Assembly: GCF_964355755.1 (NCBI RefSeq)
Contig: NC_092674.1
Coordinates: forward strand, 1,741,001 to 1,805,000
Direction of reading: 5' to 3'
DNA from: Antedon mediterranea
Lineage: Eukaryota > Echinodermata > Crinoidea > Comatulida > Antedonidae
Length of the DNA: 64,000 bases
Below, piece by piece: positions 1 to 64,000 of this stretch. Position 1 is the first letter of the stretch; each line of letters opens with the position of its first letter. Below the pieces are notes generated by a model. That model did no database searches, was not told the DNA's origin, and saw nothing but the letters and a program-made list of their open reading frames with translations. The translations under genes and the position numbers were made by a program.

Positions 1-215
1 AGATTAGAAAAAGTTATTAGAATTAGAGAAGAAATTAAACAGAATGGAGAGTTGAAAATACATTCAATGAGAATATGCACAGAAGAGACACCATAATTGT
101 GAACAATGTGGGAATAAATTCAACCAGAAAAGGAGTTGAAGATACATTTGAAAATACACACAGGAGAGACACCATGAATGTGAACATTGTGCAGATGGAG
201 CGTTGAAAAAATACA
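1..215 (+). pseudogene. decayed C2H2 zinc-finger array fragment
   Basis: Two degenerate zinc-finger units can be read on the plus strand, but only by switching frame. Near 152-165 there is an HTGET-P linker like the HTGEKP linker of C2H2 proteins. It is followed by a Cys-x-x-Cys half-finger near 178-195 that reads ECEHC one frame away. An earlier half-finger, NCEQCGNKF, lies near 97-125, again with stops and small indels between the parts. No open frame joins them, so this is the relic of a zinc-finger gene or of a zinc-finger-bearing repeat cut by the window edge. Confidence is moderate because only short motifs survive. Confidence 0.5.
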
Positions 216-644
216 AACATGTCCGAAGATCCGATCGTGATTAATCGTTCTGGAGAATGTGATCCAAAAAGTGGCGCGCTCGAGTTCCCGTTTATTATTA
301 GCTTATTCTATTTTGGTACCACTGATTTAAATTGCCTTGATCTGATTGGTGCATTCTTTTCCATACAAAGGGGAACCAAAGGCCCTTTCTTTTTATTAGA
401 GTGTGTGTCAACCGTGATCTGGATTGAATATTGAAAACACAATTACAAAAGCAGTAGTTCATAGCTATTGATACGATAAATCCAAATATAAAAGGTTGAA
501 TAGTTAGTTAGATAGCGTGCGTCAATGAGAACAATAGTGTTGCTATTTTTGTTATGGTTTATCGAATCAAGGAAGTAACCACAATATTTTAAAACGTATA
601 TAGAAAACTTGTTGGATAAAAAACACCAAAAACGTATTAGAATT

Positions 645-3600
645 ATGTTTCTTCGTAAAGTAATATTATTTTTTATATCCACACAGGTGTATGCACAAAA
701 TGGTAAGTAAAATTGTAGTGTGGACGTACGTACATGCTTATTGTATGGATACTTTTTTGTTCTACTGAATACCAAGTCTGATCATCATAAACAGCAGGGC
801 TTACAAACTTTTCTTACTTCTACCGCGCAAAGTACCCGAGTTTGTTTGTTTGGACCCGTAGGTGGTTGTAAATCATCACCAACTCCTGGGTATATAATGT
901 ATATAATAAATAAATTTATTTGTTGCCTAGTGAAGATGACACGCCACTAATGTTAATTCTAAAGATATCAACAGTCACCCATGACCTATAGGCATGATAG
1001 ATAAATAAGCCAACCAGAGGTGGCTAAAGCAACATGGCTGACTCAAAGAGCTAGTCCTACATAACTTAGGTCTAAGTTGCTTGCATGGTAAGGGTTATAA
1101 TATATAGCTTATACGACCCTTCTTTACTTTCTGTGCAGCAAGACTTTACTATGACATGACTGGACGAGTAGCTTATGATATTTATAATAGTAATACGCCT
1201 ACCTTGTCGGTTAACATTAGAATTACATTTTTATTTTTTTCATAAAGCAAAGTTACTAAACGTGGATTTGTTTTGCCCTCGTGCAACAATTGATAGTTCG
1301 TCAGCTGAGGAAGTAATTATTATAGGTTATACACAAAATGTATCAAAACCTGTTAATCTGACGGTTAGTCGACTTCAGAATCAAGCAGTTCAAACTGTCA
1401 TCTCAGAAAATGGCGTTGCAGAAACAGGAAGCACAAACTTTCCCGCCGGAACGCAGACGACAGTAGGAGCAGACGGCGATTTTCTGTCAGTTCGTATTCC
1501 CGGCACCGTGGACACAAAAGACAAAATAGGAGGATTTTATTTTCGTGTTGATAACCGAGTTGGTTCTGGTTATACGGGAGTTGTTTTACAATCATCTTCA
1601 GGTATATAATTTAAAATCTAATATAACTTTGAATTCAATTTCATTTCGATAATAAATATTCAATCATGAGAAGGAAAATATATGCAATTTACTTTTAAAT
1701 AATGTGTAAATACCTGTTTATTAAAGAATGATACTTTTTTTTCGATGAAATAAAAGTGGGAAGAACCCACAAAAGACAAAAACAAATGAGGTGGGAAATA
1801 TTTTAATTTTTTGTTAAAATCTCAGATATGTTGGACGAAAGCCTTGTTGGAAAATACAAGTTATGCAAATCATTGACAAATTAAAAGCATTTCCAGGGCC
1901 GTAGCCAGCATGAAACGTCTGAAATCTCCAACACAGATCGTCATATTTTATATTTAATAATTATATTTAAACCATTTTTGCCTCGTCTGTTTTTTAAAAT
2001 CTCGACCTTGATTTCATTAAATCAACAAACCCTACGATAATAATTCTACTTAATTTTTAGCAAGCACGGTTCCAGTAGAAAGGACGATAACCTCTGGTCT
2101 TGGCGACAGAGTTACCATACAAATGACCACGGATCTGCCAAACAACGACTTAAGATGGAGACATAACTATGGTGACGTCGTCACTAAATGGAACGGTTTG
2201 TCAAATGTTACAATAGACATTGTTCGGTTAAAAGACGATGGTATCTATGAATGTTTCCATGAAAACAGTCCTGATGAAAATGCTGGTTTTACACGTCTTA
2301 TTGTAAGAGGTATTATATTTTTAACATATTTTTTGTTTGTGATTTTTAAAGAGTTTTCACATGTTTAGAAAGATATATTGTACGGTATATTTACCCAGGT
2401 GATCGAAATGGGTACCGGTATGTAAAAAGTACTGGGAAGGTAAATCAGACTCGTTTGTGCGGGAGGAGTGGCCGTTAGCATTAGCTTAGGTTTCGAATTT
2501 ACCTTATGTTTAAATTACCCTTTAAAAGTTTCGTGTTTTATAGTAGGCCTAATAATGCCTCGTGAAACATTGAGATTCATGTGGTTTTTTTCAGAGTGTT
2601 CATCTTCAAGATGGAATCCACCTGTATGTGATAAGATGTGTCCCGTATGTTACAATGGTGGCGTTTGTGATGCTGTCTCAGGAACCTGTATCTGTTTACC
2701 GGGGTTTAAGGGGCATGATTGTGCTATTGGTATGTATAAAACTGATAGGTACGATCATATTTAGAACGTATTGAACATTACGGTATACCGTATGACACAT
2801 ACATAATATTGTACTACAATGATATTGGACGTAAAGCACTATTGGTATCCATCATACCATGGAGACATATAAGTTGGGACCTCATGATTAGACTATTATT
2901 TGCAATGGTGGTCTGAATCTGAAGAACCATCGTTAAAGATGTTTTGTCCCTCAAAAGCCTGAAAATTCCTCATAATCTGCATCACTTTAGTTTATTAACT
3001 TATTTACCTCTTTCAGTCAACAAATTAAACAAACATTCTTTTTCTTTTTTCTTAACATGTTCAGTGTGTGCATCTGATACGTTCAGTCGTGACTGTTTGT
3101 CTGCTTGTTCCGCTTTATCCAATGAAGGCTGCCGTGGTTCACTAATATGCCCGTCTGATCCAGTAGGCTGCAGTTGTGCAAATGGTTTTGGCGGAAAATC
3201 CTGCACAGAAAGTAATAATTATTATTTTAATATTAAACATTGCTGATGGTGATGGGGATAAGGGTGAAAAAGAACATGATGATAAAAATAATAAATGACC
3301 ACGCCAATTGCGAGTGTGTACAGATACTTTTAATAACTAAACCACAATTTGATCACACCACAAAAAATCGCGCAGATGAAACGAAGAAATAAGGATGAAG
3401 ATTATAATGTTGAAAGAAAGAATAATCATAAACAAAAACAAAAAATTCACTTATGGGTATTTAACGAAAATTGTAAACAATAAAATATAAATTATTTGAA
3501 CATTATTTGATACTCACAGTTTCTAACTTGTGCATTGCGATGATGGCATCAATATTCTTTCTTTTGTTGACAGCGTGTGAGCCTGGTTTGTACGGTGCTG

Positions 3601-6600
3601 GATGTAATCGTGTTTGTAACTGTGATCCTGAATTTTGTGACAGGCGATCTGGTTGTATCATCAGTAACTGTTTACCGGGCTATACCGGTCCACAATGCCA
3701 AGGTATTTAAAGGTGTTTTTCCCTAATTCACTTCAGTTCATTCAATTTTTTCTTTCCAAAAAAGGAAGAAAGTAATAAAACAACATTTTTTTTTAAAGAT
3801 CAAATTACATTTGATGATAATAAAAGTGGGATGATCCCACAAAAGACCAAACAAATGAAATTAGAAGTGAAAAATACAAAATAAACAAAAATAAAATAAT
3901 AAGCAACAGAAACATTACCAAAATACTTTTGTAAATGTTTATTTTCAATAATATTATTTGAAAATTCTACACTGCAAATCACTCGACGTATTTTCTAAAT
4001 CTAATTTCTACAAATGTTTGTATACATTCTTTCCAGTTTTTCTTACTATATAGGTTTCTCTATTATTATTAATTTTAGAGTTAACGTTAGCGAGTGAGTG
4101 CCCAGAAGGTTACTATGGCGTACTATGCAACTATCAATGTCACTGCAAATATTCCACAAGATGTGATCGAGATGGAAAGTGTAGTGGAGGTTGTGATACC
4201 CACTGGAACCATGGCAGTGGCAGTGTTGACTGTAGTATAGGTAATTAATCATATACTTAACACGAACCAGACTGTTTTGTCTTCTTTTGTAATAATTAGA
4301 TTATAATTTTTAACTTTATTATATAAGTATTTCCCCCGACATTAAGCAACGAGATTCAACACTATGATGTAAATGCATTGTCTATTATGTCATCGATTTT
4401 AACTTGTTAAGCCTTGTCGACACTTTATGGGACAAAAAATGTATATATGGACATGATGATGTCATATCACTGCCATATTTGGGCATATCACTACTATATT
4501 TGGGCATATCACGGTTTTTTTTTGGTCAAATTAGTTTATATCAGATTTCTTTTTGTTTCTAGCCCTGGCAGTCCTTAGTCACCCGCCTCGCGTGGTTTCA
4601 CGAAACCAAAGTTCCATTACCATCGATTTCACATGGTCACCAGAAGAAGACTACGGTACTGGTGACGTCTCGGCTCACCTCTTGCACTACAATCTGACTA
4701 CAGACGACATGACCACGGAGTTTTTAAGTAAAAATCAATATACGATACAACAGTTACCTGCGGACTCGTTAGTATCATTCTACGTAGAGCATATACAAGT
4801 TTTCAATAATTCTAACTTACATGGTCCTCTTAGTCCAGTTGGTACTGCACTTACTACCTGCACAGGTAAGCAATCATGTTTATAACATTACAAAATTTAT
4901 TTTTCCTATTAAACATCATACATTCGCTGTAGATTCACCACTGTTATTTGTGTCCCTATACATTTTGTTATTACAGAGCCGAAAGACAAACCTTCCATTA
5001 CGGTGTTACGGTCAGGCGATACTGCAAAGATTACTTTACAGGTAAGTTGTTGTTGCTATACCTTTAACAGAAAAAACCTGTTTCTATAGGTATATACACA
5101 TTTAGTGTTTGGAACGCAGTTATAAGTTATACGGTAGTATTCAGTTAGTTGCATAATTATTTTGTAATATTTTCACAAAGGGTGTTCAAAGTATAATCCA
5201 ACGAATAGGATGTGATCGGATCATCGAATATGAAGTGAGGTACATGCGATCATATGATATGGACGAATCTATGATAACAGTTGATTATGATTATGACAAG
5301 CACGTATCAATCACGGGTTTGTCAGAGTGTTTGGCATATCAGATAGATGCAAGAGTTGTTAATAATGAAAAGTTCAAGGGACCATGGAGTAATACTGTTG
5401 AAACAGAAGGAACGTTACCAGGTAATAGGATGCTGCTATTAGCTTGGTTCCCACTAGTGACGCAACGCAAGGACATAACGTAACGTTGTCACACACCGCT
5501 GCCACCAAATTATGTCACGAACTCCTTTTAAGTATGTTTCCGAGCGGTTAAAAATACTTTAGGAACTCCCGTGACATAAAAGTATACACACAAAATCCAC
5601 AAAGATGTAAAATAACTCAAATAACAAAGCTTTAATTTCAATCAACTTCAACTTTCAACAATCCAGTAAGCACTTTAAACAACAGCTTCATAATAACTTT
5701 TACACTCGAATATCCAACCTCTAATATCCAACCTTCTTCAATATAAATTCTTCAATCAAAAATCCTTCTCCCTCCGTACAATTGTCATACTTCCCCTTAT
5801 ATACAAGATGTTCATAACCTTCTAGATAATTCCTTATACTTTATTGGATTACAGTTTCTATTAATAGTATACTTCTGGAATGTTCCTGATTGTTTTTATA
5901 TTAATTATACATGGTTTCTTAAATCTAAACATACTCTTATTCTAGAATGTTTATGTAGATACTGTTACTGTATATGTTAGGGAATGGTAAATTATTACAA
6001 ACGTAAGTGATTTGAACAGTGGCTTGTCATTTGTCAACTCGCTTGTGTTGCGCGTACTTCCTTGCGTCATAGTGGGGAACCACGCTTAACACTCACCATA
6101 TTATGAATACACAGGTTATATAAATTCTTCATGGTAAATAAACAAATTTTACCAATGAAATTTGTTTTATAAATACTGCTTTGTCTAGTTACTGTCTAGT
6201 TACTAGACTTTGGAAAACTTATTTTCTTCATTTTGAAAAAGTTAACTGGTCTAACTTTTCTTGACAAACTCGAGTTTTTTTTTAATTCAACAAATAATTT
6301 TTTGCTAGTTTATAACAAATACGGACACTGGATGCATGTGGTGTGATATAATACTATTTATTATTTTACTTTCTTCATTTATTTTAGCTCCAAAAAATCT
6401 CAGAGATTCGAAAGTAAAAGACCGTTCTTTCACTATCCAGTGGGAAACTTTGACATGTAGCGAGGGCGACATGTCATACAATTACGCCTTAACGAATGAT
6501 GACGTCACTTTGGCTGAGAGTTCAACGCTTGATACTGTACACGTATTTGAAGAAGGAATCACGCCGTGTACACGGTATGACGTCACCGTATTTGCGTCGG

Positions 6601-8278
6601 CAAATGATGTCACGGGTGTTAGTTCTACAATTAGTGTGATCACACGTACGTTACATCGGATTAGACTTAGTACTTAATGTCAATTTAAGAGATTCTCGTT
6701 TGAAAATTATTTTTCATTCTCTTAAACATTTATTGCGTCATTATCTTTACTTAGAATAGTCACAAAACAAAGGTTTCTTGTGATGAAGTCCTGCTAATTA
6801 AAATGAATTTATCTCTCAAATAATCCAATGTAAATTTCAATTATTTAAAGATCCGGCTGCACCACAAGTTGACCATAGCAAAGTAACTACGTCATCGATA
6901 TACGTAAAATGGTTACAGACTACTTGTACGCGTATTACTGGATATCACGTGGTATTGAATGGGACTGGGTTTGATAAAAATAAGAATACAAGTGACGTGT
7001 ACGTTGTATTTGATGAAGAAGATGGTGTGTCTGCAAACTCTATGTTTACAATTAAGGTACAAAAGTTACTCCTAAATTTATGTTAAAACAAACAATGTTT
7101 CAAACGGATTTCACGTAAATCCGTGTTACATCTAAACGTTGTTTTCTTTGTTCCTGTGTAGATTGCTGCAATTACCGATAACGGTTACGGGCCATATTCG
7201 TCAGAATTAACGGTATCAACTCCCGTATCAACGTACGATTTTACGACACTTATCCCAAGTGATTCATCTGACTTAAGTACCACCAGCAACGGAACAGTGT
7301 CACCAACTACAGATGTAATAGTCGGTATGTACTAGTAATATTGATAATAAAACATTCCGTTCTTATGATACAATTTTATATTCTTAGTTTTTAGTTCTTT
7401 CATTTCTTAAAAATATTTTCACAATATGAAATTACACCAAATTAGAATTGAAAGAAATAAAATGTTTGATTGAGTGAATATATTATTATAATTATATGTT
7501 ATAACGTTTATTGTTTTTGTCTTTTGAATAGGAGGCGATATAATCGCAATAGTAGTTGGTAGTGCTTTGGTTATCATCATCATAATGTCTTGTATACGCG
7601 TTATACGATCGCGGTAAGAACACTGAGCCTACGTGTTTTCCTTTTTAAAGTAAACTCCAGGTAGGCCCATACCTAGGCTTATCATCAGATGCTGTCTGTC
7701 CCGTGACTGAAACCATTGGGAATAAACCCTAAAACGCCCGTAAAATATTAGATAGTTAGTTTTTTTTTTTATTCTTTGCTTCCTAAAGATTAGTTTCCAC
7801 TAGGACGCAACGCAACGAAGTAAGCGCACCACAAGTATATTGACCAATCAAAACGCGATGGATCATTTGAAATGCCGCTTGTGATTGGTCAACTAACTTG
7901 CGTTGAGCTTACGTCATTGCGTTGCGTCCAAGTTGGAACCAAGCTTTATGGAGAATACAAAAGAAACAAACAATGTACGTCATCTTCTATTTGCTTGATC
8001 GAATGTATAGTTTATAGTCAATTTGTACTCCTTTTTCAACAGGATTCGTGACAAGGGCGATACCCCTGAAATGGTTGATTTAAACATAAACAAACGTTAC
8101 TCTAAAGACGGAGGTAGGTAGTACAATTTCATACTTTCAACGACGAAGTTGCAAAATCTGGTTGCTAGAAAATAAATAAATCAAAATGTAATATCAAATA
8201 TACGTTACGTTTATTTCAGATTATTCAAGCAATTCTACGACTAACGACACGTTTACGGAGACACATTCATCAACGTGA
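645..8278 (+). CDS. Tie-like receptor ectodomain, single-pass, lacking a tyrosine kinase
   Basis: Sixteen exons join in frame to 893 residues: 645-702, 1248-1601, 2061-2309, 2595-2729, 3065-3211, 3574-3702, 4079-4240, 4563-4865, 4977-5041, 5181-5421, 6388-6645, 6851-7056, 7162-7324, 7532-7613, 8043-8113, 8220-8278. All junctions are GT-AG and phases match. Order: signal peptide (1-18), N-terminal Ig-like region (20-137), Ig domain (138-220), four EGF-like modules (221-411), four FN3 repeats (412-about 800), Thr/Ser-rich stalk, one membrane segment (about 828-846), and a polar tail of about 43 residues. The first three EGF modules carry the Cys spacing and motifs of vertebrate Tie1/Tie2, for example CYNGGVC and GCSCANGF. 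Tie receptors have a cytoplasmic tyrosine kinase after the FN3 repeats; here the tail ends at a stop in exon 16 with no kinase motif. It could be a decoy or adhesion receptor, which is inference. Introns hold MITE copies. Confidence 0.85.
4413..4550. mobile_element. degenerate MITE, TAGTGTAGACAG family
   Basis: This intronic stretch of the Tie-like gene has a weak left end related to CTGTCTACACTATCAAACT and a right part reading GGTCAAATTAGTTTATATCA. Between them the phrase CATATTTGGGCATATCACT is tandemly repeated. It resembles the better-preserved copy at 16380-16519. The match is eroded, so the limits are approximate. Confidence 0.35.
5443..6087. mobile_element. MITE of the GGTTCCCACTAG / GCAACGCAA family, with a nested insert
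   Basis: The left end reads GCTTGGTTCCCACTAGTGAC and the right end GTGGGGAACCACGCTT, an inverted-repeat pair. The outer portions match the compact copies at 7790-7947 and 14864-15033, including an internal TTGTCAACTCGCTTG block near the right end. About 500 bp between roughly 5490 and 6005 is absent from those copies, so a second sequence appears to have inserted into this MITE. The whole unit sits in intron 10 of the Tie-like receptor gene. Confidence 0.65.
7790..7947. mobile_element. MITE of the GGTTCCCACTAG / GCAACGCAA family
   Basis: A compact copy of about 155 bp lies in an intron of the Tie-like gene. Its left end TTCCACTAGGACGCAACGC pairs with the right end GTTGCGTCCAAGTTGGAACC. Internal blocks TTGACCAATCA and GTGATTGGTCAAC are also inverted, so nearly the whole element can fold on itself. 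It has no coding capacity. Confidence 0.7.
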
Positions 8279-8427
8279 AGAAACGCATACGTAAATCAAA
8301 CGTAAACACATACGTAAACTAAACGTAATTCACTTCAATTGTAAATATTCAATAGCATGTACAATCAAAAATATATTATATATAAGTTTTTATAATACAC
8401 AATAACAATAGAAGGGACGTGGGCAGG

Positions 8428-8872
8428 CTGGTCCAATGTTTGTTGTGGTCGGGCTGGTCCAATGTTTGCGTGGTCGAGATGGTTCAATATTTTTGAGCGG
8501 GCTGGTCTAATTTGCGAGCGGTGCTGGTCCATTGTTTGTGAGCGGGCTAGTCCAATGTCTGTATGCAAGCTGGTCTAATGTCTGTGTGCGGACTGGTCCA
8601 ATGTTTGTGTGCGGACTCCAATGTTTGTGTGTGAGCTGGTCCAATGTTTGTTGCGGTTGGGGGTGGTCCAATTTTTGTTGTGGTAGGGCTGGTCCAATGT
8701 TTGTTCTGGTCGGGCTGGTTCAATGTTTGTGGGCTGGCTGGTCCAATTTGTGAGCGGGCTGGTCCAATGTCTGTGAGCGGGCTGGTCCAACATTTGTGAG
8801 CAGGCTGGTCCAATATTTGTGGGCGGATGGTCCAATGTTTGTGAGCGGTGCTGGTTCAGAAGGTGGACGGTG
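8428..8872. repeat. GCTGGTCCAATGTTTGTGAGC minisatellite
   Basis: About 18 diverged tandem copies of a 22-26 bp unit built on GCTGGTCCAATGTTTGTG. Variation is mostly in the last third of the unit. The array lies between the 3' ends of the Tie-like gene (plus) and the adhesion GPCR gene (minus), so it occupies the shared 3' flank. Long open frames on both strands here come from the repeat and show no domain. Confidence 0.9.
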
Positions 8873-8896
8873 CTCCTGCTATCGTCCTGCGACATC

Positions 8897-11800
8897 TTAC
8901 ACGTGGCTTGTTACAAACTTTGGTGGACGATCAGTAAAAGAAACTGTATGCCTACTGCGAATCGCACTTTCCTGTTTTTATTTTTAATCAACAGACATCT
9001 TTAAATTTATTTTGATATTGAATAGTAGAGCTTTTGCATAATATGCTTCGGTCATATGAATAATACTAATAAAAATAATAGTATAGTATAGTAATAAGAA
9101 ATACTAAAATAAATACATTACCTGATTAGTGATGTTTACTTTATTTTTGCCTGGAATGTATTTCGCAATAGTTGTTATCATTGGATCCATAATCTAAAAC
9201 AAGTACAGTAATACGCTACAGCTCAAGTTAATATTCAAGCAACGCTCGAAGGAGTTATAGATATACAGTATTCAGAAATTGAACATTTCACTCGAAACAT
9301 ATACGCACGTCAATAATGCGACGCGCGCGCGGGCAGTACTAGATAATATTTACTAATTTTAGCATTCTACTCGACCAATACACGCGTGTTATTATTGCGA
9401 CGCGCGGGCAGTACTAGATAATATTCACCAATTATTAACATTCTACTCGAACAATAGACGCGTATCATTAATGCGACGCGTGGGCAGTACTATATAAACG
9501 TTACCAATTATTAATATTCTACTCGAACAATACACGCGTGTCATAGTGAAACTATCTTGCTTGTTCTTGCTATTACGTAATTAAGATATTGCCAACAGTG
9601 TGACTGTGGGGCAAGAGACAAATCAGCCTATGTAATATTATATACCCACTCACAATAAGCTTCAAGTGTAAATACTACATACCTGATTATCCAGTATACA
9701 GCAAACGACAAACAAAAATAGCCCTTGTAACGAGTTGAGTATATTGAACAGATACGTCATAAACACGTGACTGGTGGCGTCGATGTTCCAAACTCCTATT
9801 ATCCATGTAAGACCGAGAATCGGAAGAAGAACAAAAGTTCCTCTAACGGCATTCCTAAAAAAAAAGAGGATTGGAATTTTAAATAATTTCCATGGGTTCT
9901 CCAAGTGTTTGTTTTTTTGCAGATTTTCTTTAGTCAATAGTTCCGTCGAGGAGATACCGTGGTCGATTAAAATAGTTTGTTAGGACGATGCAAACTTGAA
10001 CTTGAACTTGAACTTTTTTGTCAAACTAGTTTGATAGTGTAGACAGAGCTTAAGAACATAACCTTGCGTATGATATCACAACCGACGCCGTACAAACACT
10101 ACCGGTCAACACAGATTTCTGCTTTTTGCGTACGTCGCTTTTTGCATAATTTTTTACAGTGGGAACCAAGCTTTAGCTGACAGTACTGCCGGCCTGGTGT
10201 TTGTTCCCACTTACTATGTAACCTTAGTTGCAATTATCTATTGTTTCTTATACAACTTTCAATATATTGTTGTTTAGACTTAAAATTACAAGTCGTAGTT
10301 TTGAACAACTTAAACGTATATAACATTATTATGGTTGTCTCCTAACCTCAATTGTTTGTACTCGTTTTGCTTTTTAGGAGGCTTTGTCACAACCGATCCT
10401 GATCTTCTGTAAATCACGTGGATCATTTTTCCCAACACAAATATGTTTATCTAAAAACAGAAAGATACTATTCTTCTATACTTATGAAGAACATAAAATA
10501 ATCAATTTCACTTTCATTTTATCGATAACTCATAGAAATGTTGACATATTTGATTTTGTCGATTTTCTTGTATTGTATTTGGAATATTTAGCAAATGTAA
10601 AAATATTTAGTGTTTACGTTTACTTGGGATGTATAACATTATATATAACACATTTTTTCTCAACTTGTATGAAACTTTATTCAATGATTGTCTTTGTGAT
10701 TTGTGGGGAAGGGGACTACAGAAAACCTTCTCTGTAAGATTCCTGCAATATTGTATGTAACATTATTATATAGCTGAATAAATGTGAATTGAAAAAAAAG
10801 AAAGTAAGAATGAGCAGATGTATGTTCGCTTGCTTTTAAATATTTGGTGTTAAACATACCCCAATGATCAAACAAGCTGGGATTGCAACAGACAGACGAC
10901 ACGACAACTTAAGCCAGCATCTAAAACATATCGTTCAAAGTATTAGTTTATTACCTTGCATTGACCAATACACAGCTTTTTTTCGCCATAGTAAAACATT
11001 TTGACTGAACATAATAGTGACATGCTGACTGCTAACACGTTTAGGTTTTAAACACACTAAACATGTAATTCGTTTTTAAAACTAAATGTGTGGAAAAAGT
11101 GGGTTCAAAATAGAGGTTTAAGATCTAAACACTATTTTTACAGTGTAGGCCTAAAATAAGTAATTATTTAGTATGATTAACATCAAAAGAATGACAATTA
11201 TTAATACAACATTTTTGGGGTTAAAGCAATAAAGTAAAAATACATACATGGTATCAGTGACATAACATTCATGTTTAAATGTTGTAACCACGGCAACGAT
11301 GAACGCAGGCGTCACGTAGCAGAACAATGTGTAATGTATGTACTTGAATCTTTTAGACTTGTTGTATACTACTTTTAAAACCAAGAAAACAGCTTCTGCC
11401 AGCATCCACATAAACATGCACAGAATGAGATAATGCAGGAGTATAGACACGGCCGTACATAAAACCTAAGAAAAAGAAAGACAATAGTTTAGCAAGTTTT
11501 AGGAAAGAGATAATGCAGGAGTATAGACACTGCCTTACATAAGGAAAAACAAAGAAAAAAAAAAGGAAAAAAAAAAAAGAAAAAAAGAGAAAAAAAGAAA
11601 AAAAGAGGAAAAAAGGAGAACTTATAAAGTACAAACACTAATTTTGCTTGAACTTTTGATAATTCTTCGAAACTATTTTTCAATGAATTAAAAGAAACAA
11701 CGCTCACCTTTCTGTTCGTTTGGTTGAGAACTGTTAGAAACAGTATATCAACTGCTAGTGTGCACACAATGAGGTTGATATGGATCTTATAACGCAAAGT

Positions 11801-14800
11801 TATCTTGTTTCTATTGAATGAACATTTACAAAACACTGTAGGTATATTATTATAAATAACACTACTCGTTTCAATAGTAATAATCTCATGTTTAATTTTA
11901 ATAAGATAGAAAAGCTTGACACTGATGATGGGAAACAATTTCCTAAACCAAGTTTGTAAACTATCATCCGTCTTCAAAAATAAAAACACGAGCTTACTAT
12001 TGTAAGTATAGTATATTAGAATATTTAAACTATTATAATTCAATTCAATTATTTTCCCGAAGACATATAAAATATATAATACAATAAAACATACAAACAC
12101 AAGAAAACTAACACCATTCTGGCGGATTATCAGTTTTTCGTCTTTGATATATTTATAGACGTTTCTAAAAGATACCACAACAAACCACGAATAAAGGAGG
12201 AAAAATGTTCCAAAATGGTTTTGCTAGCTGTGATTTTATGATGGTGACCCAACAACACAACGCTATCTTTGTAAATCCTCCCCAACGAAAAGAAATAGGC
12301 ACATTCAAAATGTACAGAACGCAAACCTTAATAACAAGTACACTATTAGATTGATAGACAACGTAAAGATCGATACGCTTAGACCAACAACTGTAATCCA
12401 GGAGTTGATAACTTCGTCATCTGTTGGTAACTGAGAAAAAATACATATAATAGTAAACAGTAATAAGTATATACCATGGTTCTAATATTGAGCGCTTCTT
12501 GTGAGTTTACAACAAAGTAAAGCAAATATTTACCACGTTTTTTGAAATTTGCATCAACACGGAAAAACTTGTCAGGTGAGAACAAAAACAACGAACAAAC
12601 TTTTCTGTGACATTGTTCACATGGCAACCTCTTGATGACCATTTGCTATCATTGTTTGTCAAAACAAATACGTTAGAATAATTCGACGAGGAAGAGGCTA
12701 CATGAAGAATATTAGCAACCAAAATAAAGGGTGCGTAATGTGTTTGGCACACTGTAAAAGCCACTAATATTATTATTTTCCTCTGAATTATAAAAGGTTT
12801 TTACAAATACGGCTACCTGAATTTCAGAATGTAACTTAATCACAATACCAGCGATTGGTTAATAGTACATAGATGTTAGTTAGTAAAAAGCAATTTACCT
12901 AGCTTGTATGTCAAAGAACACGCATGCGTACGTCTCTTCATATTCTACAGAATCCTACAAATGACGTAAATAAAATGTTTAACCAAAATGTAGAGGAGTG
13001 ATTCTTCAAGAGGGTGTGACGTTAGTTTCATAAACATGACATTTAATTATGATAATAATATTATCCTAACTTTACTTTGATGTTTTTTTATATTTTCTAT
13101 GTGTTCCGATACAAAATAAAACTGTCATCAAAATTCAGAAGATGCTGATCCAGATAATCGGATTAGTATTTTGATCCAAAATTATATCTTATCTTATCTC
13201 GAATTATTTCTTACAGTTAGTGGCACGATTGGAAGAGTGTACATCATTTGAGCAGCATCTACAGCCGTACTATTGTCCTCGTCGTAAATACTTATTGAAA
13301 GCACACCACTGACTAGGTATGAACGAATGACGTCACCTGAACCAGATCCTGATCTAAAATCCGTCAAGAAAAACATAAAGCATCATTTTGTGCAAAAGTA
13401 AATTTAACCAGTGAAAAGTTAATAACTCTTCCCTGATTTAACTGTGTTATAAGGCAACAAAATAAAACCCTATTTCTTTAAGATGTTCATATGACAGTAA
13501 ACTGGGAACATTAAGAAATAGTAATAGTTAGTCATATACATCAGTATAGTTAAAAGGCGAATTGTGGTATTTTTTTTTAAATAGAGGTTCAAATTGTTCA
13601 CTTGTTTTGAGTTGTGGCTGCCTACTAAATACTATGTATTCCTACGGATGCCTATATGTAATACTCACGTGATGTCTTCTACAGGTACGTCATTACCAGG
13701 CCCAGTTAGTACATTGTCACTCTCAATATACAAGAAAACAATTGCTAGATTATCTGTTTGAAAAAGATAAATCATATAGGTTGATTTTCATGGAGAAGAA
13801 ACATTAGCAAAGTGAGATTATCTTTACAACATGCAGTCCTTTAAAAGGGAACTTGATACGCAATAGCGTACGCTCAATGCAAGTGAGTTGACCAATCACA
13901 AGCGACCAGGAAAGCGTAAATTTACTCTTCGCTGCGACAAACGATAACATCAGGATTGTTCAAATTACTTAGATTAGGAAGTGGTAACCAAACTTAAAGT
14001 TGCCTTAAAGAATTTTCTCGACACTTGTTTTTTTAAGAATCAGGATGACTGCAGTTACAATGGATATATATTAAAATATTAAAACTTACGGTTTTCTTAG
14101 TTTAAGTGTTTTTATTTATTTGCTATGGGTATATTATGGGATTATGGTATTCGGAAATAAAACGATAAAATGATGAATGAATATATTAAACTCACCGTTA
14201 TTGACCAACATCTGCACGGTAGCAAAAGCTGATTGGTTAAACTTGGTATTGATCTCCTTCTGGATATAAGTCGCATTCCCAATCCAAATGTAAAAAAACG
14301 ATTTTTACAAATTTGAATGAAACAGGAATGTTAATGTTTAGGTAAGTTAAAATCAAAATAAACAATTTAATTCTTGTCTCCTGAAAAAAATAATTCTTAA
14401 TAAATTGTTGATAAATATGCCATTTTAATGTAACGGAAAAAAAATGTATTTACCTGAAAAACTGTAATTCAAAGCAAAAAATGGTTAAATTTGCTGCCAG
14501 CCAATGAGTTTTTTGTTTGTTTAATTTAACCATTTATCTTGTCATTTTGTAAGTGAAAATATTATTTTCGCTTTTTCTACGGAAGTGATTAACGTTATTA
14601 AAACTACAAATAACATATTCAAAGTCTGATTTAATTAATCTTCATTTTTAATGTTTTTGGGTAACAATACATCTTTAAAAAGAAAGAACCAAAGTAACCT
14701 ATAACTTACAATTCGATTGATCCTCTATTGTAATGTAATATTTTGAAGAACTCTTCAATTGCCTTAAAATACTTGATTCTTGAGACGCAATCCATGGCAT

Positions 14801-17800
14801 CAGAGAATCTTCTATCTAGAAAAAACAATTATAATCACAAGAAGTCACAGATTACACCACTAAGCCTTGTTTTCCACTAGGCGAAGTTCTCACTTGGACG
14901 GAACGTAAGAACGTAAGCGCATCGCACGTAATTTTACCAATCATGACGTGCATGGGTTATCCGAACTGTCGCTTGACAACTCACTTGCGTTGCGCTTACG
15001 TACTTGCGTTGCGTCCTAGCGGCAACCAAGCTTAAGGTTATGTATTGAATTGGTTTGTTTTTATTTATCTATTATTTTGTTAAGCTCACACGAACGTGTG
15101 TTGCGCTGCATCCAAGCATTCCTGATTGGTTACTCATTTTTGTCGCATCACAAAAAGTGAATGGAAACATAATATAAACACGCACGCACATAATATTTTT
15201 ATATCGACTTACTGCAAAATTATTTGTGTAGAGAAACATATTCTCTGTAACATTTGACAGAAACACATCTGGTAGAAGTAACTCAGCTGGCGGACTTGAG
15301 GGATTGACGATCGAGTTATTTGTGGAGAGAAATGTATTCTCTGTAACGTTTGACGGAAACGTAAACAAATCTAGTAGACTACTCTTTCTAAGTAAATCAG
15401 CTGGCGGACTTGACAGAATGTTGATCGAGTTATTTCCAATTTCCGATCTACTCATTTCATCCGTTGAAATCGGCGTAAAAGTGGTTGTTAATGATCTCAA
15501 CAATGGTTCTTGAAAAAGAATGAATTATAAGGTCAGTTCAAGTGAGATCAAGTGTTTGCGTGTTTCGCGCCACATATCAGAAATCATAGATAAGTTGACC
15601 TTGTACAAACCAGGTACGCGCGCGCACATTATTACATTAGATGACAAAAACGGGAAGCAACAGAGAAAGAAGAATGATCTCACTCACACTAAATAATGTT
15701 GACCTGTTGGTTTATATTTGTCAAAACTTTGAAGAACTGGGCTATATAGATTTTAATAACAAACATATACAAACAAGGGAAATGTGGATTCTTCTCCTCA
15801 GAATAGGTCAATAATAAAATGTACGTACCTCTGTCATTTCTTATAATAGTTTTACTAAGTAAAGTGGTTTTCTGTAGTGTAGGTTTGTTTGTAGTCACTT
15901 CAAAGTTTTTGGAAATATTATTGCCTATATAAGTAAATGCAAATATAAATCATACAAACACCCTTGTTATGTTTGTATGCAATATCTTAAAAAGAGCTTG
16001 CATAAAGCAAATACAGGTTGGTAGTTAATATCTACAATTTCTCTTAACCAAAGTGCCGTATTACTTAGCATTATAAAAAAAAATTCAACAATGATAAAAC
16101 CGATACACGGATTCACACATTCCATATTCATTATTATTATTTAAAAGTAATGAACCAACAAACAACAACAAAGTAGGTTTCTTCTTGTGTTCGTTAGTTA
16201 AAGTGTATTGCACGTTTTACGTGAAATCAGTTAATACCAATAAATATTTAAAATAAAGTTACTGGCGGCCACACCTTGCAATAGAAGCAATAACCCACTA
16301 ATGTTATCTGGTTGTCCGCATTCATTGCCCAACCAAATCGTATTACCCAAAGGGACCAATCGACAAGCTCGTTGTTAATCTGTCTACACTATCAAACTAG
16401 TTTGACAAAAAAATGTGTGATATGCTCAAATATGGTAGTGATATTTTTAAATATGATAGTGTATGACATCATCATATTCATAAATGGCCACATCACATAA
16501 AGTTTGATAGTGTAGACAGAGCTTTAGATTGCTTACAAGTTTAGACTTTTATCGTAAGCTTGAAATACAGAAATAATTGTCCTTACCGGTACGATGTACT
16601 TGAAATGCCCACTTCCCTCCACAGGTTTCCTCGAGGTTCCCAGGGCATTGAACGTCACAATTCGTGCTGTTTATTCGATTCTCCATGAACACGTTGTTAA
16701 AACAGTTACACTCAAAACCATAATTCAGTGCCGCATATACATAGTGTATGGCTGTACAGTGTTTAACACACATGTCAATATCCATGAAAACGCTTTCTAT
16801 TAAAAGTGTAGAAAAAGCGAAGGAATAGCTAAAGCATCCTACATAATCATCTGTAAACAAGATTGACATAAAGAAGTTTGGAAAAATACCATAGAGATAT
16901 TAAAAAGATACTATAGGATGAATCATAGTTATAGTGAGTTTATCAAGATTGACATAAAGAAGTTTGGAAAAATACCATGGAGATACTAAAATGATACTAA
17001 AGGATGAACCATAGTTATTGTGAATTTATCAAAATTGACATAAAGAAGTTTGGAAAAATACCATAGAGATACTAAAATAATACTAGAAGATAAACCATAG
17101 TTATTATGAGTTATCAATGTAGTTCTCTTTATAAGATCATCGGGAAATACTAAACAATAAACACGAGGATACGACTTGCAATACTTTGATTATCTCAAAA
17201 GTAGGGCAGAAAGATTGTTTCTATAAAGGCTAGGCACACATTGCTTTTTAAGAAAATATTAGTTATGTACGTACCTCTATCGCTGAAAATCATATGTAAG
17301 GGTGTTCCTGGGTTGTTTGTCGTCAAAGTAATTCCTAAAATGTGATTAAAAGAAGAATGATACATTATATTACTTAGTAAATCGATCTTTTAAATTGACA
17401 TTAATAAATGCAAAATATCAACCAAACCTAGTCGTTACTTAAATTAATGCAAATATGTCACATGCTCGATCTCAATTCATTCATACACACTATTCAGCAC
17501 TAGAAGAAATAGCTTTTCTCATGAGGGCCCCTACAATACAAATATGCAAAAATTGAAAATGCTTTGAATACAGCTGAAGTACACTAAGACAATCAGTTCA
17601 CAAATGTTGTGTTTATTACAACACATTCACATTTAATCAGCAATATAACTATTTACATTACAGGGTAATTGTCTGTAGTCGTAAGATTGTGTCACTCTGA
17701 TTGGAGCTTGATGTGAACCAGGTTTACCTGTACTGTGCACTTGTGATCGCATTACACCTCCGCATGTTTCCATTACATTTCCCAAACATGGCACGTCACA

Positions 17801-19977
17801 ATAACTGTTGTTTACTCTGGTCGAGAAGTCGACGTCATTTGTGCAGATACACTCAAAACCAAAATGCAAAGCGGCGTAGAGGAGACCGTTATCATGACAG
17901 TATCTAATGCATATGTCAATACCTAGGTCTTGTTGAGTTGACGTGTATGTGTCAGAAGCAACAAAACTGTCTGAGAAGCATCCAATATAATCAACTAGAA
18001 ATATAACAGTCATTTCAACATTATACCAACACGAATGTAACGTAGATGACGTCATGGTATATTCTTTTCAACAACATTTATATTTTAACCCACGTTTGTC
18101 TTTGTTTTTTTTTAATTTCATTTCTTTTTCATCGTTAAAGCGTTGCAATTTTTGGAGCTTTACTGCTTTTTCTTAAATTTTTTTGGTATTTAATGGGATC
18201 ATTTTTAGTCGCGTGGAAGCGACTCTATAGTTCACTATGTCGGTCGGTCGGTCTGTCTGTCTGTCTGTCTGTCGGTCTGTCGGTCTGTCTGTCTGTCTGT
18301 CGGTCCGGTATCACTATGCGTTTTATCGCTTTATGACCTTATCTTGATATCAGTTTAATCTAGCTAGGTCAATTTTTCACAGTATATTCCTTATGGCCAG
18401 GAATCAATGTGGTTATGTTTTCACGGTGCGCAATAAAAAATTACGCGGTCTACGCACGATTTAACGAAATCACGTTTGTAATCATATCTTCACAACCATG
18501 AATCACAATTAAATAAAATTTGGTACTCATAAATTTCAGGGCATAAATCATCATATGGCAATACAATTACGTGCGTAGCGCATGTAACGCATGCGTACGC
18601 GCGCTTAAAATTTTCAAAATTTATTTTCGATGAAATAAGAAATAAAATAATAATAATAATAATAATAATTTCAGGCAATTTTAAGCGTTTACAAAATTGC
18701 CATGAGTGCGCATATTTTTGCGCGCGCACTGCGCGTTAAATGTTATTGCGCACTCTTTTTGCCCGATTTCTGTTTTCTTGACTTATTTTTCAACTCGAAA
18801 TTACGTTATACGAGCACGTCGAAAGTGACAGGCTACGCACGTGTAAATTAAAAAAATTTAAATGTCTTTAAACATTTCAACATTTTTAAACATGTTCAGT
18901 AATTTCGGTCAGTATAGTTCACTTTGTCGGTCGGTCGGTCTGTCTGTCTGTCTGTCGGTCTGTCGGTCTGTCTGTCGGTCTGTCTGTCCGGTATCACTAT
19001 GCATTGTAGCACGCGACTTAATGGCTGTTGGCCTTGTTGTGTATAAAGCGCTTATAAACATGGTATTATGCCCTATATAAAACTACCATTATTATTATTA
19101 TTATAAATCAAAGACTACCATTATTATTATCTGGCTAAAATATCACAAATAAATACAGTATATATTAAATTAAATACATACCACGTTTTGTAAAATGTGC
19201 TGATGCCGTGACGGTTCTTGATGATTGGGTTGTTAAAACAGAAATAGTTGTAGCATTAGGCTCTATATTTTATCAAAAATATAAATTGAATTATATTTAT
19301 TTTTCAACGTTATTTCAAGAGGGATTACAACAGTACAGCTGAATTAAAGCAAAAATAATAAAAAAAATTAATAATATTTAAAAAATTATATATTTTAAAA
19401 TAACATTAGAGATGACAACTTTCATTAAAAATTTTAAAAAATTCCATTGCTTAAATCTAATTGCGCAATTCAACCAAAAAACTCGATATCGATTTTATTG
19501 GTCGACGACGACTTGGGAAAAATGACGTATTGCATAATTTACATAATGTACTATTTCGTTGCAAATCGAACATTCTTTGCGTGGGGTAACTTTCGATAAA
19601 GTACCTTTGATATTGTGTTGACGTCTTGTGACTGCTGTACTTGTAGTGGAGAAACTACCCAAACCTTTAGAATAAAAATCAATATAACAAATAACCAAAT
19701 TCATTAAAAAAAATCTGTGGAAACGTTCCGGTTAATTATGTTGGCACTGAAACCTATATATTGGGCCAATCAATGGCAAGAAAAATTAAACTTGAGTTCG
19801 AGGAGCATTAAAAAAAACAGATAGATCGGTAAAAGAATAAGAAAAAAAAGTTCAAATCTGGTTCAGGTTTCTGTTGCAATGACGTCATCCAACGACGCTT
19901 TGCGAAGAAAATGACTACTTACCAAATAAACAAGATCCAAAAAGGAGGACCATAACACACGGACTCGCACCCTCCAT
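8897..19977 (-). CDS. adhesion G protein-coupled receptor with two WSC domains
   Basis: Twenty-two exons were traced from the signal-peptide exon 19923-19977: 19605-19664, 19182-19262, 17728-17994 (WSC), 17275-17334, 16587-16850 (WSC), 15829-15924, 15213-15508 (Ser/Thr/Asn stalk), 14710-14815, 14196-14259, 13669-13753, 13215-13353, 12899-12954 (GAIN strands), 12534-12645 (GPS), 12327-12430 (TM1), 11708-11810 (TM2), 11248-11465 (TM3-4), 10860-10920 (CWL loop, TM5), 10347-10450, 9683-9854 (TM6-7), 9122-9193, 8897-8971. Phases match except 14710 to 14259, so a small exon is probably missed there. The GPS has the Trp, four Cys and CSHLTSF, giving autoproteolysis between L and T and a TSF tethered agonist. 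The loop WLK motif and the TM6 GLTW motif are typical of family B2. The product is about 880 residues. The last two exons are weaker; the tail would end TSHV, a class I PDZ ligand. WSC domains bind carbohydrate in other proteins; a glycan ligand here is inference. Confidence 0.85.
9284..9545. repeat. CpG-rich tandem repeat, about 78-bp unit
   Basis: About three and a half copies of a unit that contains TTCTACTCGAACAATACACG, GCGACGCGCGGGCAGTACTA and an AT-rich ACCAATTATTAACA part. The array lies in a 3' intron of the adhesion GPCR gene. It stands out because CpG is dense here while the surroundings are AT-rich. Confidence 0.8.
10017..10177. mobile_element. eroded MITE ends (two families side by side)
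   Basis: At 10017-10050 there is a right end of the TAGTGTAGACAG family (GTCAAACTAGTTTGATAGTG then TAGACAGAGCTTA). Immediately after it, 10050-10177 ends in GTGGGAACCAAGCTTTAG, the right end of the GGTTCCCACTAG family, with eroded internal sequence. A short ACTTGA microsatellite precedes them. All of this lies in the intron before the TM6-7 exon of the adhesion GPCR. Confidence 0.5.
13846..14002. mobile_element. eroded MITE, GGTTCCCACTAG / GCAACGCAA family
   Basis: The left half retains GGGAACTTGATACGCAATAG and the family block GAGTTGACCAATCACAAGCG. The right half is diverged but still ends GTGGTAACCAAACTTAA. It is intronic in the adhesion GPCR gene. Confidence 0.5.
14371..14674. mobile_element. 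TTAA-flanked MITE (piggyBac-like ends), eroded left end
   Basis: The right end reads GTAACAATACATCT followed by TTAA, and a TTAA precedes the diverged left end. Internal sequence, including GCTGCCAGCCAATG and AACCATTTATCTTGTCATTT, matches the copies at 27898-28231 and 30465-30783. It lies between the two adhesion GPCR exons whose phases do not join (14710 and 14259), so it may have disturbed or hidden a small exon. Confidence 0.65.
14864..15033. mobile_element. MITE of the GGTTCCCACTAG / GCAACGCAA family
   Basis: The ends TTTTCCACTAGGCGAAG and GCGTCCTAGCGGCAACCAAG form an imperfect inverted repeat. A GCGCTTACGTACTTGCGTTG block near the right end pairs with the GTAACG/CGTAAGCGC block near the left end. 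About 170 bp, noncoding, in an intron of the adhesion GPCR gene. Confidence 0.65.
16380..16519. mobile_element. MITE with TAGTGTAGACAG terminal inverted repeats
   Basis: The left end CTGTCTACACTATCAAACT is the reverse complement of the right end AGTTTGATAGTGTAGACAG. The 140-bp element is otherwise AT-rich with internal ATATGGTAGTGATATTT and TATGATAGTG phrases that extend the fold. It lies in an intron of the adhesion GPCR gene. Fragments occur at 10017-10050 and perhaps 4413-4550. Confidence 0.75.
16859..17115. repeat. tandem repeat, about 87-bp unit, three copies
   Basis: The phrase GACATAAAGAAGTTTGGAAA recurs three times (from about 16863, 16951 and 17037). Each copy is followed by ATACCATAGAGATACTAAA-like sequence and a ...GGATGAACCATAGTTAT segment. 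The first copy begins directly upstream of the second WSC exon of the adhesion GPCR (minus strand), in the intron. Confidence 0.8.
18236..18310. repeat. GTCTGTCG microsatellite within a dispersed repeat
   Basis: CACTATGTCGGTCGG is followed by alternating GTCTGTCTGTCTGTCGG units and closed by CCGGTATCACTATGC. The same flanked arrangement recurs at 18921-19002. The shared flanks show that this is part of a dispersed repeat rather than an independent slippage tract. It lies in the adhesion GPCR intron between the leader exons and the first WSC exon. Confidence 0.8.
18921..19002. repeat. second GTCTGTCG microsatellite with the same flanks
   Basis: TTCACTTTGTCGGTCGGTC leads into GTCTGTCGG units and ends CCGGTATCACTATGC, matching 18236-18310. 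The 18400-18830 interval between the two is CpG-richer than its surroundings and shows no coding signal. Confidence 0.8.
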
Positions 19978-20432
19978 GTTACATCTGTTACATCTGAATA
20001 CTATTACTTAACGTAGAAAATCACTTTTTCACCAAAATAAATTGAGGGAAAACCGATGAACAGCAAAAAAGTTTTAATTGAAAAATCAAAATCAGCACAG
20101 TATTTACATTTACCCACTTCTCACGAGTGTTCGTCAAGTAACAAAGCAACCCGCAAAATGAAAAAATGTATATATATCCTAAAATGTATATAACTGATTT
20201 GATCTATTTTAGCAACAGAAATAAACAAAAAATCTTTAGGAGTTTTGGCCAAGACCTCATTTAAAACAAACGTTAAGCTTTTTTCTTATTTGTGATTATT
20301 GGACGTTTTTTTCATTATTGTTCTGTTATTGTGTGTTTTAGTAGTTTATATGAAAACTCACAATTTGTGTTTCCATGGCAACATCATTTTTTCCGGTTAA
20401 TATTTCCGGTAATCATTGGGGGTCTTTTTTCA

Positions 20433-20880
20433 AAATGATAGAAATATGATAATGGTTTTTTAACTGTTTATAAATACAATTAACTTTTAAAAAGACCATC
20501 TAAAATATACAAGCAACAAACGCTTAAAACAACTATACATTTTTCATTGGTTTTTTTTTTTCAATATGATAATGGTTTTGTAACTGCGTATAAATACAAT
20601 TAACTTTTAAAAAGACCATCTAAAATATACAAGTAACAAAGGCCTAAAACAACTATAAATTTTTCATTAGGTTTTTTTTTTCAAAATGATAGAAATATGA
20701 TAATGGTTTTGTAACTGCTTATAAGTACAATTAACTTTTAAAAAGACCATCTAAAATATACAAGCAACAAACGCTTAAAACAACTATACATTTTTCATTG
20801 GTTTTTTTAAAAATATGATAATGGTTTTGGAACTGCTTATAAATACAATTAACTTTTAAAAAGTCCTTCAATTGGATAAA
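20433..20880. repeat. tandem repeat of about 118-131 bp, four copies
   Basis: AATATGATAATGGTTTT recurs near 20444, 20563, 20694 and 20812. Each copy is followed by AATACAATTAACTTTTAAAAAG, CCATCTAAAATATACAAG and AACAACTATA-ATTTTTCATT. Length differences come from poly-T and a GATAGA segment. The array is intergenic, upstream of the adhesion GPCR start (19977, minus strand). Confidence 0.85.
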
Positions 20881-20965
20881 ATGAACGCTTCCCGAAAATG
20901 TTTAACCAATTATAAATTTTATTTTAACGATTAAACGTATCAAATTGGAGTGCCTAATTACAAGC

Positions 20966-21250
20966 CTCAGCATTCATTACAAGCGTTAACATTCATTACA
21001 AGCGTCAACATTCATTACAAGCGTCAACATTCATTACAAGCGTTAACATTCATTACAAGCGTCAACATTCATTACAAGCTTCAGCATTCATTACAAGCGT
21101 TAACATTTCATTACAAGCGTCAACATTCATTACAAGCGTCAACATTCATTCCAAGCGTCAACATTCATTACAAGCGTCAACATTCATTACAAGCGTCAAC
21201 ATTCATTACAAGTGTCAACATTCATTACAAGCGTCAACATTTCATTCCTA
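20966..21250. repeat. 19-bp minisatellite, about 15 copies
   Basis: A very regular 19-bp unit, AACATTCATTACAAGCGTC, with a few T/C and single-base length variants. Because 19 is not a multiple of three, the open frame across it cycles through all frames and is not a gene. It lies between the 3' end of the sulfotransferase gene and the upstream region of the adhesion GPCR. Confidence 0.95.
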
Positions 21251-21427
21251 ATTATATCTATAACTGTAGGCATATTCTGTTTTGCAATGACTGACTAATC
21301 AAACTGATTTTATCTTCACTCTAGTCTTTTTATAAAGGTCATGTAAGTTATAATGATATCATGTGTAAAAGACTTATCTTTCCTTTCATATTTACATTTT
21401 TTTAAGAATGTGTTCAAATTGATTTAA

Positions 21428-24248
21428 TTATGTGAATTGCGAAGGAATTGTGTATCCAAAAAGAGCGAAATCGAATCTATACTTGTGGTATATACCTGCT
21501 AGATGAGAGGCTGAGATCGTAGAATAAGCCTTAGTGAGCTTTTTTTCACTAGAGCTATGTGTATTGTGTTGTCCAGTAGCTACTGGGAACTTCAAATCTA
21601 TGTTTGCATGTTTTAAAATATATTTCGCTTCGTTTTCAATATCTTCAAAATGACCTATGACGTCATAGTGAATGTCACAAGGATAACATGACGTGTACAT
21701 CGGATTCCAGTGAACGTTTTTCCCTGCACCAGCAACAACCATGTTGATGAAGTCTACAAATTCAATTTTCTTGGAAGAGGAATTCTCTTTGAAATTTTTA
21801 TTAATTATGTTTCTAAATTTATTTATGCCTTTTTCCTTTTTACCATCGTCAGTAGCAAATTTCTGAGTGTAAGCGGATAGCAAACGTGACAGAGGATTTC
21901 TGACGAACATGAATTTCGTGTAGGTGGCCATTATGTGCTTCCGTTTCTAGGCAGAAAAACGTGTAATTCTTGGAACATGTTTTTTCCATGACTTGCTTAC
22001 TTCTGCAACGCTTAGTTTCATGACTTCTGTATAGTTCTTGTACCCAGATAAGACCAACATTATTCGACACCAGCTGGTTGTACTGACTTTTGGCGTTTGA
22101 CAGTAGACGATTTTGTGTTTTTCATTTACCAAAAGTCTCGGCACCATCTTTTTACTAGGGATATTCTTCCTGTACGTTTCACACATTTTCTTCGTATGTT
22201 CTTGTCTATCTTTGTGTATCTTTGCATATCGTTTCATGAACTCCACGGTGTTTTCAACTCTGTTATGTGTGGAGTTCCTTTTTGTTTCTGATGAAACCTG
22301 CTGGGATAATTAAGATAAACATTACTGCCTATCCAAAGCTCTTTACAAAAAATGATTACCAGGTCTACATTATATTATTTCGGGAAAGAGGTGCGTTTTT
22401 AAGATTTTAATGTGTGTATGATTTCGTTTTTGTTTTTTAGGTTATTCCACATAGTCTGACCAAGCTTTGAAATGTATGTTCATCAGATGATCGGTTAACA
22501 CAAGGAACATTAAGTTTAATTTTGGTATTTTGGTATTGTGCTGCTGCCCTTTGGTGTGACTATTGTATGAAGACAATTAGATCACTTAATGAATACTATA
22601 ATAATGCTCTGCGTCGTATACTTAATGTCTCTAGAAGTAGTAGTGCCAGTAGTGAAATGTTTATTGAACATGGTGTCCCTTCCTTTAATGAGTACATGCG
22701 AAAATCTACCTATGGTTTTATCCAACGTATGTTGAATAGTTGTAATATTCTTGTTGGTTGTGTTTGCAAACATTATGCTCCATAACTCAAAAGTGTATTG
22801 TAGATGGAGAAGTATCCTATATTTAAGGTTTCTTTTTTTTTCTATTTGTAAGTTTGTTGATATGGATGAATTTTTTCCGAAATAAAAGAATTTGAATTGA
22901 ATTACACACCGGAGATTTGGTTGTCAAATATCTTATCCGTTTGTTGCCCATTTGGTGACGTGGTAGCCGACCTGGTGATACAAATGAAATGTTAATAATG
23001 TTGTACATGTCATCCTGATTTATATAGTAGGCTTCAGCGCTTCTGTTAAACAGTTAGGCCTGAGCACATTACATATTATTAAATAAAGTTAGAAATATAC
23101 ACTTTTATAAAATAATGTTTTTACTAAGGCTTACAATAAGACGTTTAAATTCAACCCAAAACATGTTTTGATTTAAATGACAATTTTTCAGGTAATTAAT
23201 TGTTGGTTTCAATCCAAAAAGTGAATAACTATTATTAAATGACATTTACCAACAAAAAATGTTTAAGAGGACAATATATCTTTGACACTTATTGACAAAT
23301 ATTAACAGCAGCCATATGACCAGAGACTTCTTCGGCTAAAAATGATAGACTTAAACTCCCTTAGAGATTTTATTAGTATATTATTTGTATGTAAAGCATT
23401 AAATATGAACAATGAATACTTAAATGAACTGATTAATATCAATCATCGTCATCAGGAAATATTAACATTTAAAAACTTAATGCTCGGACTGATAGTGCAC
23501 TGCATTGCTTATCTGTACGGTTCTGTAGAATTTAGGATGCACTATCCATGGATTTAAGAAATCTTATTAAAATGGAGTACATTTAAAAGTAACCTAAGGG
23601 AACATTACTTACCCGTTGATTAAGTTAATAAACAATTGGGAGGAAATATTACAGTACTCTGTACTTAATTTATTATTAACATTTAAAACATATATTGTAA
23701 ATTAACAATTATTTTATTTTAACATTTACATATAAACTATAGGTTTAATATAAGTAAGTTATTCTTTTAATTAGATATTAACTTTATCATCATTTATATT
23801 ATAATATTATTTGTAATAATTAGTCACTGGTTGGAGGTACACACATAATTGGTGACAGTGGCTTAGGCTGCTTTTGTGCTTTCCTGGCAGCTAGTCACTA
23901 TTTAGTCACTGGTTGGAGGTACACACCTAATTGGTGACAGTGGCTTAGGCTGCTTTTGTGCTTTCCTGGCAGCTAGTGACTATGATTTTATATTTTATTT
24001 TGCGTTGTGTTTGTTTAATTTGTTGATTTGTATTATATGTTGTAAAATGTATCTTTTGCCTGAATAAATAATAATAATATTAATTTGACCACGTCATATC
24101 TAGATAATGGTCTATAACATCAAACAACAAACAACATTTTACCCTTTTCATTAACTTGACTTGCACGAAGCTGTATTCCGATTGTTGCAAACAAAAGTAG
24201 ACCAAGTACTATAGTAACTTTAAGCGGCTTTTCTAAACGGGCGGGCAT
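21428..24248 (-). CDS. carbohydrate sulfotransferase (CHST8-14-like), in-frame TAG in exon 3
   Basis: Three exons join in phase: 24143-24248 (start, short cytoplasmic stretch, one membrane anchor at about residues 11-26), 22910-22971, and 21428-22297. This is the type II Golgi layout of the HNK-1/chondroitin sulfotransferase family. These enzymes transfer sulfate from PAPS to a sugar. The 5'-phosphosulfate loop is YCQTPKVSTTSW, with Ser where a Gly is usual. The 3'-phosphate loop is FVRNPLSRLLSAY. The downstream HWNP...C..C..YD.IGHFED block is also present. Total length, about 345 codons, suits the family. A TAG at 21947-21949 interrupts the frame between the two PAPS loops. The 54 nt ending in this TAG (21947-22000) begin GTAAGC and end TTTTCTGCCTAG, so they could be removed as a tiny in-frame intron. 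However, the translated segment also aligns with the family in length. It is therefore either a pseudogene, a sequence polymorphism or an intronising segment. Confidence 0.8.
22500..22905 (+). mobile_element. non-LTR retrotransposon 3' fragment
   Basis: The frame 22522-22785 resembles the C-terminal region after the reverse transcriptase of jockey/CR1-group LINEs (NNALRRILNVSR, SASSEMF, PSFNEYMRK). It is followed by an AATAAAAGAATTTGAATTGA tail, a typical short-repeat LINE 3' end. It is 5' truncated and lies in an intron of the sulfotransferase gene, opposite to it. Confidence 0.65.
23110..23281. mobile_element. eroded inverted copy of the TTAA MITE
   Basis: The right end AGAGGACAATATATCTTT resembles GGGGGACAATACATCTTT of the TTAA MITE. 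The sequence before it (CCAAAAAGTGAATAACTATT, AAATGACATTTA) matches the reverse complement of the family's left half. The left limit is not clear. It lies in sulfotransferase intron 1. Confidence 0.45.
23342..24085 (+). mobile_element. decayed LINE 3' end with internal 70-80 bp duplication
   Basis: Plus-strand fragments near 23500-23625 read like the end of a LINE reverse transcriptase protein (TFKSNLREHYLP), with frame breaks. A unit with CACTGGTTGGAGGTACACAC and GGCTTAGGCTGCTTTTGTG occurs twice in tandem at about 23820-23980. The sequence ends with AATAAATAATAATAATAT near 24080, a probable 3' tail. It is intronic in the sulfotransferase gene. Confidence 0.5.
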
Positions 24249-24390
24249 TTTCTTTAAAACAAAAAATCAAATAGTTGTTAGATTGTAGGCCTACCACCAA
24301 GCACATTTTATTTATTTTTATTTAACCTTATTTATAGAGGGTGAACCTAAACAGCGTATACTGACAATCAAGATATGATATACCTAAATC

Positions 24391-27222
24391 TTCTACGAAC
24401 TTTCTAACTCTGTTTGAACAAACTTTCTAACTCTGTTTGAAAATATGTTATCTAAAATTGGAATGGACAGTGAATTAATTGTTGTTGGCGATTTTAATAT
24501 ATGTACTTTAACAAAGTCATCTTTATTGAATAGCTATAATCAAATTCTAAGTATGTTTAGTTTAAGTAACAAAGTAACTGAACCAACTAGGATATGCTCT
24601 ACAGTTGCTTCTTGCCTCGATCATATATTATGTAATAATGAGAATAAGATAAGCCAATCGGGTACAATCGCAACAGGTCTAAGCGATCACTTAATGACAT
24701 TTTGTACACGGAAAACTATTAAACTTAAGTTCAATGGACATAAAAATGTATATATCAGATCACTAAAAAACTATACCGTTGATCAATTTAGAAACATACT
24801 AATAGATATCGATTGGTCAGTAGTTACCTCTATCGGAGATGTAAATGAAGCTCTGTATAAATTTAATGCATTACTTTTGGCTGCTATTGATTCCATTGCC
24901 CCCCTTAAAAACATTAGGATGAAACAAAGAACGGAACCATGGTTAACTAGAGAAATATTACAAGACATTGAAACCAGAGATAAATTATTAAATATGTATA
25001 ATAAAAACAAGAATAATACCGACTTATTAATACAATTTCGCAAACTAAGAAATAAATTACAGCGTGATATAAATAAAGCTAAATCAAATCATTTGTTAAA
25101 CAAGGCTAAAGAAAATAAAAATAACCCTAAAAAATTATGGAAAATGTTTAAAGGACTAGGCTATAGTAATAAATCTAAGGATAGTGCTAAAACGGTTATT
25201 GACCTGCCCAATGGTACTAAATGTTTCGACCCAGCCAAAATTGCTTCTTGCTTCAACGAATATTTTACTACTATTGCAGCCAATTTGGTCAGTAAACTTC
25301 CATCCCCTAAGAATGTGTATGACTGTACGTCGTCCAAACTTAAGGATTTCTATAGAACCGTTAGTGGCAATAACTTTATGCTCAACTCAGTGGACGAAGA
25401 CTTTATATATAGTGAATTAAACAAACTTAATGCGACAAAAAGCACGGGTGTCGATAAGATACCTCCCCGCTTCATAAAAGATGGGGCTGAAATCCTAAAA
25501 GTTCCCATTACCTACATAATTAATTTATCAATTAGTACCAGTACAGTCCCAGAAGACATGAAAAAGGCCAAGGTCATACCTCTTTATAAAAAAGGTAGTA
25601 GAACCGATATTGGAAACTATCGCCCTATAAGTATACTCAGTACAATGTCTAAAATTTTAGAGAAGGCTGTTTTTATTCAAATCGAAAAATACCTTACTGA
25701 AAACAACGTATTGTATAAATATCAATCTGGATTTCGAGCTGCCTTCTCTACTGACACATGTTTGATAGACTTAGTTGATTCCCTTAAAACCCAAACTTCT
25801 AAGGGAAATTTCTCGGGTATGGTGTTGGTCGATTTAAAGAAGGCATTTGACACTGTAGATCATGACATTTTATGTAATAAGCTTAAATTAATGGGTATTG
25901 GATCTATTGAATGGTTCAAATCTTACATATCAATAAGAAAGCAAATAGTAACTGTTGATGATCATTGCTCTCAATCTTGTACTGTTACATGCGGGTTCCT
26001 CAAGGAAGTATCCTTGGACCCCTTTTGTTCTTATGTTTTGTTAATGACATGGTAACTTGTATTGATCCTGATTGTAAACTCCTTCTATACGCTGATGACA
26101 GTGCAATTGTTTATTCACACAGAAATCCAGATATTATTTCTAAGAAGCTAGGGTCAACACTAGACTCCTTGTGTGATTGGCTTGTAGACAATAAATTAAC
26201 AATTAACCTGGATAAAACTGAGTGTATACTATTTGGTTCTAAGAAAAAAACTAAAAATGTTAACAATTTTAATGTCTCAACAAATGGTAACAATATCAAC
26301 ACTAGTAATTGTGTCAAGTATCTTGGTATTGAAATAGATCAAAATTTAACGTGTTCTGAATATGCATGTAAAACCATTAAGAAAATTAATAATAGGCTTA
26401 AGTTTATGTACCGCCAACGTAAGATACTAAGTTGTAAGAAACTATTATGCTCTGCTCTCATCCAATGTGTTTTTGATTATGCTGAATCTTCTTGGTTCTG
26501 TGGAACCAGTAAAGCTATCCAAAGAAAACTACAAATTGCTCAAAACAAAATGGTTAGACTCATAAAAGGAGTTGAACCCAGAAGACATATAGGTGCTGAT
26601 CAATTAGACGATTATGGATTGTTAAATGTAAAATATCGAGTAAAGTTCTTTCAAATTAGCCAAGTTCATAAGATATTTATGGGCAGAAGTGCTTCATACC
26701 TAAACGAAAACTTTCGTAGAGTTAATAACTTACATGGTCACTTCACTCGTGGTAGTAAACTCAATTTTGTTGTACCTAAGGTCCAAGGCATAGAATGTAA
26801 TACATTCTATTTTAATGCAATCAGAGAATGGAATAACCTTCCTGACTATATTAAACAAATTTCCAACACATCTAAATTTAAAACTGAATTGAAACAATAT
26901 TACAAAATTAAACATAGATAAATTATTATTGTGCCATTATATCCGATGTTTTGCTTATATGCTTATATATTTATGAACCCCATCTTATAATGTTTGTTTT
27001 GTTAAAATTATAATTACTATCTCTTTAGGGACCACATTGGAATTAAGTTGTTTTACTTTAAACGACTTTATGTGTTTTCCCGTGCATCGTCAGACTTCAT
27101 TAATCCCGCCATTTTTATTTGCTTTTTTGATGTATTTTAATATTTAAGGTGATTATATATATTATTGATGTATTTTTAATGTTATGTATTGAGATGCCAA
27201 ATAAATGAAAGAAAGAAAGAAA
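24391..27222 (+). mobile_element. CR1-like LINE: endonuclease C-terminus plus reverse transcriptase, frameshifted
   Basis: The first frame (24445-26055) starts inside the apurinic-type endonuclease (VVGDFN, later GLSDH) and continues into the reverse transcriptase (NYRPISILS, LVDLKKAFDTVDH). A one-base loss near 25992 moves the frame. The second frame (25965-26921) carries VPQGSILGP, the YADD catalytic box and the C-terminal region (YLGIEID, EWNNLPDYI). The 3' end near 27222 is AAATGAAAGAAAGAAAG, the simple-repeat tail. The 5' part of the element is missing. Fragments of the same clade occur at 49074-49546 and 61960-63000. It lies upstream of the sulfotransferase start in intergenic DNA. Confidence 0.9.
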
Positions 27223-27225
27223 GAC

Positions 27226-27257
27226 GTTTGTTACTTTTTAAAAATAACAAACGTAAC
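27226..27257. repeat. short hairpin just after the LINE tail
   Basis: ACGTTTGTTACTTTTTA and its near reverse complement AAAATAACAAACGTAAC form an inverted repeat directly downstream of the LINE (GAAA)n tail. It may be a target-site or neighbouring-repeat feature; no function is evident. Confidence 0.5.
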
Positions 27258-27897
27258 TTTGTACAAAGTTTTTAAAAAAAACATGCTCCCTGGTTTAATA
27301 AATAAAGCATACAAATGGCTGATTTTATTAAAATTTGACTGAATAATTTGTTTAAAGCCTATTGCACGAATTTTTAAACCAAATTGTTAGTCCTAGTTCG
27401 AAAATAGAGATATTAGGCCTACGTGAAAATAATATTATTACTCACGTTCTCATGATACTTATACGACGACGACTCACGCACACCATTGATGAAATTAAAA
27501 CCTTGTATTTAGCTAGGCCTACACATTTCATTATAGATGATATAATAATGTTGAATCCTCATGATGGCGGCGTGCAGTCCATTGCTTGGATGTACAGTAC
27601 ATAATAAGTAACGTCTAACCAAGATGGTAATTTCAATTTGCATATTAAGTGGAAACATTGTATGCGCGAGTTTTGATGGTTTTGAATATTAGATGGTCGG
27701 CTTGAATGTTACTAAATATGTCTCTAAGCGATTACAGTTACGATCCTTCTATTGCTCTTTGTTAATGTTATTTATATATTATATTTTAATTGTTATCGTA
27801 AATAAATTACAATCTTGAATTCTACCAAATAAGTTTTGTAGTTTTAAAAGGTTTTTTTTCTGTATCAATTATTATCTGGTGGCCGCTGTTGAATTAA

Positions 27898-28231
27898 AGA
27901 TGTATTGTCCCCCTAAAAAAAATTGTTGTTGTTGATTTGTATGCCATTTTAATTTCACATAATAGTTATCCACTTTGACCAAAAATTAGATGGAAAAAAA
28001 AAACTGTAACTTAGAGCACAAAGTAGTCAAAATTGGCTGCCAGCCAATAGATTTTTGGCTGAATTTATTTTTATTTTTTTGAACCATTTATTTTGTGATT
28101 TTATAAGTGAAAACATTACATCATTGTTTTTCTACTGACTTGATTTACTTTATTAAAACTACTAAATAACCTATTCAAAGTCTGATTTAATTAATCTTCA
28201 TTTTTCATGTTTTTTGGGGGACAATACATCT
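27898..28231. mobile_element. TTAA-flanked MITE with 16-bp terminal inverted repeats
   Basis: The left end AGATGTATTGTCCCCC is matched by the right end GGGGGACAATACATCT. Both are directly bordered by TTAA (27894-27897 and 28232-28235). A TTAA target duplication is the hallmark of piggyBac elements. The 334-bp interior is AT-rich and noncoding. This is the best-preserved of five or six copies in the window. Confidence 0.85.
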
Positions 28232-28354
28232 TTAATTGGAAACTCATTTTAGATTTATTTTCGAAACGGTCAAATTCTTAATTTTCTTCTTTTTTTTTCA
28301 CTATCACAGATCCAACACAATGAAACCTATTGTGAAGGCACCCCACACCAGTCT

Positions 28355-28445
28355 TTTTTTTTCACTCTTCCCTGTTAACACCAGTGTTAAAAAGCTATAA
28401 TGGCTCTTTTTTTTTTCACTCTTCCCTGGTAACACCAGTGTTATG
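28355..28445. repeat. direct duplication of a TTTTTTCACTCTTCCCTG unit
   Basis: TTTTTTTCACTCTTCCCTG followed by AACACCAGTGTTA occurs twice, at about 28356-28391 and 28407-28442. AACACCAGTGTTA is itself a near-palindrome (AACACTGGTGTT type). From 28590 to 28980 a looser phrase ATTATGCTAGATTT recurs several times. No gene is supported in 28236-30460. Confidence 0.6.
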
Positions 28446-29000
28446 TGCAGTGTAATTGTTAGATTCTGTATTGTCCTAGTGATCAAGAATGCACCACCAC
28501 CCCCGGTCGTTGCGAACTTCAAAAGACGGTTATCACCTCTCTGCTTGAATTAAATTTGTGCTTACTTGCTTTTTGTACTGTAGTGTGGCCAGAGCGATGA
28601 AAACATTATGCTAGGTGGCAGCACAAAATTATGCCAGATTATGTTAGGCACAATTATAGCAAGAAGTCATCAAAACACATGATGTAAAGAGGGGGGTATT
28701 TGAATATGTTGTATGTACCACAAAAAGGAAATGCAAACAAAAAAAGTTTTCGGGTTTTTGGAAATATTATGCTAGATTTGGTTAAAATTATGCTGGATTT
28801 TTTTTCGAAAAAAAATGCTAGCAAAAATGGTAAATCATGGGTAACAACCTTCAAAATAGGTTTTTCACAATTATTCCAGATTATACTAGATTTTCTAAAG
28901 TTATTCTTAGCATTAATGGTAGATGCCAGATGGGTCAAACTTATGCTAGACGGCATAATTATGCTAGATTTGGTCACTAAATGGCGTTTACCGTCAATTT

Positions 29001-29108
29001 GAGGGAGGCGCGAAAAGGAGAGAGGAGGGAGGCGCGGAATGGGGGAGGGAGGCGCGGAATGGGGGAGGGAGGCGCGGAAAGGAAGGAGGCGCGGAAAGGG
29101 GAGGGGGA
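29001..29108. repeat. GGGAGGCGCGGAA purine-rich minisatellite
   Basis: Five or so irregular copies of GGGAGGCGCGGAAWGGGGGA. The plus strand is almost wholly purine apart from the GCGC motif, so the tract could adopt unusual structure. It stands in an otherwise gene-free region. Confidence 0.8.
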
Positions 29109-30464
29109 GACGTGGTTCTCTTCACATAATGCATCTATAATTATCCTTCACAGGATTTTGCTAATTAAACCCGAAGAGTAATTTTAGTGGATTATTATTT
29201 CCATTTATTTTTTGCTGGTATGATTAAAACAAAATTTCAAATAACATACAATTTCATTTCATTTGCATTTTTGTCAAGGCATCACAAAACTAATGTCTAT
29301 AAGCGCACAAACCCATTTCAGCACTTTCTACAGCATTTAGCTTCCGGTATTACACATACCAGTAGCTATAATTCATTCGCACAAATAGCATCACTGTTTT
29401 GCATTGTGAAAAAATTCACAACCAATAAAAAAAAGGAATGTTTAAAAGTTATAGATTCACTTATGAAAAAAGATACTACCATCTTTCTACTAGATTAAAA
29501 TACATGTCAGTCAACACTATATAAAGCACTATATAAAGCGTATAGGGAGCTCCCTGTGACAACTAACTTTGTCCAATGAATAAAGCGAGGAATCACATCC
29601 AAAATACTGTATCTCGCATGCGCACAATGACCTTACATGACATGACCTGACATGACCTAGCCCCTATTTGTAAATCAATACAATTATTAAAATAAAAAGC
29701 AATATCAATTAATATGGAAAAACATCATTAAATTACAAGGTTCTAGATGGCATATGGCCATAATATTGGTAAAAAGATTTTGGCACACATGGCGTTTCAT
29801 ACGTATAATACTTGAGCTGAAATCAAAACGGTACTGGTACATAAAATGTACTTTATACATAAAAAGTGACTTGGGGCAAGTCTAATACATACTGTGTATA
29901 AATATCAACGATACATTATGTTACTTTGGCGATAATAAAAAACAATTTTAAATTTGTGCTACACTGAAAGCTAAGAATTAATATGAAAATTTAAAAATAT
30001 GAAAATGGTGACAAATATTAATGATAACAATGACAATTATTAATACTGATCCTAATAACATTATAACAAATTTGAATTAAACATTTTTACAATGAATCAG
30101 ATCTCAGGAATGTGTTACAATATGGATTAATATGAAAATAATATGCAAATTCCTGCTGTCCACAAAATATTATTTACTTAATATCGGTGAGCTTTCACAA
30201 AGGTACTCATGTGAGATATTGCAAATGTTACCAAATGGAATGTAAACATCTAAATATGATAGTAAAATAGTTACCTCTTATATCATTTAAATGATGATGA
30301 TTAAATGATCGTTTAAATGTGAGTAAAAGATAAATCAAGATGTATTAAATCTGATGAGGACTGGTAATTCAGCGTAAACATGTTTTTAAATTATCTATAT
30401 CGGCCTCAATTTTTTTTTCAAGATTTGGCCACCAATATCAGTTTTTAATTATTTGTATCATTAA

Positions 30465-30783
30465 AGATGTATTGTACCCCAGAAAAAATAATTATTTAAT
30501 TTTTGTTCTTAAATATGCCATTTTAATGTCACATAATAATTATCCACTTTGACCAAAAATTTAATTAAAAAAAATTATGTACCTGAAAAAACTGTAATCT
30601 AAAGCAAAAAATAGTAAATTGGCTGCCAGCAAATGGATTTTTGGTTGAATTTAACCATTTATTTTGTCATTTTATTGGGGAAAACCTGTTTTTTCTACGG
30701 AAGTGATTAACTTTATTAAAATTACAAAATAACCTATTATTTTAAAGTCTTCATTTTTCATGTTTTTGGGGGACAGTACATCT
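30465..30783. mobile_element. TTAA MITE inserted into segmental duplication copy 1
   Basis: The ends AGATGTATTGTACCCC and GGGGACAGTACATCT are flanked by TTAA on both sides (30461-30464 and 30784-30787). The paralogous position in copy 2 (around 56690-56693) has a single TTAA and no element. That is a natural empty site and confirms the target duplication. Confidence 0.9.
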
Positions 30784-31017
30784 TTAACACAAAATTAGAT
30801 TTTTTTTTTAAATTTGATCGACCCTGTTTTTCAATTGGGTGGGCAACATTACAATTTGTTTAGGCCTTAAATGATAATGCTGATATTGAGTCATTTATCT
30901 AATAATGCTGCATCATACTGGTTAACCTGTCTGTCTGTGATCCTGGGTTCAAATCATGACTAAGACAATCACCTCATGGTTGATTTACACAAGGAAACTG
31001 CCTTTAGTTAAACCAGT

Positions 31018-34000
31018 TTATGACTGTAGATTTTCTTTCCAAGCTGTTTTGGGTTTATTGAATTTGTCTCCTGTGCAAAAAAAAAAACGGAAAGAGATAT
31101 TTAATTAGGTTTTTAAAATTACAAACAAATAATTATGTTACCACTATTTCCTGTGTTTGGGAATTTTGTTACAAATTTGTTTAAATTATTAAATTTAACA
31201 CAAGAAAACATACCTTGTCCTTTAAACGAAGCCAAGCTTGAAATACCGCTGTCCTTGGATACAACAGACCTTGTGTCGCCCTCATCGGAATCTGATGAAT
31301 TACTGTCGTGACGTTTGCTCTTTAGGTCCGATTCTTCCATTTGTTCCACTTTTACTTCATCTACAGAATCATCTGACAAATACAAAAGTTCATGAAGTAT
31401 GTCAAAGGCAAAGAAACTCTTAACCCAAAGTTTAAACTATCCAACGAGACCATGTAAAAATTATTTTACTTCAGTTAACGACATTTTGTTTAATCTTTAC
31501 TCTGCAATTATTTATCAAGGTTTTTTTAAATTAAATTATACACACTATATTGATTGCCTTATACACTTTTACGTTGAAACAAAAATAACATGGTATAGCA
31601 CTGAAGTAAAATATTACAGTACTGCAGTATACTGTAGTAGAATCATTTGTACACAGCCTCTAAACAATACTATACTCAAAATACAAAAAGATGAGATATA
31701 CAGTACTGTATTTATTAATATAAGGAAAGATAGATTGTAACAGCTAGTGAAACCCCTTTTGACAAAATCACAATTTTATAAAAATGGCTCATTTACTAAT
31801 GATAGACTCACCTGAAGAGTCTACTTCAGGGTCATCATCTGACAGAATAACTGTTTCTTTTGGTTCTTGTGTTGATTTTCGCTCTGCATTCTAAAATATA
31901 AAAGCATATCACAAAAGTAACAAAAATAGTTAATTAAAATAAATTGTTATTATACTTGATTTCAAATTGAATAGACCAATCTCATTGTGCTAATAAAAAT
32001 AATAATTTTATTATTTAAGAAGACAAAAACTTTACATACATCAAAACGTCGTTTATATGCTGGATACTTCATCTTTTGTTCAGTTCTTGCAAGAACCATT
32101 TGTATTCTTCTCTTTAAATTTTCCCAATCCACTGAATGAGGCTTGCCTTGTTTCCACAGCTGCTCTTCAATCTTTAGTGCCTCATTGAAATTCTCTTCTG
32201 CACTCCGCATATCACCTCTGTGGTTGCGTTCATAGTAGAACAGACCTAGTAGGTAGTATGTACGTGCTGTGTCTGTATGAATGCCTAGCAACTCCATACG
32301 CCTACTCGCACACCTTTCTCCAAAGTCAATAGCATCTTCATATCTGTGAAGAAAAAGAATACAAATATGATATGGTTTTATGCACTCTTTTGGGATAAAT
32401 GAAACTTTAATATTATTTTATTTATTATCAATTATGTTAACTCCACCTTTTTTAGGAGACATAATTAATTGTTTTTGAAAGTTCCAATGTTGTTTCTTTG
32501 TTTCTTTGTTGCTTACTTTCTTGATGTTAATTTTATCAAATTTGTATTGATGTAATTAATAAAGAATTAAAGTATATTCTGGGGACATTTTCCTGTAAAT
32601 CAAATGACAGTATGTTTGTCAATGCTTACATGGGACACCACTGAAAGGTGACACTTTGTTGGGTCCCAAAGATGTTCCCTTAATTAAGTATTTAATTCAA
32701 TCAAAGAAAAATTGCAAAGTTACTTGTCCTCATCTCTCAATGCGAGTGCTAGATTTCGCAAAGTCTTCAGATAACCTTCTTCATTATCAATAACCATTTC
32801 ATCCTCCACACGCAAAGACCTTCTGTAATATTCAATAGCGTTTTCTCCTTCTTCCAGCTGATAATAACATGAACCAATATTTGCAAGGTAAACTGGAATA
32901 TCAGGATGATGTTCTGATTGGGTGAGTTCCATTCTTAATTCGTATGCCTTGCGGTAAAATTCTAGCGCTTCTTTTATTTTGCTCTTTTCACACAAAGCAT
33001 TGCCTTGCTGAAGCCGAGATTTGTTCAATATTAGATCTGCCATAGTGCTGTAGAAACGAGCTGTATTGGTATTCTTCAGCTTCAGTTCTTTCAAGAGATC
33101 ATATGCAATCCTGATTCTCTCAACAGCTTTGTCAAAATCTTTCAAACATGTGGTACAAACATTGCCCCAGAGTTGGTAAAGCAAATTTAATTTTTCTTTT
33201 TCAGCATCAGTAAGAGAATTGACATGCTTTGCTGCAAAATATTTTTCAGATTTCTTTCTGAAAAGCTTTGTTGTAAGTGACATTTGATCAGAGGTTTCTT
33301 CTGGCTTCTTGGTTCTCAGAAGTTCCTGTTCAGCTGCTTCTAGCAATGGTAGAATTTCTTCATATCGATAGTTAATTCTTGACATCTGCAATCCTTCATA
33401 AGCTGACATTTCAACAAACTGTAGAAGATTATGACTTTCGTACTCAAGTTCACGTTGAGCTTTGAAAAACTTCAATCTTTCTTTGGTTGAATAAAATAAC
33501 TCCACAGTAGACGATATTACTCGCCATTCCTCAGTATCAACACTTCTTTTTTGTTTTGGCAGAAGTTTAAGAAGCTCTTGAAAATTAGCTGCATCTTCGT
33601 TCTTTCGTTTCATTGCTTTCTTGTATCGTTTCTCACTCAGTTGTCCAATTTTCTTAAGCTTCCGGAGAAAGTAACCAATAAACTCTTGCTCTCCAATTTC
33701 GTATTCACTCGTGACAGATTTGTCTATTTGGGCAATCTTCTGAAGGAATTGTCGCATTAGAAGATGCATCCCATAACGCACATCAGACTTGTTAAAATCT
33801 TCATTGTCATCTATCGATGTTTCAATCAGGTTTCTATATTTGAGATCCTGAAGTTGGAGGTTCACTTCAACTCGCTGTGATCGCTTCATTCCAAGAATTG
33901 CCATAGCTGCTCGACTTGTAAAAGTACCAGGAACAGTAGCGAGTCGAATCATGCGGAACTTTTGGTTGTCTGGTAAGCTGTCAATTGTGTTCTTCAAGCA

Positions 34001-35259
34001 AGCTTCTAAATTGACATCTCCATAAAATCCCAGCTGGGTGACCTCATCTGAGCGACTCTCCAAATACTCAATTAGTTTTTTAGGTGGAATAGTGTGGTCT
34101 TGCAGACGACTACCTGTTACTTTCAACGCCAATGGACACTTGCCACAAATGTGTACAAGCTTTTGTGCTTCTTCATCAGATATATCGGTCCTACCAGCGT
34201 AATACTGCAGGATGTCTCTTGCATCATCGTACTCCAGTTCATCTGCTTTTATAGAAATAGACTCCACACATTTCTCATAACGTGCACAAAGTTTTCGAGG
34301 AAGCCCCATTCTGGTTGTGATCAAAACCTTTAGACAGGTGTTCCCACATTCAATAATTCTTTCTATAAGTTCAACAAAGTTGTTGTACACGTCATCCTTT
34401 ACTCCTTCTTTTGGTGTTCTTAGAGGGCGATCGGCGTTGTCAAACAAAAGTACAGCTCCACCTATTTATAGCATGAAAAAAAAACATAATTACAACTAAA
34501 GTACATTAAGAAACAAATACTCTTTGGTATTGCAATCTTCCGGACAAACTAGTCTAACGTGACAGAAATACAGATTATGGTTATGTGTGAGGGGGAGAGT
34601 CGGGGCCATAAGTACGTACCAGCTTTCTTTGGTTTGTATTGTTTCAACCTCAAAATCAGAACATCAATATCCACCATTAAAGTAGGAACTTCACCCATGG
34701 TATGCAAAACTGCATTAAAGATGCTCTCAGTCGATGACAGCTCCCGGAGGTCAACAAACAGCAACTCATGGTACTCTATCTGCCGGTAACATGCCTCCTT
34801 TGCTAGCCTAGTTTTACCCATACCAGGAAGGCCACTGATGCAGATTGTTGCCACACCATCGTCGTCATGTTTTTCTCCAAGGAGATAAAACAATTGCTCA
34901 AGACGATCTTTCCTACCAATAAATGGACCCTCTGAAGCTGCAGGATGCTTCCGATAATGCCTAGCAATAACGGCATATTCCGAGTTGTATTTATTAAGCT
35001 CTTCTATCAAATCATTCCGCCCAATCTCATACAGGATGTGTCGTAGTAAGAGAGTATCCCCTTCGTGGAAATGATTTCCTTCTTGTAGCTTATCGAAAAA
35101 GTCGAACGTGTCCTTAATATCCTCATAATTTCTAGCCCCAAGTCTGTCTCTGACGAGTGATTTTGCCGCCTTCAATTCTTTACTAGTAATTTCGTTCGCA
35201 AAACAAACGATAAGCCATCGAAAACGACTAATTGAGCTTGGATCGTTTGACGACGCCAT
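31018..35259 (-). CDS. DED-NB-ARC-TPR (STAND) protein
   Basis: Six exons join in phase to 990 residues: 34620-35259, 32724-34461, 32040-32343, 31812-31890, 31214-31372, 31018-31070. Residues about 11-92 form a death effector domain, with the RNDL (RxDL-type) motif near 81-84. An NB-ARC ATPase follows: P-loop GLPGMGKTRLA (143-153), Walker B AVLLFDNAD (216-224), LITTR (260-264), and CPLAL (322-326, the GxP region with Cys-Pro). Residues from about 430 on are helical TPR repeats (for example YLANIGSCYYQL and YYLLGLFYYER blocks). The last three exons encode an acidic Ser/Asp-rich tail with SDDDPEVDSSG and SDSDEGD. STAND proteins of this type, such as Apaf-1, oligomerise on nucleotide exchange and recruit partners through the N-terminal death fold. 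Here a caspase-8/FADD-type partner is inferred from the DED. The start ATG opens the first long frame. A near-identical broken paralogue lies at 56926-61122. Confidence 0.92.
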
Positions 35260-35379
35260 TTTATTAGGCCCGGATAGCTTGGCCTAGAGTATTTGTTTTG
35301 TGTGGAACCATTGAAGCGTAACGGTTGTACAACCATCCATCCAGGGCATCACATAATTTTATTAATTGTAATGTTGTTG

Positions 35380-35397
35380 CATAGAGATATCTCTATG
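35380..35397. repeat. perfect 18-bp palindrome upstream of the STAND gene
   Basis: CATAGAGATATCTCTATG lies about 120 bp upstream of the start codon. Copy 2 has CCATAGAGATCTCTATGG at 61828-61845, also a perfect palindrome although its centre is 2 bp shorter. It may be a binding site or a small foldback; no factor is recognised. Confidence 0.7.
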
Positions 35398-36605
35398 GTA
35401 ACAGTTGTACACAGAATATTAATTATGCCACCAATGTATTGGGTATAGCCTAATTTCCAAATATATATGATTGGCTTAAGAACGGTAATATGATGAGAAA
35501 GATGTGTGCCTTAAAAAATGACAATTTGTAAACATTTTAAGATTATAGTATTATTCAGCATAATGTCATTTAACAGTAGGCCTACAATTATTTAAATGTG
35601 AAATATTTTATAGGGAACGTAGGCTGTACTGTGTCTTTTATGTTATATGCAACAAATTACGTAAAACAATTTATTTATAAACATTCAGTTTACTATTAGT
35701 ATTACAATTAACATTGTGTACGTATTATTCCGTGCCTCTTCACTGTCTTGTTTAATTTAAAATTAAATAAACACCCGATATGAGGATATTTATTAGGCAT
35801 GATAATTAGAATGTTCTATAACCAAAAGGGTTGAAAAGAATTTCTTCAGTAAAATGATCATTGTGCTGTTGAATAAAAGGCGACTCGCAATCTGAAACCA
35901 ATCGGAGCTGCGCCTTCTGATATCTGTTTCCTCACAGCTGCTACGTCTTTCTGCTGACCGTCGGGGGATTCCCCTTTTTAAAAAACACGCACACGATACT
36001 GTACGATGGTTTTTCCATGGTCAAAATGTAGCGTTTTAATTTTGCTAAAATACCTGCATGTATAAAACGATCATATCGGCGATATTTTTTATTTCTTCAT
36101 TTTGAAAAGTCATAATAAAATTAAATAACACACACATAACTTGTCAATAAATGCAAAATTATCAAAGTAGCCTATAACACTCATTGCCTTACACAATGCT
36201 GTTATTGTTTTAACTAATAGTATACGAAGGCCTACTACACATTTATACATTATTATATTATCCTAAAAAATAAGCTGGTATCCACGCGTAGGTTGAAGAA
36301 AGATTCGTAATTGTGGCTCTGGTAACTGATTTTAAAATCATATTAAATTAACATTTTCGAAACTGTAAATCAGGGAAAATCTTTTTAGAACTTTCAAACA
36401 AGGAACTATTTTATTAATGATTTTTAAAAAGCACATCACTCCTTTAAAACCTGTAAAATAAAAATTAAAACACAAATTATGTATATAATAGGATAAACAT
36501 TAAATGTAGGCCTATACGACATTTAGCGCGACCAAAGTAACAACGCGATCGATATCAAACGCAACCGATATGATTAAAGCAGCGTACTAACTACTAGCGG
36601 CGGCG

Positions 36606-39241
36606 CACAGTGGGCCAGAATCAATTCAAAGTGTGCCAAAAGTCCAAAATGGTAAATGTGGCATTCCGAACTTTTTAATATTGGATTAGGAAGAAGACAT
36701 CTTAAATTATATAAATCCACTAATAATTTTATTTTTTGTAAATTTTAATAGTGTCTTGTAACCATGGAAACTTGAAGAAACCATGACATTTCACTTAAAA
36801 TGAGCAAAAACAACAGTTTTGATAAATTCGCTGTTATTTTTTCTAGAAAAAAGCAATGGATTTGATACTGCATGAAATTGTTGTCTGTTATTAATACTAT
36901 TAGGCAGTAAAATAACATTTTCGATTATTGCTTTATTTTAGGGTTAAAAGTCACAAAATATATCCCAAAAATGCCACAAAAAAATCATATTTTTAAAGTA
37001 AAACCACTAAAATAGTTTGGATTCGCGTCGATTCGCGCGCTAATTTTGACATTAATATTTCGAGCAAAACTTGAGCTTTACGTTAATACCATATTTGGCT
37101 GCGAAAATTCGCGACATTGCATATAGGAAGCTATTTAAATGTCCCGTTTTAAAATAAATGTATAATGCATTTCCATTGACACATTGATGTACCGCAATCG
37201 CACGAACTTGACGAAGAGAAAACCTTTCCACGACGCGTCTGTATTGGAAAAGAGAATGCTACCAGTGTGAGAATAAGCATTCATAAATGTAGGTACAGGA
37301 AACATGGCCTCCATATCAAAATACAACCTTTAAAGCTGTCCATTCGGCTGGTTTAATTACCAACATTGAACTAGCCTGCAATGTATGTTTACGTGAATTG
37401 CGTTTACATTACAATGTAAGGAATGACGAGAACATACCAAAAGAACTTTTAGAGTATACTACTAAAACTATCAAACCATTTTCTTTATTATTTACGAAGA
37501 AGATGGTACAAGTATGGCCGTCACACAAGGTTCATTTCATCAACTATTATTAGTCAGAGAACCAGAAGAACTTCTCTATGTTGCTACACAAGGCGTCTAT
37601 AAGCAAAATTCACATTTAAAATATGTGCTAAAGTTTGCAATGCTAGTTACACCATTAAGACCAGATAAAATAAGAAATTTAATATCCGAAAAAAAACCAG
37701 AACCGATCAAGTTTACTAGTGAAAAAGCTTTGTCACTTTTAGCTCTAAGTTGAAACTGATATGATAAAACAGTCATACCAAACAGGTGTGTGGAACGTGA
37801 GGGAAGCTAAGCAAAGATGCTACGTAAATAATATAACGGTTAAAGAAGATTCGGCAAGAGTACCCCTTCAAAGCTTGCTGGACCAAACTGCACTTCGAAT
37901 TGTTCAGTAAAAAAAAAAAAGAAATTAAAGAAGTAGTTGAACATAAAGATACTTCCTCGTGATTTTGCCGACCTTTACACCTGCAATTCAATATATTATT
38001 TGATATTAATTAACTATGAACTGGCTGCAGATGAAAACAGAAAAGACAACATCTAAATACACTACAATTTACAATTCACCATAGTTGACCAAAAGGTCGT
38101 GAATGCTTTGACTGAAACCAAGTATTCAATGCGATGTTATATATGTGAAGCTACTCCAAAACAGTTTAATGATTTGGATAAACTTCCATCGTTAAGTAAA
38201 GAAGCCTACAGCTATGGCTCTCGCCACTACACAAATGGAGGAGGTGCTTCAAAATGCTAATTCATATTGGTACAGAATGCCAGTAAAAAAAGTGGCGTAT
38301 TTCGTCTGCCTGATAGTGAAAAAGCCATCGTTGCCGATATGAAGAAAAAAAATACACAATCGGTTTAAAGAAGATATAGGAATGAAAGTAGATGAACTTA
38401 AAACAAGGTTCAGGAAAACAATGGCAACATAGCTTGCAGAGCTAGCTCTTCAGGAAAAGGAGACTTTCGCTGAAATTTGCGGGTTGGATGTAAATCTAGT
38501 ACGTGTTTAGACCCTTTTTAGGGACTACTGCCGAAAAACAGCAGAGTTATATATACAACTCTATCCATGGTATAAAATGCCAGTGAGTGTACATGTTCTC
38601 CTAGTTCATGGTTCATCAATTATTTCGAGTTCTGTATTACTGATAGGTATGATGAGCGAAGAGTCTATCGACGAAAACATACAATGAAAACAAACGACAA
38701 CATAAGTGATGTATTTCAGTCATTTAAACCCTTATTTGTAACATGCAATAAAAACCTATTTTCAATATCAATATTATTCACACAATCAGAAAACAGTATT
38801 TGTAATGACATAATACTGTACATTAAAAAGATGGTTTCATTGAACTCTGTGGATCTTTAAATAATTTAAGTACGTTTTAATCATGGATGCAATTTAATCA
38901 CACACGATATTGCAATGAGAATTAAAGTCATCTATCAAAAATTATTATGTTATGACGTCTAATATATTAAGAAAATGTTCCAGTTGGATTTTTATTGGGT
39001 GTAATAGAAACCCTTACACTTTCAATAATGAATGTAATATCAATCGACATAAGAATTACAAGCACATTCGCCTCAACCAATCAGAAAACACCATTTTTAT
39101 TACGTCATACCTATTTAAAAATACTTCCATTAAATTCTACGGGTCTGAAAACCCCTTAGATCCTTTAAAAATTAAGGTAATCAGTATTTATTTATGCGTA
39201 TAGACTTTTGACACACTTTGAACCAATTCTGGCCCACTGTG
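36606..39241 (+). mobile_element. decayed Transib (RAG1-type) DNA transposon
   Basis: The element starts CACAGTGGGCCAGAAT and ends in its reverse complement. Inverted repeats run about 39 bp with few mismatches and include a second shared block CAAAAGTC about 24 bp from each heptamer. Both sides are bordered by CGGCG (36601-36605 and 39242-39246), a 5-bp GC-rich target duplication of the Transib kind. The terminal heptamer is identical to the V(D)J RSS heptamer. Transposase remnants lie on the plus strand with stops and frameshifts. Pieces include the zinc-binding-like MRCYICEATPKQFNDL near 38130-38180, and LYPWYKMPVSVH followed by GMMSEES near 38550-38670, where RAG1/Transib proteins carry the last catalytic Glu. 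Further pieces lie at 37330-37753. No intact frame remains, so it is inactive. Confidence 0.82.
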
Positions 39242-39282
39242 CGGCGCTTCATAGTATAGTCATACCGAAATAAAACCATGGG

Positions 39283-39396
39283 CGACTTTGTAATGGGGCG
39301 ACTTTGCGATGGGGCGACTGTGCCGGGGCGACTTTGTTTTGGGGCGACTTTGGGATGGGGCGACTTTGTATGGGGCGACTTTGCGATGGGGCGACT
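39283..39396. repeat. GGGGCGACTTTG minisatellite
   Basis: Eight copies of GGGGCGACTTTG with a 2-6 bp variable spacer (for example CGAT or TAAT). The array starts about 40 bp after the right end of the Transib-like element. Confidence 0.9.
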
Positions 39397-39419
39397 TGAC
39401 TAGCATCCTTTAGAAGTAC

Positions 39420-39964
39420 ATCTATTCAAACTTTAAAAAATTATTTATTTCCATGGAAGAAGTACTAGATCATCACTACAAAGCCATCATTCTTTTAGGG
39501 GATTTTAATATTCGTCACCAAAGACAATATCTTGTAAATAAGTTTGAACATCTTATTTTTGACTCCATGGAGTCGCTTGATTTTGTACAAATGGTTAATT
39601 TTCATACAAGAATAGCTAACAATACTGTTGAAGGCAACACCTTGGAATTAATTTTTAGCAATAGGCCTGAGTTGTTCAATATTGAACAAATTGAAGGTCT
39701 GGGTAAAAGTGATCATGTGGGTGTGAAATTTAATATGAATGTAAAGTTAACTGGTTTTCGAAAACTACAAAATCGATCAAAATTTCTGTACTCAAAACTT
39801 AACCTATTACACGAAGAATTAGAATCTGCAGATTGGAATTCGTGCCTAGTTGTAAATGATGTTAATACATCATGGATACATTTTAGGGATATGCTTTTGA
39901 AAGTGTTTACCCAGCAAACAATTTTACGTTTTGGTAACGTTATAATTACGTTATTTTTTTGTTA
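39420..39964 (+). mobile_element. LINE endonuclease fragment
   Basis: The frame 39453-39980 contains ILLGDFNIRH, then GNTLELIFSN and GKSDHVGVKF. These are the C-terminal motifs of the apurinic-type endonuclease of CR1/jockey-group LINEs. It ends without a reverse transcriptase where the AACGTT-rich repeat begins, so only an internal fragment remains. Its N-terminal half is also missing. Confidence 0.75.
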
Positions 39965-40016
39965 TAAAAACGTTTTCTAATAACGTTGTACGAACGCAAA
40001 AATGTCGACCTTTTTA
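39965..40016. repeat. left part of the AACGTT-rich repeat
   Basis: AAAACGTTTTCTAATAACGT then CGACCTTTTTATACGACTT. The same wording recurs at 42172-42222, so a LINE has split one repeat block into 39965-40016 and 42073 onward. Confidence 0.75.
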
Positions 40017-42072
40017 TACGACTTCAATTCAATTCAATTCAATTCAATTCAAAATTCTTTAATCATCCCACACGGGGCAATTCAAATAAAAAGGTCTGGA
40101 TTAAAATGATCTTACAAAATATACAAAATATCACAATACACAGAACAAAATAGAAAAAAAGTCAAGTCAAGGTTCAAGAATTTAAGAGTCGAATAGCCAC
40201 TGGCAAAAACGAATTCCTTTTCCGGTTTGTTCTACATGCCGGGCATCGAAAGCGACGCCCATGAGGCATGAGCTCGAAATCACTGAACAAGGCATGGTTA
40301 ATATTTTTTAGAATAGCTCTACTTTTTTCTAGAGTTTGCATGTCACAGAAAGAAGATAAGCTACGAAGTTGACAACCTATTAATTTAGAACTTAAGTTAA
40401 CAATTCTTTGTAGTGAGTTTTTCTCTTTGACCCTAAGACTAAAAAACCAGCATATAAAGGAAAAAGTTAAAACGTTCTCAATAAAGGAATTATAAAAAAC
40501 CCTAAGAATTACTTTATCGACATTAAAATGGTTCAGCTTCCTTAACAGATAAAGTCTCTGGTGTCCTTTCTTTACTATTGCCTCTGTGTTTAATTCCCAG
40601 CCGAGATTGTCCTCAAATATAGTACCTAGGTATTTAAAGGAATGGACAATATCGACTGGTTCGTCATTTATAATGGATACCCAAGGGTTGCGTCCTTTCT
40701 CCTTCCTAAAATCTACAATCATCTCCTTGGTTTTGGTCACATTGAGTTCCAAGTAGGAGTTTCCACAAAATTGGATAAAATCATCTAAAGCGGAACCATG
40801 GCCGTCCTGTGAATTTTGAAGGAGAGACAGCAAGACAGTGTCGTCAGCAAATTTAACAAGATGACTATTGTCCTGTTTGCTGCGACAGTCATCCGTGTAT
40901 ATAATATACAGGAGAGGAGAGAGGACGCAACCCTGGGGGGATCCAATACTTGTCATACGTACATTCGAGTGTCTTTGGTTAACTAAGACCCTCTGACATC
41001 TGTTCGTAAGAAAACTTATAATCCATAATACAAAATCACGTTGAAAACCAAAATTCGAAATTAATTTGTTTGCTAAAATATAAGGGTGCATGGTATTGAA
41101 GGCAGAAGAGAAGTCGGCGAATAACATTCTGGCGTGAGATCGAGGCAGTTCAAGGTGCTTGTACAATGTGTTTAATAAAAAAAGCTTGGCATCCTCAACA
41201 CCTCTTCCAGACCTGTATGCAAACTGCAGTGGATCGAGTTTAGACTCTACAACAGACGTGATGTAGGTTTTAACTATCTTTTCAAAGATTTTCATAACAA
41301 GAGATGTCAGCGCAATAGGGCGCAGATCATTCAGTTGTTTTATGACAGTCTGTTTAGGAATAGGTTTTATAATCGATTCTTTCCAAAGATTAGGAACTAC
41401 ATACTGGTTTATAGAGGTCTGGAAGAGGTACCGAAGGACACCACTGAGCTGATCCGCACACGACTTCAATGTTCTGCCCTCAATACCATCGGGACCAGAA
41501 CTCTTATTTACATTTATATTCCTGAGTAATGTTCTAACATGATCCTCAGAAATAATAATTTCATCTACATGCGGATCATTATTGCCAACAGTGTCGTCTT
41601 TTAAATCGTGTTTTTCAAACCTAGCAAAGAAGTCGTTTAATCTATCTGGCAATGCCTGGTCATCAATACCCTCTACATTTATTTTATTTCTTTGTGTTTT
41701 ATCAGCTGTGTTTATAGACGCCATATGTTTAATTCCTTGCCAAGCACTACGAATACATCCACTACTAAACTTATTTTCAATTTTTCTCTTATACATGTCT
41801 TTAGCCTTACGGACAGCTACTTTAACTTCTTTATTTATTTGCTTATTATCGTGAGTGGTGCCTTGGTAAAAAATCCGTTTCTTCTTATTTAATATGTCTT
41901 TCAACTCTTTCGTAACCCACGGCTTATTATTTGCAAAAACGACAACCTCTTTTTTCGGTAATACTGAATCAACACAATAATTTACATATGATGTTATAAC
42001 ATCCGCCATTTCGTTTAGATTTGGTGACGACTCATAAAATACTTGCCAATCAGTGCATTCAAAACACCCTCT
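40017..42072 (-). mobile_element. 5'-truncated LINE (Rex1/CR1-like) with intact reverse transcriptase frame
   Basis: One open frame (40174-42009) covers the connector and reverse transcriptase. Recognisable boxes are SGPDGIEGR, LRPIALTS, LFADFSSAFNT, SPQGCVLSPLLY, the catalytic KFADD and FKYLGTIFED, followed by a CPACR end. The 3' tail is (GAATT)n on the minus strand, at 40020-40045. The endonuclease is lost by 5' truncation near 42072. GACTT borders both sides and fits a 5-bp target duplication within the AACGTT repeat. The frame is intact, so the insertion may be young. Confidence 0.88.
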
Positions 42073-42560
42073 TAGACTTTATAACGTCCAAAATAACGTG
42101 TTTATAACGTTTTTTGAACGTCCTCAATAATGTTCATAAATAACGTGTTAAATACGTATTTATAACTTCTACAATAACGTTGCACGAACGAGAAAATGTC
42201 GACCTTTTTATACGACTTTATAACGTCCAAAATAACGTTCAAAATAACGTGTTTATAACGTCTTTTGAACGTCATCAATAATGTTCATAAATAACGTATT
42301 CAAAACGTATATACAACTTCTGCAATAACGTTGATAAAAAACGTGTCCTAAACGTTTTTTTAACGTTTTATGTAATGTTTGTAAATGACGTGTTTGCAAC
42401 ATGTTTTTAACGTCCAAAATAACATTCATACATAACGTATGCAACGCGTTTTTATAACGTCCTAAAAATGTTCACAATTAAAGTGTTAGGAACGTGCCTT
42501 CTACGTTTGTAAATGACGTATTTGCTACGTGTTTTTAACGTTCTCAATGTTTTTAAATAA
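42073..42560. repeat. AACGTT / ATAACGTCC-rich diverged tandem repeat
   Basis: More than twenty ACGT cores occur in contexts such as ATAACGTGTTTATAACG, TGAACGTCATCAATAATG and AACGTTGCACGAACG. A loose period of about 30-40 bp can be seen, and two copies of GTCGACCTTTTTATACGAC mark a longer unit. Weaker copies continue to about 42860. No coding potential. Confidence 0.75.
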
Positions 42561-43178
42561 CGTATGCGAAAACAGAAGTGTAAACTTCTCTATGCAGGAT
42601 CCTTGCCATCGTTTATGCTATGAAACTGTATTTATAAACGATGAGTAAATAAATGTGAATTGAATTGAATTAATTATGACTTTCGCACATACGAACTAGT
42701 AACGTTCATTATAACGTACCAGATACATTTTCAAATCGTAGTTTGATAATGTTACATCATAAACTTTTTACCACTGACGACGTATTTATAACGTCCATAT
42801 TTGACGTCCTGAAAATGTAATACTGTACTTAGTTATATACAACGATTTGGCTAACGTTACCACATATTATTATATATAGTGTTCTGCAGATATACGCGTT
42901 ACATAGCTCGTTATTTGTTAAAACATGTAGTTAGTACTGTATAAGACATATAAAAACAAGCAATTTAAAATGAAATATTGTTTTTGATTTATTCTATTAT
43001 CTGATTAAAAAAAGACATAATGTATTGCAAATAGCTTAAGAGGTAGGAACTTGATTATTATTAGAGAGCTTTCGCTATTTTTGATCTGGAACGAGAACCA
43101 GCAGTAATTACCCGTTCTCGATGATACGGAGATCGATAATGAGAAACATTGTTCTTAAACGAGAATGAGCAAATTTGC

Positions 43179-45025
43179 CTATAAGTCGTCCTCCTCTCTG
43201 CTGTCTGGCACATTCCGTTCCTGAAAAGATAACAAATTGTAAAACTAGGTAAATAAAATTATCTCTTAGCAGCAAGTCTTTAAAAAAAAATTTTAAATGT
43301 TACTAGTTTACAAAATTTAATTATTGTCATTCTAATCGAATTTTCCCCACGTTTAAATTATAAATGATTTTGGCTATTGACTATTTGGTGTTTTTTATGT
43401 GGTTGCACATTCCCTATAAAATTTACATTACAGTATGTAGTTGTTATGTTTATTTCGTATTGGATAGTGTTGTTGGGTCTAAATACCAAGCCCTATCAGT
43501 ATAGTACCAGACGTTAGTTGTAATTGGATAGTGTTGTTGGGTCTAAATACCAAGCCCTATCAGTATAGTACCAGACGTTAGTTGTAATTGGATAGTGTTG
43601 TTGGGTCTAAATACCAAGTCCTATCAGTATAGTACCAGACGTTAGTTGTAATTGGATAGTGTTGTTGGGTCTAAATACCAAGCCCTATCAGTATAGTACC
43701 AGACGTTAGTTGTAATTGGATAGTGTTGTTGGGTCTAAATACCAAGTCCTATCAGTATAGTACCAGACGTTAGTTGTAATTTACTTTATTCCAACATTTG
43801 TATCCCGTAACTTTACATTAATTATTCGTTTGAGTGCGATTGTACGAATGGGTTTTATTGCTTTATATACCACTTGGTGAAACTGAACAATAATGACTAG
43901 TATCTTTCAGTTTGTAAACTATTTAGTCTTTAAACTGATGCGGACTATAGTAAACTTCATCATTACAATATGAGTGATACGTAAAAGCATGGAGGAATAA
44001 GTTATTTCGCCATGTTAAAAAATAAAATGATAAATCAAATTAAATTTATTCTTACCTTGTATCTTGAGCCACCTGGTCTGTTGGGAGCGTGCTTCAGTGT
44101 TTCAGCAATCTCTATCTCACATTGCTTCAATCGTTTGTGGGTGAGCTCGCATACACGATTCTAAAGATGAACAATTTGAATGAGAGTTATTAGTCACAAT
44201 GTACACATTTAAAACTTTAAAATTCTGTATTAGCAGTAAACATTAATGCCATTATGACATAAATTGTTGTTAGTAAATAAACGACTTATAATTTAGAAAG
44301 TTCAGTACTTTTACATTATGCGCGCGCCGAACACATAAGTACTAATGTGCATGAGCACATTTGGTTTTAAGCGTCTAGTATTATTTGTCTTATTTGACCT
44401 CCTTTCACACTTCTTTGGTTTTTTTTTAAAGTACAAGTATCCCTATATATTTTTTTCAAATTAGTTTGATTACCTTATTGTTTATTACTATGATACCTGT
44501 TATCATTGTTTCACATAACTTGTGTGTGAAAAAAATTGAATAAAAGAAAAGAAAAGAAAGAAAAATTGAACTTCAAATACAAATTTTTAACGGCTACTTA
44601 AAAAAGGGGTATATTACCAATCATAGAGTCCTTACAGAGAAGCGACCGATGTTTCCGTTATTTCTTCTATCTTGTCATTTGCTACGATAATAAAAAAAAA
44701 TATTTCAATAGGCATAGTCTGTGAGAATATACCTGTTAGCCCCCTGGTCTATAACTTGCCAAAAAACAAAGTATAAATATTAGCAACTACTACTGTATAC
44801 TTGACAACATTATTTCGCAAGTACTGTAATAATGAAGGTAACTCAATGTTTAAATTAGAGCAACTATGACTTACTATGTATTGTTACCGACTCTTGAGCC
44901 ATGCTGTCATCACTTTCACTATCATCTATAATTAAATTAAAAATAACACATTATTAATTTAACATAAGTCTTTGTTTAAATTGATTTTCTTTTAAACGCT
45001 TAACTTAATTACTTTTTGGTTCCAT
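43179..45025 (-). CDS. small acidic protein of unknown function (partial exon model)
   Basis: Supported exons: 44056-44160 (35 codons) spliced in phase to 43179-43220, which ends in a stop, giving a Lys/Glu-rich C-terminus with KRLKQCEIEIAETL and ending EREDDL-like (SREEDDL). Upstream, 44875-44925 (DSESDDSMAQES) and 44636-44681 (NDKIEEITETS) join in phase to each other. A 13-nt first coding exon at 45013-45025 (ATG) also fits. The 44636 donor does not match the phase of 44160, so one exon is missing in 44161-44635. I do not recognise the family. The N-terminal half is acidic and Ser/Thr-rich, the C-terminal half likely helical. Splice sites are canonical but exons are short, so certainty is moderate. 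Confidence 0.5.
43459..43781. repeat. 64-bp tandem repeat, five near-identical copies
   Basis: The unit begins ATTGGATAGTGTTGTTGGGT and ends GTACCAGACGTTAGTTGTA. Copies start at 43459, 43523, 43587, 43651 and 43715 and differ essentially at one C/T position. Such homogeneity implies recent expansion or gene conversion. It lies in the last intron of the small acidic gene. Confidence 0.95.
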
Positions 45026-45589
45026 TTTTTCCAAAAGTATTCCCAAGATGAGAAAGAGAAAACATTGACAGTATGGGTTTTGCTAAACCCAGCAAACCTC
45101 CCAAAAAACATAGCAAACCCCACCGAACTAATATAAAAGTGATTGAATCATGTACTGTACGACCCACTGGGTATATCCATGTAAAAAAAAATTAAATTTC
45201 TACTGTTAACTACTTATTTTGGGGGTAAAAAGACAAAACAAAATATTAAATTGTTGTAAAAATACTTTTAACTGAAATGTTTAAATTAATATTTAAATTA
45301 AACAAATTGAAATCTTATTTAAATGTAGAAATACATTTGATTGTTTAATTAAGGAAATGCATGGAAGAGTTGGCAAGTAAGCGACTTTTTTATTTTTAAA
45401 TATTCATCTACAAAAGGGAGTCCGGACTCATTTTAAACTGAATAAATCATATAACATAAAAATGACATAATGTTTTAGCACAAAAAAACAGTAAATTGTC
45501 AGCATGTTAACTTAGTACTGTAGCATATTTAAAACAACAAACAAGTGCAATTTTGTGAATGATAAATAAAAATAACTCACCGAAAATGT

Positions 45590-45665
45590 GTCTATAAAAT
45601 AGAAGTTGATGATGATTTGGTTTTGAGTTATTTTAGGCTATGCAGTCTTCTAAAATCTGTATAAA
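45590..45665 (-). other. possible alternative 5' exon (diverged duplicate of 48190-48230)
   Basis: On the minus strand this segment ends in CACATTTTCG followed by GTGAGTTA, a good donor. Sequence AACTTCTAT...CGGTGAGTTAT recurs at 48173-48230 in the same orientation with the same donor. Neither shows a clear ATG frame, so they may be duplicated noncoding first exons of the small acidic gene at 43179-45025. Confidence 0.3.
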
Positions 45666-45768
45666 AAATGTTGATAGTCATAGTTACCTTTTCAAATTAG
45701 TAAAGGTCTTGAGTTATTTCATATTTCAAGAATGTTTTTAATGATGAATTTATCGGGTGCCGAATTAA

Positions 45769-47556
45769 TCTAGCCAAAGCCAGATATATAAAGTTAAATA
45801 TAGAGTTACGACATTGGATTATACTGTAGTCACGTGATATGTAGATCAATTTTATGTCAAACTTGTCTCCGTTAATGCATGTAAAGTATAGGAGCAAGAA
45901 AATACTTTAAACTTTTTCTTATAATTATTTAAAAAATGTAATTGCACATTTTACGTTGAAATATCGATGTGCACAGCGTACAGAAGTACTTGCGGCAAAG
46001 AATATTGCGCGCGCGTGCGCTAGTACATTATAAAGTTCGATTGATTGATTTTGGAACGAAACATCCCGTAACTACGTCCTATTAATAACAATTATGTAAT
46101 ATTTTCAATTCATAATTCATGCTTTGATGACTTAAAAAAATAATAAAGTGTCATGGATATATTTGTTAATATATTGAATAGGGTATGAACAATATTAAAA
46201 TGAAGGCAAATTATTACAAATATAATTATTGTTATTATAGACCCAATATATTTATAATGATTGCAATTTTTATTCTGTTTTATATAAATTCTATGTTACC
46301 GGGTTGTTAAATGTTTATCCTTGTTAATGTTATTTTGCCACCAGCACTATCAGGAGAGTCTTTTATAGCGATATTTTTTGCTTTTTGACAATCCGCCAGG
46401 ATAGTGTTCTGCGCTTTTTCTCTGCTTGTTGTTGTTCTATGTTATATACTTTTTGTATTGTTTTTGTATTATTTTTTCTGGATAATAAATGAATATGAAT
46501 ATGAATATATATATATATGTTACCAAATTAATACCATTAATAAAATTAATTACTAAAATAAAAACGGAATATAAGCGTTATTTCATAGACAAAAAATCTA
46601 AAAATAATGCATGAACTACAGGAAAATGCTCGGCTCTGATACAAAACAGAGCCATATATATAAAGAGTTACGCCATTTTTGTGTCAAAGAATTCGCACGC
46701 TGAAGGCGCGCGCGTCTCTTTTGTATAGCGTTTTCCTGTAGTTCCATGCATTATTTTTAGATTTTGTTGTCAATGAAATAACGCTTAGATTCCGTTTTTA
46801 TTTTAGTAAATAAAGTTATTAATGGTATTAATTTGGTAACATATATATATTGTGTCTATAATAACAAAAGAATAAATGCTAGGGCCTACATGCAAGTCAG
46901 GATACATCAAAGCATGAACCAATACAAAAAACACACAAATTCACCCCTCTTTTTATACAGTATATGGCTCTCTGTGTGTTTTTGACACAAAATTTCAGAG
47001 ACTCGTTCATCATTTCATTTGTAATAACTTGCCTTTATTATTTTAATGTTGTTCATACCTATTCAATATATTAACAAATATATCCACGACACTTTATTAT
47101 TTTATTTAGTCATCAAAGCATGCATTATGAATTGAAAATATTACATAATTGTTATTAATGGGACGTAGTTATGGGATGTTTTGTTCCAAAATCAATCAAT
47201 CGAACGTTATAATGTACTAGCTTACGCGCGCGCAATATTCTTTGGCGCAAGTGGTTCTGTACGCTGTGCACGTCGATATTCCACCGTAAAATGTGCAATT
47301 ACATTTTTTTTAATATAAGAAAAAGTTTAAAGTAATTTCTTGCTCCTATACTTTACATGCATTAACGGAGACAAGTTTGACACAAATTGATCTGCATATC
47401 ACGTGACTTAAATCCAATGTCGTAACTCTTTATATATATGGCTCTGATACAAAATAGACGGGCGCGCCCTCAGCGTGCGAATTCTTTGACACAAAAATGG
47501 CTTCTAATTTTCAATGTCGTAACTCTTTATATATATGGCTCTGGTCAAAGCTAGTC
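45769..47556. mobile_element. nested long inverted repeat (foldback element)
   Basis: The left arm, about 45769-46245, is the reverse complement of the right arm, about 46990-47556, with small indels. Examples are CACGTGATATGTAGATCAA against TTGATCTGCATATCACGTG. ATTAA borders both sides (45764-45768, 47557-47561). Inside lies a second inverted repeat (46515-46630 against 46725-46850) around ACCAAATTAATACCATTAAT and TAATGCATGAACTACAGGA, plus a short LINE-like 3' tail (46280-46510). No transposase was found, so it is non-autonomous. Confidence 0.75.
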
Positions 47557-47994
47557 ATTAAGGTCGTGCTAACAGTGAACAATTTACATGGTTTAGAAAC
47601 TACTGTACTATTCATTTAGCAAAAAAACATATGCATGTTATATTTAATGGATCTCACTCCATCATCATGACCATTTCTAACTATTAAGTTAATTTACAAC
47701 TTTATAACATTAGTAAGTAATGATAATATAAACGAAACCTATAGTCTATAGGCCCATCCTTTGTAAATACTAAATAGTTTAATAAGTACGGTAATTAAAC
47801 GTCAAATGTGATCACTGTAAAACTGTAACAGTTTATAACCAGGTCTAGGCTAGGCCTAGTAGTAAGCCTAATTAGATTTGGTTTTCTAAAAAGGTAGTAT
47901 AAATTAACATCGCAAAATTGTATTATTTATTGATAATGTATTCCAAACAATAAATAAATAAACCATGTTTATGTTAAATAAATATTCACGGATT

Positions 47995-48078
47995 TTTTAA
48001 TATCTAGTAACATAGAGATATTATAATATCTATTATCTATTATACACTATAATATCTCTATGCTAGTAATTACATAAG
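47995..48078. repeat. short inverted repeat around TAACATAGAGATATTATAA
   Basis: ACATAGAGATATTATAATAT pairs with ATATAATATCTCTATGCTAG-type sequence a few bases downstream and forms an AT-rich hairpin. It is intergenic; from 48079 to 48190 I see nothing else. Confidence 0.6.
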
Positions 48079-48189
48079 CAACCTACATTGCATTGTTTTC
48101 TGTAGGAAAAGATACAAAGCATCGTCGATTAACCAAAAATTAAAAAGCCTCAATATATAACGATTAATGAAACAATAACTCACCGCAAA

Positions 48190-48440
48190 TATATTGGCTT
48201 GATAGAAGTTGTTGTTGATAATAATTAGGATAGTTTACTTGATTTTTTGAACGAGCTTCTCTTTTTCCGCAGCAGAATGCAAGTGACACGTATGTATTTA
48301 GAATTTCAATCCCGCGCCGTGTCGAATTTATTATTCTGAGCTCCGTCTGTGATTGGTTGATACCCCCTGATATGTAAAGAAGGCGCAGTGCCGATGACTC
48401 AAGCAAGCTTTTTAAATGGCGACGTTTCACCTCCACGAAT
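48190..48440 (-). other. possible 5' exon and promoter region of the small acidic gene
   Basis: A minus-strand segment of somewhat higher GC ends in AATATATTTGCG followed by GTGAGTTA, a consensus donor. It has an open frame but no ATG, so it would be mainly untranslated. It is the related partner of 45590-45665. From 48440 to 49073 I see no gene or clear repeat. Confidence 0.3.
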
Positions 48441-49073
48441 ACAATTATTTATTTTGAACAAATAATGTTTGTAGCTCTAAAACAAATTGACTAGACTTCT
48501 ATAGTTTGAACCTATACTTTATAGATCCATGGTTTGATCAACCCAGTATTATTGTAGACTATTTAGCCCTATTTTAGCATTCCCTATTTAGCATTATTGC
48601 GCTTCATTTATGATTATCATAACCCTTTATTAGTAGATTTTATATTATGTGAAACTTTAGTCTATACTCTATATGTAGCTCTTCACAAAATAATAACAAT
48701 AATAACTTAAACCCAGGTTCTCAATTTCAGCTACAAAATCGATGAAACACAGAATTCCAATAGAAAATGCTTTTTTTAATTATAACACAACTGCTTACTT
48801 TTAAAACTCAATACTAACTACACAGATCTGACTCATATATCCAATTTCACAGTATTCCATGATAACACGTACAGTACAGGCTATAAAACTTTCTTATTCC
48901 CCACGACAAAACCCACAAAATTGAGCCAGTTGTTATGGAAACCTAGATAAAGGAGGTACAATCTTAATTAATTCAGAGTGTGGAATGTGTAAAATCAAAC
49001 TATCATTGAGGATATACAAGCTACTAAGTAAATATGAACTTAAATACAATAAGATAACAATACTGATTTTAGA

Positions 49074-49546
49074 ATATGATTTGATTTGATTTGATTTATT
49101 TCGGCATCAGTACATAAAATATCACAGACATACAATTAAAATTGGCAAATATAAAAATACCAAAATAAAACAAGGATGCCAAGGATAACTCATAAAAGTC
49201 CTCTACGGACTTGTTTCCAATGAGGTCCTTTGAAAGAACAGCAAAAAAGACAAACAAAGCAACATATAAAAATTACAAAAAAACAGCAAAAAGGACAATC
49301 GAAAAAAGAAGAAGCGCTAATTAAATAGTTTCTAGAGCTAGTGAACGTTTCTGTAGATACTTTTTAACTTTACTTTTAAAACAACAAACAGTTTGTGATT
49401 CCTTAATGTTAATTGGTAAATTATTCCATTCTTTAATAGCATTGTAAAAAAAGGTCACATGTGCCATTGGCTTGATAGTTGGGATTCTAAAATTAAAATT
49501 GCATCCCCTAGTATTGTAATTATGACTGTCTGAAATATCGCTACAT
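49074..49546 (-). mobile_element. LINE 3' fragment (CR1-like)
   Basis: The (TTTGA)n-type tail at 49077-49102 and the following sequence match 61962-62420 almost base for base. The homology stops at about 49546, within the C-terminal part of the reverse transcriptase protein. It is a short, 5'-truncated, minus-strand copy of the same family. Confidence 0.85.
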
Positions 49547-49889
49547 ATAGATATTTATCACTATTCCTAGAGCCTAATAACTGAATTTCTTTTTATTCGT
49601 AAATTTAAATTTACTTATTTATTGGATAGAACATCCCATAAACAGCTTTTATCTTTAGATTTACTTGTACAAGTTAATAACGTTGACCTTATACTTTATT
49701 CTGTAATTGTTGGCTTTCTGGAAATTAACGACCTTACATTCTTGTAATGTATGATCAAGTTACCGACATTAGCAATAAGCTGATCAACAGGTTAACTATA
49801 CATTATTCAACAGTAGGCCACTGGCCCAAGTACCATAATACAAAATAATAAGCCTACATAAAATTAAATGTAAGTAGCAGTAAAAGCAT

Positions 49890-50745
49890 AAAGATCGTAC
49901 CTAAAGGCAAAGGTAGTGTTAAAAAAAGACCTCCGTGTATATCCCAAGAGGTTGTCAGGTTAAGTCGAAAAAAGAAAAGAGCCTATAAAAAGGCTAAAGC
50001 AAAACCAGAAAATGTTAATCTATGGGACAGGTATAAGGTAATTAGAAATAATGTAAAATATATGTGTAAAAAGAGTTACTATGAATATGTAAAACAACTA
50101 GCAACAAACTCAAAAGACCAAAAACCTGTTTGGGCGTTCGTTAAAGCTAAACGACATAAATGCTTTCAACAAGTTTTAAGATTGATAACATCACAACAGA
50201 TGATCCTAGTGTAATTGCTAATAAATTTAATACATTTTTTCATAGTAACTTTTCTAAACCTGTACCCAATGATAACCAGATGATAGCTTCATTGGTCGAT
50301 CCTCCTCTTTCTGATCTGCTGATCAATGAAGCAGATGTTAAAAGTCTGATTACTTCTTTAGATGGGAATAAATCCCCAGGGCCTGACGGTATCTCCCCTA
50401 AAATGCTTAAACTGTCATCTTACACAATCATTTCATGGTGTTTTGACTGAGATATTTAATATCTCAATTAAAACCGGTAAAGTCCCAGCTGACTGGAAAG
50501 TAGCCCATGTAGTACCAATACATAAATCAGGCCCTAGTGACAATGTTGTAAACTATCGCCCCATCTCCCTGACGTCAGTGGTCGGGAAAATGCTTGAGCG
50601 CTTTATTGGAAAGCACATGGTTTCTCATGCTGATAAACTTGGCCTTTTGCCTTATAACATCACTTTCAGATTGGAAAGATGTATTATCGGGGGTACCCCA
50701 AGGTTCCGTGTTGGGACCTACGTCCGTATTCTTAAACCGGACTTT
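49890..50745 (+). mobile_element. degenerate LINE reverse transcriptase with internal deletion
   Basis: Plus-strand coding blocks occur in shifting frames. They are a basic connector (49925-50160, with RPPWISQEVV-like sequence), then SLDGNKSPGPDGISPKMLK (50160-50450), then VPADWKVAHVVPIHKSG and NYRPISLTSV (50450-50640), then LSGVPQGSVLGP near 50690. The region between the NYRPIS block and the PQG block is too short, so a deletion removed the FDxxKAFD portion. It is not functional. Confidence 0.8.
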
Positions 50746-50994
50746 AGTCGTAGTTCGAGCTAAAACTAAAAAAATGACGTCATTTTAATTCATAAACCGA
50801 ACATCAACTAAATCACCGACTAAAATCAGGCCAACCTCGACTAAATCGAGACGGATTTTGATCGATTTTTTTAGTCCTGGAGAGGGCAGGCTAAATGGTC
50901 GACTAAATGGTTTTTAAACGATGTTTATAAAAAACTTAACAGTCATTGAGTTGTTATATTGGCCAGATATTGAAGAATGAAATATCTATATTTA

Positions 50995-53205
50995 TAATAA
51001 TAATAAATAATATATTTATACAGGATAAAACAATCAGATAACAGTGTATCTGTTTTACATTGTGGTCCTGTCTTAATCAAAATATACAAAAGAGAAACTT
51101 AATTAAATATAATACATGTCAGTTTTTTATGAAAAGAAATGAGATTTGTATCTAGCCTTAAAGGACGTAATTGTTGGTGCCGATTTAATATTAATTGGTA
51201 AATTGTTCCATATTTTTGCGCCTGCAACTTTAAAGGACGAATTCATTTTACTAAGGGAGTATTTAGGTATTGTTACATTCAAATTTTCTACTCCACGTGT
51301 TAAGTGGGTGTGAATATCGCGAATCAATTCAATTTCATTTACTAATCTAATTGGTGCAAGGCCGTAAACACATTTATACATTAGACATGCTAGGGAGAAA
51401 TCTCGTTTCTCTTCAAGAGTTTGCCACGATAGGTTCTGGATGATGTTGTCACCCCTTACATTAATATAATCGAAGTTGTTAGTTACAATTCGAGCAGCTC
51501 TTTTTTGATGTCGCTTTAAAATATTTTTGTTTAACTCTGTCGTATTTCCCCAGACTGTTATAGCATAATCACTACAAGGCTGAATTGTACTTATATATAG
51601 AGTTTCAAGTAACGGTTTACTTAAACTACTAGCCATTTTACCTAGCATTGTTATTTTATATCCAATATTTTTACTAATACATTGAGTATTTTGTTTCCAA
51701 GTTAACATTTCATCGATTACGACTCCCAGATACCTTATACTATCAACTTGTTCTAATTTACTGGTTCCAATTTGTATATTTAAATCATTACTGTCAGCTG
51801 TATGATTGTTTCTTAGTAACATAACCTTTGTTTTTTCAGTATTTATAGAGAGGTGGTTGTCATCATACCATTTACCAATGTTATCAATAATTATTTGTAA
51901 TGAATCATTTACTATCTTAGCAGTATCACCTGAGGTGTAAACCACAACATCATCAGCAAAAACGCTGCAAGTTCCATTTACTATAGACTGCGAAATATCA
52001 TTTATGAAAATGAGAAACAAGATGGGTCCCAGGACACTTCCTTGTGGAACACCAATATTGATTTCTTTAAGTGTAGATTTGTTATTGTTACAGTATACAA
52101 ACTGTTTTCTGTTTTTTAAGTAATTACTAAACCAGTAAACAACATTTTCATGGAAACCATATTTGTAAAGCTTAAATAACAAAATTGAGTGATCTATCGT
52201 GTCAAAGCACTTGGATATATCTAAGAAACAAGCGCCGACGACCTCTGAGTCATTAAAACTTTCTAACCAATCATCAACTACTCTGTGCAAGCATGTTACA
52301 GTAGAATGGTTTTTCAAAAAGGCAAATTGATCAATGTTAATCAAATCAAACAAACTAAGAAAAGAAATGATTTGTTCCTGAACCACTCTCTCTATAATCT
52401 TTGCGATATGAGCAACGACAGATATTGGTCTGTAGTTGCTCATACTGTCTTTACTACCCTTTCCTTTATATATAGGAGTTGTCCTTGCTACTTTCCAATC
52501 AGCTGGGACAAGACCAGACATGAGAGAGAGATTCACAATATGACACAATGGATAAGCAATGTACGGAGCTGCTAACCTTAACAATTTACTATCAAAATCA
52601 AGAACATCTAAATTTTTTTCTGGCAAATTATAAAGCTTCCTTTTAATGGTATTTACATCAACATTTATAAAATTAAAGGAATATTCACTAGGTGGATTAT
52701 TCCAACTTGGCAGCGTATCGTCAAATGACTGCGCCATCTTAACTCCTATGTTGGTAAAGTATTCATTAAAATGTTCGCAATCAATAGTTTGTTAGATTTC
52801 GTTTTACCAGTTAGTTTATTTAGCTCGTTCCACATTTTTTTTGGATTATTTTTATATTTTATATTTACATTATTAAAATAGTTATACTTTGCTTTCTTAA
52901 TGTTAGTGTTAACCAGATTTCTAAGTCTTCTATACTCAGTTTTTAATCCTGGATTATTAACATTTACTTTGCTTTTAGTATAATCTCTTTTGTACATTAA
53001 CTTTATAATTTCAGGAGTTATCCAGGGAGAGAATCTATTTTTTATTCTTGAATTTTTTATAGGCCCATGTTTATTACTTAAATTTAGAAAGCAATTTTTA
53101 AACGTACCCCATGCATTGTCAACGTTATTAATATTGTGAATATTTTGTAATTTCTGAGAATGGGAAATATCATGCAAGAATGCCCCTTCATCAAAGTTCT
53201 TATAT
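50995..53205 (-). mobile_element. LINE (CR1/jockey group), 5' truncated, nearly intact reverse transcriptase
   Basis: The minus-strand frame 51127-52737 has VPADWKVARTTPIYKGKG, NYRPISVV, FLDISKCFDTIDH, GVPQGSVLGP, the catalytic VFADDVVVY and IRYLGVVIDE. The upstream frame 52746-53177 (SPWITPEIIKLMYKRD) is one frame away, so a single shift near 52780 separates the two. The endonuclease is missing. The 3' end shows an ATT-type simple repeat at 50995-51012. Confidence 0.88.
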
Positions 53206-53559
53206 TAGCTTAATTAAATATACATTGGTATAAGTTATAATAATGAAAATCATCTTTATTTACAACTGTAGGCCTATACAAATTACATTATTTTCTTCGC
53301 GCAAGTCCGACTTGAGCTACGTCACGCCATAGCGACAATGGGAGATGCGGCAATTCACCACGCGATGGAATGTTTAGGGGGCCTAGCGCTTTCTTGTCAC
53401 GCTTTGAAGTGCGTGGTTCGTGGCGATCATACTTTGTTGGGGGCCTAGAAAATATAAAAGTTACCGTACCGCCATGGTTCCTAAATATATTTTGAAGATT
53501 TTATTTGTTGTTAATCAAATATACTTCACTGTTAAATTAATACTGATATTGTTCTAATA

Positions 53560-53690
53560 ATTAACGATTAAAATTATTTTTCATGTATATTTTTCTATGC
53601 TTGTTTTTGTTTTATGTTATTTCTGCTTTTTGTATTATTGTTTTATTTTTCTGGATAATCAATGAATACTGAATACTGAATCTATTTTTT
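53560..53690 (+). mobile_element. LINE-like 3' tail
   Basis: GTATTATTGTTTTATTTTTCTGGATAATCAATG leads into GAATACT repeats, like 46440-46505, which ends in GAATAT repeats. This is probably the 3' terminus of a heavily truncated LINE. The GC-richer stretch 53290-53460 before it shows no gene I can support. Confidence 0.4.
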
Positions 53691-53935
53691 ATTTGTTGTT
53701 CAACAACTCGCTTCTACTTTGGCATTCTTCTCCGAGAATCAGTCTGAAAGATAACAAAAATCAAGACAGTGATTTGCAAAGGAGACCTGTTCCTCTATGT
53801 ACAGTCAGTATATAGCAGATAAAACTGAATTATGCACTTCTCTAGTCTGAAGGAGGACTATTATATAGTATCATTCAGGTTGAATAAAAAGGAATTTATT
53901 TAATATTTACCCTTTAAAATAAATACTTGTTAGTC

Positions 53936-54740
53936 ATAGTCATAGTCATATATACTTTATTGTCCATTTAAAAAAAACAGAAATGTGATTTGAAAACTGG
54001 CAAAATACAAAAATATAAAATACAATTTACAAAAACACACACAAAAAGTTAAGAGGCTAAAAATTGTTAAAATTAGATAAAAATTATCGGTTACATTTTA
54101 CCTTTGTACTCTGGAGTTATATAAGTGTATAGCATTAGGTACAAACGAGCACCTAAACCGTTTTGTTTTGGTATTAAGTGCACGTAGTCTTATGCCAGAA
54201 TTCATGAGAGCAAATTGTTTGTGAAGAGGATGTGTTTCATCATCAATGATACTTTTTACTTTTTTTAACACATTTTCTTTATACAAGGATTCAAAATCAG
54301 GTAAGTGCTCTCCTACTAGTCTAATTGCTCTATTTCCTATTCGATTAAGTTTAATTTTATCTTTTTGCATTGTATTACCATAAAAACAAACATTACAAAA
54401 AAGTATTACACTGAGAATTACAGAGTTATAAAACAATTTAAGTATAGTTTTGTCAATTTGTAGGTACTTCATTTTTCTTAAAATAAACATCCTTTGGTTG
54501 GCTTTGCATGTGGCTTTATTTACATTATTTATCCAATTTAGCTTATTGTCAATTATACAACCCAGATATTTGTACTCATTTACTACTTCAATCTCATTTT
54601 CATTTATAATCAGAGGTTCTAAGGGTTCTTTAATTTTCCTAAAATCAATTTGCATTTCTTTTGTTTTCTTTATGTTTAGTTTCAGGTTGTTATTGCAGCA
54701 CCAGTGATAAAAATCACATCCTAGTTGTCTATAGCTTGTT
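53936..54740 (-). mobile_element. LINE 3' fragment, Rex1/CR1-like
   Basis: The minus-strand frame 54098-54655 covers the segment after the catalytic box (VNEYKYLGCIID, ILRKMKYLQIDK, RFRCSFVPNAIHLYNSR), similar in layout to the copy at 40017-42072. The 3' tail is a TAGTCA-type simple repeat at 53935-53952. The reverse transcriptase core is lost by 5' truncation. Confidence 0.85.
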
Positions 54741-55051
54741 TCATCATTGCCAGTAATGTAATGTTGTGTGTTACTGTACAGTTACTGTTTGTATTCATTT
54801 CAAATGTTGGAATTAGGAAATAATCTGCCATGGCATAAAAAATGCCTCCACCATCCCATGGTTTATAATAAAAGAAATTGAAAACTGCTTTTATTTAAAA
54901 GTGCTTTTATATATAGTTTAGTTAGCCGGGTAGCCCTTCTCTTAATCAGTGATAAATGTGGTTATAGCTAGAGTATACTATAACTAGCCTCGGCCTAGCT
55001 ACACAATATAACCAGGGAGTGACTTAGGGGATCCAATTTATAGGTACTACC

Positions 55052-55630
55052 ACTGAATTCCAAACCACTCGCTATCTACTGTAGCCTAGCCTCAATGGTC
55101 CCTCTCTGCTGAACTCAACTTAGTAGTAGGCTGTGTGTGGCCTACTCCTCCTATTATTAGTCCTAGCTAGTTAGTAGCCAAATACAGAATGATAAAAGAA
55201 CAGGTATAGCTACTAGCTACAATACCTTTTATATCAGCAAAATCTGTGTTAGGGTTGCCAGCAGGTAAGCTGTAAAAAGAAGTAAGGCTGCAGTCTGATG
55301 ATCAGTGCTGGCAAATTCCTGCTGTTAAAAATATATTATTTACTAATCGGTGAGCTTTCACAAAGGTACTCATATTGCAAATGTTACTGAATTCCAAACC
55401 ACTCGCTATCTACTGTAGCCTAGCCTCAATGGTCCCTCTCTGCTGAACTCAACTTAGTAGTAGGCTGTGTGTGGCCTACTCCTCCTATTATTAGTCCTAG
55501 CTAGTTAGTAGCCAAATACAGAATGATAAAAGAACAGGTATAGCTACTAGCTACAATACCTTTTATATCAGCAAAATCTGTGTTAGGGTTGCCAGCAGGT
55601 AAGCTGTAAAAAGAAGTAAGGCTGCAGTCT
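55052..55630. repeat. 245-bp direct duplication with a transposed spacer
   Basis: 55052-55296 and 55386-55630 are essentially identical (from ACTGAATTCCAAACC to GGCTGCAGTCT). The 89 bp between them (55297-55385, GATGATCAGTGCTGGC...GCAAATGTTA) also occur at 56401-56489 inside segmental duplication copy 2. This indicates a recent template-switching or unequal-exchange event. Confidence 0.9.
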
Positions 55631-55774
55631 ACTGTAGGCCTCCTCACTCACTCACTCAACTCAGCCTTTCTCTAGCCATTGGTCTCTTGAATTTGAATTG
55701 GTTGTTGTTTTTTGGCAGTTGGTGAGGATTGATCTGATTGGTTGAGCACTCAATTATTTCCCTGTTTACCATTC

Positions 55775-56112
55775 AAAATCTCTTCCTGAATGCTACCAAT
55801 GATCTTAGCATTCACACTACCATTCAAAATACTGTATATCCTTGAATGCTACCAATGTTCTTAGCATTCACACTACCATTCAAAATATCTCCCTGAATGC
55901 TACCAATGAACTTAGCATTCGCACTACCATTCAGGATAGCTTCTGAATGCTTATTGACTCTTGTAAGCATTCCTAAAGAATGCTTGGAAACTTTTCTTAG
56001 CATTCCGATTAAGTGGTTTTAACCATGAATGCCTAAATTCTAAAAATCACCTGTAAATTAGCATTCGAATGCCTAGCGAATGGTTAGAGAAGGCTATTTA
56101 AGCATTCTTCTT
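55775..56112. repeat. GAATGCTACCAATG / AGCATTC repeat cluster
   Basis: Three tandem units of about 62-68 bp read TGAATGCTACCAATG, then CTTAGCATTC, then CACTACCATTCA. GAATGC and its reverse complement GCATTC then recur ten or more times up to 56112, so many small hairpins are possible. The cluster ends exactly where the second segmental duplication begins. Confidence 0.75.
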
Positions 56113-56925
56113 TGGTAAGGATTGGGGAATGTCTAATACATACTGTGTATGAATATCAACGATACATTATGTTACTTTGGCGATAATAGTGCAAACACAG
56201 TGACACTGAAAGCTAAGAATTAATATGAAAATTTAAAAATATATGAAAATGTTGACATCGACAAATATGAATATTATTGATAACGACGACAATTATTAAT
56301 ACCGATCATAATAACATTATAACAAATTTGAATTAAACATTTTCACAATGAACCAGTTCTTAGGAATGTGTTATTACAATTTGGTTATTTAAATTAATAT
56401 GATGATCAGTGCTGGCAAATTCCTGCTGTTAAAAATATATTATTTACTAATCGGTGAGCTTTCACAAAGGTACTCATATTGCAAATGTTACCAATATGGT
56501 ATCAAATTAGTTACCTCTTATATCATACACTTTTGAATATCTAAAAAAAAGTTAAAATGTGCGTAAAAGATAAAATCAAGATGTATTAAATCTGATGAGA
56601 CTGGCAATTTAATTTTCAATTTTTAAATTATCCATAGCGCCCTAATTTTTTTTTTATCAGATTCGGCTACCAATATAAATTAATAGTCTTTAACACAAAA
56701 TCAAATTTTTTTTTTAATTGATCGACCCTGTTTTTCAATTGATTGGGTGGGCAACATTACAATTTGTTTAGGCCTTAAATGATAATGCTGATATTGAGCC
56801 ATTTATCTAATAATGCTGCATCATACTGGTTAACCTGTCTGTCTGTGATCCTGGGTTCCAATCATGACTAAGACAATCACCTCATGGTTGATTTACACAA
56901 GGAAACAGCGTTTAGTTAAACTAGT

Positions 56926-59900
56926 TTATGAATGTAGATTTTCTTTTCTTGCTGTTTTTGGTTTATTGAATTTGTCTCCTGTGCAAAAAAAAGGGAAAGA
57001 GATAGAAAAGTAGGTTTTTAAAATTACAAACAAATAATTATGTTACCACTATTTCCTGTGTTTGGGAATTTTTTACTAATTTGTTTAAATTATTAAATTT
57101 AACACAAGAAAACATACCTTGTCCTTTAAACAAAGCCAAGCTTGAAATACAGTTGTACTTGGATACAACAGACCTTGTGTCGCCCTCATCGGAATCTGAT
57201 GAATTACTGTCGTGACATTTGCTCTTTAGGTTCGATTCTTCCATTTGTTCCACTTTTACTTCATCTACAAAATCATCTGTCAAATACAACAAAAGTTCAT
57301 GAAGTATGTCAATGGCAAAGAAACTCTTAACCCAAAGTTTAAACTATCCAACGGGACCATGTAAAAATTATTTTACTTCAGTTAACAAAATTTTGTTTAA
57401 TCTTTACCCTGCAATTATTTATCAAGGATTTTTTTAATATAATTATACACACTATATTGATTGCCTTATACACTTTTACATTGAAACAAAAATAACATAG
57501 CACTGAAGTAAAATAATACAGAACTGCAGTAGAATAATTTGTACACAGCCTCTAAACAATACTACTCAAAATACAAAAAGATGAGATATACTGTATTTAT
57601 TAAGAGACTGCTAGTGAAACCCCTTTTGACAAAATCACAATTTTATAAAATGGCTCATTTACTAATGATAGACTCACCTGAAGAGTCTACTTCAGGGTCA
57701 TCATCTGACAGAATAACTGTTTCTTTTGGTTCCTGTGTTGATTTTCGCTCTGCATTCTAAATATAAAAGCATATCACAAAAGTAACAAAAACAGTTAATT
57801 AAAATAAATTATAATTATACTTGATTTCAAATTGAATAGACCAATCTCATTGTGCTAATAAAAATAATAATTTTATTTAATTATTTAAGAAGACAAAAAC
57901 TTCACATACATCAAAACGTCGTTTATATGCTGGATACTTCATCTTTTGTTCAGTTCTTGCAAGAACCATTTGTATTCTTTTCTTTAAATTTTCCCAATCC
58001 ACTGAATGAGGCTTGCCCTGTTTCCACAGCTGCTCTTCAATCTTGAGTGCCTCATTGAAATTCTCCTCTGCACTCCGCATATCACCTCTGTGGTCGCGTT
58101 CATAGTAGAACAGACCTAGTAGGTAGTATGTACGTGCTGTGTCTGTATGAATGCCTAGCAACTCCATACGCCTACTCGCACACCTTTCTCCAAAGTCAAT
58201 AGCATCTTCATATCTGTGAAGAAAAAGAATACAAATATGATGTGGTTTTATGCACTCTTTTGGGATAAATGTGACTTTAATATTATTTTATTTATTATCA
58301 ATTATGTCAACTCCACCTTTTTAGGAGACATAATTAATTGTTTTTGAAAGTTCCAATGTTGTTTCTTTGTTGCTTACTTTCTTGATGTTAATTTTATCAA
58401 ATTTGTATTGATGTAATTAATAAGGAATTAAAGTATATTCTGGGGACATTTTCCTGTAAATCAAATGACAGTATGTTTGTCAATGCTTACATGGGACACC
58501 ACTGAAAGGTGACACTTTGTTGGGTCCCAAAGATGTTCCCTTAATTAAGTATTTAATTCAACCAAAGAAAAATTGCAAAGTTACTTGTCCACATCTCTCA
58601 ATGCGAGTGCTAGATTTCGCAAAGTCTTCAGATAACCTTTCTCATTATCAATAACCATTTCATCCTCCACACGCAAAGACCTTCTGTAATATTCAATAGC
58701 GTTTTCTCCTTCTTCCAGCTGATAATGACATGAACCAATATTTGCAAGGTAAACTGGAATATCCGGGTGATGTTCTGATTGGGTGAGATCCCTTCTTAAT
58801 TCGTATGCCTTCTGGTAAAATCCTAGCGCTTCTTTTATTTTGCTCTTTTCAACCAAAGCATTACCTTGCTGAAGCCGAGATTTGTTCAATATTAGATCTG
58901 CCATAGTGCTGTAGAAACGAGCTGTATTGGTATTCTTCAGCTTCAGTTCTTTCAAGAGATCATATGCAATCTTGATTCTCTCGACAGCTTTGTCAATATC
59001 TTTCAAACATGTGGTACAAACATTGCCCCAGAGTTGGTAAAGCAAATTCAATTTTTCTTTTTCAGCATCAGTGAGAGAATTGACATGCTTTGCTGCAAAA
59101 TATTTTTCGACTTTCTCTCTGAAAAACTTTGTTGTAAGTGACATTTGATTAGAGGTTTCTTCTGGCTTCTTGGTTTTCAGAAGTTCTTGCTCAGCTGCTT
59201 CTAGCAATGGTAGAATTTCTTCATATCGATAGTTAATTCTGGACATCTGCAATCCTTCATAAGCTGACATTTCAACAAACTGTAGAAAATTATGACTTTC
59301 GTACTCAAGTTTACGTTGAGCTTTGAAAAACTTCAATCTTTCTTTGGTTGAATAAAACAACTCCACAGTAGACGATATTACTCGCCATTCATCAGTATCA
59401 ACACCTCTCTTTTGTTTTGGCAGAAGTTTAAGAAGCTCTTGAAAATTAGCAGCATCTTCGTTCTTTCGTTTCATTGCTTTCTTGTATCGTTTCTCACTCA
59501 GTTGTCCAATTTTCTTAAGTTTCCGGAGAAAGTAACCAATAAACTCTTGCTCTCCAATTTCGTATTCACTCGTGACAGATTTGTCTATTTGGGCAATCTT
59601 CTGAAGGAATTGTCGCATTAGCAGATGCATTCCATAACGCACATCAGACTTGTGAAAATCTTCATTGTCATCTATCGATGTTTCAATCAGGTTTCTGTAT
59701 TTGAGATCCTAAAGTTGGAGGTTCACTTCTACTCGCTGTGATCGCTTCATTCCAAGAATTGCCATAGCTGCTCGACTTGTAAAAGTACCAGGAACAGTAG
59801 CAAGTCGAATCATGCAGAACTTTTGGTTGTCTGGTAAGCTGTCAATTGTGTTCTTCAAGCAAGTTTCTAAATTGACATCTCCATAAAATCCCAGTTGGGT

Positions 59901-61122
59901 GACATCATCTGAGCGATTCTCCAAATACTTAATCAGTTTTTTAGGTGGAATAGTGTGGTCTTGCAGACGACTACCTGTTACTTTCAACGCCAATGGACAC
60001 TTGCCACAAATGTGTACAAGCTTTTGTGCTTCTTCATCAGATATATCGGTCCTACCAGCGTAATACTGCAGGATGTCTCTTGCATCATCGTACTCCAGTT
60101 CATCTGCTTTTATAGAAATAGACTCCACACATTTCTCATAACGTGCACAAAGTTTTCGAGGAAGCCCCATTCTGGTTGTGATCAAAACCTTTAGACAGGT
60201 GTTCCCACATTCAATAATTCTTTCTATAAGTTCAACAAAGTTATTGTACACGTCGTCCTTTACTCCTTCTTTTGGTGTTCTTAGAGGGCGATCGGTGTTG
60301 TCAAACAAAAGTACAGCTCCACCTATATGGAAAAAAAAACATAATTACAATAAAAGTACATTACGAAACAAATACTCTTTGGTATTGCAATCTTCCAGAC
60401 AAACTAACAACAGAAATACAGACTGACCGTTGGTTATATAGGGATGGGAGAAATTGGGAGGGGGAGAGTGCAGGGGGTTGGTATTCCATAAGTTACGTAC
60501 CAGCTTTCTTTGGTTTGTATTTTTTCAACTTCCAAATTAGATTATCAATATCAACCAATAAAGTTGTATCTTCACCCATCGTATGTAAAACTGCATTAAA
60601 GATGCTCTCAGTCGATGACAGCTCCCGGAGGTCAACAAACAGCAACTCATGGTTCTCTATCTTTGCTAGCCTAGTTTTACCCATACCCGGAAGTCCACTG
60701 GTGCAGATTGTTGCCACACCATCGCCGTCATGTTTTTCTCCAAGGAGATAAAACAATTGCTCAAGACGATCTTTCCTACCAATAAATGGACCCTGTGAAG
60801 CTGCAGGATGCTTCCGATAATGCCTAGCAATAACGGCATATTCCGAGTTATATTTATTAAGCTCTTCTATCAAATCATTCCGCCCAATCTCATACAGGAT
60901 GTGTCGTAGTAAGAGAGTATCCCCATCGTGGAAATGATTTCCTTCTTGTAGCTTATCGAAAAAGTCGAACGTATCCTTGATATCTTCATAATTTCTAGCC
61001 CCAAGTCTGTCTTTGACGAGTGATTTTGCCGCCTTCAATTCTTCACTAGTAATCCCGTTCGCAAAACAAACGATAAGCCATCGAAAACGACTAATTGAGC
61101 TTGGATCGTTTGACGACGCCAT
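56926..61122 (-). pseudogene. DED-NB-ARC-TPR paralogue broken by a nonsense codon
   Basis: Exons correspond one to one to 31018-35259: 60501-61122, 58585-60322, 57910-58213, 57678-57756, 57118-57276, 56926-56978. Splice sites and exon lengths are kept, apart from an in-frame loss of six codons after the P-loop in exon 1. There the paralogue's EACYRQ is missing, between RLAK and IENHE. In exon 2 a CAG codon has become TAG (59709-59711), just after the NB-ARC module at about residue 412. Translation would stop after DED and NB-ARC, leaving out all TPRs. The reading frame after the stop stays open to the normal end, so the break looks recent. It could still yield a short DED-NB-ARC protein with a regulatory role, or the TAG could be allelic; I favour a young pseudogene. 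Confidence 0.85.
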
Positions 61123-61148
61123 TTTATTAGGCCTGGAAAGCTTGGCCT

Positions 61149-61724
61149 GTCACGCCAAAATCGGTCCGGCCGGATCGATTTTGGTCGTAATCAAGCACCA
61201 AAACTGGTCCGGTCACGTCGGATCGCTTTTGGCGTTGAATGAAACAGCCGCTAAATTTAAAACAGGTCTGGCTAGGCCAAAACTGATCCGGCTTTTAAAA
61301 TCGCTTATTTATTCTTTAAATTGTGCTGTTGCAAACAGTTCAAATGGTTAAAGTAAACTATGCTTAAAGTAAATATACTAAATATTACCGTACAAGCGAA
61401 AAGAAATTATCGACACACTAATTAAAGAAACTCTAATCGGCTTTTGGGATATTCTATTGCATGTTCAGTTCGTTTAAAACTAATAGCGCCCTCTAGTAAT
61501 TTTATATTATGTACAGAACGCCGATTTATTCTTGCACATTTTTAATCTCTCCGTTTCGATAATTTCTTAGTTTACTTCACCCATTTGGACTTTTTTAAGG
61601 ATAAATAAGCGATTTTAAAGGCCCGACCAGTTTTGGCCTAGCCGGACCTGTTTTAGCGGCTGTTTCAACGTTAAAATCGATCCGACCGGACCAGTTTTGG
61701 CCCCGGACCAAATTTCGCGTTACA
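61149..61724. mobile_element. foldback MITE, GGCCT target duplication
   Basis: The ends GTCACGCCAAAATCGGTCC and (reverse strand) GTAACGCGAAATTTGGTCC are related. The inverted match continues inward for roughly 150 bp through GCGGCTGTTTCA-type and AAATCGCTTATTTAT blocks. GGCCT flanks both sides (61144-61148, 61725-61729). The matching site in copy 1 (about 35270-35285) has one GGCCT and no element. It lies just upstream of the broken STAND paralogue. Confidence 0.8.
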
Positions 61725-61959
61725 GGCCTATGTTTGTTTTGTGTGGAACCATTGAAGCTTAACGGTTGTACAACCATCCATCCAGGGCCTACAATCATCA
61801 CATTTAATTATTAATTGTACTGTTGTACCATAGAGATCTCTATGGTTGTACACAGAATTTTTATTATGCCACCAATGTAAAGGTATAGCCTAATTTCCAA
61901 ATAAATATGATTGACTTATGAACGGTGAATATTATTTTTTGTTTCCACATTTTGAGCGA

Positions 61960-63000
61960 AATTGATTTGATTTGATTTGATTTATTTCGGCATCAGTACA
62001 TAAAATATCACAGACATACAATTAAAATTGGCAAATATAAAAATACCAATATAAAACAAGGATGCCAAGGATAACTCATAAAAGTCCTCTACGGACTTGT
62101 TTCCAATGAGGTCCTTTGAAAGAACAGCAAAAAAGACAAACAAAGCTACATAAAAAAAATACAAAAAACAGCAAAAAGGACAATCGAAAAAAGAAGAAGC
62201 GCTAATTAAATAGTTTCTAGAGCTAGTGAACGTTCCTGTAGATACTTTTTAAGTTTACTTTTAAAACAACAAACAGTTTGTGATTCCTTAATGTTAATTG
62301 GTAAATTATTCCATTCTTTAATAGCATTGTAAAAAAAGGTCACATGTGCCATTGGCTTGATAGTTGGGATTCTAAAATTAAAATTGCATCCCCTAGTATT
62401 GTAATTATGACTGTCTGAAATTCTAATAAAACGATTGCATAAATAAGGTGGACAACAATGATGATATATTTTAAAAACATGACAGACTCTAAGAAATTCG
62501 ACACGGTCTTGGACTTTTAACATACCAACGTCGTTTAGCTGATATTGACCAACATGAGATCGGGGACCTAACTTTTTTATAAAACGAACCATTTTGTTTT
62601 GAGTCGTTAGCAAACCGAATAATCGAACATCGGTTGGATTAAAGCAAAACTAAGAATTTTGCGACAATGTGAATTAAGAAATGATGATTGTCGGTACAGA
62701 AATTTCAGTCTGCCGTTTGCTTTGTTTATAACAGAGCGGGCAATGACGTCACCTGATACATTTTGGTCAATCTCAATACCTAGATATTTGATAGATTTTG
62801 ATCCATTTATAGTCGCAATCAATATAGAATTCGTTTACTTTGCTTAATCTACGTTTAGAACCAAACAGGATGCATTCGGTCTTACCCATATGAAGCGAAA
62901 GTTGATTGTCGATCAGCCAATTATTGCATGATACGAGATTGTTTTTGAAATTGCGACATTTAAACTTTTTGCCTCGATGATCATAATTAAAAAATGATCG
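61960..63000 (-). mobile_element. CR1-like LINE 3' part, frameshifted
   Basis: The minus strand reads from WLIDNQLSLHMGKTECILFG (near 62860-62930) through SIKYLGIEIDQN (62607-62822 frame) to QNKMVRFIKKLGPR and EWNNLPINIKES (62206-62613 frame), with at least two frame breaks. The tail is (TTTGA)n-type at 61963-61984. Everything upstream, including the YADD box, is truncated. It is the same clade as 24391-27222 and the same family as 49074-49546. Confidence 0.85.
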
Positions 63001-63439
63001 TGGATTTAAAGTAAAAAATATTAAATTGTTTAGTTAAATATATACATTTAATATAATTAAGTTTGTTGTTTTGTGTTTTTTTGTATTTTTTTTTTGTAGG
63101 CCTATTAGCAAAACAGATGGAATCGATCATTACTTCGGAAACTCCTGTAAAAACAACCGGGATTTTTTATACTTGAGCCTGGTTTCCTGTCGACGTATAT
63201 CACTTTTGTTGTGAACTACATCGATTTGTCTTATAGAAATGCGGATTTTACAGGAAACCGATTACGATCGACAATTTATTTTAATTTAAACGATGAGAAT
63301 TTGTGGATAAATGTTAAACCACAGTTTAATTCTAAATCAATAAATGCAATTCTAATAGTAAAATATTCTCTTTACAAATGCGTGGTTCAAAGATGTGTTA
63401 TTGTCTCCATAAAAATGAAAAACAAAGAAGAATAAATTC

Positions 63440-63594
63440 AGATTGGAGCAATTTTGTAGTTTAAAAAAAGTATTTTCTTTAGCGAAAAAAAGTATAAACA
63501 TTATTATATATAATTTACCCATTTATTATTTTGTTTTGTAATGATCCATTTATGTATGCTATGCTTATGTGAATGGAAATAAAGAAAGAAAGAC
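63440..63594 (+). mobile_element. possible LINE 3' end with (GAAA)n tail
   Basis: The stretch ends AATGGAAATAAAGAAAGAAAG, as does the LINE at 27200-27222. A 74-codon frame at 63211-63435 precedes it but shows no motif I recognise. Weak evidence. Confidence 0.35.
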
Positions 63595-63602
63595 TTTCAA
63601 TA

Positions 63603-63807
63603 AGTTATTTTTTAGTTTTAATAAAGTGATTCCGTTAGGCCTATTTCACTAAAATGACAAAGTAAATAGTTAAATTCAACAATTTTTTTTATTTAAAATC
63701 AGTTTGTTTCGATCCAATATTTGATCAAAGTGTATAACTATTATGTGATATTAAAATGGCATATTCAACTAAATTTTAAGAATGAAATTCAGGGGGACAA
63801 TACATCT
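63603..63807. mobile_element. TTAA MITE, inverted and truncated copy
   Basis: The right end GGGGGACAATACATCT is followed by TTAA (63808-63811). The internal part is the reverse complement of the other copies (AGTTTTAATAAAGTGATTCCG, AACTATTATGTGATATTAAA). One end is lost near 63603. Confidence 0.7.
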
Positions 63808-63954
63808 TTAAAAGTAAGTAAAATATAAGAAGGAACAGATTTACCAAAGGATTATGAAAAGAAAATTATTAGTTTCATATAAAAGTGATTATAATTATAA
63901 ACCGGCCTCTAGTAAAACAGTAGACCGATAATTGTAGGGTTTGGCTTGGGAATA

Positions 63955-64000
63955 AGCGTGGTTCCCACTAGAACGCAACACAGCGACGTATCGACGCAAA
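63955..64000. mobile_element. GGTTCCCACTAG-family MITE, cut by the window end
   Basis: GTGGTTCCCACTAGAACGCA then CACAGCGACGTATCGACGCA matches the left end of the copies at 5443, 7790 and 14864. The element continues past the window. Confidence 0.6.

Follow-up and report, generated by a model that had tools for sequence, protein, structure and literature searches.

The transposase of Transib elements is a distant relative of the enzyme that assembles antibody genes. Transibs have already been published from echinoderms and many other animals (PMC7204232, PMC9435367), their autonomous members usually occur at one or a few copies (PMC4411706), and CGNCG is their published target preference (PMC4735498, PMC5704228). 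They have a CAC-type heptamer and GC-rich 5-bp duplications in common with RAGL (ProtoRAG/TransibSU-like) elements (PMC7204232, PMC8289069), and the criterion dividing the two is transposase identity, which lies below 22% between Transib and RAG1 or RAG1L (PMC7204232). A literature search found no publication joining Transib or RAG1-like sequences with crinoids.

The element analyzed here lies in a stretch of 64,000 nt (hereafter the window, C5:1741001–1805000), and genome searches covered 354 Mb in 18 contigs, among which a search for COX1 turned up no mitochondrial gene. It almost certainly represents a Transib-superfamily cut-and-paste family, within a young non-autonomous 2.6-kb subfamily that lacks a RAG2-like gene and does not belong to RAGL/ProtoRAG. 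The family is new and its kind is already known; what it contributes is a well-defined Transib family added to one animal genome.

The structure described in the initial annotation, namely inverted CACAGTG heptamers at both ends, about 39 bp of inverted repeat, a second block about 24 bp inside each end, and CGGCG on both sides, was recovered in full (Table 1). The two ends are identical at 35 of 39 bp, with mismatches at positions 17, 18, 19, and 31, and the conserved inner block CAAAAGTC occupies exactly positions 32–39 in both. They belong to a pair of inverted arms, 58 nt at 81%, that is far longer than any other in the region, the runner-up measuring 17 nt. CACAGTG is not rare by itself, occurring three times in the window vs 5.3 expected, so the evidence for the element is the structure as a whole. 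The insertion target is a host repeat, and two paralogous copies of this repeat, on C9 and C10, represent the empty site with one CGGCG (CTAGCGGCGGCGCTTCATA); the joined flanks of the window insertion align to both without interruption, which fixes both element boundaries and the duplication. We rejected the gene paralog at window position 61 kb as an empty site because its similarity ends before the insertion point. An Rfam search of the window returned no match.

Table 1. Features of the Transib-type element and its insertion site (positions in the window)
Feature	Position	Strand	Remarks
Transib-type element, transposase relic on + strand	36606..39241	+	2,636 bp; 1 of 15 young-subfamily copies
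Left target-site duplication, CGGCG	36601..36605	.	Single CGGCG in empty sites L081, L082
Right target-site duplication, CGGCG	39242..39246	.	Empty sites L081, L082
5' terminal inverted repeat, 39 bp	36606..36644	+	Heptamer CACAGTG 36606-36612, 23-bp spacer, CCAAAAGTC 36636-36644
3' terminal inverted repeat, 39 bp	39203..39241	-	Heptamer CACAGTG 39241-39235, 23-bp spacer, TCAAAAGTC 39211-39203
Host repeat, left part (insertion target)	36205..36605	.	Dispersed family, at least 40 copies
Host repeat, right part	39242..39400	.	With 16-bp minisatellite (GGGGCGACTTTG...)
Transposase relic, N-terminal part	37326..37577	+	aa 8-91 of read-through protein; C5:1778326-1778577
Transposase relic	37535..37919	+	aa 126-259; C5:1778535-1778919
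Transposase relic with second Asp (TIVDQKVVN)	38000..38434	+	aa 366-511; CYICEATPKQFNDLDK zinc-binding-like stretch
Transposase relic, C-terminal RNase H part	38268..38672	+	aa 456-605; YPWYKMPVSVHVLLVHGSS...GMMSEE with catalytic Glu
Deletion point, 141 bp lost vs L075	37537..37538	+	Includes GRP motif of nonamer-binding region
Deletion point, 174 bp lost vs L075	37951..37952	+	Includes WGFDGSSG with first catalytic Asp

We searched the genome with a 35-bp end pattern, a check suggested by the initial annotation, and obtained 75 matches at ≤3 mismatches vs 0 for the reversed pattern. Pairing the ends gave 20 complete (two-ended) copies, 16 of which are flanked by an exact 5-bp duplication; of the other four, three show one mismatch and the fourth shows two. 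Exact duplications of 3, 4, 6, 7, or 8 bp were found in none, and when the right flanks were shuffled among copies (20,000 trials), exact 5-bp matches averaged 3.3 and never exceeded 10. Targets are mostly CGNCG (12 left and 15 right flanks among the 20 copies). Together with the empty sites, these counts bear out the GC-rich 5-bp duplication expected of a Transib, and a different duplication length in other copies, which had been named as grounds for abandoning the assignment, did not appear: it is 5 bp throughout. The ends, the duplication, the target preference, and the empty site are direct observations.

Longer copies of 4.5–8.8 kb also occur; the additional sequence in them shows no alignment to the element and resembles insertions of other DNA. 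A stretch of 1.7 Mb at C5:12437867–14158596 holds about a dozen Transib 5' ends, every one on the minus strand, and 3' ends were not found there; this cluster was probably amplified within a larger local repeat. In two copies, L060 (C2:35756757) and L061 (C2:34750973), a few extra bases separate heptamer and duplication (CACTGTCTGTG and CACACTGTG, respectively), as if the tip of the end had been partly duplicated.

An RSS-like CAC heptamer, another feature claimed at the outset, is present at both ends as CACAGTG, within an end pattern repeated genome-wide; the ProtoRAG heptamer, by comparison, is CACTATG (PMC8289069). CACAGTG is exactly the RSS consensus, and positions 31–39 (CCAAAAGTC and TCAAAAGTC) sit exactly at the place of a 23-RSS nonamer and match ACAAAAACC at 6 of 9 positions on each end, so that the ends could be read as a true 23-RSS-like pair of heptamer, 23-bp spacer, and nonamer, unusually close to the ancestor of V(D)J signals. 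We regard this as improbable: a 6/9 nonamer likeness at a spacing of 12 or 23 ± 1 has p ∼0.08 in random sequence of the same composition and, because the two ends are homologous, counts as one observation, whereas all 39 bp rather than two blocks alone are conserved between the ends. Symmetric ends are, moreover, usual in Transib families (PMC8289069, PMC8355894), and the element is symmetric (23/23), as opposed to the asymmetric spacers with nonamer of the 12/23 RSS arrangement. Its spacer of 23 bp at both ends compares with 20–22 bp in the symmetric Transibs of PMC8355894. The nonamer resemblance is therefore suggestive at most, and it is doubtful that this Transib family pairs its perfect RSS heptamer with a genuine nonamer-like signal exactly 23 bp away at each end; if it did, the full 23-RSS architecture would already have been present in plain single-gene Transibs.

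The Transib assignment finds its second line of evidence in the transposase. The pieces in the window, from ∼37326 to 38672 on the plus strand, carry frameshifts and stops and match the HzTransib structure (Helicoverpa zea, PDB 6pqn and related entries) at E = 1.6e-15. Relics around SEES...RKH had been cited in favor of Transib; they do support it, but SEES and RKH are not in frame with each other, about ten codons between them having been deleted after the catalytic Glu, and the C-terminal piece is interrupted both by stops and by this deletion directly after the Glu. The second Asp and the Glu region are kept in the window copy and the first Asp is lost; this copy is dead, deleted, and cannot encode a transposase.

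Far more of the transposase is retained by an older copy, L075 (C5:20.84 Mb), whose C-terminal end, past an inserted stretch, reads SEEAQEARNKDNKVYRRKHARKT. A 627-aa read-through query was assembled from broken frames, mainly those of L075; L056 supplied the C-terminal end, and a few residues served as bridges. Searched against PDB, this read-through of older copies matched 6pqn at E = 3.9e-92 (313 bits), the only match at E ≤ 10. Identity to HzTransib, the one reference protein on which the Transib comparison rests, is 42% over ∼430 aa, and the catalytic D, D, and E (WGFDGSSG, TMVDQK, and REEAQEARNKD) align with those of HzTransib. No Pfam model recognizes the element's transposase, and a genome search with the HzTransib protein found only the family of the window element, with no second Transib lineage detected.

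HzTransib resembles the element further in being a single-gene element with a CAC-type heptamer end, and differs from it in that the window copy carries deletions and is dead. The end sequence of HzTransib departs from that of the window element past the heptamer. The target, CGNCG, is that of the moth Transib (PMC4735498). Among described groups, Transib Subgroup II (PMC9435367) has in common with the element symmetric ends, an HzTransib-type transposase, and the GRP motif of the nonamer-binding region, which was described in PMC9435367 and is found in L075; from these sequence features, we infer that the element belongs to Subgroup II. Ends, 5-bp duplication, CGNCG target, and HzTransib matches all agree on the Transib superfamily, as the initial annotation had proposed, and the possibility it had raised against itself, that the remnants match another transposase superfamily better, was checked, Transib proving the best match.

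ProtoRAG, RAGL, and TransibSU elements are like the window element in their CAC heptamer, GC-biased 5-bp duplication, and distantly related transposase. The element might accordingly be a decayed RAGL element that has lost its RAG2-like gene and is directly related to the ancestor of RAG, and a profile of two sequences, the read-through and HzTransib, did bring up amphioxus RAG1L as the next best solved structure (1.9e-5), followed by RAG1 (0.0056), with alignments covering the C-terminal region with the catalytic Glu and, for RAG1L, the first Asp as well. Such an origin is nevertheless very unlikely. The single-sequence PDB search returned HzTransib and neither RAG1 nor RAG1L at E ≤ 10, and the 42% identity contrasts with the <22% that separates Transib from RAG1 and RAG1L, placing the transposase far closer to Transib. 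Each 2.6-kb copy holds one transposase relic. The initial annotation had advised looking for a RAG2-like gene in fuller copies; the 4.5–8.8-kb copies were rejected as such versions, their additional sequence being unlike the element and the reading frames of L056 and L058 showing nothing RAG2-like, and no copy of the family was seen to carry a RAG2-like part. Pfam RAG1, Pfam RAG2, and a RAG1L fragment had no match when searched against the genome, but the assembly may contain N and no positive control worked, the control genomes being prokaryotic or absent, so these negatives say little.

Neither a convergent pair of RAG1L and RAG2L genes inside the element nor a transposase grouping with RAG1/RAG1L, the two marks of RAGL/ProtoRAG, was found. 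The Transib element is thus RAG1-related in the way that every Transib is, and its sequence makes it Transib proper by a wide margin. The suggested bearing on RAG origin is not supported: the transposase groups with HzTransib and not with RAG1L/RAG1. Since Transib and RAGL form separate clades, as was already known, and echinoderm Transibs have been reported before, along with those of many other animals, the RAG story is unchanged and the contribution of the element to it is slight.

The young 2.6-kb subfamily comprises 15 copies including that of the window, with a mean pairwise K2P of 3.2%; most lie 1.2–2.3% from the consensus and one lies at 3.7%. Building this consensus, also recommended initially, revealed a reading frame that is already broken. 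Compared with L075, the majority consensus carries shared deletions of 141 bp and 174 bp (Table 1) plus others, among them that of the stretch after the catalytic Glu, which indicates that the form that was amplified was unable to make its own enzyme. The stretch with the first Asp is covered by L075 only, among all genome matches. The subfamily therefore spread non-autonomously, most likely mobilized in trans. That it was instead autonomous while spreading, all 15 copies having been broken independently later, is scarcely credible, for although each copy has private changes and lies mostly ∼1–2% from the consensus, that consensus is itself broken and, by comparison with L075, has several shared deletions, a catalytic residue being lost to one of them, and the first-Asp stretch is missing from every genome match except L075.

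The common ancestor of the subfamily already lacked the first catalytic Asp and the GRP motif, along with part of the sequence that follows the Glu, and the shared deletions suggest that an intact relative, no longer found in the assembly, mobilized the young subfamily in trans. The likely mechanism, by analogy with the biochemistry of HzTransib, is that an HzTransib-like transposase binds the 39-bp ends, cleaves both heptamers at their CAC, and inserts the excised element into a CGNCG target by cuts staggered by 5 bp, repair of which would produce the target duplication. No intact transposase or source element was found in the assembly, parts of which may read N (masked). With at least 15 young copies and an empty site, the subfamily offers a clean case of non-autonomous amplification after the loss of a catalytic residue. 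A further step toward the non-autonomous form, in the same direction as the young subfamily, is a 350-bp MITE (L083, C6:7035214–7035563) that consists of two inverted 5' ends of the family and has the near-duplication CGGCG/CGCCG at its flanks.

In the window, a gene with a death-effector domain, an NB-ARC-like ATPase, and TPR repeats occurs twice on the minus strand (31119–35283 and 57038–61149), the two copies being 94% identical over 4.5 kb, and the Transib copy lies upstream of the first. Long reading frames at 24418–26921, 40174–42078, and 51127–52791 are broken to varying degrees and, by eye, look like non-LTR retrotransposon endonuclease/reverse transcriptase.
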